Shown here piece after piece: positions 1-45,711 of a stretch of DNA of 45,711 bases. Position 1 is the stretch's first letter, and each line of letters starts with the position of its first letter. The notes under the pieces are model-generated. The model worked only from the letters and a program-made list of their open reading frames with translations, did no database searches and had not been told where the DNA came from. The stretch spans positions 1 to 45,711 of the forward strand of contig JAHHHA010000045.1 of NCBI GenBank assembly GCA_019359615.1, written 5' to 3'. Source of the DNA: Cyanosarcina radialis HA8281-LM2 (GTDB lineage Bacteria; Cyanobacteriota; Cyanobacteriia; Cyanobacteriales; CCAP-1448). The translations under genes and the position numbers were made by a program.

Positions 1-544
1 TTAACAATAAAATTAAATTGATTATTAGACAAAGCTATGGCTTTAATACCTTTGATTCTTTACGAGAGAAGCTATTAGCTTGCTTATTTAAATAAGATTT
101 GCTTATCACCCTATGTACGGGAGAGCCACCACCTACGAGGATGGTTAACGCGCGATGCCGGATTGGTGAAAGGGAAGGCACTCCCAGGAATGTTGCTTCA
201 GGGTCAGTCATTGTTAACTCTGGTTTCATCACTTTATTTTTCTCCTTTTGTGTGAATTTGAGATTTTCTGGGTGTGAGTTTGGCACTGCCGACATCCAGC
301 AAGGGGACACAGCAGTAAAACTCCTTTCCAGTGCATGACTCTGTTTTAAGCGATCGCTCACATGATGTGTCCTACCCTTTCGGGTAGTTTTCGATCACCG
401 ATCGATTTCTGTTTTTCCCAATCAACGCAAAAAAGTGATCGCCCAATCCTGCCCACAAGATGTTGGGGAATTGCTCTGAGAGTGAGATCGAAGGAGCAGC
501 GTCTACAATAGAAGCAATATTTTACAGCTTTCAGCCTATCTGCC
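1..544. other. Intergenic stretch, no firm gene
   Basis: No recognisable gene lies here. The only reading frame with some merit is on the minus strand from an ATG at 229 to a stop at 35 (64 codons). An AGGAG stands 12 bases before that ATG, but the product resembles nothing I can name. A weak reading frame on the plus strand overlaps it. The end of the stretch, from about 489, is the upstream part of a duplicated toxin-antitoxin segment that recurs from about 2231. Confidence 0.4.
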
Positions 545-880
545 ATGTCGATCGGTAGCGAAGTTATCAAATAAGATCTCGATCGCCTAACCAACGAGCA
601 ACTCCAGCAAGTAGCTGACTTTATCGCCTTTCTCAAGTTTCGAGACAAGCGCTGTCGAATTGTCCTCGATCCCGATTGCTTAGCTACCTTGGCTACTGAG
701 TTTGCTAAGGAAGATCGAGTTCTCGCTGAAGCAGGAATGAGCGATTATGCAGCCATGCTCGATTGGGAAGATCGGCCTGGATAAAGCTCGTTTAATCCAT
801 CAGCTAGGACAACTCAATTCGGAAACAATCGCTCAGCTAGAAGAAGTGGTTTTGCTAACTCTGGGATACGATCGATAAAG
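545..880 (+). pseudogene. Collapsed mazEF-like toxin-antitoxin relic (copy 1)
   Basis: This is a decayed second copy of the antitoxin/toxin pair at 2283-2870. The antitoxin frame opens with ATG at 545 but reaches TAA at 572, where the intact copy has CAA (Gln). The rest of the antitoxin is still readable to about 775. There the sequence jumps directly to the last third of the MazF-like toxin, which ends with TAA at 878. About 260 bases, covering the antitoxin stop and the toxin start and middle, are missing compared with copy 2. The similarity also covers about 55 bases upstream of the start, so this is a segmental duplication followed by internal deletion. No functional product is expected. 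Confidence 0.85.
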
Positions 881-941
881 CGATCGCTTGCCTGGTTGTT
901 ACACTATACTTAGAAAGCAAAATTAAGCTCAGTGTGGAATT

Positions 942-1172
942 ATGAGGTCGATCGAACAACTGACAGAGGAAATTCTATCTTTGCCCAGCAGATCGAGAGC
1001 GCTGTTAGCGGAAAAAATCGTAGAAAGCCTGGAATTTGATACCGATCCCCAAATTCAGGCAGCTTGGGTAAATGAAGCCAAGCAGCGACGCGATCGAGTC
1101 AGGAATGGAGAGATCCAACCAATACCTGGAGAAGAAGCCTTGGCTCAAGTGAGACAACTGCTCGATCGATGA
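942..1172 (+). CDS. Antitoxin of a type II toxin-antitoxin pair (addiction-module component family)
   Basis: A 76-residue acidic, helical protein. It matches the short 'addiction module component' antitoxins (Unstab_antitox type) by length, by an N-terminal segment with SIEQLTEEILSLP followed by SRALLAEKIVESLE, and by the conserved AWVNEAKQRRD stretch. Members neutralise a RelE/ParE ribonuclease or gyrase toxin in the cytoplasm and usually repress their own operon. The stop codon overlaps the start of the downstream toxin by four bases (ATGA), so translation is coupled. This is the only complete pair among the three toxin-antitoxin loci in the first 3.4 kb. Confidence 0.85.
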   Translation: MRSIEQLTEEILSLPSRSRALLAEKIVESLEFDTDPQIQAAWVNEAKQRRDRVRNGEIQPIPGEEALAQVRQLLDR

Positions 1173-1459
1173 AGTATGTATTTCACCCAGAAGCACTAAC
1201 TGAATATGCAGAGGCCGTGCAATACTACGCCCAGCAACGTAGTGAGGTAGCACAGTCGTTTATTGATGCTGTTGAAGAAGCTGTTTATCAGATTAGAGAA
1301 TCACCTACTCGTTGGAGCATTCTTGATGAAGACGTGCGGCGGTGTCTAACTAGCAAGTTCCCTTATGGAATTCTCTATACAGTCGAGACAGACTACATTC
1401 TGATTCTGGCGGTCATGCATTGCAGTCGCCAGCCTGGATATTGGAAAAATCGCAGATAA
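1169..1459 (+). CDS. RelE/ParE-family toxin
   Basis: A 96-residue basic protein with the RelE/ParE fold signature: an N-terminal strand MKYVFHPEALTEY, a helix pair, a central segment SPTRWSILDEDVRRCLTSKFPYGILY, and a C-terminal strand followed by HCSRQPGYWKNR. Family members either cleave mRNA on the ribosome (RelE) or poison gyrase (ParE). The sequence alone does not decide which, though the R..LLxxFPYgIly and H.rRxPgYW pattern is typical of the ParE/RelE group paired with addiction-module antitoxins. The start overlaps the antitoxin stop by four bases. No frameshift or truncation is visible, so the locus should be functional. Confidence 0.87.
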   Translation: MKYVFHPEALTEYAEAVQYYAQQRSEVAQSFIDAVEEAVYQIRESPTRWSILDEDVRRCLTSKFPYGILYTVETDYILILAVMHCSRQPGYWKNRR

Positions 1460-1561
1460 ACCACTGATGAAATTGAAGACTTGCTGAAATAGGAATGTAG
1501 GCGATCGCCCGGTTCTACCCTAAAGCTGTCGGAGAATTTGTCTGAAAGCGCGATCGAATGA

Positions 1562-1584
1562 GGTGAAGTCTAGTTAGCAAATCT
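1562..1584 (+). pseudogene. Tiny relic of a mazF 5' region
   Basis: These 23 bases match the early part of the mazF-like gene at 2535-2557 with one change (TGG to TAG, Trp to stop). They would encode the GEVWLANL segment. Together with the loci at 545 and 2516 this is a third trace of the same toxin gene. The match is short, so common descent is likely but not proven. Confidence 0.4.
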
Positions 1585-1601
1585 CGATCGCTCTCTATAA
1601 T

Positions 1602-1772
1602 TTATTTGGGAGGAACAGAATATTGTTTAATTTTTGCTTCTTCAGACCAACGTTGATATTTAGCTGAATGAGCCATAATTACTTCGCACATTTCTTTGGC
1701 TTTATGTTCGGCTTTTTGAGCGAGTTCTAGAATTTCTTGTAGTTCTTGTTGATTTAGCTGTTTTTGAGTCAT
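1602..1772 (-). CDS. Small protein, second gene of a coupled pair
   Basis: A 56-residue reading frame that is rich in Gln, Glu, Lys and Ala and predicted to be almost wholly helical, with residues 5-50 likely forming a coiled coil. It begins MTQKQLNQQELQE and ends YSVPPK. Its ATG (1772-1770) overlaps the stop of the upstream gene (1771-1769) in an ATGA junction, which strongly supports that it is translated and works with that gene. I do not recognise the family. Its small size, coupling and place among toxin-antitoxin genes suggest a two-protein module, but this is inference. Confidence 0.6.
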   Translation of the reverse strand: MTQKQLNQQELQEILELAQKAEHKAKEMCEVIMAHSAKYQRWSEEAKIKQYSVPPK

Positions 1773-2146
1773 TGGAGGTTCTCCAAGCGAGTTTTAATTT
1801 GAATGACAGCGATTTTAGTTTCTAAGATGCGACCCAATTCTATTGCTAAATCCTGTCCGACTTCTTGTATTCTGTCTTCATTTAAAACATCAGTAGCAGA
1901 AAGATATTCAAGATTATTTTCGATTTTTTGCCGAGAGATACCGACAAAGAACAAACTCGAATTGAGGAAGCCAAATAGCTGGACTATGACAAAATTATTA
2001 GGAAATGATTCTAAAATCAGGTTAGCCAGTCTCAGTCCTTCTGTAGCTACTTGTTCGATCTCATTGAGTTCTCGGTTGAGTCTTTCGACTAAAACCGCAA
2101 TTTCAGAGGGAATAGTCATAATTATTAATTGTCGCATATCTTGCAC
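1769..2146 (-). CDS. Conserved-looking hypothetical protein, first gene of a coupled pair
   Basis: A 125-residue protein that I cannot assign to a family. The N-terminal half is helical and acidic (AVLVERLNRELNEIEQVATEG), followed by a hydrophobic stretch (FVIVQLFGFLNSSLFFVG, about residues 52-69) and a helical C terminus rich in Glu, Ile and Leu. A GTG start at 2146 is chosen because AGGAG lies nine bases upstream. An ATG three codons later, or one at 2119, is also possible. The stop overlaps the start of the 56-residue gene downstream. The pair lies on the opposite strand between two toxin-antitoxin loci. Confidence 0.6.
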   Translation of the reverse strand: MQDMRQLIIMTIPSEIAVLVERLNRELNEIEQVATEGLRLANLILESFPNNFVIVQLFGFLNSSLFFVGISRQKIENNLEYLSATDVLNEDRIQEVGQDLAIELGRILETKIAVIQIKTRLENLQ

Positions 2147-2282
2147 TTTTACGCGCTCCTCTTGCGGATTAAAGAGTCATACCCAACGACTCCAAGAGCT
2201 ATGCTAGAGTTACTGACTCGATCGCTCGAAGCAGCAGCATCTACAATAGAAGCAATATCTTACAGCTTTCCATCTCTCCCCT

Positions 2283-2519
2283 ATGCTAATCGGCAGCGAA
2301 GTTCTCAAACAAGATCTCGATCGCCTAACCAATGAGCAACTCCAGCAAGTAGCTGACTTTATTGCCTTTCTCAAGTTTCGAGACAAGCGCCGTCGAATTG
2401 TCCTCGATCCCGATCGGTTAGCTACACTCGCTACTGAGTTTGCTGAGGAAGATCGAGTTCTCGCTGAAGCAGGAATGAGCGATTATGCAGCCATGCTCGA
2501 TCGAGAAGATCGGCTATGA
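2283..2519 (+). CDS. MazE-like antitoxin, orphaned (copy 2)
   Basis: A 78-residue intact reading frame: a short N-terminal segment, a helix with the NEQLQQVADFIAFLKF pattern, then an acidic C-terminal tail (AEEDRVLAEAGMSDYAAMLD) typical of antitoxin tails that wrap a toxin. It is the undamaged counterpart of the relic at 545. The stop overlaps the start of a MazF-family toxin gene by four bases, which gives its role. That toxin is frameshifted, so this antitoxin has no functional partner at the locus. The DNA-binding fold is not obvious by eye, so the MazE label rests on the partner. Confidence 0.75.
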   Translation: MLIGSEVLKQDLDRLTNEQLQQVADFIAFLKFRDKRRRIVLDPDRLATLATEFAEEDRVLAEAGMSDYAAMLDREDRL

Positions 2520-2870
2520 CTAACCAACTTAAACGGGGTGAAGTCTGGTTAGCAAATCTAGACCCCACTCAAGGTTCTGAGCAAGCAGGTATTCGCCCTG
2601 TCATCATTTTTCACTCATGACATTGTTTCTCAGTTTTCTACAACTACCATTGCTATTCCTCTAACGGCAAACCAACGCCGCGCCTCATTACCAATTTGTC
2701 TGCTAATCGAACAAGGAGATGGCGGATTGACGCAAGATTCCGTCGCGTTGTGTTTTCAAATGCGAGTGCTGGATAAAGCTCGTTTAATCCATCGACTAGG
2801 ACAACTCAATTCGGAAACAATCGCTCAACTAGAAGAAGTGGTTTTACTAACTCTGGGATACGAGCGATAA
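2516..2870 (+). pseudogene. MazF/PemK-family toxin gene, frameshifted
   Basis: The frame starts MTNQLKRGEVWLANLDPTQG and continues SEQAGIRPVII, which is the classic MazF/PemK N terminus (an mRNA endonuclease). It stops at TGA 2618-2620 after 34 codons. The rest of a MazF protein (DIVSQFSTTTIAIPLTANQ and onward to LTLGYER) continues in another frame to TAA at 2868. The total length is 3n+1, so a net gain of one base near 2612-2619 explains the break. Nothing else looks damaged, so the lesion seems recent or is a sequencing error. Start and upstream antitoxin overlap in ATGA. Confidence 0.88.
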
Positions 2871-2973
2871 AATTGCTGATGCTTCTGAAACTTCTCAAAT
2901 CTAAGGGCGATCGCTAGTAATTCTTAACTAAAGCTACAATTTAAGTGTGATTTATTGCTATAGAGCCATAGAC

Positions 2974-3240
2974 ATGGATTTTTTCATCGTAGTTCTGCGA
3001 TCGAGTTCGGGGTATTGGGTTGCTCTTTGTCTAGAAAATGGAATCGTAGGGCAGGGAGAAACGCGAGATGGAGCGATCGCCAAGTTGAAGGAAGCGATCG
3101 AATCTTTTCAAGAAGTATACAAATCTGAACCCGATATTCACTGCGCTCCCGTTCCGATTAAGGAACTGCATGAATTTTTGACAGTCGAGTTGCAAGAGCC
3201 AACCTCAGAAATTTATGAACTCAGGGCAGTCTATGCCTAA
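2974..3240 (+). CDS. hicB: HicB-family antitoxin
   Basis: An 88-residue protein with the partial RNase H-like HicB fold: strand FFIVVLRSSSGYWVALCLEN, the GqGeTrdgAiakLkEAIE helix, and a C-terminal tail. HicB proteins bind and block HicA, a small double-stranded RNA-binding mRNA interferase. The ATG at 2974 places the first strand at the very N terminus, as in the family; a GTG at 2947 would add nine residues. Neither has a strong ribosome site. The stop overlaps the start of a truncated hicA by eight bases. With hicA broken, this antitoxin is also orphaned. Confidence 0.75.
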   Translation: MDFFIVVLRSSSGYWVALCLENGIVGQGETRDGAIAKLKEAIESFQEVYKSEPDIHCAPVPIKELHEFLTVELQEPTSEIYELRAVYA

Positions 3241-3349
3241 AAATATTCCCTCTCTTAAACCAAAACAACTTATCAAGCTATTGGAAAGAGGAGGCAGCAC
3301 ATTTTATCGTCAAGCTAAGGGAGACTATTGCCTTTTTTGGCAGAAATAA
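3233..3349 (+). pseudogene. hicA: hicA toxin gene, truncated 3' end
   Basis: The frame begins MPKNIPSLKPKQLIKLLERG and continues GSTFYRQAKGDYCLF, the standard start of HicA with the conserved G(S)xFxRQ(S/A)KGDH core. In this copy the catalytic-type His after KGD is Tyr. After about 36 residues the match ends and a stop follows at 3347. A normal HicA is about 75-80 residues. The next base begins a transposase remnant on the minus strand, so the 3' half was probably lost through IS insertion and decay. hicB lies upstream and overlaps by eight bases. Confidence 0.75.
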
Positions 3350-3589
3350 TCAAATAGCGAGTAAACCATTGAGGTAAGCACAACGAACGGAGAGGATTTG
3401 ATTGACACTCTCAATCTTCCACTGTGCGCCAGAAATTTTGCTCCTAGCGCCAATCTGTTTAATGGCTGACTCGACAGCAGCAGAACCAATTAAAAATCTT
3501 CTGATGAATGATGACACCATAAAGTTGAAGCTGCGATATAAAATCGAATAGGCGAGGGCAGATCGATCGTCCAAGCATCGCGAACTCAA
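3350..3589 (-). pseudogene. Transposase C-terminal fragment
   Basis: The minus-strand frame ends in a segment IGSAAVESAIKQIGARSKIS followed by GAQWK and a CAYLNGLL tail. This is the C-terminal glycine/glutamate motif (IGSG-VESA-K) plus the GxxW region of DDE transposases of the ISKra4-like kind. The N-terminal part of the frame does not continue the family, so only the last 55 or so codons are credible. It adjoins the point where hicA breaks off. No terminal inverted repeat is clear. The exact IS family is uncertain. Confidence 0.6.
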
Positions 3590-3612
3590 TCATTCGTGGA
3601 AAATTCGATCGA

Positions 3613-3893
3613 ATGTCGGTTGAGAACCCAGATTTTATCCTCTACGCCCAGCACGGTTGGGCTGATAATAATCGAGCGCTCGCGACTGCGGCTAAATACC
3701 CCGATGCCTCGCGCTCAAAGATGGCAGCACCATCCGTCTTTGGCGGAATCCAGTGGGAGTAGAACACGTCTTTTTGGCCTCGCCCCAAGGAGAATTTTTA
3801 GATGGCGGTTTTGTCGGATGGATACACGCTAAAGGGCTACGACAGACCTTAAAGGAAATTAGGGAAAAATATGCTAGCGATTTTAGATTTTAG
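3613..3893 (+). pseudogene. Decayed alpha/beta-hydrolase-like gene start plus downstream fragment
   Basis: From ATG 3613 the frame reads PDFILYAQHGWADNNRALAT, which resembles the N terminus of cyanobacterial alpha/beta hydrolases (strand, then the HGWA oxyanion segment). It stops at 3760 after 49 codons. A different frame continues without stop from about 3680 to TAG 3891, containing VFLASPQGEFLDGGFVGWIH and a helical, Lys-rich end. The two parts do not form one normal protein. This could be two fused fragments or one frameshifted gene, so the call is tentative. Confidence 0.35.
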
Positions 3894-3941
3894 ATTTATA
3901 TTAAATCCGGTCGATCGACCATCATTTTTATTCGATCGGCT

Positions 3942-4976
3942 TTAATTGTTGGTTCGGTTGGGATACCAGTGGTTAAGAATATCTTTAACTAAAACCTCTT
4001 TTATCCAAATCTGCGACACAATTAGCAGAGGGATAGCGAGAACCAAACCTAAAAACCCGAACAAGCTAGCAAAAATGACCACTGCCAAAATGGTAAATAC
4101 TGGCAGAATATCTACCTCTTGCTTCATAATTAAAGGAACTAAAACTAGACTTTCAAACTGCTGAATCGCGATGTAAAGCAATATGACTGCTCCCGACTTC
4201 CAAGGAGCATCGAGCAAGGCCAGCAAAGCTGGTGGGATGACGCTCAAGGTTGGCCCGACGTTCGGGATAAACTCTAATAAACCTGCTAAAGCCGCGTTGA
4301 CAAAAGGCAGCGGTACTTTCAAAATCGACAACCCCATAAAGGATACAAAAGCGATCGCGACCATGGCGATCAGAGTACCTTTAATCCAGCCCACCAAAGA
4401 AGCTTCGCACTCACTCAAAATTTCATCAACGCGCCGCCGATAAAAGGCAGGAAAGGCAAAGATAAAGATGCGTCGGTATTGAGAGGGGTTTGCTAAGAGC
4501 ATGACAGTCAGAACCAAGAACAGCAAAACGCTCAGGACAACGCTCAGGGAGTTATTCAACAAGACAAAAAAGTTACCTAGCAACCGTGCTATCCATGTTT
4601 GCAGTTGTTGTGTTAGATTTTCTAAACCAGAGAATTGTTCTAAAAGTGGCCCTGTAGCCGACTCCATCCAGTTAAACCAAGTACGCAGTCTTTGGGATAC
4701 CTGCGGTAAGATATCGACTAATAGTTGCAATTGTTCGACAATACGCGGCACGATAATGGCCAAAAAGCCAACTATGATTGCTAGTAAAGCGATCGCGGTG
4801 ATGGCGATGGCAACTCCTCGTTTGATGCGCGATCGCTGCAATCGTCGCACGACTCGGTTTAAAACGGTTGCCAAAACGACAGCAGCAAAAACTAGCAAAA
4901 CGATTTGCCGAATTTGCCACAGAATGTAAAGAGAAATGACTAGGACGATTAAACCGAGCCATTGCCCAAAACGCAC
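3942..4976 (-). CDS. AI-2E family transporter (TqsA/PerM-like membrane protein)
   Basis: A 344-residue polytopic membrane protein with the family layout: two N-terminal helices, a long amphipathic stretch (about residues 90-160), then five to six helices. The signature GLLEFIPNVGPTLSVIPPA sits near residue 245. Family members export small molecules or act as Na+/H+ antiporters; the substrate here is unknown. The GTG at 4976 is chosen because GGAGG lies eight bases before it. An in-frame ATG at 5030 falls inside an intergenic repeat and has no ribosome site. A second member of the family lies at 6356 on the other strand. Confidence 0.85.
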   Translation of the reverse strand: MRFGQWLGLIVLVISLYILWQIRQIVLLVFAAVVLATVLNRVVRRLQRSRIKRGVAIAITAIALLAIIVGFLAIIVPRIVEQLQLLVDILPQVSQRLRTWFNWMESATGPLLEQFSGLENLTQQLQTWIARLLGNFFVLLNNSLSVVLSVLLFLVLTVMLLANPSQYRRIFIFAFPAFYRRRVDEILSECEASLVGWIKGTLIAMVAIAFVSFMGLSILKVPLPFVNAALAGLLEFIPNVGPTLSVIPPALLALLDAPWKSGAVILLYIAIQQFESLVLVPLIMKQEVDILPVFTILAVVIFASLFGFLGLVLAIPLLIVSQIWIKEVLVKDILNHWYPNRTNN

Positions 4977-4998
4977 AATTTTGCCTCCCTCGATCGCA

Positions 4999-5118
4999 AC
5001 AATTGTCAATTCGCAATTGCCAATTGGCAATTAAAATCCGGTTTTTAAAACCTTGAATCCAGCCCTCACCCCCAACCCCTCTCCCAAGCTTGGGAGAGGG
5101 GAGCCGGAGGCGAGGCAG
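4999..5118. repeat. Composite dispersed repeat with REP-type hairpin
   Basis: The left part (4999-5033) is a run of near-palindromic AATTGNCAATT-like units. The right part (5034-5118) opens with AATCCGGTTTTTAAAACC and contains a long hairpin, CCCCTCTCCCAAGC pairing with GCTTGGGAGAGGGG at about 5076-5104, then GAGCCGGAGGCGAG. The same AATCCGGTTTTTAAAACC plus hairpin recurs at 37641, and a related hairpin occurs at 16647 and inside the WD40 gene at 11662. Confidence 0.75.
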
Positions 5119-5201
5119 CATTAGAGTGCAATAGCTGTAGGTTGGGCCCTTGCGCCAGCAAAACCCAACAAACCCAAACGTAACGCTAAACCTCAAATCG
5201 G

Positions 5202-6077
5202 TTAGAGATTCTTATCGACGATCGGACGACCTTCGCTATCGACATCTAACTCTTCTCGACGAATTCGTTCTTGGGCGTTAACAGTATCGCGATCGACTTC
5301 TTTTCTGACATTTACTTCCTCGCGCAGTACCGTTTCTTTGCGAATATCGGGCTGCTCTTCGTAGACGTTCATCCGTACGGTTTCGCCAGAACCGAAAGCC
5401 TTTTCCCCAGGAGGAACTGGCTGACCCGCATTGGCTGGAGTGGTGCGCTCGATGACTACTCGATCTTTTTCAATGGGGACGGCCACGTTTTGGGTTTGGG
5501 TTTCAACGCGCTTGCCGATGCTTACTTCTCCGGTTTTTCGGCGTTGTTTGTTGGCAATCAGACGCTCTTCGTATAACTTCAGGCTTTGGTGGTCGCGATC
5601 GTTCATCTCGAACAGATCCGGCTTTTGTTGGTAGTCGTAGATGTCATGGTCGATATTTCCCATTGACGAAGGCATGACGGCGGCGGCAATGCCTAACTGG
5701 GTTGGCGTGCGTTCGAGAGGATAATTGTCATAAACTCCCGTTACTCGCTCTTCATAATCGCGATCGAGCTTGAGATCTTCGCTGAATTCGGGCAAATCTT
5801 CTACTTGCTCTTTGGTGAGTCCTACGGCATAGATGCGGCGATCGATGCTGTCTATCCGAGAACGACCGACGGGGAGCAACACTTGCTTGCCAAACACCCA
5901 GAAGCCCGTATCGACCACAAAATAACGGAAACGACCGGCCTCGTCCACCATGATATTTTTGACGCTGCCAATTTTGTCATCGTCTATGTCTGAATAGACA
6001 TCGTAGTTTTTGATGTCATCACCACCAAAAGTATCTTGATAGTCGCTGTCAAATTCTTCTAATTTGTAAAGAGCCAT
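5202..6077 (-). CDS. PRC-barrel and DUF2382 stress-response protein
   Basis: A 291-residue soluble, highly charged protein. Residues about 20-95 form a PRC-barrel (DDDKIGSVKNIMVDEAGRFR, then FVVDTGFWVFGKQVLLPVG). Residues about 170-285 match DUF2382: GEVSIGKRVETQTQNVAVPI followed by repeated RKETVLREEVNVRKEVDR elements. Proteins of this architecture are general stress proteins of unknown mechanism (YsnF-like). The ATG at 6077 is preceded by AAAGGAAA. A 278-base divergent intergenic region separates it from the AI-2E gene at 6356. Confidence 0.87.
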   Translation of the reverse strand: MALYKLEEFDSDYQDTFGGDDIKNYDVYSDIDDDKIGSVKNIMVDEAGRFRYFVVDTGFWVFGKQVLLPVGRSRIDSIDRRIYAVGLTKEQVEDLPEFSEDLKLDRDYEERVTGVYDNYPLERTPTQLGIAAAVMPSSMGNIDHDIYDYQQKPDLFEMNDRDHQSLKLYEERLIANKQRRKTGEVSIGKRVETQTQNVAVPIEKDRVVIERTTPANAGQPVPPGEKAFGSGETVRMNVYEEQPDIRKETVLREEVNVRKEVDRDTVNAQERIRREELDVDSEGRPIVDKNL

Positions 6078-6355
6078 TTTCCTTTCATTCCTATCTTACG
6101 TACAAACTAGTTCAATTTAAAGCTAGATTTGAAAGGTGGAAAACTAGTGGAGAAACCGACATTATTTGTCAATTATTTTATATTGTTTGCTGGCTTAAGT
6201 CCAAGCAAACTGTATAGGTAAGACATCCGGCCAGCGACCGATTTAATGATTAAAATATTTAATCCTTTTGGTAGTTGCTAGTAATTGAGGAAATTGTCAA
6301 CATTCTTTAAAAACTAGGTGGCACTAAAAATCTGTTAGAACACCGCCAAGAAAGA

Positions 6356-7399
6356 ATGAGCGATACTTTTGTCAAACAACTTTGGAAGCGGATCGAGATT
6401 TCAGCACTAATTCGCTTTTTACTATTACTTGCCTGCGGTTGGGGAGTGCTACAATTTTTCGCTTATTTTGAAAGTATAATCGCCATTTTTGCCTTTGCCG
6501 CCATTATCGCTTTTTTACTTAGCTATCCGGTACGATGGTTAAATCGTTTCTTGCCTTATGGTGTGGCAGCGAGTTTAGTTTTTTTACTCAGCCTAGCACT
6601 AGCTGTGATTCTGGCAGCGACGATCGGCTTAAGACTTTTATCCCAAGGCCAACAATTAATCGATAATATTATCGCATCTTTAAACTCTTTATCTCCTCTA
6701 TTCGTTCAAATAGAAACGGCTTTACGAGAGCGGGATCTCCCAGTAAATTTGAATTTAGTTCGAGAAACGATTCGAGAGCAGATCCTGACAGGAATTGGTT
6801 ATGTACTGGCTAATTTACAAAGTTTTCTGACTAACCTGCTAACTTTAATAATTATTGCCGTAGTTGCTTTTTTTATGTTGCTAGATGGCAAACGGCTCTG
6901 GAACTTCCTTCTGAAAGTTTTACCTAAAGAGCGGCGACAGAGATTTACAGGCATAGTTAAGCGCAACTTTTTAGGTTTTTTTAGAGGTCAGTTACTTTTA
7001 TGTTTATTTCTAACGACTTCTACTTTTATTGTTTTTATCATTTTACAAGTACCCTTTCCCTTGCTGCTGTCATTAGTAGCTGGAGTATTCGATCTGATTC
7101 CGGGGATTGGAGCTACATTAGGTGTAGGCTCAATCACTTTAATTTTGTTATCTCAAAACGTTTGGCTAGCTCTCAAAGTTTTAGCAGCTTGTATTGTTTT
7201 ACAGCAAATACAAGATAATTTAATTGCCCCGCGAATCATGCAAAACACAGTTCAAATTAGTCCCGTCATAGTGTTTTTTGCCCTTTTAGTTGGAGCTAGA
7301 ATAGCAGGAATTCTAGGGATTTTCCTGGCGATTCCAATTGCTGGAGTCATCGTTAGTTGGCTGGAAATCGATGAAATAAAAGCGGATTCTTCTACATGA
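6356..7399 (+). CDS. AI-2E family transporter (second copy)
   Basis: A 347-residue membrane protein with the same family architecture as the gene at 3942: N-terminal helices (FLLLLACGWGVLQFFAYF), an amphipathic linker around residues 95-140, and the signature VFDLIPGIGATLGVGSITL near residue 245, followed by C-terminal helices ending in GIFLAIPIAGVIVSW. AAGAAAG lies just before the ATG. The two proteins are clearly diverged in sequence, so this is not a recent duplication. The substrate is unknown. Confidence 0.85.
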   Translation: MSDTFVKQLWKRIEISALIRFLLLLACGWGVLQFFAYFESIIAIFAFAAIIAFLLSYPVRWLNRFLPYGVAASLVFLLSLALAVILAATIGLRLLSQGQQLIDNIIASLNSLSPLFVQIETALRERDLPVNLNLVRETIREQILTGIGYVLANLQSFLTNLLTLIIIAVVAFFMLLDGKRLWNFLLKVLPKERRQRFTGIVKRNFLGFFRGQLLLCLFLTTSTFIVFIILQVPFPLLLSLVAGVFDLIPGIGATLGVGSITLILLSQNVWLALKVLAACIVLQQIQDNLIAPRIMQNTVQISPVIVFFALLVGARIAGILGIFLAIPIAGVIVSWLEIDEIKADSST

Positions 7400-7401
7400 C
7401 G

Positions 7402-7772
7402 CTACCCACTCATTTTTGGATGCGCTATCCGCGATCGAGTGGAGACGAGTGAAAATATTGGCAAGATAATTGCGATCGATAAGGTTCTCTCAAAATTCTT
7501 ACTCAGGATCTTACATCTCTCCATCCAAGCATTGGAACGCTCAACAACCCATCGAGCGATTGCCGGAACAAATCCAGATTTCCCTGGTTGTGCCTTTTCC
7601 GGTTTCGAGGGCTTGGTCGAGAGTTGAAACTTGATTTTGGTCATAATCTGGGGATAAATTCGCTCTAACTGCTCCGTCAAATGTTCGGGATGACAACCAT
7701 GGTCTAGCAGGATAGTAATCTTGGGGATATTGACGGGTTTGGACTTGAAATAGATGTCAAATGGGTTCTATA
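7402..7772 (-). pseudogene. IS5-like transposase remnant
   Basis: The minus-strand frame can be read from about 7772 (NPFDIYFKSKPVN) through LLDHGCHPEHLTEQL to SGFVPAIARWVVERSNAWM, the last being the conserved C-terminal RWVVERsfaWl motif of IS5-family DDE transposases. The start, the first catalytic Asp region and the usual C terminus (around NAIAKI) are missing or shifted. It directly adjoins the stop of the AI-2E gene. Not functional. Confidence 0.75.
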
Positions 7773-8015
7773 GTGAACATCCTGGCTTTAATCTGACTTA
7801 TGTGGTGGGTTCGAGTCAAAAGCGATCGCCCTCAAACAGCTATTCTTAAAGCACTTCGGCCATAAATTTAGCTCGATCTTTCCCAACACCTATCCATCCG
7901 CGCCACCCAGATCGGGAATGAGCAATAATAAGGAGAGAAGAACGAGGATAGCGATCGCATCCTCACCCCAGCAATAAATATTTCCTGTTTTCTGACGTTA
8001 TTGGACAGTCGCAGT
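7773..8015. other. Intergenic region before the CobW-like gene
   Basis: No gene is visible in these 243 bases. I looked for a zinc-regulator (Zur) palindrome, which often precedes COG0523 genes, and saw none that is convincing. A GGAGAG tract at 7941 lies too far from the start codon to act as its ribosome site. Confidence 0.4.
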
Positions 8016-9161
8016 ATGACATCAGCAGTCACATCCGGCCAATCTCAAGTAATGGATGCGCCCAAACAAGGCTTACCCGTCACCATCATTACAGGCTTTC
8101 TCGGTAGCGGCAAAACTACCCTGCTCAACCACATCCTGAAAAATCAAGAGGGGGTGAAAACAGCAGTTCTTGTCAACGAATTTGGTGAAGTAGGCATTGA
8201 CAACGAACTGATCGTTACTACTGGCGAAGACATGGTGGAACTGAGCAACGGCTGTATCTGCTGCACCATCAACAACGATTTGGTTAACGCCGTTTACAAA
8301 GTTTTAGAACGAGAAGACAAAGTAGATTATCTGGTAGTAGAAACAACTGGGATTGCCGATCCGTTGCCTGTGGCGCTGACCTTTTTAGGTACGGAACTGC
8401 GCGATATGACCCGGCTAGATTCAATTATTACTTTGGTAGACGCAGAAAATTTCAGCATAGATTTGTTTAACTCTCAAGCGGCTCAGAGCCAGATTGCTTA
8501 CGGCGATATCATCCTGCTCAATAAAACCGATTTGGTCGATGAGGCGGATTTGGACCTGTTGGAAGTAAGGCTCCGGGATCTCAAACAAGGGGCGAGAATT
8601 GTCAGAACCACGCGATCGCAAGTTCCGTTACCCTTAATTCTTAGCGTGGGATTGTTCGAGTCCGACAAATACTTTGAAACAGAAGACTCCCAGCACAGTC
8701 ACGAAGAGCATCATCACCACGACCACCACGACCACCATCACGAACATGAGGAGCATGACCATAGCGACTGCGACCACGAACATGGCCATTGCACTCACGA
8801 ACATCACGACCATCACCATCACTCCGACCACCTAGAAAATGATGGTTTTATGTCAATTTCCTTCCAAAGCGACAAGCCGCTGGCAATTCGCAAGTTTCAG
8901 TATTTCCTAGATAATCAACTCCCCCTCAATGTCTTCCGGGCCAAGGGAATTTTATGGTTTGATGAAAGTCCTAAGCGTCACGTCTTCCACTTGTGCGGCA
9001 AACGGTTTTCAATCGAAGATGAAGAATGGAAAGGCGAACCCAAAAATCAGTTAGTCTTAATCGGTCAGAATTTAGATGAAGAGACATTGCGATCGCAAAT
9101 AGAAAAATGTGTCTGTCTGCCTTCGGCTAGTCGCGGCAAAGGCTTCGGTTCAGGAGTTTAA
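8016..9161 (+). CDS. CobW/COG0523-family metal-handling GTPase with His-rich loop
   Basis: A 381-residue P-loop GTPase. The Walker A motif GFLGSGKT is at residues 27-34, the metal-binding GCICC motif at 79-83, a Walker B-type ETTGIADP follows, and the guanine-specificity motif is NKTD. Residues about 222-275 form a loop of alternating His, Asp and Glu, which is a probable Zn2+/Co2+/Ni2+ buffer. The C-terminal CobW_C domain contains VFRAKGILWFDES. COG0523 proteins act as metallochaperones, often delivering zinc. The ATG at 8016 is preferred over an in-frame TTG at 8001. No metal-cofactor client gene adjoins it. Confidence 0.9.
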   Translation: MTSAVTSGQSQVMDAPKQGLPVTIITGFLGSGKTTLLNHILKNQEGVKTAVLVNEFGEVGIDNELIVTTGEDMVELSNGCICCTINNDLVNAVYKVLEREDKVDYLVVETTGIADPLPVALTFLGTELRDMTRLDSIITLVDAENFSIDLFNSQAAQSQIAYGDIILLNKTDLVDEADLDLLEVRLRDLKQGARIVRTTRSQVPLPLILSVGLFESDKYFETEDSQHSHEEHHHHDHHDHHHEHEEHDHSDCDHEHGHCTHEHHDHHHHSDHLENDGFMSISFQSDKPLAIRKFQYFLDNQLPLNVFRAKGILWFDESPKRHVFHLCGKRFSIEDEEWKGEPKNQLVLIGQNLDEETLRSQIEKCVCLPSASRGKGFGSGV

Positions 9162-9303
9162 TTAGAAGTTTAGAAAACAAACCAAATTCCGTCGCATTTG
9201 TCGTGATTTGCTGCTAGCTAATCTCGTCATTCTTGCCGCCGCAGCGGATGAAAGTCTTTGAATTCATCAATTTTTGCCATTAAGTAGGTAATATCGATCG
9301 CCA

Positions 9304-9326
9304 AAAAGGGTGGGTTTAACCCACCC
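9304..9326 (-). terminator. Rho-independent terminator of the small heat-shock gene
   Basis: Read on the minus strand this is GGGTGGG, loop TTAAA, CCCACCC, then TTTTT. It lies 90 bases beyond the stop of the heat-shock gene at 9416. On the plus strand, downstream of the CobW-like gene, the hairpin is followed only by CATTATTTA, so it may act weakly in that direction too. Confidence 0.7.
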
Positions 9327-9334
9327 CATTATTT

Positions 9335-9414
9335 ATAGCAGTCCTAAATCGTTTATTAAATTCCTTGTGGGATAGCCGTCCCGGCTGTCCCACACTCATG
9401 AAGGAATTGCTATA
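9335..9414. repeat. MITE-like element with TATAGCA ends
   Basis: An 80-base element with imperfect terminal inverted repeats: TATAGCAGTCCT at the left and AAGGAATTGCTATA at the right. The centre is a palindrome GGGATAGCC-GTCCC-GGCTGTCCC. The centre is shared with the tandem repeat at 10598-10745. No coding capacity. Confidence 0.65.
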
Positions 9415-9415
9415 G

Positions 9416-9856
9416 TTAGTTGACGTTAACTTTAACGACTCTGTGCTTCTCTTCTTCAGCTTTCGGTAAATTCAAACTCAAGACTCCATTTTTGTACTCA
9501 GCTTGTACGTCATTGGTTTGAACTCTCGTAGGCAGAGGGATCGCTCGTTGGAAGCGTCCGTAACGAAATTCGCTGCGAGTCACTCCTTTTTCTTCGGTTT
9601 TAGTTTCCGACTTGCGTTCACCAGTAACAACCACCGATTCTGCGGTTACTTGAACGTCGAGATCCTTAGCATCCATGCCAGGAATTTCGAGTTTCAGTTC
9701 GATCGCTTCTGGAGTTTCGTGCAGTTCCGCTGCTGGCATAAAAGTAGCGTCTTTAAAGCCAAAGTCGTCAAACTTAGTGAGGTTATCAAAAAGTTGATTC
9801 ATTTGCCGTTGTAAAGTGTCAACTTCTCGAAATGGTTCCCAACGAATAATAGCCAT
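9416..9856 (-). CDS. hspA: Small heat-shock protein (Hsp20/alpha-crystallin)
   Basis: A 146-residue cytosolic chaperone of normal family length. A short N-terminal arm begins MAIIRWEPFREVDTLQRQMN, the alpha-crystallin domain spans about residues 40-135 (LKLEIPGMDAKDLDVQV, then GVTRSEFRYGRFQRAIPLP), and the conserved NGVLSLNLPKAE is followed by a short tail. It binds unfolding proteins and, in cyanobacteria, thylakoid membranes during heat stress. A strong ribosome site (GAAGGAG) precedes the ATG. An inverted repeat TTTTTAC-N7-GTAAAAA lies about 45 bases upstream of the start (9899-9919) and may be an operator or part of the leader. Confidence 0.95.
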   Translation of the reverse strand: MAIIRWEPFREVDTLQRQMNQLFDNLTKFDDFGFKDATFMPAAELHETPEAIELKLEIPGMDAKDLDVQVTAESVVVTGERKSETKTEEKGVTRSEFRYGRFQRAIPLPTRVQTNDVQAEYKNGVLSLNLPKAEEEKHRVVKVNVN

Positions 9857-9898
9857 AATTGTCTCCTTCGATTGTCAGTATTTCAGCGAATGAGTTAC

Positions 9899-9919
9899 TT
9901 TTTACTATTTCGGTAAAAA
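9899..9919. promoter_or_regulatory. Inverted repeat upstream of hspA
   Basis: TTTTTAC-N7-GTAAAAA, a 7 + 7 base perfect inverted repeat, lies 43-63 bases before the hspA start codon. It is not a CIRCE element. It could be a repressor site or a leader hairpin; the AT-rich stem makes this a modest call. Confidence 0.35.
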
Positions 9920-10110
9920 CTCGATTTTGTAACTTCATTCTTTCCACACGATCTCAAGATATCAAAGGGAAAACTATTAGCAGGTTCGGTTTTTTTCTAT
10001 GACGAGGTTCCTATTACCGTACCAACTTTTGGGAAGTGTTGAGTGTTGAGTGTGGAGTGTTGAGTTGTCAGTTGTCAGTTGCTAGTTGCTCCCCCTCTTC
10101 GCCCTCTCTG

Positions 10111-10605
10111 CTACCACCCCCAGGAACCTGGTTCGCCCTTAAAGGGGCCGACGATATCGTTAGTAATCCAGCCGCCGTAGAAACCACCTGGTTGCGATCG
10201 CACTAGTTCGCCATCTACATAGCAAGCATCCATCAGTTTGCAGTAGAACGCAATATAGTCTTCGATCGGGGCAAAAGCAGTCGTAGGTTGAGGATAAGCC
10301 CAAGCAGCGTTAGTTGCCTGTCGATCGCCAACAGTTACCGTATAGTAGACAGCATTTCCTTTCCACTCGCAAAACGACCCTTGAGGAACAAGAACCAAAT
10401 GTTCCATTTTGATATCGGTAGGAGGAATGTAGTAAACCGGGGGATGACTAGTTTCTAGGACGCGCCAAGACTGGCGGCTGTCAGCAATAGTAATGCCGTT
10501 GAAGATAACTTGGATCTGCTTGGGCGTTGGCTCTAAACGAGGCGGACGGGGATAATCCCATACCGACTCTTGACCGACAGCAGGTGGAATTGGCTTGGGT
10601 TTCAT
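10111..10605 (-). CDS. DUF427 domain protein
   Basis: A 164-residue soluble protein. The DUF427 domain covers about residues 30-150, with the conserved VIFNGITIADSRQSWRVLET strand pair, HPPVYYIPPTDI, the FCEWKGNAVYYTV segment and AWAYPQP. The function of DUF427 is not known; the fold is a small beta-barrel. The C terminus (GGFYGGWITNDIVGPFKG) is Gly/Pro-rich and typical of cyanobacterial members. The first codons lie inside a 74-base unit that is duplicated in tandem just upstream, so the promoter region was partly reshaped by the repeat. Confidence 0.87.
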   Translation of the reverse strand: MKPKPIPPAVGQESVWDYPRPPRLEPTPKQIQVIFNGITIADSRQSWRVLETSHPPVYYIPPTDIKMEHLVLVPQGSFCEWKGNAVYYTVTVGDRQATNAAWAYPQPTTAFAPIEDYIAFYCKLMDACYVDGELVRSQPGGFYGGWITNDIVGPFKGEPGSWGW

Positions 10606-10745
10606 TTAATAGCAGTTTGTATTTGTATAGACTTGTGGGATAGCCCTCTGGGCTGTCCCTGGTGAATATTAGGTTTCATTTAATAGTAGTTTGTATTTGC
10701 ATAGACTTGTGGGATAGCCCTCTGGGCTGTCCCTGGTGAAGCTCA
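10598..10745. repeat. Tandem duplication of a 74-base repeat unit
   Basis: Units 10598-10671 and 10672-10745 are near-identical over about 68 bases (two internal changes). Each begins GGTTTCATTTAATAG and contains GTGGGATAGCCCTCTGGGCT, a palindromic core like that at 9335. The first unit includes the start codon of the DUF427 gene (CAT at 10603-10605), so the second carries a fossil copy of that start. Confidence 0.85.
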
Positions 10746-10833
10746 GCAATTAAATCTGGGAATTGTGATGCTCTATGGCATGGACGGGCAAGATGCCATC
10801 GGTGTCAAGTTAACGGTCAAAGCCTTCATCCGT

Positions 10834-10949
10834 CAGGGGTTGAAAACCCCTGCCTCAAAGCTAAAGTCCTCGCTCAGAGGACTAAATATAGTCACGCTTA
10901 GTCCATTTTAATGGACTTGTGCTATTAGCCAGAGGTTGAAAACCTCTGG
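10834..10949. repeat. Cluster of four palindromes
   Basis: Four perfect or near-perfect hairpins follow each other: CAGGGGTT-GAA-AACCCCTG (10834), AGTCCTC-N5-GAGGACT (10865), AGTCCATT-TT-AATGGACT (10900) and CCAGAGGTT-GAA-AACCTCTGG (10929). The first and last share the TTGAAAA loop region. This is a typical composite dispersed repeat of cyanobacteria and could also end transcription between the convergent or tandem genes around it. Confidence 0.75.
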
Positions 10950-11066
10950 CGGTTGGCGCTGAAGATCGAGGTACAGCAATGGCTCTAGCCCTAAGTTGAC
11001 ACCAATGGCAAGATGCCCATCCCACAAGAAATTACTCAGTTATTTTAACTTCGATGCAGATACAAG

Positions 11067-14000
11067 CTAGGTACTGGCAAGGAGTTTAGGGTTTACTAAC
11101 TTCATCGATTCCGATCGTTCTACAGCCCCTAAAGCTTTGAGAGTGGCTATTGTGGCTGGAGTTAACCCAGTAACGCCAATAATGTTTGTGCCTTCATATA
11201 GTCTGGTCGCTCTCAGGATTTTGATACACTCGCCACTGCTGGCATCCCACAGCCTGACGGTCTGGTCTTGAGAGCCACTAACTACAGTTTTACCATCGGG
11301 ACTCCAATGCACCGATCGAGCCTCGCTAGTATGTCCGGTCAAAGTTTTGAGACACTCCCCAGTTCTGACATCCCACAACTTTACAGTATGGTCTAAACTG
11401 CCGCTAGCTAGGGTTTTACCGTCGGGACTAAAGGCGACAGAAAATACTCCTTGGCTGTGTCCGGTCAAAGTTTTTAGTCGATCGCCGCTGTCAACGTCCC
11501 ATAGAGCAATGGTACGATCGAAACTCCCACTAGCTAAGGTTTTACCATCGGGACTAAAAGCGACTGTATAAACTCGATTGGTATGCCCAGTCAAGGTTTT
11601 CAGGCATTCACCAGTATCGATATCCCACAACTTCACGCTTTGGTCGCCGCTGCCACTGGCCAAGATCTCCCTCACCCCTAACCCCTCTCCCAACGGTGGG
11701 AGAGGGGAATGAGGACTAAAAGCTACCGACCACACCCAAGTCAGATGTCCGGTAAAAGTTTGCAGGCACTCGCCAGTTTTAGCATCCCAAAGCTTCACTG
11801 TATGGTCGCCGCTGCTACTGGCTAGAGTGCGACCGTCGGGACTAAAGGCGATCGAATATACCCAATTATGATGTCCTACGAGCGTTTTCCAGCAACGTCC
11901 CGTGCTGACATCCCATAACTTGATGGTACGATCGCCGCTGCCGCTAGCTAAGGTTTGCCCGTCGGGACTGAAGGCGACGCTATAGACTTGTTGGGTATGT
12001 CCGGTGCAAATGTGGTAGCACTGACCTCGATCGATATCCCACAGTCGCACGGCGCGATCGAAACTCCCGCTAGCTAAGATCCCCCCTGCGCCCCCCTTAA
12101 CAAGGGGGGTTGAGGGCATCGGGCTACAGGCGACTGCCAAGATCCGATTAGTATGTCCGGTGCAAACTTTAAAGCATTGTTTGGAACTCAGATCCCACAG
12201 TCTCGCGGTTTGATCGGGGCTACCGCTGGCAATGGTTTGACCGTCACCGCTAACGGCTACGCCAAATACTCCTTGGTCGTGTCCGGTAAATGTTTTCAGG
12301 CATTCACCAGTTTTGGCATCCCACAACTTCACCGTTTGGTCGCCGCTGCCGCTGACGAGGTACTGGCCGTCGGGACTAAAAGCGATTGACAATACCCAAT
12401 TTTGATGCCCGATGAAAGTTTTCAGACATTCCCCAGTTTCCACATCCCACAATTTAACTGTGCGATCGGGGCTGCAACTGGCAATGGTTCGACCGTCCGG
12501 ACTAAAAGCGACTGACAATACCCAGTTTTCATGTCCGACGAGCGTTTTCAGACATTCGCCAGTTTCCACATCCCACAATTTGATGGTGCGATCGCCGCTA
12601 CCGCTAGCTGCGATCTCTCCTCCGCCCCTCTTATTAAGGGGGGTTGGGGGGAATTCCCTGCGGGAACGCTGCGCGAACGGACTAAAAGCCACGGCAAACA
12701 CTGCTTGAGTATGCCCGGTAAATGTTTTCAGGCATTCCCCAGTCTTGACATCCCACAGTTTGAGGGTGCGATCGATACTCCCGCTGATGAGGGTGCGATC
12801 GTCTGGACTAAAGACGATCGAGTAGACCTCATCATCGTGTCCGGTAAAGATTTTCAGACATCGACCGTTAGCGAGATCCCATAACCTCAGAGTGCGATCG
12901 GCACTGCCGCTGGCCAGAGTTCGGCCGTCGCTGCTGAAAGCCACCGATCGGATCCAATTGGTATGCCCTTTAAAAACTAATAATGGTTCGCCCGTTCGCA
13001 CCTGCCACAAGCAGACTTTGCAATCGTTATCGCCAGTAGCCAATAATTGCCCGTCGCGACTTAAAGCTACAGACCAAACTTCGTCTAAGGTTTCAGAAAA
13101 CAGCGATCGTCGCAAGTCAGAATAGGCAAAATTGACATCGAGCAAATTCATCCCTTCGAGGTTGGCTTGCCACACCGTCAGATGAGAAAAATCGTAGTTG
13201 CTGATATCGATTTGCAACTCGCGCAGGATGTTGATAATGTTGCCGCAGGCATATCCTGTTTCGAGTGGAGGTTGACCCCGCAATTTTTCTAAGATTTGCT
13301 GCAAGCGATTTTCCAGATTTTGACGCGAACCCAAAATTCTCAGCAAGCGATCGATTACGGGTTGCAAAATCAGGCGAACTTGCGTCTCTCTGATATAGTT
13401 CTTAGCTTGAGCTTTCACCAAAGCGTGATAGCGAAACAGGTCAATCGATTTGGGATTTGGGATTTGGGATTTGGGATTAGCTTCGCCTGGGAATCGATCG
13501 ATTTCTGGCGGCACAATTTCTTCAGTAACCCGTTGAATCAAATCGGTAGTCATGTATTCCATGACCACGGGTTGTTGGGTAAAGCTAGCAGCAGTTTTTT
13601 CAATTATCGATCGTCGTTGCAAAGATGCCAGCGATTGTAAAAGTTCTCCCGTCGAAATACTAGCAACGAAATTATCTTCTAATTCCTGTAGAGTTACTGG
13701 TTCTCGTTCGATCGCCAGCCAGTACATGATTTCTTTTTCCCTCTCTGTCAGACGATCGAATTGCCGTTCTAGGAGATCTCGGATATCTTCAAAAACTAAA
13801 TTGCCTTGACGGACAAACTCGATAAAATTGGTAACGTCGTTCTCGAAGACATCTTGAATTGCTGCTGCCACCATTTTTAAAGCCAACGGATTGCCAGCAT
13901 AGTGTTTGACTACTGTTTGCCATTCATCTTCCGCACCAGAAAAATCTCCCTTAGCACGAAAAATTTCTCGCCCTTCTTCGACTTTCAAACCATGCAATTG

Positions 14001-14897
14001 CAAGGAACGAACTGGTAGCGTTTCTCCTTCGATCGAGACAAATTCTTTAGGCTTTTCCCGACTGGTAAGCAACAAGCAACTTTGATGGCGGCTTTCTCCC
14101 ACTCGTTTGAATAATTCGCCATAAGCTTCGTATCCTCCCCGATAGAACCCAGCGCGATCTCCACCTCGCATAATCGTTTCGGTATTATCCAAAATTACCA
14201 AACAGCGATAAGTCCGAAAGCGATCGAGCAACCGAGAAATTCTGCCATCAACATCTGCGGGGAAATCAGCTTCGGTTTCTTGAGAATCGGATAGAAATTG
14301 TAGCAAGCTAACTAACAGTTCTGGCAGGGGTGGAGCATTCCGCAAGCTGCGCCAGATGACGCGATCGAATCTATGTTGAATTTGTTCGGCGCAGCGAATT
14401 GCTAGTGCCGTCTTGCCAATTCCTCCCATGCCTAATAACGCCACTAAACGGCAGGGGTTTTCACTAGTAATCCATTGCTTTAATAACTCTAATTCGGCGG
14501 CGCGTCCGTAAAAAATGGGGACATCAACCGCTTCTCCCCAATCTACTCGATGCGATGTGAAGCCATTATTTGTCGGTTCGGCAGCGAGGGGGTTAATTGG
14601 ACTGAGATTCAAAGAGGCCCGATCTTGACCCTCTAACTGCTCTCTAGCTTTGGCATACCGTCGGAATACTGATTGGAGATTGCCTTTAGTAACTTCTTGT
14701 TCCAAAGTTTTTGAAAGTAGTTTCCATAACTTAGAACCAACATCTTTGAGGTAATTTTCCTCATAACTGCAACTGTCGGCCATTTCGGGATAAGTGATTC
14801 CTTCCCACGATTGGCGAAATACCATCTCTTGAATATCGTTTAATCGTTGGGGGTAGAGATGTTTATCTAAAATGACCAGTGCTTGTTGGATATCCAT
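11067..14897 (-). CDS. STAND ATPase with NB-ARC domain and 14 WD40 repeats
   Basis: A 1276-residue signalling or immune-type protein. Residues 1-90 form a helical HTH-like domain of the kind seen in vWA-MoxR-associated cyanobacterial proteins. Residues about 120-450 form an NB-ARC ATPase: Walker A GMGGIGKT at 156-163, Walker [11 protein letters not shown], and a GNPLALKM motif. A winged-helix region follows. From about residue 600 there are 14 WD40 blades (two seven-bladed propellers), nearly all with LASGSGD and (T/I)xKLWD signatures. Such proteins oligomerise when the propeller senses a ligand. Blades 4, 8 and 11 each carry an extra 10-18 residues encoded by palindromic repeats, and [11 protein letters not shown] near residue 475 comes from a fourth repeat; the frame stays open. 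The N-terminal effector is not an obvious enzyme. Confidence 0.9.
11662..11713. repeat. Palindromic repeat inserted in WD40 blade 11
   Basis: Inside the WD40 gene. It carries CCCTCACCCCTAACCCC and the hairpin CCCCTCTCCCAACGG-TGGGAGAGGGG, the same class as the intergenic repeat at 5034. It replaces the usual four residues DGKT between FSP and LASGSGD with 16 residues ([16 protein letters not shown]), a net gain of 36 bases. Confidence 0.9.
12077..12119. repeat. Palindromic repeat inserted in WD40 blade 8
   Basis: Inside the WD40 gene. The hairpin CCCCCCTTAACAAGGGGGG replaces DGQT after CSP with 14 residues ([14 protein letters not shown]) before LASGSFD, a net gain of 30 bases. This is a different repeat class from that in blade 11 but at the same position of the blade. 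Confidence 0.9.
12610..12677. repeat. Composite repeat inserted in WD40 blade 4
   Basis: Inside the WD40 gene. It combines an AAGGGGGGTTGGGGGG-type repeat with a second module, CCCTGCGGGAACGCTGCGCG, and encodes 22 residues ([20 protein letters not shown] plus EI) in place of DGRT before ASGSGD, a net gain of 54 bases. Again the position in the blade is the loop after FSP. Confidence 0.9.
13446..13490. repeat. Heptamer repeat TTTGGGA inserted in the STAND gene
   Basis: Four tandem units of GGGATTT lie in the linker between the ATPase and the helical region. Read on the coding strand they give [11 protein letters not shown], in frame. The same class of sequence (AATCCAAAATCCAAAATC) occurs between genes at 37265, 40308 and in the elements at 42201 and 42694. 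Confidence 0.8.
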
Positions 14898-15769
14898 CGG
14901 AATTATGAATTATGAATTATGAATTATGAAGCCTGCGATCGCAGCACCCGTATAGAGATGGGAAGACCAGCTACTAGCTAAACGAGCGAGGTGGGGCAGC
15001 TTAACTGACAAAACCGAAAATTCATAATAGCGGCGATCGCCGAGAGCGGTCAGTACCAAAAAGTTACCTAAAGTTCCCTATATGGTTGCCAAAATTGCCG
15101 ATCGGATCTAGTTCGATTATCTCTTTTTTCTTGAAGTCTGTGCAGGCGATCGAAAGGTTGTGCGATCGCGATCGATCTAAGGGCAACTGCTGCGCGTCTA
15201 CAACCGCCAGCGTACAAAACAAGCTTAAGAAGTAGGAATCAGTAGGTAGCAGAAAAACTGTTGTAATTTCTGAATTTTGACTTATTGTACTGCTAAAAGC
15301 TGCGAGCGCTCGCCAAACTTAAGCTTTTGACGAGATTCACTCCTCCCTCGTCGGGCAGCAAAATTTATCTGATAAAAGTTAAAAAACAAGTGGGAACTTC
15401 TGGCGAGACGAGCATCTGTCTCTTCTTTACCAAACAGACGGCAAAATGCCCGCCCCGTCAGACATCTGCGGCATTGTGTTTTCCGATTCGCTCTGGGTTT
15501 TTCCTAGTTTTTATTACTTTTACCTACTTTTTCCGATCTTTGAATGCTGAAATTCCCCGATCGAACACCTTACTTTAAATGACTTTTTCGGACTGACAAG
15601 CCGAATTTCATTGTTTAAGTTTAGGACAGGTTTGAAGCGGAGTAATTCAGAAAAACAGTCATATTTATCGACTAAAAATAAGGCTGAATCTAGATATTTT
15701 CATTAGATAAATATCTCAAAAACTCTGTTTTTAACCATCAAAAAAGTAGTTATCAGGAGAAAAAACGAG
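14898..15769. other. Long intergenic region, no firm gene
   Basis: Just upstream of the STAND gene start are four tandem copies of AATTATG-type units (14904-14930). The rest has no gene I can support; a plus-strand frame at 15327-15578 (83 codons) has no ribosome site and unnatural composition. From 15500 the sequence is pyrimidine-rich, with ACTTTTTC at 15526 and 15582. That octamer also occurs twice upstream of nrtP. An AGGAGAAAAAACGAG ribosome site ends the stretch. Confidence 0.45.
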
Positions 15770-16564
15770 ATGTCGAACAAATTTGGCAAAGCTTTAGCGA
15801 TCGCGGCCTCAGCCGTATGTTTAGCACCTTCAATGAGCTTAGCTGCCCCCCCACCTGCATATCAAGTCTATTCTGATGCTGGGTCTAATCCCGCAGCCAT
15901 TCAAGATACAGTTGATGTCTTTCGCGCTGCCTTGGGGGAACCCAATAATGGTAATGCTGTAGGTCAGCAAGCTGCTGGTCGTCGCGAAATTAACTGGGAT
16001 GCCCCCATTGTGCCGTTTAAAATGCCAGGTAACTTTTTCAACACGGTGGTAACTCGCGGTGCGGAATTTAAGACCAATGTTTGGTCGCGGTTCCGGGTCA
16101 GCAATCCAGTAGCTACAGATGCAACTGCACCCTCTGGTGGAGATAACGAATTTAGTAGCATTAACCGTACTTACCCACATCAGTTCCAAACCTTTAGTCC
16201 GAACCGACTATTTACACCCATCGGCACTAATGTCACTGAAGTGAAATTCTTTGTCTCTGGCACCAAAACCCCAGCTACCGTCAAAGGATTTGGCGCAGTA
16301 TTTACAGATGTCGATCTGCCCAACAGTTCTAAGTTGGAGTTCTACGATCGCTATGGCAATCTGTTGTTAACAAGATGGGTAAAACCAGGCCCTCAAGGTC
16401 TGTCATTCTTAGGTGCGACATTTAAAAATGGCAACCTGTTCCGCGTGAAGATTACCTCTGGTAACACCCCTGTCGGTCCTAACGACAACCCTTATTATGG
16501 TGTTGATATTGCCGTTTTAGATGACTTCCTCTATGGGGAACCCAAAAAACTTTGGGGATATTAG
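15770..16564 (+). CDS. Secreted protein of unknown function
   Basis: A 264-residue protein with a clear Sec signal peptide (KFGKALAIAASAVCLAPSMS, cleavage probably after LAA near residue 26). The mature part is rich in beta strands and Asn/Thr/Pro, with the segments GRREINWDAPIVPFKMPGNF, RGAEFKTNVWSRFRVSN and SKLEFYDRYGNLLL, a pattern I associate with exported proteins of cyanobacteria and proteobacteria that have no assigned function. There is no PEP-CTERM tail or membrane anchor. AGGAG lies 11 bases upstream of the ATG and a strong terminator follows, so it is a single-gene unit. A possible link to the nitrate genes downstream is only positional. Confidence 0.8.
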   Translation: MSNKFGKALAIAASAVCLAPSMSLAAPPPAYQVYSDAGSNPAAIQDTVDVFRAALGEPNNGNAVGQQAAGRREINWDAPIVPFKMPGNFFNTVVTRGAEFKTNVWSRFRVSNPVATDATAPSGGDNEFSSINRTYPHQFQTFSPNRLFTPIGTNVTEVKFFVSGTKTPATVKGFGAVFTDVDLPNSSKLEFYDRYGNLLLTRWVKPGPQGLSFLGATFKNGNLFRVKITSGNTPVGPNDNPYYGVDIAVLDDFLYGEPKKLWGY

Positions 16565-16592
16565 AATCTAGTCCGTAAAAGTTATTAAAAAG

Positions 16593-16618
16593 CCCCGTTC
16601 TTTGAACGGGGTTTTTTT
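16593..16618 (+). terminator. Rho-independent terminator
   Basis: CCCCGTTC (16593-16600), loop TTT, GAACGGGG (16604-16611), then seven T. It lies 29 bases after the stop of the secreted-protein gene. A textbook intrinsic terminator. Confidence 0.93.
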
Positions 16619-16646
16619 ATGTCGATCGAGTCGCTATCCGGTTCTC

Positions 16647-16734
16647 ATACCATCCATTGCTGCCCTCACCCAAGGGAGAGGGGAGCCGGAGGTGGGGTGA
16701 GGGTAAACCAACCTTTGCTAAGCGGATTTGGTAT
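16647..16734. repeat. REP/MITE-like element with ATACCA ends
   Basis: Begins ATACCATCCA and ends GGATTTGGTAT, so the termini ATACCA/TGGTAT are inverted. The centre has CCCTCACCC-AAGGGAGAGGGG-AGCCGG and GGGGTGAGGG. The right half (AAACCAACCTTTGCTAA) recurs at about 37730. Confidence 0.75.
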
Positions 16735-16884
16735 TAGATTGCGAACTCCTTTTTAACTTTTTCTGATTTTTCCGATTAAATTAATTATTTTTATTCTAAC
16801 TTTTTCTAACTTTTTAAGACTGTCAAATCCGAATTGAAGCTTTAACTTTAAAGTCAGAGTTATTGAAATTTAGGAGAATCGATC

Positions 16885-18381
16885 GTGCTAAAAGAAATGT
16901 GGTCGTTTAGAGGGCAATATCGCATCTTGCATTTAACCTGGCTTGCCTTCTTTCTAACTTTCGTTTGTTGGTTTAATTTCGCCCCTTTTACCACCACCAT
17001 TGAAACTGCTTTAAATATTACCCCCATTCAAATTAAAACCATACTAATCTGTAACCTGGCTCTGACGATTCCAGCCCGAATTGCGATCGGCATGATTTTA
17101 GATCGTTTGGGCCCTCGGATTACTTTTTCTGCCCTATTAATGTTTGCTGCCGTTCCTTGTATCGCTACGGCAATCTCTCAAGATTTTTATCAGTTACTCT
17201 TCAGTCGGTTGCTGATGGGAATCGTCGGTGCGGGCTTTGTGGTGGGGATTCGGATGGTGTCGGAATGGTTCCCAGCTAAAGATATCGGTCTGGCTCAAGG
17301 AATATATGGCGGTTGGGGTAATTTTGGTGCCTTTGGTGCCGAATTCGCCTTGCCCTCTGTCGCATTAGGTACGGCTTTTCTGGCTGACGGAGCATCGAAT
17401 TGGCGCTTAGCGATCGCTCTTACCGGAATTATTACTGCTATTTATGGCTGGATTTATTACTGCAACGTCCAAGACACCCCACCAGGAAAAACTTACAAAA
17501 AGGCCAAGCGCAGCGGCGGGATGGAAGTTACTAGCGCAAAAAGCTTTTATGCGATGTTGGCGATGAATTTGGGGTTAATTTTGGCCATGGGTTTATTAGC
17601 TTGGCGGCTAGCCAGACCCGAACTTCATTTCCTCACCAATGCTCAAATGTTGCTGGTGTGGCTCTTTTTAGCTGGTTTGTATGCTTTTCAAACTTATCAA
17701 ACTTGGCAGGTGAATCGAGAAGTCCTCGGCGGCGGCAAAACCTATACCCCTGCCGAACGCTATCAGTTTCGCCAAATTGCCCTCCTGGAATTAGCTTACG
17801 CCACCAGCTTTGGCTCGGAGCTAACCGCTGCTTCCATCCTCCCAACTTTTTTCGAGCATACATTTTCTCTAGAACACGTAGCCGCTGGAGCGATCGCAGC
17901 TTCCTACCCATTTATGAACTTAGTCGCGCGTCCCGCTGGCGGTTCGATCTCCGATAAGCTCGGCTCTCGCAAGTGGACGCTGACGATTCTGGCGGTAGGA
18001 ATTGGGACGTGCTACGCGATCGCTCGCCAGATCGATAGTACCTGGCCGATGGGATTAGCGATCGCAGTGATGATGGTAGCGGCTGGATTTTCCCAAGCCA
18101 GTAGCGGCGCAAATAGCAGTATCGTCCCGCTGATTAAGCCAGAAATGACCGGGCAAATCGCTGGCAATGTCGGCGCTTACGGCAACTTAGGAGCAGTAGT
18201 TTACCTGACGATTTTCAGCCTCACAGATGCCCCGACTTTGTTTGCCACTATGGGTGTCGCCGCTCTTGTTAGTGCTAGTTTGTGTGCCTTCTTCCTCAGA
18301 GAACCCAAAGGTTCCTTCGCCAAATCAGCACAGGAAATCGGGAAAACAGCGCCAATGCTGATAGATGGTAGCGAACCTTAG
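16885..18381 (+). CDS. nrtP: Nitrate/nitrite permease of the major facilitator superfamily
   Basis: A 498-residue, 12-helix MFS protein of the NarK/NrtP family. It shows the family features: helix 1 WLAFFLTFVCWFNFAPF, the conserved Arg-containing segment after IGMILDRLGPRIT, and the nitrate-signature glycines GIYGGWGNFGAFGAEF and GNVGAYGNLGAVVYLT. It imports nitrate (and probably nitrite) across the plasma membrane. The start is GTG at 16885 with AGGAG eight bases before it. NarB lies 350 bases downstream on the same strand, which is the usual assimilation pairing. No canonical NtcA site (GTA-N8-TAC) is visible upstream; two ACTTTTTC octamers are. Confidence 0.95.
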   Translation: MLKEMWSFRGQYRILHLTWLAFFLTFVCWFNFAPFTTTIETALNITPIQIKTILICNLALTIPARIAIGMILDRLGPRITFSALLMFAAVPCIATAISQDFYQLLFSRLLMGIVGAGFVVGIRMVSEWFPAKDIGLAQGIYGGWGNFGAFGAEFALPSVALGTAFLADGASNWRLAIALTGIITAIYGWIYYCNVQDTPPGKTYKKAKRSGGMEVTSAKSFYAMLAMNLGLILAMGLLAWRLARPELHFLTNAQMLLVWLFLAGLYAFQTYQTWQVNREVLGGGKTYTPAERYQFRQIALLELAYATSFGSELTAASILPTFFEHTFSLEHVAAGAIAASYPFMNLVARPAGGSISDKLGSRKWTLTILAVGIGTCYAIARQIDSTWPMGLAIAVMMVAAGFSQASSGANSSIVPLIKPEMTGQIAGNVGAYGNLGAVVYLTIFSLTDAPTLFATMGVAALVSASLCAFFLREPKGSFAKSAQEIGKTAPMLIDGSEP

Positions 18382-18732
18382 TCGCACTAGCTTCGATCGG
18401 TGAATCAACTTTTCCAGAACTTACGCAGCAACGACCTACATAGCGGTAGTGGTGCGTTACGCTGCGCTTTAGCTTAGCCATGCCGCAGGCTTTACACACC
18501 CTACATTTAGAGGCTTGCGGTAAGCATTGGGGTAGGGTGCGTTAGACGGCGATAACCTTCGCTCAGACTTGAATTCAAAAATCCGTCGTAACGCACCAAA
18601 TTAGGTGTGTTGCTCCACTACATTTAGAGCCTTTGCGGTAAGTTCTGTTTCCCATCGACCTCTAACACAAGTCGATAAATCATCTGTGTTTATCTGTGTT
18701 CATCTGTGGTTTTTATTCAAACCTCTAAATTT
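18382..18732. repeat. Dispersed repeats between nrtP and narB
   Basis: The interval holds GGTGCGTTACGCTGCGC and its inverted counterpart GGGTAGGGTGCGTTAG, then GTAACGCACCAAATTAGGTG, a well-known type of cyanobacterial palindromic repeat. Just before narB come three near copies of ATCTGTGTT (18679-18709). No gene is seen. The repeats may host a processing or attenuation site between the two nitrate genes, but they show no T-tract. Confidence 0.65.
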
Positions 18733-20967
18733 ATGCAAAAAATAACTGACACCATCAAAACACTTTGTCCTTACTGCGGCGTTGGCTGCGGCTTAGAAGT
18801 TCGATCGAGCCAGCAGACCAATAGCGATTGGAAAGTGCAAGGCGATCGCTCTCATCCTTCCAGTCAGGGTATGGTCTGCGTTAAAGGGGCGACGATCGCC
18901 GAATCTTTAAATAAAGACCGACTGCTGTATCCCATGGTCCGAGATACCCTAGATCGACCCTTTCGCCGGGCCAGTTGGGATGAAGCTTTGACGCTGATAA
19001 CCCAAAAGATTAAAACCGTAACGAGCGATCGAGGGGTGGATGCGATTTGTATGTACGGTTCCGGTCAATTACAAACTCAAGACTACTACATCGCCCAAAA
19101 ACTACTCAAAGGATGTTTGGGAACGAATAACTTCGATGCTAATTCCCGGCTGTGTATGTCTTCGGCAGTAGCAGGTTACATTCAAAGCTTTGGGAGTGAC
19201 GGCCCTCCTTGCTGTTACGAAGATTTAGAACTGACCGACTGCGCCTTTTTAATCGGCACTAATACGGCTGAATGTCATCCAATTATCTTCAACCGCCTGC
19301 GGAAATATCACAAAAAGCATCCTCACGTGAAGCTAATCGTTGTCGATCCGCGCCGCACCCCCACAGCCGAAGCTGCCGATCTCCATCTGGCGATTAAACC
19401 TGGAACTGACATCGATCTACTCAACGGAATTGCCCATCTGTTATTAAGCTGGGGCTACATCGATCGAGAATTTATTGCCGATCGTACTACCAACTTTGCG
19501 GATTTAGTCGAGGTACTAAAACACTACTCTCCCGATATTGTGGCGCAAACCTGCGGCATCTCAGAACTAGAATTAGAAACCGCCGCTAGATACTGGGGCC
19601 AATCTCAAAGAGTTTTATCCTTGTGGTCGATGGGCATCAACCAGTCGTCTGAAGGAACCGCTAAAGTTCGCAGCCTCATCAACTTGCATCTGATGACCGC
19701 CCAAATTGGCAAACCTGGGGCCGGTCCGTTTTCCCTCACCGGACAACCCAACGCCATGGGAGGACGGGAAACTGGTGGTTTGAGCCATTTGTTACCGGGA
19801 TATCGATCGGTTAAAAATGAGTTACACCGAGCCGAAATCGAGCAGTTTTGGGCACTTTCTGCTGGGCAGATCTCTCCTCATCCCGGTCGCACCGCCTGGG
19901 AGATGATAACGGGACTAGAACGGGGTGAAGTCGGGGTGTTGTGGATTGCGGCCACTAACCCGGCCGTCAGTATGCCCGATTTAGAACGGACGAAGGCAGC
20001 TTTGAGGCGATCGCCTTTTACGATTTACCAAGATGCCTACTACCCCACGGAAACTGCCGCTTACGCCCACGTTCTCCTACCTGCGGCCCAGTGGGGCGAG
20101 AAGACGGGAGTGATGACTAACTCAGAACGAGTGATAACGTTGTGTCCGGCGTTCAAGTCTCCAGCGGGAGAAGCCAAACCCGATTGGGAAATCTTTGCCG
20201 AAGTGGGGCGAAGATTAGGTTTTGCCGACCAGTTTGCTTTTGCCGATTCAGCCGCCGTTTATGCTGAATTTGTCAAACTGACCCGCCACCGTCCTTGCGA
20301 TCAAACTGGCATCAGCCACGATCGCTTGCTTAAAGAAGGCCCGATTCAATGGCCGTGCCCCTCGCCTCGCGCTGCTCGGAGTGATGAGTTAGAAGTGTTA
20401 AGTGATAAGTTAAACACCTCTTCCACTCAACACTCAACACTCAACACTCAACACTCTCCCAAACGTCTTTACTCTGATTTTCGGTTTAACACTCCCGACG
20501 GTCGCGCCCGATTTGGGGCATATCATTCTAGCGGGCTGGCGGAACCTGCCGATCCTGACTATCCCTTTGTTCTGACTACAGGCAGGCTTTACGGTCACTG
20601 GCACACTCTAACTCGCACTGGGAGAATCGAGAAAATTCAGCAGATGTACCCAGAACCTTCGATCGAAATTCATCCCCGCGATGCGGTGGGGTTGGGAGTG
20701 AAAGATGGCGAATGGGTGGAAGTGCGATCGCGTCGCGGTCTGGCTAAGTTTCCGGTGCGGGTAACAAAAGCGATCGCACCAGGTATGGTCTTCGTCCCCA
20801 TGCACTGGGGGGCGCTGTGGGCAGAACGATCTGAAGCTAATGCCTTGACTCATCCTCATTCTTGTCCCGATTCCGGGCAACCAGAATTGAAAGCTTGTGC
20901 CGTGCAGTTGATTTCATTGTCGATCGAGTCGATGGTTCCTCGACACCAAATATCATCGATCGCCTAA
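18733..20967 (+). CDS. narB: Assimilatory nitrate reductase, molybdenum-bisMGD type
   Basis: A 744-residue ferredoxin-dependent nitrate reductase. The N-terminal [4Fe-4S] motif has C12, C15, C19 and C49 (CPYCGVGCG, then GMVCVKG). The molybdopterin domains show [23 protein letters not shown] and [13 protein letters not shown]. The C-terminal dinucleotide-binding domain contains [16 protein letters not shown] and [10 protein letters not shown]. It reduces nitrate to nitrite in the cytoplasm. The ATG at 18733 is chosen; a GTG at 18706 lies inside a repeat. Residues about 544-576 ([10 protein letters not shown] and [12 protein letters not shown]) come from an in-frame dispersed repeat. The last 25 residues differ from what I expect of the family end. 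Confidence 0.95.
20362..20460. repeat. Dispersed repeat inserted in frame in narB
   Basis: About 100 bases that include AGTGATGAGTTAGAAGTG and tandem CTCAACACTCAACA units. The complementary form GTTGAGTGTTGAGTG occurs between genes at 10035-10065. The frame of narB is kept, adding about 30 residues between IQWPCP and KRLYSDFRF. Confidence 0.8.
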
Positions 20968-21190
20968 AACAGTTGCTAGTCTGCCTGATGCTGCCAAACT
21001 GACCGAACCATGTGCTGAACTGCTGCCTGCCTGCGAGCGCTACACGATGAACTGCAAAGCGTTGGTGCTAGAAATCAGTGCGGTAGCACGCATCGCCTAC
21101 AATAAGACCAGCAAATTGACTGTAATTAAACCGATTTAGGGATGGGGAAGGGGAGCGAAAGCCTCGCTGAGAGAGGGAATGCTAGAAAAT

Positions 21191-21282
21191 CCAGAGTGCT
21201 GGGGTCGAACCAGCCTTGGGATTCCTCCCACGGATTATGAGTCCACTAACAATCCTATCAATACAAGGCTTTCAGCACTTGG
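21191..21282 (-). other. tRNA-like element, probably a decayed class II tRNA
   Basis: Read on the minus strand, three tRNA arms are visible: an anticodon arm GTGGA-CTCATAA-TCCGT with CAT in the anticodon position, a long variable arm GGGA-GGAA-TCCC as in class II tRNAs, and a T-arm GCTGG-TTCGACC-CCAGC. The acceptor and D-arm do not fit. The 5' end CCAAGT pairs with ACTCTGG only with a bulge, and an alternative perfect pairing AGTGCTG/CAGCACT competes. No CCA is encoded. A one-base change from CTCAAAA would make the loop of tRNA-Leu(CAA). Confidence 0.35.
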
Positions 21283-21549
21283 ATAAGGCAGCTTACCTAA
21301 ATCTTCCCTAATTTGCTATATCGATCCTCTACTCAAAGGCTCTATCATGTCCGAGATTTCAGTGAGGTGAAAAATTTGTATCAGTAGATGCTTGGAAGGA
21401 AATCGTCAGGCGATCGCTAGCCAGTCATGTGGGGTTAACAAAGAAAGGTAAACTCTAATGGGGTCAAACTCAGAGGGAAAGAAGGATTAAGGAATTAAGC
21501 CCTGAGTTGAAATCGCCGCGATCGCGCCCAGCGAGAACAACGCCCAATA

Positions 21550-21663
21550 TTATTAGAGAATGGAATCATCGCAGAACATCTAGAAACCTGGCTCAGACCA
21601 CGGACAACTTCTCCAGAAACTTATTACCGTCAACTAGGAATGAGACAGAAAACCCTGACCTGA
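21550..21663 (+). pseudogene. IS4-like transposase N-terminal fragment
   Basis: The frame reads IIAEHLETWLRPRTTSPETY followed by YRQLGMRQ, which matches the start of a group of cyanobacterial IS4-type transposases, then hits TGA at 21661. Nothing downstream continues the protein. A short relic only; the family call is from memory of the N-terminal pattern. Confidence 0.4.
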
Positions 21664-21736
21664 CATTTGATGGTGGCACCAGATTTAACCGAGAGGGGCG
21701 CGGGCTAATACCTGCTTTCGACTCTAACATCACATT

Positions 21737-22537
21737 ATGGCTACCTCTTACCAGATTACTGCCACGAAAATTCAGACTTACCACCGCTGCCCCCAATCTT
21801 ATTATTTCCGCTACGAACTGGGGCTGAAAACCCCTGCGTTCTTCGGTTCCGCTGCTTTGGGAACCGCCCTGCATCAATCCCTGGCTAAAATTCACCGCGA
21901 CTGGCATTACCTCGATCCCTTACCCCAGATGGACTGGCTGTTGCAGTGCTGGCAGGAACGATCGACTAACTTGAGTCCGGGACAAGTAACTGAAGGTCAA
22001 GAGATTCTCGAAAGGTACTACCAAAATTTCATCGCGCCAGAAACCGCCTTGAAAAGGCCGTTGGCAGTAGAAGGCCGGATCAAGGGCTACTTGCGAGTGG
22101 AGAATCTAGAGTTCTTGTTGTGGGGGAGATACGATCGTCTCGACTATCTGGAAGACGGACTCGAACTCATCGAATACAAGTCAAATAAAGAACTCAAACT
22201 CCCTACCTTAGAAGAGATCGACCTGCAAATCGGCTTCTACTATCTGGCACTCGAACAAAGATACCAAGAGAGCTTGCGACAGTTGAGCCTGTTGTCCTTG
22301 CGAACCTGCGAGAAGATGAGTTTTGATGCCAGCGCCGACCACAAGGAGTGGGTAGAGGCAACTGTTAGTCAATTGGCATTGAGGTTGCGAACAGATGAGG
22401 TCTGGGAGGCCACGCCTTCTGAAGGGTGCGCCAGGTGTCACTACGCCCGATACTGTCAGGCAGTGTCAGAGCATCCCGAACCTCTACCTGAAACTGGGCG
22501 CACCAGGGGCCAGATCCAACTGGTGCTGGATTTGTGA
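21737..22537 (+). CDS. RecB-like PD-(D/E)XK nuclease with Cys cluster
   Basis: A 266-residue nuclease of the PDDEXK_1/RecB-like group. The N-terminal motif TKIQTYHRCPQSYYFRYELG supplies the first cysteine. The catalytic core has GRYDRLDYLEDGLELIEYKS (Asp, then Glu-x-Lys), and the C terminus has GCARCHYARYC, giving a four-cysteine set that probably holds a [4Fe-4S] cluster as in AddB and Cas4. No CRISPR array or cas gene is nearby, so Cas4 is not supported. It more likely trims DNA in repair. The stop is 16 bases from the end of the convergent defence-type gene. No ribosome site is visible before the ATG. Confidence 0.85.
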   Translation: MATSYQITATKIQTYHRCPQSYYFRYELGLKTPAFFGSAALGTALHQSLAKIHRDWHYLDPLPQMDWLLQCWQERSTNLSPGQVTEGQEILERYYQNFIAPETALKRPLAVEGRIKGYLRVENLEFLLWGRYDRLDYLEDGLELIEYKSNKELKLPTLEEIDLQIGFYYLALEQRYQESLRQLSLLSLRTCEKMSFDASADHKEWVEATVSQLALRLRTDEVWEATPSEGCARCHYARYCQAVSEHPEPLPETGRTRGQIQLVLDL

Positions 22538-22553
22538 GTAGCTGTGGCTTGAA

Positions 22554-25500
22554 TTACTCCCGTGCAGCACTGTTAAGTAATTCCTCTATCCCGCGTATAC
22601 CCAATCTCAAAAAACGATCTTGCAGATCGATCGCACGCTGGATTAGTTTTGGGTCGTCGGTTTCATCAGCTTCCCGTAAAATTTCGTTTAATGCCGAAAT
22701 TAATGGTGCTGTTTGCCAGAGTAAACTTGCATCTGTCATGGTTTCAAATTTTTCCGCCAGTGCCTCAGTTAACTCCAGCCCAGATAACGGATCGCGAGAG
22801 GATTCATGGCCTAACCATTTGAGAAATCCATCGAATTTGAAAACTGTTGTAGATGGCGAAATGCCTTCAATAAAAGCCAAAGCCAGCCTACGTCCCATAA
22901 GTTTTTTTGTCTTTTCTGCTTCAAAACATCTATCTATTTTAAAAATAATATCGTCAGATAAATATTCAGAACATAAAATAGTAAATAATCCAGAGATACA
23001 TTTTGCTGTATGTTCTTGTAAGTCTAAATTAGCTACGAACACTTGAGTTGCTCCCTTCCAGGCAGCATGATTCTGGGTTTCTTCCAAGGTTTTAAATAGT
23101 TCTTCCTGCCTGATGTGTCCGGCTAAGCTTGCTAGTGTAGAAATTCGTCCCCAAGTCTCGCCAGCTTCATCCATCCCTTCGAGCAAGAGACGATTTAAGT
23201 AGGGCGCAACTAGGTTAAAGTTATCTCGATACTGATAGTACAAGCACCACTCTATATATTTCCATAAATGGGCTTGAGGTTCTTGGAAAATATCGGCTAG
23301 CAGTTGCCATCCCAACTCAGGTTTTTTGGACATGAGGAATGGAAGTCGATCGAGAACGGGAAGTCTTACATAAATTGCCTTATCGCTGGCAATGTGGCGC
23401 AGCAGTAGTAACAGCAATTCGGGAACGGGTTGTTCTTTTTCTAATAGTCTGTTGTAAAGCCTTATTGCACTTTCTGCTCCAACACCATGGACACAATTAA
23501 GACGTGCGAAATCAGGATCTTGGCTGTCGGCTCTAAGTTCTCGATCGCTAGAATATTTAGAGTACAGCCAGAATAGTAATAGCGATAGCCGTTCGGCTGA
23601 ATTAAAATCAATTAATACCTCACAACAAGCTTCTAAAGCTGCGCTAAGAGTGCGACCTTCTTCCCATATAATCGCATAGCGTTCCAGCCAATTGAGTAAA
23701 GTAGTGGCGAGTTTTTTTCCGTCTGGCAGCGGTTCGATCGGTTCCCATGGTTGTCTTGGACTTAGGTTACTAAAGCGAGAGCGCAGATGAGTCGCGACCC
23801 CTTCTACAACAGCACATAAATAATCCCGATCGTTTTCCTCAATAAACTGGGTGAATAACGCTACAAACCTTGCTGGATCTAAGGAGCAAGCCTCACTCAA
23901 TACCCTTTTAACTTCACTAAATCCACCCACCATATTTCTGTCGAAGGTGTGTGGATTTTTATCTGTTCGGTAGTGACGCAGTAGTTGAAAAATCCCTTTA
24001 TCTGATAGTTTGAGTAAGTCTTGGGGAGATAGTGGTGGCACTACGCATCCGCCCCAGCTATGAATATTAGGTTCGGGACGGGTGTAGCCAAAATCGTTTT
24101 CTACACGCTCGATAAATTCCTGAATATTTTCATTGCGGAAGATGCAGGGAATTAAAAGGCATAAATCGTATAAATGGTGGTACGCCCAAAAAGAAAGCTC
24201 TTCTTCATACTCCTTCCTTTCAGACAACAGCGACAAAATCGTTGCTTGATTAGCTTCTCGCGCTGATTTTGAGATTTTCGGGTAAGCCGCGTGCATGAGT
24301 TGACCTAATTCGTAGCTTAAGTCGCTGTCGCGAAGAATTTTGTCATCTTGTAACAGTTTTTCTACCCCGTGAATATAAGCTTGAAAAAACTCATTTAGAA
24401 ATAAAAATCCTGCCAAACAATTGAGTTCGGCGATCGGAGTCCAAAACCTAATTAAGCCGGAATAATCAATATTTTCTTGATAAGCTTCAATCGCAAAATA
24501 ACGTATGGCTAACTCTTGAGAGTTTCGCAATCGTTCTTCGTTCTCAATCCACCAATTTTTATAATGGCGAGCGCGGTATTTAATTGCCTTCTCAACCGCG
24601 TTCAGTAAAGCATGAATATCATCATAATCGAGAATACTACGACTATGCCTGCTTTGCCATGAGGTGTAGCGTAAAAATGCTCCCCGCAATCTATCTGCTC
24701 CATATATTGCTGGGCTAGCAGCACTGTAACGTTCTAATTCATTCAACGCTAAATTTAGCAACGTATCGGATTGACAAAAACGGATTTCTAGAAAGTTGTC
24801 GTCGTGAAAATCATGAGGCATACAACGCAGCCGATCGCGCAAATCTAAACTGCACGCATCTTCTGAGGAAATATTTTTGGTGATGTATCTCCACAGTAAA
24901 TCATCTCCAGAATTAGTTGCTTGTATCCACTTGCTAAGAGAATCGCCAACGAAGCTATATTCGGCGTTAAGATTGTCAATTATGGCTTCCAGTATTTCCC
25001 GGATACCGTTAGTCTTCCAAGCTTGAAAATTAATTAATGCAGAATTAATTGTTTGGGCTACACTCTGCGTATTGGCCCATGGTTGTGCGATCGCTTCTCG
25101 CCAGAGTGCCACTACCTCTACAGGGTAGATATTCATCCACACGCTTAAATGCCCGACAATCTGAAGCAACCATTTTTCCCGTTGTTCTGACGATAAAACT
25201 TCAGGAAACAAATTGCGCGTAACAATATTAAACCAAGCTCGATTGTTTACCCTCAACAACAAACGTTGAAATAAATCTGGGAATTGTTGGAAAATTCTCC
25301 GCAGCGATCGCCAATCTTCATCCACAGGCGAGATTTCAGCAAAGGATTCGCAAACCAGCCTGCGAACGTGGTAAGCAATTTCATCATGGGATAACACCTC
25401 CCACACCTGTCGCCTAAAGGAATCGGGCTGATAAGCACGCAAATAAAAGAAAAATGCTCGAACTGCCGGACGGATAAAAGGAAGTTGAGGGCAATCGAGA

Positions 25501-27200
25501 ATAAATTGCGCTAAAGTTTGGTTTTTAGCTAACGCGGCTTGGACGGTAATACATTCTCCTAAAGTTTGATGGCTAAATTCTAAAACTTCAGGAGAATTTT
25601 CTAAGAGAACTTCTTGGCTAATTAACTCCCTAACAATATCTTCGCTGACCCCAAAAGATGCCTTAATGCACGATTTTATTCGGTTTTGCATCAGCCGTTC
25701 GGCCATATTTTGCAATGCCACGATAGCATTATTACCAAGCCTGGGATTTTTAACTACGACTTCATTAATAAAGCTGTCATACAGTTCGTAGGCAGATGCA
25801 GGTTGGGACCGAACGCCAAGTTTTGCTAGTTTTTCGTAAATCCGTAAGTTTTGAGGTATTTGTAACAACGCCCTGAGTTCCGGGGTTAAGTTGAAGATAT
25901 CGACCTGCCATCTGATTAAAAAAGGCTTAACTTCGTTTTCAAAATCCAGCGGTTGTAAGTAGATTTTATGCTGCCACGAACGACCTCGAAGCAAGGGGTC
26001 GTACTCTAAATCAAAATTGCGGCAAGCTGTAACGATAGTCACTTTATCGATTTTTTCTAGGCGATCGATGATTCTTAGAAAAACCTTCAGGGCTTCGTGC
26101 TGGCGACTCAGCGATAAAACATCCAGGGAATCAATTACGACAACAACTCTGCGAAAATCGGAGAGGCGGGCGCATTGACCGACAAGATCTTCGGGGAAGC
26201 CTTGACCTACTAGATCTCGTTCGCTTTCCACATTGGTAAATAGATCGCCTTTAATAAATAAAAGTCCCCAAACGGACTCTTTTTCGCGCTCGATGTAATC
26301 TACAAGGTCTAGCAAAACGCAAGTTTTTCCGCTACCAGGACGGTCTGTGAGTAAAATAGTTCGGCTTCCCCGATCGATTAATTCAATGATTTTGGTCGGC
26401 TCCGAACGGGGAATCGGTTCGCCATCTATAGTTCGCAACCAGTTTCGTCCAATAGTTGAAGCTTGTTTGAATGCTGCAAGGATTTCTGCTTCAGTACGTT
26501 TTGGGGTTGGACTTATTCCTTTTTCGGTTAATTTAGCTAATACATCCGAGCGGGTAATTGTGGGTTTTGTATCTCTTAAATTTGTTTCGTGACTTACCAA
26601 ATAGCGTTCCAGTACGTCGATTGCCAGATCTGCCATTGGGATTAATCGCTCTAAATCTAACTTGTTTTGACGATCCCATTCATCAAAATCTTTAGGTGTG
26701 TCAAAACTGATTTTATTAACTAGAGAATAAGTATCCTGTTCGCTACGTTCTAAAATTTTTGCTAGAGTTGCTAATGATTTCTGTTGATTGCTATCTGCCT
26801 CGCGGTGAAAAGCTGAGTATTCGTGAATAAGTTTACAATTTTCCTTTAAACTTGCCAAATCGCCAAAGGGCGAGCGAGAGTAAAACTTAACTTCAGAATT
26901 AGCTCTCGACTCTAACTGGTCGCGAGCCTTACATAATTCATCCTTTAATACCTTGTCTGAAAACGACCAAGCTTTGTGGTCAGTTTGATTCTTCTTCGCT
27001 TGAATAAAACAAGCACGGCCATTTTTGTAGAGAACGACAATATCATCTACAGTCACCGAAGAATTTTCCCCTAGTAACCCAGTTGAATTAACTTGGATGC
27101 TTTCGATAGCATCGTCCTCTAAAAGTTTAATCAACCAGTGGAGAGCCACACGCAGTTGATATTCATCTCCCAGGCTAGACTTTTTTCCTGCAATACTCAT
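22554..27200 (-). CDS. Cap4-like nuclease fused to a STAND NTPase, probable antiphage defence protein
   Basis: A 1548-residue protein. Residues 1-100 look like a Cap4-type PD-(D/E)XK nuclease: GDEYQ with E13, then VDDIVV with D52/D53, and CFIQAKK with Q67/K69. Residues about 245-600 form a STAND ATPase with Walker A TDRPGSGKT (K292) and Walker B RVVVVIDSLD (D357). The remaining roughly 900 residues are helical and repeat-like, as expected of a ligand sensor. This is the Avs architecture: the sensor binds a phage protein, the ATPase assembles, and the nuclease cuts DNA. The ATG at 27200 is chosen; a TTG at 27236 would add 12 residues. It stands alone. The convergent RecB-like nuclease and the alkA relic do not form an operon with it. 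No stop or frameshift occurs. Confidence 0.82.
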   Translation of the reverse strand: MSIAGKKSSLGDEYQLRVALHWLIKLLEDDAIESIQVNSTGLLGENSSVTVDDIVVLYKNGRACFIQAKKNQTDHKAWSFSDKVLKDELCKARDQLESRANSEVKFYSRSPFGDLASLKENCKLIHEYSAFHREADSNQQKSLATLAKILERSEQDTYSLVNKISFDTPKDFDEWDRQNKLDLERLIPMADLAIDVLERYLVSHETNLRDTKPTITRSDVLAKLTEKGISPTPKRTEAEILAAFKQASTIGRNWLRTIDGEPIPRSEPTKIIELIDRGSRTILLTDRPGSGKTCVLLDLVDYIEREKESVWGLLFIKGDLFTNVESERDLVGQGFPEDLVGQCARLSDFRRVVVVIDSLDVLSLSRQHEALKVFLRIIDRLEKIDKVTIVTACRNFDLEYDPLLRGRSWQHKIYLQPLDFENEVKPFLIRWQVDIFNLTPELRALLQIPQNLRIYEKLAKLGVRSQPASAYELYDSFINEVVVKNPRLGNNAIVALQNMAERLMQNRIKSCIKASFGVSEDIVRELISQEVLLENSPEVLEFSHQTLGECITVQAALAKNQTLAQFILDCPQLPFIRPAVRAFFFYLRAYQPDSFRRQVWEVLSHDEIAYHVRRLVCESFAEISPVDEDWRSLRRIFQQFPDLFQRLLLRVNNRAWFNIVTRNLFPEVLSSEQREKWLLQIVGHLSVWMNIYPVEVVALWREAIAQPWANTQSVAQTINSALINFQAWKTNGIREILEAIIDNLNAEYSFVGDSLSKWIQATNSGDDLLWRYITKNISSEDACSLDLRDRLRCMPHDFHDDNFLEIRFCQSDTLLNLALNELERYSAASPAIYGADRLRGAFLRYTSWQSRHSRSILDYDDIHALLNAVEKAIKYRARHYKNWWIENEERLRNSQELAIRYFAIEAYQENIDYSGLIRFWTPIAELNCLAGFLFLNEFFQAYIHGVEKLLQDDKILRDSDLSYELGQLMHAAYPKISKSAREANQATILSLLSERKEYEEELSFWAYHHLYDLCLLIPCIFRNENIQEFIERVENDFGYTRPEPNIHSWGGCVVPPLSPQDLLKLSDKGIFQLLRHYRTDKNPHTFDRNMVGGFSEVKRVLSEACSLDPARFVALFTQFIEENDRDYLCAVVEGVATHLRSRFSNLSPRQPWEPIEPLPDGKKLATTLLNWLERYAIIWEEGRTLSAALEACCEVLIDFNSAERLSLLLFWLYSKYSSDRELRADSQDPDFARLNCVHGVGAESAIRLYNRLLEKEQPVPELLLLLLRHIASDKAIYVRLPVLDRLPFLMSKKPELGWQLLADIFQEPQAHLWKYIEWCLYYQYRDNFNLVAPYLNRLLLEGMDEAGETWGRISTLASLAGHIRQEELFKTLEETQNHAAWKGATQVFVANLDLQEHTAKCISGLFTILCSEYLSDDIIFKIDRCFEAEKTKKLMGRRLALAFIEGISPSTTVFKFDGFLKWLGHESSRDPLSGLELTEALAEKFETMTDASLLWQTAPLISALNEILREADETDDPKLIQRAIDLQDRFLRLGIRGIEELLNSAARE

Positions 27201-27379
27201 ATCGATTTCAATTATACCTTTTGACCAAATATGCAACTGGCGCTCAATTTGCAGCTTAGTAAATTTGCTCTTTTGTTGCCAATTTTATCGGATTGAGATC
27301 GTCGTTTAATATGAAAACAACTCGTTCTATGAATCATGATGTTCGTGAATTTGTCAGACGCGATCGCTTCCGTTTTTCC

Positions 27380-28018
27380 TTAATACTGCACTGTTACGGG
27401 GTCGAGGCTGCGCCACAGATACCAGGTAGCCACGGTGCGATACGGCTGCCATCGTTGGGAAAGAACCTGAATTTCCGCCGCACTCAGGTTGCCATAGTGC
27501 AGCCGGATGGCGTTGAGCAGTCCCAAGTTGGAAAGGGGCAGGACATTGGGGCAATTGAGATGGAAAATCAGGAACATTTCGGCTGTCCGTTTACCAATTC
27601 CCTTGATAGCCACCAGTTGACCAACCACCTCCTTGTCGTTCATCCTCTCCCACTGGCTGGGGGTGAGGGTTCCCGACTCAAAACCACGGACGTTCGCGTA
27701 GCGTGTGCGGAGCACGTATCGCCTTCAGGTAGCCGATTTTCTGCCGCGAGAGTCCGCACTGCCGCGACTCTTCCCCAACTGCCAGCAATCGCGACGGAGA
27801 GATAGTTTCCAGTTGTGCTTCCAGTCGCTGCCAGATGGCATCGGCGGCTTTGACGGAGATTTGCTGCTAGGGTAACGGCCAACGGCCCTCATCAAAGTCT
27901 GTAAAGGATTGCTCCGCTTTTGGAGAACCGCATCGGGATAGGAGACAATCAAACCCGCCATGACTTCATAGGTCCGGGTGAGGTAGTTAGTCGCATCTTG
28001 CCAGTAAGAAGGAGCCAT
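27380..28018 (-). pseudogene. DNA-3-methyladenine glycosylase (AlkA-type), inactivated
   Basis: The parts of an HhH-GPD base-excision glycosylase can be read in order but in different frames. They are: MAPSYWQDATNYLTRTYEVM (28018 onward), QISVKAADAIWQRLEAQLE from about 27880, CGLSRQKIGYLKAI, and then, after an inserted repeat (about 27684-27722, CGTGCTCCGCACACGCTACG), ESGTLTPSQWERMNDKEVV through the hairpin VAIKGIGKRTAEMFLIF to SLDPVTVQY at 27380. At least two frame changes and the repeat insertion break it. The 3' half remains intact as a frame from 27715. Confidence 0.85.
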
Positions 28019-28036
28019 CTTTTTAGCTACTTCAAA

Positions 28037-28471
28037 TTAATCCCATTGTCGAACTAATGGCTCGATTGGCAAATCTGGCTCGATCGCGATCGCAGCGATC
28101 CGAGCATTTTCAACAACGGTATTTCCCATCAGGGTGTCGTGTCTGGCCTCGAACTTCGACTTGGCTTCAGCAATCCGTTCGTAATGCAAAACTATATGGT
28201 AGTGCTTGAGAATTGGCTCTCCAGACTCCGATCTCTCTACGGCATCCCAATCGATATTTTGCAGTTCTTCCGCCCTTTGGCGATAGTCGTCGGCTAGTTT
28301 TTCTAAGGCCATGGCGATCGCGTGTTCCCGGCTCATGCCGCAGCACCGGATTTCATCTGAATTGCGATCGCTCAGAGACAGTGACAAATGACAGATATAC
28401 TGCCCATTTTCTTGAGGTTGTACTGTAATAGCAATGGTGCCGCTAAAAGGCTCGGAATTGGGTTGAGTCAT
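28037..28471 (-). CDS. Hypothetical protein
   Basis: A 144-residue soluble, acidic protein. The first 50 residues look like a beta-rich domain (GTIAITVQPQENGQYICHLS, then LSLSDRNSDE). A helix with Cys-Cys (IRCCGMSREHAIAMALEKLA) follows, then a Glu/Lys-rich helical part ending in AIEPDLPIEPLVRQWD. I do not recognise a family. Codon use and HIP1 content look native. It lies 53 bases beyond the rppB stop on the same strand, so it may be co-transcribed with the two-component genes, but no function follows from that. Confidence 0.65.
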   Translation of the reverse strand: MTQPNSEPFSGTIAITVQPQENGQYICHLSLSLSDRNSDEIRCCGMSREHAIAMALEKLADDYRQRAEELQNIDWDAVERSESGEPILKHYHIVLHYERIAEAKSKFEARHDTLMGNTVVENARIAAIAIEPDLPIEPLVRQWD

Positions 28472-28523
28472 ATCAACATCGAATAGGAATGAAATTAAGG
28501 TAACAATGATTTGGTATAGGGAC

Positions 28524-29885
28524 TTAGATAGATTTCAACTTGTTGGTAGCTTTCAAAGGTAATCGGACGGTGAAAGTAGAGCCTCGATCGGGGATACTGT
28601 TGACCTCCAAACTGCCGTGATGCGATCGAGCTATAGCTTGGGCAATGCTTAACCCCAACCCCGAACCCCCTGTATGACGCGATCGATCGCTGTGGACTCG
28701 GTAGAAGCGATCGAATATCCGTTTTTGCTCGGTGGGGGCAATACCAATGCCTGTATCTCGAATCTCGATCGCAGCCTGAGTCTCGTGTCGCTTTAAAATC
28801 GCAGTTACCGTGCCTCCAGCGGGGGTATATTGAATGCCGTTGACGATTAAGTTAGACACCAAACGGTAAAGCTGTTCTTCATCGCCTTCAACTATGAGAG
28901 GTCGATCGACTCGCACCTCTAAGTTTAGTGTTATATCCGAGTTAATAGCTAAAGCCGCCAATTCTTCTACTAAGTCGCTGAGGAGATCGTTGAGGGCAAT
29001 CGATTGGTATCGTAGCGGTATAGCCTGCCGTTCCAAACGCGCTAATAACAGCAAATCGGCTACTAACTGACTTAAGCGGAGATTTTGACGTTCGAGGGTT
29101 TTGAGAATGTCTCTAGCCTCATTTTCATCTAATACAGATATCATCAAAGCTGATTCGACAGTCGCCTGACTGGCCGCTAAAGGTGTCCTCAACTCGTGAG
29201 CTACGTCGGCGGTAAACTGTTGGATCTGTCGATAAGATTGATAAATTGGCTGCATGGCTAATCCAGCCAGCCACCAACTAGAAGCAGCTATTAAGAGAAT
29301 AGCTAGAGGTAATCCTAGCCATAAAATCAATCGGAGATGACCTAAATGAGTATCTAAATCTTGGAAACTTCGTCCGATTTGAATATATCCCCAATTCAGA
29401 TTGTTTTGAGTATGTAGAACCAGGGAAACTTGGTGATAAAGATTTCCTCGATCGTCTTTAATGGTTTGCCAGGTTTCCGAATTGAAGACAGGAGATTTTC
29501 CTTGGGGATCTGAAGCTGTGGTTGCTACTAAACGACCTGAATTATCAAAAAAACGCACGTAGTAATAGGCTTCGTTAATTGCACCTAAAATATGGCGATG
29601 AGAACTGGAATTATCGATCGGGCAACTGGAGCCAACCAGACAAATCTCTGGTAAAAGTTGCTGAATGATTGGCTCTAATTTTCCTGGTTGCTTCAACTTC
29701 AGTTCGATCGAATCGTGCAGAGTTCCAGCTACAGAATTCAGTTCTCGATCCAAAGCTTGCCAATAAGCCCCAGACATGGCCCGATAGACAGCCAATCCGC
29801 ATAAAGCCAGAATCAGGCTCATGACTGCGGTGTACCACAGAGCCAGACGCAGGCGGTTGAAATAAAACAGTTTATTTTGATTCAT
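28524..29885 (-). CDS. rppB: Sensor histidine kinase, RppB-like
   Basis: A 453-residue membrane kinase. TM1 is at about residues 15-37 and TM2 at about 184-206. Between them lies a periplasmic domain with two close cysteines (C82 and C88, PEICLVGSSCP) and EAYYYVRFFDNSGRLV, the pattern of cyanobacterial RppB/NrsS sensors. The cytoplasmic part has the H-box FTADVAHELRTPLAAS (H230), an N-box around NLIVNGIQYTPAGGT, and G-boxes DTGIGIAP and GGSGLGLSIA. The ATG at 29885 overlaps the rppA stop (ATGA), so an upstream in-frame start is rejected. Related sensors respond to nickel or redox state; the cysteines suggest metal or thiol sensing. Confidence 0.9.
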   Translation of the reverse strand: MNQNKLFYFNRLRLALWYTAVMSLILALCGLAVYRAMSGAYWQALDRELNSVAGTLHDSIELKLKQPGKLEPIIQQLLPEICLVGSSCPIDNSSSHRHILGAINEAYYYVRFFDNSGRLVATTASDPQGKSPVFNSETWQTIKDDRGNLYHQVSLVLHTQNNLNWGYIQIGRSFQDLDTHLGHLRLILWLGLPLAILLIAASSWWLAGLAMQPIYQSYRQIQQFTADVAHELRTPLAASQATVESALMISVLDENEARDILKTLERQNLRLSQLVADLLLLARLERQAIPLRYQSIALNDLLSDLVEELAALAINSDITLNLEVRVDRPLIVEGDEEQLYRLVSNLIVNGIQYTPAGGTVTAILKRHETQAAIEIRDTGIGIAPTEQKRIFDRFYRVHSDRSRHTGGSGLGLSIAQAIARSHHGSLEVNSIPDRGSTFTVRLPLKATNKLKSI

Positions 29886-30574
29886 GGCAGAGTAAAGCGA
29901 TATCCAATGCCATGAACGGTTTCGATCGGACACTCACTCGCAAACTCAGCGAGTTTGCGTCGCAGCAACCGCATTTGCGCTGCTACCACGTTACTCACTG
30001 TGTCTGCCCCCACTTCCCAAAGTTGGTAGCGAATCTGTTGGCTGGTGAGGATCTGGTTGGGGTGTTTCATCAAATATTCCAGCAATTGGAATTCTTTATT
30101 AGTCAGAGCGATCGCCTGTTTTTCCCCTTCATCTTTCTGGCAACTGACGCTATAGTTAGCGTAATCTAAAGTCAAGTTGCCCACTGTTAGTTGCTGGGAT
30201 TGAAATTGAGGCGATCGCCTTTGTAATGCCCGCAATCTTGCTAGTAATTCTCCCATGCCAAAAGGCTTGACCAAATAGTCGTCGGCTCCTGCATCCAATC
30301 CTGTGATTTTATCTTCCATCCGATCTTTAGCTGTCAGCATCAAGACGGGTAGAGAGTTTCCTTGCTGCCGCAACCGCTGGCACAACTCCACTCCCGATAT
30401 CCCTGGTACTAACCAATCAAATATCGCTATCGTATACTGCGTCCACTGGTTTTCTAGATAGTGCCAAGCTGCGGTGCCATCAGTTACCCAATCGACCACG
30501 TACTTTTCTCGCTCTAAAGTGCGGGCGATCGCACCTCCTAGATCTGGCTCATCCTCTAGCAGTAGAACTCTCAT
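29882..30574 (-). CDS. rppA: OmpR-family response regulator, RppA-like
   Basis: A 230-residue regulator: receiver domain (residues 1-118; acidic pocket LLLEDEPD, phospho-acceptor D53 in AIFDWLVPG, conserved Lys in YLVKPFG) and an OmpR/PhoB winged-helix DNA-binding domain (about 130-228; LTNKEFQLLEYLMKHPNQIL, then RRKLAE and TVHGIGYRF). It forms an operon with rppB. Upstream, on the same strand, a direct repeat TTTCAT-N5-TTTCAT precedes a -10 box TATATA by 17 bases, so the gene probably activates its own transcription. The same box stands before the DUF2808 gene. Confidence 0.92.
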   Translation of the reverse strand: MRVLLLEDEPDLGGAIARTLEREKYVVDWVTDGTAAWHYLENQWTQYTIAIFDWLVPGISGVELCQRLRQQGNSLPVLMLTAKDRMEDKITGLDAGADDYLVKPFGMGELLARLRALQRRSPQFQSQQLTVGNLTLDYANYSVSCQKDEGEKQAIALTNKEFQLLEYLMKHPNQILTSQQIRYQLWEVGADTVSNVVAAQMRLLRRKLAEFASECPIETVHGIGYRFTLP

Positions 30575-30620
30575 ACCATTTTAGATTTTAAATTTTGGAT
30601 TACTAGTGCCAAAACTCCTT

Positions 30621-30660
30621 TATATACAGTTTTTCCTAAATAAATGAAACCAGCATGAAA
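30621..30660 (-). promoter_or_regulatory. rppA promoter with RppA-type direct-repeat box
   Basis: On the minus strand: TTTCAT-GCTGG-TTTCAT (30660-30644), a 17-base spacer, then TATATA (30626-30621), 47 bases before the rppA start codon. The second half-repeat takes the -35 place. The 11-base period is what OmpR/PhoB-family regulators bind. Confidence 0.75.
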
Positions 30661-30746
30661 TTCTCATACTCGATCTATAAAGTAGAAGGCAGAAGGGAAT
30701 CTGGCTCCCTTCCTCTGCACGCGATCGAAGGCAACAAGGGACTAAA

Positions 30747-30786
30747 ACGATACTATTTAACATAAAGAAATGAAATTCAGATGAAA
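30747..30786 (-). promoter_or_regulatory. Second direct-repeat box between rppA and the DUF305 gene
   Basis: On the minus strand: TTTCAT-CTGAA-TTTCAT (30786-30770), a 17-base spacer, then TATCGT (30752-30747). It has the same geometry as the rppA promoter but a weaker -10. It could be a distal rppA promoter or could act on the divergent DUF305 gene starting at 30973. Confidence 0.6.
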
Positions 30787-30972
30787 TTTCCCTATTTCTT
30801 TAGGAATAAATATGTATGTTCTCACTATGTACTTATGATAGATATCCTCCAAAGTCAGAGCCATTAATCTACTGTAAGCAGTTAATGCAAATCAAGCATA
30901 AAATACTAATTTCTAATCTTCTCTTTCGATCTTGAGTTAGAAGGTATTGTAGCCAGCGAACCTGCTCCTAGA

Positions 30973-31473
30973 ATGAGACTCACGCAACTCGAAATCGGCT
31001 TTTTAAGGGACTTCATCGACCATCACTACTTCGCCATTCAGATGTCGCAAATATGCTTGCAAAAAGCTGTTCGTCCAGCGTTGAAGTCAATTTGTCAGAA
31101 AGTCATCGCGGCTCAGAGGCAAGAGATCCACACGATGCGATCGTGGCTCATTAACTGGTACGGTATCCAGTATGCACCGACGACCAACAAGATGAATGCG
31201 AGCAAATTAAGTCAACTCAATTCATTGAATGGTTCGCAGTTTGAGATTGAGTTTATGAAAACTCTAATCTCGCACCATTGGGGAGCTATTATATTGGGTG
31301 GCCAAATTATCGATCGCGCTTATCATCATAGACTTGTGGATCTGGCAGCAGACATCGTATCCGCCCAAACGCAGGAGATTAACGAACTACAAAATATGCT
31401 CAAGAATGTTTATGGCATTCAATATGAAGGAGCAGCAGCGGCTGGTTCGGCGGTAGTCTATCCTCGAAAGTAG
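30973..31473 (+). CDS. DUF305-like protein with two tandem copies of the domain
   Basis: A 166-residue helical protein made of two similar halves: residues about 10-66 (FIDHHYFAIQM, then AQRQEIHTMRSWLINWYGIQ) and about 95-152 (LISHHWGAIIL, then AQTQEINELQNMLKNVYGIQ). Each half keeps the His-His pair and the Q-x-x-E-I-x-x-(M/L) helix of DUF305, a four-helix metal-binding family related to ferritin; the periplasmic copper binder CopM belongs to it. This copy has no signal peptide, so it would be cytosolic. It is divergent from rppA across a region with two RppA-type boxes. A terminator follows. Confidence 0.82.
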   Translation: MRLTQLEIGFLRDFIDHHYFAIQMSQICLQKAVRPALKSICQKVIAAQRQEIHTMRSWLINWYGIQYAPTTNKMNASKLSQLNSLNGSQFEIEFMKTLISHHWGAIILGGQIIDRAYHHRLVDLAADIVSAQTQEINELQNMLKNVYGIQYEGAAAAGSAVVYPRK

Positions 31474-31544
31474 CTGCTTATTTTGTGTTAGTTGAGGTAG
31501 ACCCTTAGCGTCATACCCAAATCACTTCATAGCTCGACATTCCC

Positions 31545-31577
31545 CGCCTGGATGCTTTTGCTTCTAGGCGTTTTTTT
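31545..31577 (+). terminator. Rho-independent terminator after the DUF305 gene
   Basis: CGCCTGGATGC (31545-31555), loop TTTT, GCTTCTAGGCG (31560-31570), then seven T. The stem has one G-T pair and one mismatch. It lies 72 bases after the stop. Confidence 0.85.
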
Positions 31578-31690
31578 GAACGATCGCTACTAGCAATTGC
31601 TACTTTCAATGCTTAAGGAGCGATCGAGGGAGGAAACAGAAGTTGCTTTGCTGTCGATCTACTAGGAGATTTAGGGAAATCGTCAGGTAC

Positions 31691-32167
31691 TTATCCGTAA
31701 GTTTGAATTCTGACGGTTCCCAGGGGGATTGGTGCTGTCAGACCGACAAATCTGCCATAAATCGGATAATGCCAAACGCCACGAGATTGGGGAATTTCGA
31801 TCCCTTGAAGAGAGACTGACAGGATAGTTCCAGGAGAAATAGGTCGAGCAAAAGCGATCGCCGCTTTTTGGTTGTCGATCGAAACTGTAGCATCGATCCG
31901 CTCGCCCGATCGATCTGTGACCTCAATCTGTTTGGGAACGTCGATCCCATCTGGCAGATCTATTTCTAATTGTGACAGGGCATTGCCACCAACGTGTAGC
32001 TCAAAATGATAGGTAGCATTGGGTGTTTTCTGTGAGTTAGGATGTGCGCCGCTATGGATAATCTGGGTAGCTCTTGGGTGTTCTCTGGAAACTTCATCTG
32101 CGTAAGCTGCTCCCACTAATGAAGTCAGCGTTAGTGTCAATGTGGCAGCATAAATTAACCGTTTCAT
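31691..32167 (-). CDS. DUF2808 exported protein
   Basis: A 158-residue protein with a signal peptide (LIYAATLTLTLTSLVGAAYA, cleavage after AYA at about residue 23). The mature part is a single beta domain: ATYHFELHVGGNALSQLEID, PKQIEVTDRSGE, AIAFARPISPGTILSVSLQG, and a Trp-His-Tyr-Pro element before the C-terminal strand. These features match DUF2808, a periplasmic family found mostly in cyanobacteria with no known activity. The ribosome site GAGGAAA precedes the ATG. Its promoter carries the RppA-type direct repeat, placing it in the same regulon as rppAB. Confidence 0.82.
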   Translation of the reverse strand: MKRLIYAATLTLTLTSLVGAAYADEVSREHPRATQIIHSGAHPNSQKTPNATYHFELHVGGNALSQLEIDLPDGIDVPKQIEVTDRSGERIDATVSIDNQKAAIAFARPISPGTILSVSLQGIEIPQSRGVWHYPIYGRFVGLTAPIPLGTVRIQTYG

Positions 32168-32206
32168 AGCTGTTTTCCTCTGTTAATTCGTTCGGATCGG
32201 TTTTCC

Positions 32207-32247
32207 TATCTACTACATTGCTAGCCACTGATGAAATCCAGATGAAA
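32207..32247 (-). promoter_or_regulatory. DUF2808 promoter with RppA-type box
   Basis: On the minus strand: TTTCAT-CTGGA-TTTCAT (32247-32231), an 18-base spacer, then TAGATA (32212-32207), 40 bases before the start codon. Arrangement and distance match those at rppA. Confidence 0.75.
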
Positions 32248-32392
32248 AATTTACTTAAAATCAAACGAGTTTAGATAAATTGGATTTGGCTATATAAACC
32301 AACATCGCTGCGATCGCTCATCCGTAGCGTGCCGGAGGCAACTAGCGCTCTCTTTGCACTTATCGCCCTGACAATCGACTTTACATACCAAA

Positions 32393-32409
32393 ATGAAATC
32401 GAGATGAAA
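32393..32409 (-). promoter_or_regulatory. RppA-type direct repeat without a clear -10
   Basis: TTTCAT-CTCGA-TTTCAT on the minus strand. The bases 17 further on read ATTGTC, a poor -10, so this may be an accessory site for the DUF2808 promoter or for the divergent promoter at 32461. Confidence 0.55.
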
Positions 32410-32460
32410 TTTCTCATGTTGTTTATAATTCGTCATCCTTGAATTCAGAAGCTTGACTAG

Positions 32461-32501
32461 TTTCATCCTGATTTCATTATTCCCCAATAAATTAGTAATA
32501 A
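32461..32501 (+). promoter_or_regulatory. RppA-type box with -10, plus strand
   Basis: TTTCAT-CCTGA-TTTCAT (32461-32477), an 18-base spacer, then TAATAA (32496-32501). It points toward the decayed DUF305 gene and the small membrane protein at 32982. Confidence 0.7.
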
Positions 32502-32823
32502 AGACTGAATAAAAGATTCATCTATCTCCAAGATGAATTTTAGTTCGGCTTGGTTTTCGCTTGAATAGAGCCTTCGTTTCTAGCATAAATGTTAACTTTG
32601 ATTGCATTTACTGGAGTTTCTATTCGAGAGGAGAGTTTAAACTGAAAAGCAAGGAGAAAAACAAGAACGCAACATTTCTGTTACCGCTATTGTCAATTGC
32701 TGGTACGGTCGGCTCATTTCTAGTAGTGCTGGAAAAGCTTGTGTCTCTGAATCAATTTTTTGGAGCGCCCAAAAAAAGGGGTTCAATCCTCTATTTCCAC
32801 TGTTTCAAGCTCTGTTGGCAGTC

Positions 32824-32952
32824 ATGATGGCCCAGATGGTGCTAAATACGGCTAACAAACCCGAAATTCGCGAATTAGCCCAAACGATCGTTGACACTCA
32901 AACGGCTGAAATTAACCAGATGCAGCAGTGGCAGCAAGCCTGGTTTAGATAG
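32824..32952 (+). pseudogene. DUF305 C-terminal fragment
   Basis: The frame MAQMVLNTANKPEIRELAQT and IVDTQTAEINQMQQWQQAW is the second half of a DUF305 domain (the helix with the AEINQMQQW motif). The first half, with its signal peptide and His pairs, is missing. The preceding 260 bases hold a frame (32561-32827) with hydrophobic stretches that do not resemble the family and end 4 bases into this fragment. I read it as the relic of a second DUF305 gene, once driven by the box at 32461. Confidence 0.65.
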
Positions 32953-32981
32953 CCCCTAGCGGCTGAAAAGAGAGATTGAAA

Positions 32982-33113
32982 ATGAAAGCACTTTTTATTG
33001 TCCTGGCTCTTACTGTAGGGGCGATCGCGGGATCTCTGATTTCCAGTGCTTTACACCCCGATTCTGGACGGTTGCCCAAGCCTGCCGATCCCTACCTTCA
33101 CGACGGTAGATAA
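32982..33113 (+). CDS. Small membrane-anchored protein
   Basis: A 43-residue protein: one N-terminal hydrophobic segment (FIVLALTVGAIAGSLISSAL, about residues 4-23), then a short polar tail HPDSGRLPKPADPYLHDGR. It is either a signal-anchored periplasmic peptide or a small inner-membrane protein. An AAAAGAGAG tract lies upstream of the ATG. It follows the DUF305 relic by 29 bases, so both probably shared a transcript. The tail contains two His but no Cys. I do not know a family for it. Confidence 0.55.
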   Translation: MKALFIVLALTVGAIAGSLISSALHPDSGRLPKPADPYLHDGR

Positions 33114-33174
33114 CTTGCCATTAATTCATTGGCGATTGTCAAACTTCAATCCCATTAGAGCGTTGAGTTGAATT

Positions 33175-34137
33175 GTGAACGTTGAGCTTCGACACCTAAC
33201 TTACTTTGTCGCCGTAGCCGAAGAACTGAACTTTGGACGGGCAGCGGAACGGCTTTATATTGCCCAGCCACCTCTAACTCGGCAGATCCGGCAGTTGGAG
33301 CAAGAGCTAGGTGTCGAACTCTTTCACCGTACTACTCGCCGAATTGAGTTAACGAAGGCAGGTCAGGTTTATCTGACTGAAGCCCGCCGAGTTCTAGCGC
33401 AGGTTGAAGAGGCGGCTACCCTGGCACGGCTTGCCAGCCGGGGTGAAGCGGGTCAGTTAGTGGTGGGATTTGAAGGGTCATCTGCCTATGACATTGTGCC
33501 TTTGACGGTGAAAACGTTCAGCAAGCGGTTTCCGAGAGTTAGCCTGATTGTCCGCGAGATGACGACGGGCGAGCAGGTCAAAGCATTACACGCGGCTCGC
33601 ATCGGTGTGGGCTTCGTGGTGCCAACGCTTTTTGACACTGGCGATCTGATAGTGAAAACGGTTTTACGAGAGCCACCGATCGTTGCCCTACCCCAAGAGC
33701 ATCCCCAAACTCAGCACCTCACAGTGAATCTAGAAGACCTAAAAGACGAAACGTTTATCGTCTGTCCCCGGCATCAGAAGTGTGGCTTGTACGACCATAT
33801 AATTTCAGTTTGTCGTCGCCGAGGATTTAGCCCCAGGCTGACGCAAGAAACCGATGAAGTCCAAAGCATCCTGGGTTTTGTGGCAGCAGGCTTGGGAGTT
33901 GCACTTTTACCAGCTTCGGTCAGACATTTGCAGCGATCGGGTGTCGTCTACCGCCAACTACAACCGCCTATAGAAGAACTAGAGTTGGCGATCGCTTGGC
34001 GACGAGAAAATCTATCGCCAACGATCCCTGTTTTTCTGGAAATAGTGCGGGAAATTGCCCGTCAAATTAATACTGAAAACGAGCGCGAAGGTGAAGATCT
34101 GCTATTCAAGATGCCTCTGCTTCATGATTGCCAGTGA
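33175..34137 (+). CDS. LysR-family transcriptional regulator
   Basis: A 320-residue LysR regulator. The winged helix-turn-helix is at residues about 5-62 (LRHLTYFVAVAEELNFGRAA, then AQPPLTRQIRQLEQELGVEL). The effector domain from about 90 to 300 includes LVVGFEGSSAYDIVP and FVAAGLGVALLP. The closest type by eye is the BenM/CatM-like group, which binds small organic acids. The start is GTG at 33175. It is the first gene before the DUF302/CopA run on the same strand, and could control it. No T-N11-A box is singled out in the 225 bases before the DUF302 gene. Confidence 0.92.
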   Translation: MNVELRHLTYFVAVAEELNFGRAAERLYIAQPPLTRQIRQLEQELGVELFHRTTRRIELTKAGQVYLTEARRVLAQVEEAATLARLASRGEAGQLVVGFEGSSAYDIVPLTVKTFSKRFPRVSLIVREMTTGEQVKALHAARIGVGFVVPTLFDTGDLIVKTVLREPPIVALPQEHPQTQHLTVNLEDLKDETFIVCPRHQKCGLYDHIISVCRRRGFSPRLTQETDEVQSILGFVAAGLGVALLPASVRHLQRSGVVYRQLQPPIEELELAIAWRRENLSPTIPVFLEIVREIARQINTENEREGEDLLFKMPLLHDCQ

Positions 34138-34362
34138 TTAATACCCTCAAGGTATCAATCGCGATCCTAAACGGTATTGGACAAAACTAGAGCGGAAATC
34201 TAATGTGTAAATAGGTAAAATATTCTATCAACCTAAAATTCAAAAGATGATTAAAGAATGATGTTTTTGCTTTCAATATTTTAGTCATTAAGTCAAGTTA
34301 ATATGACTCCGATTTTCAATATTGCATTGAGAAACAGGGTTTAGATCGGGAGATAACTAGCC

Positions 34363-34746
34363 ATGAATTATTACTTTAATAAGGTTCTGGATATTTCCTT
34401 TAATGAGGCTGTAGTAAAAGCGATCGAGGGCTTGAAACAGCAGGGATTTGGCATCCTCACTGAAATTGATGTGCAAGCCACCATGAAGCAAAAATTAGAT
34501 GTGGAAATGCAGAGCTACAAAATTCTGGGGGCTTGCAATCCATCCTTTGCTTACCAATCATTGCAGGTGGAAGACAAGATTGGCACGATGTTGCCCTGCA
34601 ATGTAATCGTGCAACAAACGACAGCAGGAGTTGAAGTGGCGGCGGTCGATCCGATGGCATCGATGCAGGCAATTGAAAATCCTGATTTGAAAGAGATTGC
34701 CGAACAGGTAAGAGCAAAGTTAAAGGCTGCGATCGATTCTCTATAA
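34363..34746 (+). CDS. DUF302 domain protein
   Basis: A 127-residue cytosolic protein that is one DUF302 domain: NYYFNKVLDISFNEAVVKAI, GFGILTEIDVQATMKQKL, YKILGACNPSFAYQSLQVE, TMLPCNVIVQQ. The conserved ILGACNP and LPCN cysteines are both present. DUF302 genes are regularly found with heavy-metal exporters and sulfur-handling genes, but no activity is established. GGGAG precedes the ATG. It opens the metal run: YHS protein 56 bases downstream, then the P-type ATPase. Confidence 0.9.
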   Translation: MNYYFNKVLDISFNEAVVKAIEGLKQQGFGILTEIDVQATMKQKLDVEMQSYKILGACNPSFAYQSLQVEDKIGTMLPCNVIVQQTTAGVEVAAVDPMASMQAIENPDLKEIAEQVRAKLKAAIDSL

Positions 34747-34802
34747 AGATCGATCGCTTATCGCTTTTCTATTAATCGATCCTATTCACAAGGAGTTAAG
34801 AA

Positions 34803-34979
34803 ATGCTCGACAACCTATTTGGACGTAAAAAAACTTCGGACGGCAAAACTGCCAAAGATCCCATTTGCGGCATGACAGTTAATATTGCCACTGCCCTCAA
34901 GTCCGAGCGGGATGGCCAAACTTACTACTTCTGTAGTCCGCACTGCCAGAAAACCTTTGAGACTCAACCATCCGAGTAG
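34803..34979 (+). CDS. YHS-domain small protein
   Basis: A 58-residue protein that is little more than a YHS domain: [20 protein letters not shown], then YYFCSPHCQKTF. The three cysteines of the metal site (in PICGM and in FCSPHC) are kept. YHS domains bind metal ions such as copper and occur beside or inside P1B ATPases. It probably carries metal to, or senses it for, the pump gene 81 bases downstream. AAGGAG stands 8 bases before the ATG. The gene is too short to be found by most length cut-offs. Confidence 0.88.
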   Translation: MLDNLFGRKKTSDGKTAKDPICGMTVNIATALKSERDGQTYYFCSPHCQKTFETQPSE

Positions 34980-35060
34980 ATACCGATTAACTATAACGGC
35001 TCGCCAACAGCTTTTCCCTTTAGCACGTCGCGCTCAAACACTAGCCGAAGGATTGAAAGG

Positions 35061-37238
35061 ATGACACACCATAACCATCACCGACATAACCATGGAACTG
35101 CTCTCGCCCCATCTCCAGGCGAGATGGCCAAAGATCCGATCTGCGGCATGGTAATTCCCAAAGCTACTGCCCTGAAAACCGATCGCGGCGGGCGCAGCTA
35201 TTACTTTTGCAGCCAGAATTGCCTCAATACCTTCCTCGACCCAGAACGGGAACTCAAGTCGATGCGAAAGCGGGTCACTCTGGCTCTGACTGGGGTGCTA
35301 CTGCTGGCGATTATGCGAGCGGCAGCATTTCTGGGGTTAGCAGCAGGCGTAACGTTAGTCACCTGGGTTCCGATTCCCTCCCTCCCCTGGTTTACCTGGG
35401 GTGTATGGCTGTTTATTCTGACGACCCCCGTGCAATTTATCGGTGGCTGGTCGTTCTACGTCGGATCGTGGAATGCCATCCGTACCCGCAGCATCAACAT
35501 GGACTTTCTCATCGCACTGGGAACGACAGTGGCATACGTTTATAGCGTCATTGTCATCTTCTTTCCTAACATTTTGCCCGTCCGGGTAGCCGAACGGGAA
35601 GTATACTTTGAAGTCTCTGCCATCATTATTGCCTTCGTCCTGCTGGGCAAGTACATGGAGGAAATCGTCAAAAAGAATTCCTCGGCGGCAATTCGGAAAT
35701 TACTCGATCTCAAACCTGCAACCGCCAAAGTCATCCGCGATCGCATGGAAATGGAAATTCCCGCCGAAAGCGTGATGGTAGATGAAGTAGTGGTGGTACG
35801 TCCGGGAGAACGGATACCGACCGATGGAGTCGTGATTGAGGGCAACTCCTCCGTCGATGAATCGATGTTGACGGGAGAATCGATTCCCGTGGAAAAAGTT
35901 GCGGGTGCAGAGGTAATCGGTGGCACGCTCAATCGCACGGGATTGTTCCGTTTTCGAGCTACCAGAGTAGGTTCTGAAACCGCCCTGGCACAAATTATCA
36001 AGTTTGTCGAAGAGGCACAAGGCAGTAGCGCCCAAGTCCAACGGCTAGCAGATAAGGTGACAAGCTATTTTGTGCCTGCGGTCATTATCATCGCCATCAT
36101 TGCTTTTATTGGTTGGTGGATTGCAGGTAACTTCCCACAGGCATTGCTAGCATTTATCGCCGTGTTGATTATCTCTTGCCCTTGTGCGCTAGGCGTAGCC
36201 ACGCCTGCCGCGCTGATGGTTGGGGTGGGTAAAGGTGCGGAAAATGGCATCTTGATTCGGGGAGGGGAAGTGCTGGAACGAGCGCAGAACCTATCGGTAG
36301 TCGTGTTTGACAAAACCGGAACCCTCACTAAAGGCGAACCCAGCGTTACCGATGTAGTGGCGTTATCCGATCGCTCTCAAGATGAGGTTTTACGACTGGC
36401 AGCAGCAGTGGAAATCGGTTCGGAACACCCGTTGGGTGAGGCGATCGTCCGGGAAGCCAAACATCGAGGGCTAGAACTACACAGCGTCAAGAACTTTGAA
36501 GCCATTCCGGGACATGGCATTCGGGGAAGCGTCAATGGCGATCGCGTCCTCCTGGGAAATCGCCGCCTGTTCCAAGACCAGAACTACAAGATTTACCCCG
36601 AAGTGGAAGAGCGGTTGACGGAGCTAGAGAATGACGGCAAAACCGCCATGTTAGTGGGCTGTAATGGTTTACTAACTGGGATTGTGGCAGTTGCCGATAC
36701 GCTCAAACCGGAGGCGAGGGAGGCGGTTGCTGCCTTAACCAAAGAAAAGGTAAAAGTGGTTTTGCTCACTGGGGATAACCGTCGTACCGCCGAAGCGATC
36801 GCCCGCCAACTGGGGATCGATCGGGTAATTGCCGAAGTCTTGCCGGGAGACAAAGCCAACGTCATTAAGGAAATTCAATCCCGGAAAGATGTGGTGGCGA
36901 TGGTGGGGGATGGGGTCAATGATGCCCCGGCGCTGGCAACTGCTGACATTGGGATTGCGATCGGTTCTGGTGCCGATGTGGCCAAAGAAACTGGCGGCAT
37001 CATCTTGGTCAAAAACGACGTTCGCGACGTGGTAGGTTCGATCCGCCTTTCTCGGGCCACGATGCGAAAAATCAAACAAAACCTGTTCTGGGCATTCATC
37101 TACAACACTCTGGGGCTGCCGATCGCTGCGTTTGGCTTTTTGAGTCCGATTATTGCGGCTGCTGCCATGGCCCTCAGTTCCCTATCGGTCATTGTCAATT
37201 CATCGTTGCTCAAAGGCTTTAAGCTATCAACCCAGTGA
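35061..37238 (+). CDS. copA: Copper-type P1B ATPase with N-terminal YHS domain
   Basis: A 725-residue P-type ATPase. The N terminus is His-rich (residues 3-11) and carries a YHS domain (KDPICGM, C28; then C50 and C54 in FCSQNC) where most CopA proteins have an HMA domain. Then come the membrane helices, the TGES loop, the CPC metal site (C373-P-C375), the phosphorylation site DKTGT (D417), the SEHPLG nucleotide loop, the GDGVND hinge, and the last helices with YN (FIYNTLGLP) and [11 protein letters not shown] with YN and M-x-SS is the signature of Cu+/Ag+ exporters (P1B-1). It pumps Cu+ out of the cytoplasm. Part of a plus-strand run from 34363 to 45592. Confidence 0.93.
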
Positions 37239-37317
37239 ACGTCCGATCGCAGGGAACGGGCATGAAATCCAAAATCCAAAATCCTTTCATCCAAAATTCA
37301 TTGTCAGGAAGGTTGAT

Positions 37318-37629
37318 ATGACCCATCACCACGATCGTTCCCCTCATACTTCCTCTTGGCGATCGCCCGCCAAAATTGCCCTGTATGTCTTTCTGGGTAT
37401 AATTGCCTTTTTTCTCGTGACCGAACACCTGGCACACCTGATTCCCGTTCTGCCTTGGGCGTTTCTACTGCTTTGCCCGTTGATGCACCTATTTATGCAC
37501 GGAGGACATGGGGGGCACGGGGGAGGCGATAACCAGTCTGGTAACGGACACGCCGGACATGGTGGCAGTAACGTCTGGTCGGGTGATGACCAGTCAGACA
37601 GTGGCGGCAGCAATAAACTTCGACGCTAG
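37318..37629 (+). CDS. DUF2933 small membrane protein, His/Gly-rich
   Basis: A 103-residue protein: short His-rich N terminus (MTHHHDRSPH), one or two membrane helices (KIALYVFLGIIAFFLVTEHL and LPWAFLLLCPLMHLFMH), then a Gly-His-Asp-Ser-Asn tail with HGGHGGHGGG. This is the DUF2933 pattern, common next to copper ATPases. The His clusters on both sides of the membrane suggest metal binding, which is inference. AGGAAGG precedes the ATG at 37318. It follows copA by 79 bases that contain AATCCAAAATCCAAAATCC repeats. Confidence 0.85.
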   Translation: MTHHHDRSPHTSSWRSPAKIALYVFLGIIAFFLVTEHLAHLIPVLPWAFLLLCPLMHLFMHGGHGGHGGGDNQSGNGHAGHGGSNVWSGDDQSDSGGSNKLRR

Positions 37630-37640
37630 CAACTCACACG

Positions 37641-37759
37641 AAATCCGGTTTTTAAAACCATGAATCGGTGCCCTCACCCCCTCCCTTCTCCCAAGCTTGT
37701 GAGAGGGGTGCCGGAGGCGGGGTGAGGGCAAACCAACCTTTGCTAAACAGATTTGATAT
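37641..37759. repeat. Dispersed repeat with REP-type hairpin
   Basis: Begins AAATCCGGTTTTTAAAACC as at 5034, then CCCTCACCCCCTCCCTTCTC with the pairing partner GAGAGGGGTGCCGG, and ends AAACCAACCTTTGCTAAACA, as at 16647. It separates the DUF2933 gene from the methyltransferase gene. It thus joins the left part of one element with the right part of another. Confidence 0.75.
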
Positions 37760-37805
37760 CGCTCCGGGCAGCAATTCAATCCCAATTAAATCAGGAAATT
37801 CTGTT

Positions 37806-38486
37806 ATGCCAAATCCCCTTCCTGCCTACGGTCTGTGGACTCTAGTTATCATCAATTCCCTGGTCTTTATTATCTTTGCGTTCAGTTTTACCAAGCCCAA
37901 GAGCCAGCGCGACTGGCGATCGTTCGGTGCATTTTCTGCCTTTATCGTGGCACTGTTCGCCGAAATGTATGGCTTTCCCCTCACCATCTATCTGCTCTCC
38001 GGCTGGCTGCAACGGCAGTATCCGCAAATGGATCTGCTGTCTCACGATGCCGGACATCTGTGGTGGACGTTGCTAGGGATGAAGGGCGATCCGCATTTCA
38101 ACTTTCTCCATATTCTCAGCAGCATCCTGATTTTTGGTGGATTTATTTACCTGGCATCAGCTTGGGATGTTCTGTACAAAGCACAGCGCAGCCATACCCT
38201 GGCCAGGTCTGGTCCCTATGCCACGATTCGCCATCCCCAGTACGCGGCGTTTATTGTCATCATGCTAGGTTTCTTGCTCCAGTGGCCTACGGTTCTGACG
38301 CTACTGATGTTTCCAGTTCTGGTATTTATGTATATCCGGTTGGCACGCCAGGAAGAACGGGAAGCCTTGAAAGACTTTGGTGAGGAGTATGCCCACTATG
38401 CCGAACGCACTCCAGCTTTTTGGCCCTGGGGTCGCACTAAACATCCACGCTCGTCAAATTCAGAGGAATCTCACTATGACACTTAG
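37806..38486 (+). CDS. Isoprenylcysteine carboxyl methyltransferase-like membrane protein
   Basis: A 226-residue polytopic protein. The last third matches the ICMT/PEMT methyltransferase family: HTLARSGPYATIRHPQYAAF, the SAM-binding signature with Arg-His-Pro, and the closing RLARQEEREALKDFGEEYAH motif. The front half has four hydrophobic segments. Family members methylate lipids or small amphipathic compounds at the membrane; in bacteria the substrate is generally unknown, and the family is common in metal-resistance loci. The ATG at 37806 lies just after the repeat. The end overlaps the next gene by 11 bases. Confidence 0.85.
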   Translation: MPNPLPAYGLWTLVIINSLVFIIFAFSFTKPKSQRDWRSFGAFSAFIVALFAEMYGFPLTIYLLSGWLQRQYPQMDLLSHDAGHLWWTLLGMKGDPHFNFLHILSSILIFGGFIYLASAWDVLYKAQRSHTLARSGPYATIRHPQYAAFIVIMLGFLLQWPTVLTLLMFPVLVFMYIRLARQEEREALKDFGEEYAHYAERTPAFWPWGRTKHPRSSNSEESHYDT

Positions 38487-38793
38487 TACCCACCATTCCG
38501 AATCCGAACGCGCCCACCGCAATTACGTCGTTGCCAAGTTGAATGGGCGATCGCTCTTCTTGTCCACAACTATGCTCACCGGGTTGGTTTACTCCATCTG
38601 CGTGGTGTTTGTTGCCCTGGCACCGCAGGCCAGCACCGCCTTCTTCGGCTACATCCTGCACTTGAATTTAACTGGAATAGTGCGAGTTGTCAGTCTGGGC
38701 AGTTTCGTTACTGGGTTGTTGTTCTGGTCTTTGGGAACTGGGTTATACGCCGCAGCGATCGCTCGTTTGTATAACCGCCTGCTGGTTAAGTAA
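38476..38793 (+). CDS. DUF5676-like small membrane protein
   Basis: A 105-residue protein with two membrane helices (about residues 31-52, TMLTGLVYSICVVFVALAP, and 76-96, GSFVTGLLFWSLGTGLYAAA) and short polar ends. Pattern and neighbourhood match DUF5676, a family usually found in metal islands; the function is unknown. Its ATG overlaps the last 11 bases of the methyltransferase gene, so the two are coupled. Confidence 0.75.
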   Translation: MTLSTHHSESERAHRNYVVAKLNGRSLFLSTTMLTGLVYSICVVFVALAPQASTAFFGYILHLNLTGIVRVVSLGSFVTGLLFWSLGTGLYAAAIARLYNRLLVK

Positions 38794-38834
38794 AAAACTT
38801 GGAATTACAGATTTTTTTCAAACAGGTAACGCTT

Positions 38835-39335
38835 ATGAGCGATTTAATTGTAATTGGTTTTCGAGATGAGTTTAAAGCTGACGAAGTGCTAATCGAACTC
38901 AGAAAATTGGAACGAGAGTATTTAGTCGATCTGGAAGATGCGGCGATCGTTGTTCGCAACCAAGAAGGCAAAGTCAAAATCAAACAAACTCAAGAACTGG
39001 TGACTTCCGGGGCTTTGAGCGGGGGCTTTTGGGGGTTGCTGATCGGGCTGATATTTTTCCATCCCCTGCTGGCAATCTTTGGAGCGGCAGTCGGTGCGAT
39101 CTCTGGTGCTTTGACGGATATTGGCATTGATGACAACTTCATTCGAGAAATTGGCGACACGATCGAACCGGGAACTTCGGCTATTTTCGTTCTGGTGAAA
39201 AAGTCTACACCAGATAAAGTGCTGGATGAATTGAGCCAGTTCGAGGGGAAAGTGCTGCGAACTTCTCTATCAAAAGAAGATGAAGCCAAACTCCAGGAAG
39301 CTTTAACCAAACATCAACCAGAAATAGAGGCTTGA
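38835..39335 (+). CDS. DUF1269 membrane-associated protein
   Basis: A 166-residue protein of the DUF1269 family. The N-terminal domain is MSDLIVIGFRDEFKADEVLI with DLEDAAIVVRNQEGKVKIKQ. A glycine-rich hydrophobic hairpin follows (GALSGGFWGLLIGLIFFHPL, IFGAAVGAISGAL), then a C-terminal domain with EPGTSAIFVLVKKSTPDKVL. The role is unknown; family members are stress- and membrane-related. AGG lies upstream of the ATG. It is 41 bases after the DUF5676 gene. Confidence 0.88.
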   Translation: MSDLIVIGFRDEFKADEVLIELRKLEREYLVDLEDAAIVVRNQEGKVKIKQTQELVTSGALSGGFWGLLIGLIFFHPLLAIFGAAVGAISGALTDIGIDDNFIREIGDTIEPGTSAIFVLVKKSTPDKVLDELSQFEGKVLRTSLSKEDEAKLQEALTKHQPEIEA

Positions 39336-39350
39336 AATCACTTTTAAATC

Positions 39351-39677
39351 ATGGAAGCAAAATCGATAGCAACTATACCATCTAATTACTTTTCTCCAAG
39401 CTATCGGGGGATTGAAAAGCTTTCTACATCAGATGTAAGCGTTCCGATCGCGGTCGGTTTTGTGGCGATCTCGGCGATCGCTGCGGCAATTTATGCCTTC
39501 CGTCCTAAGCGAGGGCAACCACATTTATTTAGCTTCAAGCTCCCTCCTCAAGCCCCTTGTCATCATTGTCGGTATTTTAGCCATAATCCCTTTCTTCAAT
39601 GCACAATTCACCCATCAACCGTACTAACCAAGCACGCCATTGATTGTGTAGATTACTGCCCGATTAATAAGTGGTAA
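39351..39677 (+). CDS. Small protein with one membrane helix and a Cys cluster
   Basis: A 108-residue protein. One predicted helix (about residues 31-50, VPIAVGFVAISAIAAAIYAF) is followed by a cytosolic Cys-rich part: PCHHCRYFSHNPFLQCTIHP and, later, DCVDYCP. The five cysteines with C-x2-C spacing resemble a zinc ribbon or similar metal site, as in many short cyanobacterial proteins with a CxxCxYF start. The function is unknown. It lies 15 bases after the DUF1269 gene, hence very likely the same operon. Confidence 0.7.
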   Translation: MEAKSIATIPSNYFSPSYRGIEKLSTSDVSVPIAVGFVAISAIAAAIYAFRPKRGQPHLFSFKLPPQAPCHHCRYFSHNPFLQCTIHPSTVLTKHAIDCVDYCPINKW

Positions 39678-39706
39678 CAGGCTAAAGAAGAGTAAAGGAG
39701 ATTTCT

Positions 39707-40234
39707 ATGTTTCGCAAAATTCTGGTTGCCCTCGATCGCTCGGATCTGGCCGAGTATGTGGTTGAAACGGCGATCGCCCAGGCAAAAGCCATCGGCGGTA
39801 ACTTACTGCTCCTCCACGTCCCCAACGTGCAGGAGCAAGAGTTTCCCCAGATCGAAGAGCGCACCAGCGGGAATTATAGTCCTGAGTCGGTTGAGGCAGA
39901 AGTACAGTCTTACGAACGGCAGTGGAAAATTTACGAGCAAGTAGGTTTAAATTTTCTCCAAGCCTATAACGAGCGGGCGATCGCCGCTGGCATAGATGCA
40001 GATTACGCCCAACCAACGGGCGATCTCGTGGCCAATCCCGGTGAAACTATCTGTGCTGTTGCTGAGGAGTGGGAAGCAGATCTGATTGTCATCGGGCATC
40101 GGGGATCGTCCGGCGTTAGAGAGCTAATGCTGGGAAGCGTTAGCAATTATGTCTGGCACCATGCCACCTGTTCGGTTCTGAGGGTGCAACTTCCGATCGT
40201 GGCAAAAACTGAAATTGCCACCGTTGGCGCTTGA
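39707..40234 (+). CDS. Universal stress protein (UspA family)
   Basis: A 175-residue single USP domain. The start FRKILVALDRSDLAEYVVE, the acidic loop, and the ATP-binding motif GHRGSSGVRELMLGSVSNYV (G-2x-G-9x-G-S) near residues 130-149 are all present, so it should bind ATP. It acts in the cytoplasm in stress adaptation; the target is unknown. AAAGGAG precedes the ATG. A second, diverged member lies at 41643, with one hypothetical gene between. Confidence 0.93.
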   Translation: MFRKILVALDRSDLAEYVVETAIAQAKAIGGNLLLLHVPNVQEQEFPQIEERTSGNYSPESVEAEVQSYERQWKIYEQVGLNFLQAYNERAIAAGIDADYAQPTGDLVANPGETICAVAEEWEADLIVIGHRGSSGVRELMLGSVSNYVWHHATCSVLRVQLPIVAKTEIATVGA

Positions 40235-40357
40235 GGAGAGCGATCGCGTTCAGCAGAACCACCAAATAGAAGGAGTTTGAAGCCGCCTCTTGCCAAGCAG
40301 AGTTAATCCAAAATCCAAAATCTAAAATCCAAAATCGATCGACAAGGAGGAAATGGT

Positions 40358-41596
40358 ATGGCATCACGACCAGGACTGATGGTAAAACTAGCGGCTCTGG
40401 CAAAGGGCGAGGTGGCTGCTGACACGCTGGAAGCTTATCGGCGGGCAGGTCAAACTGTCTATGACTTGCTCAAACAGGTGGAAGATCGCCGTTTGGAATT
40501 AAAGATCCAGGGCTTGAATCCCTGGACGATCGATCTGGCAAATCAGGGGCAATTTCTCTGTGCCTGGAATGCTTTTGTCCTGCAAACGCTGGGCGATCGA
40601 CTTCTAGAGGCTGACTATCAAGCCGATCCGTCAACGGTGGGGTACGTTCCATCCATCACGGCAAAACAAGCTCTTGCCTGCTATCGCCAAGTCGAAAGCT
40701 GGCTCAACCGAGCGCATCAGGCGCAACAGAATCCGGCTTATCTGCTAGATGAATATCTCCCAGCAGACCTGCCTTCTTGGGCAGAGTCGGAGTCTTGTCC
40801 GAACGCCCATCTAGACGGCATGGTAGCAGCCACCCGGCTGATTCGGACTCATGCGGAAGCAGCGATCGCCACTTTTGAAGCCGAAACCATTCCTCCAGAA
40901 AAACACCCCACAATTTACCAGATTCATCAACGACTGGCGGCTGCCAACAGCGAGGCAGACTATGCCGAACAACTCTGGAAACCAGATGTTCCCCAGGCGG
41001 TTCATCCTAATATCGAACGATATGCTAAAGCTGCCCTGGAACACTACTACCATCTGGGGCAAATTCTGGCGATGCCGCAACTGCTGGAGCAGCCTTCGTC
41101 CGCTCCCATAAAGCCTGCCTTGACTTCTAACCGACTTCAACGCCCCCTTCCTGGTGAAGCAGGTTTCGATCCCTGGTGCCTCACCGATCCAGCCATCCGA
41201 GACGAGTTTCAGCGAAATCCTGAAGCCAGAGCAGCGATCGCGGCGATTTGGCAGGCCGATCCCGACCCGGAACGCACGCTGGAAATTCAGGCAGCGATCG
41301 ATACCGCCCTAGCACAGGGAGCGATCGCCTACGCTCTTGACCCATGGGGAACCCGCCTGGGGCACTATTACTGCTGTCCTTGGGCACCTATTTATGTGGT
41401 GAAACGGGCTGTCACGATCGATTGTCAATCGCTACAACCCGGTCAAGAATTTACCTTCGATGTTTCAGCCATGACTGTAGGGCAGGGTGGAACGTTCAAG
41501 CGGAAACTTCCAGTCGGATCTTTTCAACCGACGGAGGAAATCTGTATTTCCCCCTCTCAACACCGCGAGCGCCGATCGCACCATCGGGGTTGTTAA
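40358..41596 (+). CDS. Hypothetical protein of 412 residues
   Basis: A soluble protein that I cannot assign. The N-terminal 240 residues are helical and rich in Ala, Gln and Glu, with WTIDLANQGQFLCAWNAFVL and ARYCQ-like patterns absent. A Pro-rich linker follows, then a C-terminal domain with GFDPWCLTDPAIRDEFQRNP, LDPWGTRLGHYYCCPWAPIY and DCQSLQPGQEFTFDV. Cysteines cluster in the second half (CCPW). The Arg/His-rich end HRERRSHHRGC is unusual. An excellent ribosome site (AAGGAGG) stands before the ATG. It sits between two UspA genes in the metal/stress run. The 120 bases before it contain AATCCAAAATCCAAAATC repeats. Confidence 0.75.
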   Translation: MASRPGLMVKLAALAKGEVAADTLEAYRRAGQTVYDLLKQVEDRRLELKIQGLNPWTIDLANQGQFLCAWNAFVLQTLGDRLLEADYQADPSTVGYVPSITAKQALACYRQVESWLNRAHQAQQNPAYLLDEYLPADLPSWAESESCPNAHLDGMVAATRLIRTHAEAAIATFEAETIPPEKHPTIYQIHQRLAAANSEADYAEQLWKPDVPQAVHPNIERYAKAALEHYYHLGQILAMPQLLEQPSSAPIKPALTSNRLQRPLPGEAGFDPWCLTDPAIRDEFQRNPEARAAIAAIWQADPDPERTLEIQAAIDTALAQGAIAYALDPWGTRLGHYYCCPWAPIYVVKRAVTIDCQSLQPGQEFTFDVSAMTVGQGGTFKRKLPVGSFQPTEEICISPSQHRERRSHHRGC

Positions 41597-41642
41597 GCAG
41601 ATCGCTCGATAGCGTACTTCGCTACTTCAGAAGAGAAATAAA

Positions 41643-42194
41643 ATGTTTCAAAAAATCTTGGTCGCGATCGCTCCTTCTAAAACTGCCAGATATCCGTTTG
41701 AAACTGCTCTGAATCTGGCAACTAGCAAAACGAGCTTGATGCTGTTACACGTCCTGTTTTCGGAGACAAAAAGCGATTTAGAAGCATCCCCACCCTTGCC
41801 CGTCGAGGACTTTCTGGGCAGGAATAGCAGTAGCTCGAATACTGGCCGCAGGCAACAACAAAACATAGCTGACGCTGGATTGGAACTATTGCAGTTGCAG
41901 GCTGAGATTGCAAACGCTCTAGGGATAGCTACTACATACGCCCAAGTTTCAGGGGTTCCCGGTCTAGCGATTTGCGACTTTGCCCGTACCTGGGAAGCCG
42001 ACCTCATCGTGATTGGACAGCAGAAAAATTCTGGTTTACCTAAGCTGTTTCCAGAAGATACCAGCGGTTATGTGACTCGCCATGCTCCCTGTTCTGTACT
42101 GATGGTGCGATCGCCTGTCGAACCGCGCGAGCCAATTATTTACGCGCAACCAAGGAGCTATGTTACCAGTAATCCCTTTAGGCGAACTGACTGA
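41643..42194 (+). CDS. Universal stress protein, diverged (UspA family)
   Basis: A 183-residue USP domain beginning FQKILVAIAPSKTARYPFET and containing TWEADLIVIGQQKNSG. The ATP motif is degraded: where the other copy has GHRGSSG-9x-GS, this one has GQQKNSG followed by EDTSGYV, so it may not bind ATP. A 30-residue Ser/Gln-rich insert follows the first strand (about residues 55-80). AGAGA precedes the ATG. Paired with the gene at 39707, it may form a heterodimer, which is inference. Confidence 0.87.
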   Translation: MFQKILVAIAPSKTARYPFETALNLATSKTSLMLLHVLFSETKSDLEASPPLPVEDFLGRNSSSSNTGRRQQQNIADAGLELLQLQAEIANALGIATTYAQVSGVPGLAICDFARTWEADLIVIGQQKNSGLPKLFPEDTSGYVTRHAPCSVLMVRSPVEPREPIIYAQPRSYVTSNPFRRTD

Positions 42195-42200
42195 GATTTC

Positions 42201-42309
42201 ATACCATTTTGGATTTTGGATTTTGGATTTTGGATGAAAGGATTACGAGTAGGCTTCTCCATCTGGGTTTGGCTAATCCATCTGCCCAGTTCTTTTTTCA
42301 AATTGGTAT
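42201..42309. mobile_element. MITE-like element, copy 1
   Basis: A 109-base non-coding element with imperfect inverted ends: ATACCATTTT at the left and AAATTGGTAT at the right. Inside are tandem TTTTGGA units and then GATTACGAGTAGGCTTCTCC. Copy 2 at 42694 is about 90 percent identical in the shared part and one heptamer shorter. No target duplication is clear. Confidence 0.8.
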
Positions 42310-42397
42310 CAGTTGCTTCAGAGTGAATGCGTTATCTACTCGCGTTGGCAACCTGCAACCAACTCGTTAATTCGATCGTAACGTAGAGGTTTTCACC

Positions 42398-42691
42398 ATG
42401 AAAAGTCGTCAAGTCCGGTTTCGTCAACTTCATCGCGCCCTTGCCCCTGTAATGATAGTACCGCTCCTAATCTCTTTGACAACTGGGACAATTTATCAAA
42501 TCCTGGATGTCGCAGGTAAGGATAGCGATTTCAGATGGTTGCTGGATATTCACAAGGGAGATTTTGGCATTCTCAATCTGGAAGCAATCTATCCATTCTT
42601 GAATGCACTTGGCTTACTGGTGTTGCTCGCTACAGGATTTTCCCTGTGGTGGCAACCGCGAAGAAAAAAGGTTGAACACCAAAGGGGCTAA
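42398..42691 (+). CDS. PepSY-type small membrane protein
   Basis: A 97-residue protein with two membrane helices (about residues 17-34, APVMIVPLLISLTTGTIY, and 65-84, FLNALGLLVLLATGFSLWW) and a basic C terminus. The FRQLHRALAPV start and the TTGTIYQ and TGFSLWW motifs are those of PepSY-associated membrane helices, here in a minimal form. Such proteins may bind heme or take part in metal reduction; the role here is unknown. GAGG lies upstream of the ATG. It is flanked on both sides by copies of a MITE-like element. Confidence 0.72.
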   Translation: MKSRQVRFRQLHRALAPVMIVPLLISLTTGTIYQILDVAGKDSDFRWLLDIHKGDFGILNLEAIYPFLNALGLLVLLATGFSLWWQPRRKKVEHQRG

Positions 42692-42693
42692 TC

Positions 42694-42795
42694 ATACCAT
42701 TTTGGATTTTGGATTTTGGATGAAAGGATTACGAATAGGCTTCTCCGTCTGGGTTTGACCGATCCATCTGCCCAGTTCTTTTTTCAAATTGGTAT
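42694..42795. mobile_element. MITE-like element, copy 2
   Basis: A 102-base copy of the element at 42201, in the same orientation, starting two bases after the stop of the PepSY-type gene. Ends are ATACCATTTT and AAATTGGTAT. The pair brackets a segment of about 490 bases with one gene. Confidence 0.8.
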
Positions 42796-42820
42796 TGCTT
42801 GACGCAGCGAGGACAGCGGT

Positions 42821-44680
42821 ATGGTGGCAATTCTCAAAGACCCAGTTTGTGGCATGACAGTTCAATCTGGTAGAGAGGTGACGGCGTTCTACCAAGATCG
42901 AAAGGTACATTTCTGTTCGGAATTCTGTCGCGATCGATTTTTTCAACATCCAGAGGCATATATCGATGTCCTGGTGAGTACGACTCAAGACGAAGCCAAA
43001 GCCAATCGACAGATTGCCTATTTTTCAATGGAAGTTGGAGTTGGTGCGGCGATGCCCACTTACAGCGGAGGATTAGGCATCCTGGCGGGCGACACCTTAA
43101 AATCCTGCGCCGATCTGCGCGTCCCAGCAGTGGGCGTAACCCTGCTGTATCGAAAAGGCTACTTTCATCAGAAACTCGATCGGGGCGGCGGACAGCAGGA
43201 GCGGGCAGAGCAATGGCATTCAGAGGACTTCCTGCACCTGTTACCGGAAACTATCGAGTTGGAAATCGAGCAACGAACGGTTCGGGTTCGAGCTTGGCAG
43301 TATGACATTGTAGGGCTGAGCGGCTACACCGTCCCCCTAATCTTGTTGGATACGGATATTGACAGCAACAGCGACTTCGATCGAACTCTAACAGATTCTC
43401 TCTATGGAGGGGACGATCGCTATCGCTTGGCTCAGGAAGCTTTGCTAGGCATCGGCGGGATCGGGATGCTGAAGGCACTTGGATACAGCGGGATCGAGCG
43501 TTTCCACATGAATGAAGGTCATGCCAGTCTCCTGATTCTAGAACTATTGGAAAGCGACAGCGGCAGGCAGCTAGATCGTTGGAATTTCACTGGCATCAGA
43601 AACCAGTGCGTTTTTACGACTCATACTCCCGTTCCAGCAGGACACGATCGCTTTAGCTACGAACTGGTGCAACAGGTACTAGGACAGGTGGTGCCGTTCG
43701 AGGTATTGCAGATGCTTTGTGGCACCGATCGACTGAATATGACGTTGCTGGGACTGAACATGAGCCATTATGTCAATGGCGTGGCCAAGCGGCATGAGGA
43801 AGTTTCTCAGGTAATGTTTCCCGGTTATCCCATCCATCACATCACCAATGGCGTGCATTCCTGGACTTGGACTGGCGACAGCTTCAGAACCCTATACAAC
43901 CAACATATTCCTGGCTGGAGTAACGACCCAGCGATGTTGAGGCAGGCAATTAACATTCCCAGCGAGGAAATCTGGCAGGCTCACATGGTAGCTAAAACTC
44001 ATCTTCTGTCTTTGGTTAGAGAACAAACTAACGTTTCCCTATCCACGGAGGTGATGACGATCGGTTTTGCTCGCCGAGCAACTGCTTACAAACGAGCAGA
44101 CTTGATTTTTTCCCATCTCGATTGGCTGACAGCGATCTCCGAACAAGCTGGGGCTTTACAGTTTGTCTTTGCAGGTAAAGCCCATCCCCAAGACTATGGT
44201 GGCAAGGAGCTAATTCGGCGGGTGGTAGAGGTTTCCCGGCAGCTACAGCATCGAATTTCGATAGTATTTTTGGAGAACTACGACATGGATCTTGCCCGAT
44301 CGATTGTTTCTGGGGTCGATCTGTGGCTGAACACGCCGCAGCGCCCCATGGAAGCATCGGGAACCTCTGGCATGAAAGCCGCTCATAACGGCGTGCCCAG
44401 TTTCAGCATTCTAGATGGCTGGTGGATCGAGGGGCATCTAGAAGGCATCACTGGTTGGTCGATCGGGTCGCAAGAGCCAGAATATTCGGCTTCAGAGGCG
44501 TTGAATTGGCAGGATGCGGAGGATTTATATCGCAAGCTAGAAAATGCGATCGTACCCATGTTCTACCACGATCGCGATCGCTGGATCGAGGTCATGCGCC
44601 ACGCGATCGCGCTCAATGCTTCCTTTTTCAACACCCACCGCATGGTGCAGCAGTATGTCACCAATGCTTATCTGCCGTGA
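42821..44680 (+). CDS. Alpha-glucan phosphorylase with N-terminal YHS domain
   Basis: A 619-residue fusion. Residues 1-48 form a YHS metal-binding domain (KDPVCGMTV with C10, FCSEFC with C32 and C36). From about residue 64 follows a GT35 phosphorylase of the alpha-glucan family: QIAYFSMEVGVGAAMPTYSG, SGGLGILAGDTLKS, FHMNEGHASLLILE, HHITNGVHSWTW, GFARRATAYKRADL. The pyridoxal-phosphate lysine is K519 in EASGTSGMKAAHNG. It releases glucose-1-phosphate from glycogen. GAGGA stands before the ATG. The same YHS module occurs in the CopA pump and in the 58-residue protein, which suggests metal control of glycogen breakdown; this is inference. Confidence 0.92.
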   Translation: MVAILKDPVCGMTVQSGREVTAFYQDRKVHFCSEFCRDRFFQHPEAYIDVLVSTTQDEAKANRQIAYFSMEVGVGAAMPTYSGGLGILAGDTLKSCADLRVPAVGVTLLYRKGYFHQKLDRGGGQQERAEQWHSEDFLHLLPETIELEIEQRTVRVRAWQYDIVGLSGYTVPLILLDTDIDSNSDFDRTLTDSLYGGDDRYRLAQEALLGIGGIGMLKALGYSGIERFHMNEGHASLLILELLESDSGRQLDRWNFTGIRNQCVFTTHTPVPAGHDRFSYELVQQVLGQVVPFEVLQMLCGTDRLNMTLLGLNMSHYVNGVAKRHEEVSQVMFPGYPIHHITNGVHSWTWTGDSFRTLYNQHIPGWSNDPAMLRQAINIPSEEIWQAHMVAKTHLLSLVREQTNVSLSTEVMTIGFARRATAYKRADLIFSHLDWLTAISEQAGALQFVFAGKAHPQDYGGKELIRRVVEVSRQLQHRISIVFLENYDMDLARSIVSGVDLWLNTPQRPMEASGTSGMKAAHNGVPSFSILDGWWIEGHLEGITGWSIGSQEPEYSASEALNWQDAEDLYRKLENAIVPMFYHDRDRWIEVMRHAIALNASFFNTHRMVQQYVTNAYLP

Positions 44681-44724
44681 ATCGCGATCGACTATGCCTT
44701 TTGAATGACTTGGAGGATATCCTC

Positions 44725-44907
44725 ATGCACGAACATATCGAACCGATTTCTCAAGCACCTCAAACTACCGATTCCCAAACCAGTCATCCAGCTATTCTCG
44801 GTTGGCTTAACCGCATCATGGGCGCGATCGGAATGTTTATCGCCTGTTTGTTCGTTTGTCATGCTGCTGGCATGATTTCGATCGATTTAGGGCATTTCTC
44901 TCCTTGA
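44725..44907 (+). CDS. Small single-helix membrane protein
   Basis: A 60-residue protein: polar N terminus with His and Glu (MHEHIEPISQAPQTTDSQ), one membrane helix (about residues 31-50, RIMGAIGMFIACLFVCHAAG), then a short tail. Two Cys and a His (ACLFVCHAAGM) lie within the helix, an arrangement that could hold a metal. I know no family name. GGAGGAT lies 7 bases upstream of the ATG. It lies 44 bases after the phosphorylase gene and before the MerR regulator. Confidence 0.65.
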   Translation: MHEHIEPISQAPQTTDSQTSHPAILGWLNRIMGAIGMFIACLFVCHAAGMISIDLGHFSP

Positions 44908-44961
44908 GATGACTTGCTCAACCAGCCATTTCTGAAAGGCAATTAGAGGTTGGAGGTGACT

Positions 44962-45387
44962 ATGCCTTCCCAGAAATCGAATCTACTTCGGATCGGTCAG
45001 GTTGCTAGCAGAAGCGGAATACCGATTAAAACGCTACGCTACTACGACGAACTCGGACTATTGCGATCGCCTGCCCGTAGTTCTGGTGGTTTTCGTCTAT
45101 TTTCTGTTGACGTATTCGAGCGTTTAACTCTGATTAAAGGCGCTCAAAATCTGGGTTTAAAGCTTCAAGAAATTAAAGAACTGCTGCAAATTTGCGAACA
45201 GCACCAATGCCCTGGTGAAGCAGTTCGACAAAAGATAGAAAAACTGATTCAGGCAATCGATCGAGCCGTCGATCGATTGCAGAGTTTTCAGGTTGAAATT
45301 GAAAGATTAATTGCTAGATGGGGACAGGAAAATGAAGACATTTCTTCTAGACACTGCCATGTTTCTTTTAGTGGCGATCGGGGTTAG
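44962..45387 (+). CDS. MerR-family regulator
   Basis: A 141-residue MerR-type regulator. The winged helix-turn-helix is at residues about 9-75 (RIGQVASRSGIPIKTLRYYD, ELGLLRSPARSSGGFRLF). A coiled-coil dimer helix follows (about 80-125). Cysteines in the LLQICEQHQCPGEAV loop and in RHCH near the end could bind a metal ion, as in heavy-metal MerR proteins. The ATG at 44962 is selected because GGAGGT lies just before it. The next gene overlaps its end by 56 bases. It may control the metal run, but no 19-20 base spaced promoter was identified. Confidence 0.87.
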   Translation: MPSQKSNLLRIGQVASRSGIPIKTLRYYDELGLLRSPARSSGGFRLFSVDVFERLTLIKGAQNLGLKLQEIKELLQICEQHQCPGEAVRQKIEKLIQAIDRAVDRLQSFQVEIERLIARWGQENEDISSRHCHVSFSGDRG

Positions 45388-45592
45388 CCTTTGGTGGCGA
45401 GGGGCTGTACGCTTTCGCTTCTTACCTTGCCCTGCCTGGTTAGCCTGGTTCCTAGAAAATCCTTACGTGAATGCGGTTGCTGGTAGTTCGACGATTTTAG
45501 AGCGGCTGAATCTGGCTCCTGGAATGCAGGTATTAGATGTTGGATGCGGCGTAGGGCGGCTGACGATTCCTGCGGCAGAACGAGTAATATGA
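45332..45592 (+). pseudogene. SAM-dependent methyltransferase gene, truncated
   Basis: From the ATG at 45332 (AGGA just before it) an 86-codon frame gives one hydrophobic N-terminal segment (FLLDTAMFLLVAIGVSLWW), a linker with a CPAWLAWFLENPYV motif, and the first SAM motif, MQVLDVGCGVGRLTIPAAER. Then it ends at TGA 45590, where a normal enzyme would have 120 or more further residues. A minus-strand fragment that looks like transposase sequence follows at once. The gene was therefore probably cut by an insertion. Related membrane-anchored methyltransferases occur in arsenic and metal loci. Confidence 0.78.
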
Positions 45593-45597
45593 ATTCG

Positions 45598-45711
45598 CTA
45601 AATGTTTGCTACAGATAGTGCGTCACGAATAAATTGCCATCCCGTCAAAGAAGCGATCGCTTCTGAAGTCAAATCATTCAAAATTTTAGCTAAACTAGTT
45701 CTCAAATGCTC
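45598..45711 (-). pseudogene. Partial minus-strand frame at window end, possible transposase
   Basis: A frame open to the window edge ends at TAG 45598-45600. Its last 37 residues include LAKILNDLTSEAIASLTGWQ and FIRDALSVANI. The position, right where the methyltransferase is cut, suggests the C terminus of a transposase. I cannot confirm the family from 37 residues. Confidence 0.35.

Follow-up and report, generated by a model that had tools for sequence, protein, structure and literature searches.

Does the long minus-strand reading frame of the window, by which we mean the whole 45,711-nucleotide stretch of Cyanosarcina radialis HA8281-LM2 analysed here, encode an antiviral receptor and, if so, of which kind? 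An earlier note, made from the sequence alone, had taken the gene for a candidate defence gene of the Avs type, in which a PD-(D/E)XK nuclease is fused to a STAND ATPase and a sensor of about 900 residues. The frame is open over 1560 codons (22554-27236) with neither frameshift nor stop, as the note had remarked of its 4.6 kb, and the gene has a single copy in its own 6.5-Mb genome. Judged from the alignments, the reading frame is not a product of chance, because full-length relatives occur across several phyla.

Two starts are possible, TTG at 27236 and ATG at 27200; residues are numbered throughout by P0001, the translation from the TTG, in which the ATG is residue 13. We consider the ATG the likelier start because the corresponding column holds M in 62/76 aligned rows (L in 11/76, the window row counted), because the full-length relative in the PDB has its first M at that column, and because a TATAAT stands upstream, a hexamer that is absent from the list of the consensus promoter scan. 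The coordinates of all features are collected in Table 1.

Table 1. Positions of the receptor gene, its parts and its neighbours in the window (residues after P0001)
Feature	Position	Strand	Basis or remark
Whole gene	22554..27200	-	ATG 27200, stop codon 22554-22556; 1548 aa (M = P0001 residue 13)
TATAAT, possible -10 box	27211..27216	-	10 nt upstream of ATG 27200
Cap4/DUF4297-type PD-(D/E)XK nuclease effector, residues 13-240	26517..27200	-	PADLOC LmuA E 6.3e-10; predicted structure
D64-D65, putative active-site acidic pair	27042..27047	-	D65 compared by motif with D40 of HerA-associated DUF4297
Q79-A80-K81, Q-x-K of putative active site	26994..27002	-	Conservation in Cap4-only rows
STAND (NACHT-like) ATPase with winged-helix region, residues 241-640	25317..26516	-	Pfam AAA; NLRP NACHT structural match; Avs2 profile match
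Walker A DRPGSGKT, residues 298-305	26322..26345	-	G301, G303, K304 invariant in 76/76 rows
Walker B VVVVIDSLD, residues 364-372	26121..26147	-	D369, D372 invariant in 76/76 rows
C-terminal all-helical sensor, residues 641-1560	22557..25316	-	Predicted structure
HEAT/ARM-like solenoid part of sensor, about residues 1063-1479	22800..24050	-	PP2A A-subunit structural match
Two ORF pieces directly upstream of receptor gene	27380-28018	-	Broken
Molybdopterin oxidoreductase gene	18706-20967
Stand-alone PD-(D/E)XK/Cas4-like gene	21737-22537	+	PF12705 E 1e-29; convergent with receptor gene
1276-aa protein, 14 WD40 stretches	11067-14897	-	PADLOC HEAT-ARM_XIII E 7e-41

Nuclease, switch and sensor in one chain

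All PADLOC matches of the window protein are to Cap4-type domain models, and the Cap4 profile search that the earlier note had proposed returned LmuA. In the model of residues 13-700 (23-row alignment, mean pLDDT 87.8), the nuclease aligns by VIA-align with HerA-DUF4297 at Z 16.2 (rmsd 3.0 over 177 residues) and with Hachiman, Cap4 and LmuA chains at Z 14-15. Profile and model thus agree on a PD-(D/E)XK nuclease at the N terminus; a placement outside that group, which the note had named as fatal to its reading, did not occur, and the acidic pair precedes the Q-x-K that it had picked out. A PD-(D/E)XK fold with D...Q-x-K, the mark of the Cap4/DUF4297 nucleases, is therefore found in sequence and predicted structure together.

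The active site is closely kept among the relatives. In the 66 Cap4-only rows of the main family, that is, the 76 full-length rows minus four of the sister family (QVKR), four with caspase and two whose N-terminus is missing (L107, L100), the combination D64-D65-Q79-K81 is exact in 64, the window row counted. D65 and K81 are each found in 66/66 and Q79 in 65/66, the two exceptional rows reading E64 (L053) and E79 (L075). By motif, and nearly by spacing, D65, Q79 and K81 are the counterparts of D40, Q53 and K55 in DUF4297, the active-site mutant of HerA-DUF4297 being D40A/Q53A/K55A in the passages available of that study; the same passages report that mutation of the nuclease active site abolishes defence by HerA-DUF4297 and that DUF4297-HerA cleaves dsDNA upon dimerisation (PMC11291478).

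For the middle part, the only Pfam match above a curated cut-off was AAA, just over it (E 9.3e-5), with NACHT under its cut-off (E 0.18); NCBIfam gave no match above cut-off for the window protein, and PHROGs nothing convincing. The modelled ATPase aligns with the NACHT modules of NLRP9 and NLRP3 at Z 22 by VIA-align (for NLRP9, rmsd 4.0 Å over 391 residues). Walker A and Walker B motifs within a predicted NACHT-type fold identify a NACHT/STAND ATPase, and the fusion of such an ATPase to the nuclease, as the note had read it, holds.

The rest of the chain, modelled over residues 640-1560 from a 25-row alignment (mean pLDDT 86.1, pTM 0.57), is helical almost throughout. Its length, residues 641-1560, agrees with the estimate in the note, which had also seen no TPR pattern and recommended a structure prediction; the prediction returned a HEAT-like helical solenoid, not plain TPR. 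We say that the second part of the sensor resembles a HEAT-like solenoid, and no more than this, because the match to the PP2A A-subunit (Z 14.2, rmsd 4.2 Å, 351 residues) is near the level that unrelated helical repeats attain; by profile the same comparison is weak (E 0.03). The sensor is more divergent than the switch, with a median identity to the window of 30-32% versus 36% for the ATPase, and 64-69% versus 81% in the nearest relative (L039). The best 50 structural matches listed for the sensor model include no Avs3 or Avs4 chain, which excludes nothing.

Named families, relatives and genomic setting

Ranked by E-value, the Foldseek matches of the 13-700 model are led by Avs3 with terminase (8dgc, 6e-15), followed by Avs4 with portal (2.5e-12) and then by NLRs. 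The TM-scores over the whole of this model are low (Avs3 0.30, Avs4 0.24) and the rmsd large, so the likeness is one of folds and domain order, not of overall pose; by VIA-align, Avs3 reaches Z 17.4, again with a large rmsd, and the NLRs score above Avs3 and Avs4. In sequence, the solved Avs3 and Avs4 gave no phmmer match at E ≤ 1 and no match to the sensor profile at E ≤ 10, and they are absent from the best 60 of the 100 matches listed for the N-part profile.

The assignment to the Avs type in the earlier note stands in part only. The order of parts is Avs-like, an N-terminal effector, a STAND NTPase and a large, predicted C-terminal repeat sensor lying in one chain; membership did not stand, since the suggested profile search gave no Avs-named match to the window protein (PADLOC at E ≤ 1, NCBIfam) in libraries that include Avs2, Avs3a and Avs1c models, and since the sensor is unlike that of Avs2. 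The Avs1c model NF041811 had no match in the genome of the window, where its control likewise matched nowhere. The PADLOC Avs2 models PDLC02164 and PDLC02161 are not among the matches of the window protein at E ≤ 1, yet they match L028, a member of the sister family described below; PDLC02164 has matches in 13/388 genomes of the class at E ≤ 1e-30, the genome of the window not being one of them.

Profile-profile comparison by hhalign separates the two halves of the question. The family aligns with Avs2 at probability 94 (E 1.2e-7) over 465 columns, covering the ATPase and about 130 columns past it, the Avs2 side being built from seven of ten stretches fetched for the Avs2-model matches in the class. 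The sensor (660-1560) against the C-terminal part of Avs2 gives probability 0.2 and E 0.26. An hhalign E-value refers to one pair and is not calibrated; we therefore used two controls, a reversed one (probability 0.2, E 0.37) and a positive one, the sensor of the sister family against that of the window family (probability 99.7, E 2e-26). These results indicate that the window family and Avs2 have the ATPase switch in common, and the sensor not detectably so. Membership of Avs2 was ruled out, neither the Avs2 models nor the Avs2 sensor matching by profile. There is good support for regarding the gene as an Avs-like defence gene, and it is best classed as an unnamed type of its own, outside the Avs subfamilies tested.

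The cyanobacterial sister family (L028, L029, L035, L037) has open frames of 1509-1573 aa, the nuclease motif QVKR and a homologous sensor, 16-19% identical to that of the window. In its ATPase part, L028 matches PDC-M54A at E 3e-22 and Avs2 at E 2.5e-7 (PADLOC), and two members of the window family, L087 and L010, match PDC-M54A weakly (E 1e-6); through these matches the sister family forms a link between the window family and both PDC-M54A and Avs2. PDC-M54A gave no match to the window protein at E ≤ 1. The sole PDC-M54A match at E ≤ 1e-30 among the 388 class genomes, L163 330-5330 (+), is split by an in-frame TAG.

A full-length homologue of 1523 aa, named 'AAA family ATPase', is found in the PDB (9n00/9n01/9yix; E 1.2e-217 over residues 13-1559). 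Because of its match to L087, the Klebsiella grimontii relative (2380 bits), this protein belongs, by sequence, with a large and mostly proteobacterial branch. It is absent from the best 50 structural matches listed for either model (library to 2026-04-08), which suggests a later release of 9n00, and a literature search on the codes 9n00 and 9n01, in a collection to which bioRxiv and most subscription journals are external, found no paper. With structures of a full-length relative already solved, the family is not entirely new, and others must be at work on it.

Matches occur in 5/60 relatives at E ≤ 1e-3 and in 10/388 genomes of the class at E ≤ 1e-20, and the ATPase-sensor part in 12/388 genomes of the order (own genome counted in each case, and several matches to the weaker sister family included). 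In a scan of GTDB species genomes we found 110 relatives and retained 80 loci, from Cyanobacteriota, Pseudomonadota, Bacteroidota, Nitrospirota, Chlorobiota, Thermodesulfobacteriota and other phyla. By these matches the family is widespread but patchy. A housekeeping orthologue in all cyanobacteria, which the note had said would count against it, did not appear; a housekeeping gene is ruled out by the patchy distribution. In a quick tree of 83 rows the phyla are intermixed, with long branches flagged, as expected for a horizontally moving gene. The gene has a GC content of 42% (GC3 37%) versus 45.5-53% (GC3 42-60%) in seven compared neighbour genes, and the GC profile steps down from about 50% at both gene ends, the region at 30-31 kb likewise being at 43%; this fits a recent arrival without proving it.

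Nine plasmid records match, five of them, all from Nostocales, covering at least 80% of the query: four caspase versions (two read as L010 and L041, two known from the annotation 'caspase family protein') and one Cap4 version split by IS630. Some of the caspase-version records look like copies of one plasmid. The split version, on a Nostoc sp. MS1 plasmid (L011, 6004-11829), is a receptor relative interrupted by the IS630 element. None of 50,697 phage records was matched by tblastn at E ≤ 1e-5, viral contigs yielded one relative among 93 pattern matches, and 20,395 E. coli records contained no blastn match to a 3-kb stretch of the Klebsiella relative.

The earlier note had further described the gene as standing alone in a stretch rich in repeats and relics. 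Among 914 neighbouring ORFs at 91 loci, the largest cluster covers 13 loci and 19 proteins (the longest a caspase protein) and the next five loci, so that no partner gene recurs and the receptor, as the loci suggest, is probably a one-gene system. A two-gene system was ruled out for want of a recurring partner. The remark on repeats and relics is only partly right: in its favour are the ORF pieces upstream, which look like halves of a broken AlkA-type DNA glycosylase, and two places, near 20.4 and 21.1 kb, with short repeats that recur elsewhere in the genome. In the molybdopterin oxidoreductase gene, which we take to be nitrate-reductase-like, the DNA matches of most relatives break off at about 20361 and restart at about 20461; a short repeat at 20424-20460 recurs on many contigs within this genome. 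The Cas4-like gene was found in one of the 15 genomes searched, that of the window (E ≤ 1e-3).

No defence island appeared among the ten neighbour proteins scanned. Beside the relatives, single genes match defence models, e.g., Avs3a, PD-T4-6 and SoFic. When one nearest gene (0-3 kb) was taken at 86 loci and one far gene (3.5-6 kb) at 77, from 319 and 206 eligible genes, both sets matched PADLOC models at E ≤ 1e-10 (among the families listed, 25 of 105 near and 25 of 78 far), and for this reason we claim no contrast by proximity.

Effector exchange on a common body

In the 83 tree rows, five N-termini are caspases (Peptidase_C14; L040, L049, L010, L041, L043), one is a PNP_UDP_1, nucleosidase-like domain (L047) and one a GT4-conflict domain (L098). 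Pfam supports L010, L040, L043, L047 and L098, while L049 and L041 were assigned by alignment; the other 76 rows count as Cap4 by default, including a few with a cut N-terminus. All five caspase rows carry GHG and DCC motifs, which we take, from the sequence, for the caspase His and Cys. An exchange of effectors on a conserved NTPase-sensor body, the other mark of an Avs-like STAND receptor, is thus apparent from the alignments.

Behind the caspase, the former weapon appears in successive states. L040 and L049 retain a full Cap4 in which D65 has become N; L010 and L041, whose caspase domains are 98% identical, read N64-N65 and have lost the A-K of Q-x-K together with the stretch after it; and L043 has no Cap4 left. 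D65 is lost in 4/4 caspase proteins with a Cap4 remnant, from two lineages, versus 0/66 of those with Cap4 only. On this alignment, the old nuclease can be seen decaying within the clade to which the window itself belongs.

A careful tree, built from 16 bodies, places the window row and its relatives from Kamptonema, all with intact Cap4, as sister to the caspase-bearing L043 (99/99), in a clade of four caspase and three Cap4 rows. Forcing the four caspase-bearing bodies into one clade was rejected (AU p 0.0009, a test chosen after the quick tree and leaving out the partial row L049). The bodies would imply either that caspase was gained more than once or that an ancestor with caspase plus Cap4 lost one weapon or the other; as a single origin of the fused caspase domains was not rejected (AU p 0.097), we stop short of claiming repeated gains. 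At four of the five caspase loci (L010, L041, L043 and L040, the first two being near copies) the fetched flanks contain additional caspase genes of this kind, up to 8 kb away in L040, and some encode more than 1000 aa; at L049, with 5.3 kb upstream available, no further one was seen. The fused domain of L040 is closest to a neighbour (80%), and those of L010 and L043 have their closest match outside their own neighbours. A local source of the caspase modules is plausible from these comparisons.

What is new here, as far as sequences tell, is the combination of exchangeable effectors and a series of decaying nucleases on one ATPase-sensor body. Tentatively, and with rather more doubt than for the general reading, the family might be an unnamed Avs-like type with a layered change of weapons, in which a caspase is placed before a working Cap4 and the nuclease then dies by D to N, is partly deleted and is lost; the series would live on cyanobacterial plasmids and chromosomes near caspase genes, and the target of the sensor would differ from terminase and portal.

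Mode of action, alternatives and known systems

The gene probably encodes a one-gene, NLR-like antiviral receptor that acts like an Avs protein. To the parts, conserved active sites, common family body and effector exchange already read from sequences and models, the analogy with Avs3 and Cap4/DUF4297 would add ligand binding, oligomerisation, DNA cleavage and an abortive outcome, which we infer in the following order. At rest, the STAND ATPase would keep the receptor inactive; upon infection, the long helical sensor would bind a protein of the phage or another invader, and ATP would drive oligomerisation. This might let the Cap4 domains pair up into dimers and cleave DNA irrespective of its sequence, which would end the infection and probably kill the cell. 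In the available parts of the published accounts, Avs1-4 cleave host and phage DNA after recognition of terminase, portal or another phage protein (PMC12931631), and SeAvs3 tetramerises, pairing its nuclease domains (PMC11291478). The exchange of effectors on one body fits the tripartite effector-NTPase-sensor plan that the portion available of the former account gives for STAND receptors (PMC12931631). Recognition of a different phage protein would fit a sensor not detectably related to that of Avs2; against the antiviral reading stands that this sensor has no recognisable relative whose ligand is known.

The best surviving alternative, which we hold unlikely, keeps the same machinery and gives it a non-phage trigger: the receptor would guard against plasmids, conjugation or other mobile DNA, or would sense a host protein disturbed by infection. 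The plasmid-borne copies and a recurring neighbour family, integrase-like by eye, at 5/91 loci make competition among mobile elements plausible, and nothing points to a phage protein as the trigger; against this, the Avs proteins that lead the structural matches by E-value were solved in complex with phage terminase and portal. Far less probable is a regulatory or housekeeping STAND protein of the MalT-like kind with a nuclease for normal DNA metabolism, for although metabolic and regulatory genes surround the single copy, 378/388 class genomes are without a match at E ≤ 1e-20 and relatives swap the effector for a protease-, nucleosidase- or glycosyltransferase-type domain. Least credible is a defunct gene that has persisted by chance since it was acquired horizontally, an idea prompted by the adjoining broken gene and repeats and by broken relatives such as the IS630-split Nostoc copy, since 4.6 kb are open without a stop and the catalytic, Walker A and Walker B residues are all intact.

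A candidate antiviral receptor of this kind matters in several respects. The family is widespread and has been left unnamed by the annotation libraries tried (Pfam, NCBIfam, PADLOC), and it ties the switches of Avs2-type bacterial receptors and animal NLRs to a different sensor. Additionally, among its close cyanobacterial relatives nature has coupled a similar sensor to a nuclease in some proteins and to a caspase in others, which allows two direct questions: do these variants respond to the same ligand, and can the weapon be changed without retuning the switch?

Among known systems, Avs3 (SeAvs3, 8dgc) has the same plan as the window protein, with a Cap4-type nuclease, a STAND ATPase and a C-terminal sensor. 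PDC-M54A, a phage-defence candidate of PADLOC, is matched in the ATPase by the sister L028, whereas the window protein itself is unmatched. With Cap4 of CBASS, HerA-DUF4297 and LmuA of Lamassu, the window protein has the nuclease fold and the D...Q-x-K motif in common; the control differs, in that a cyclic-nucleotide sensor governs Cap4 and an SMC complex governs LmuA, neither being under a STAND switch, and a HerA ring controls the nuclease of HerA-DUF4297 where the window protein has a STAND switch instead. Animal NLRs (NLRP3, NLRP9, NLRC4, NOD2) have the fold of the NACHT module in common with it (Z 19-22), but they join this module to a CARD or PYD effector and a leucine-rich-repeat sensor, whereas the window protein joins it to a nuclease and a sensor that is predicted to be HEAT-like.
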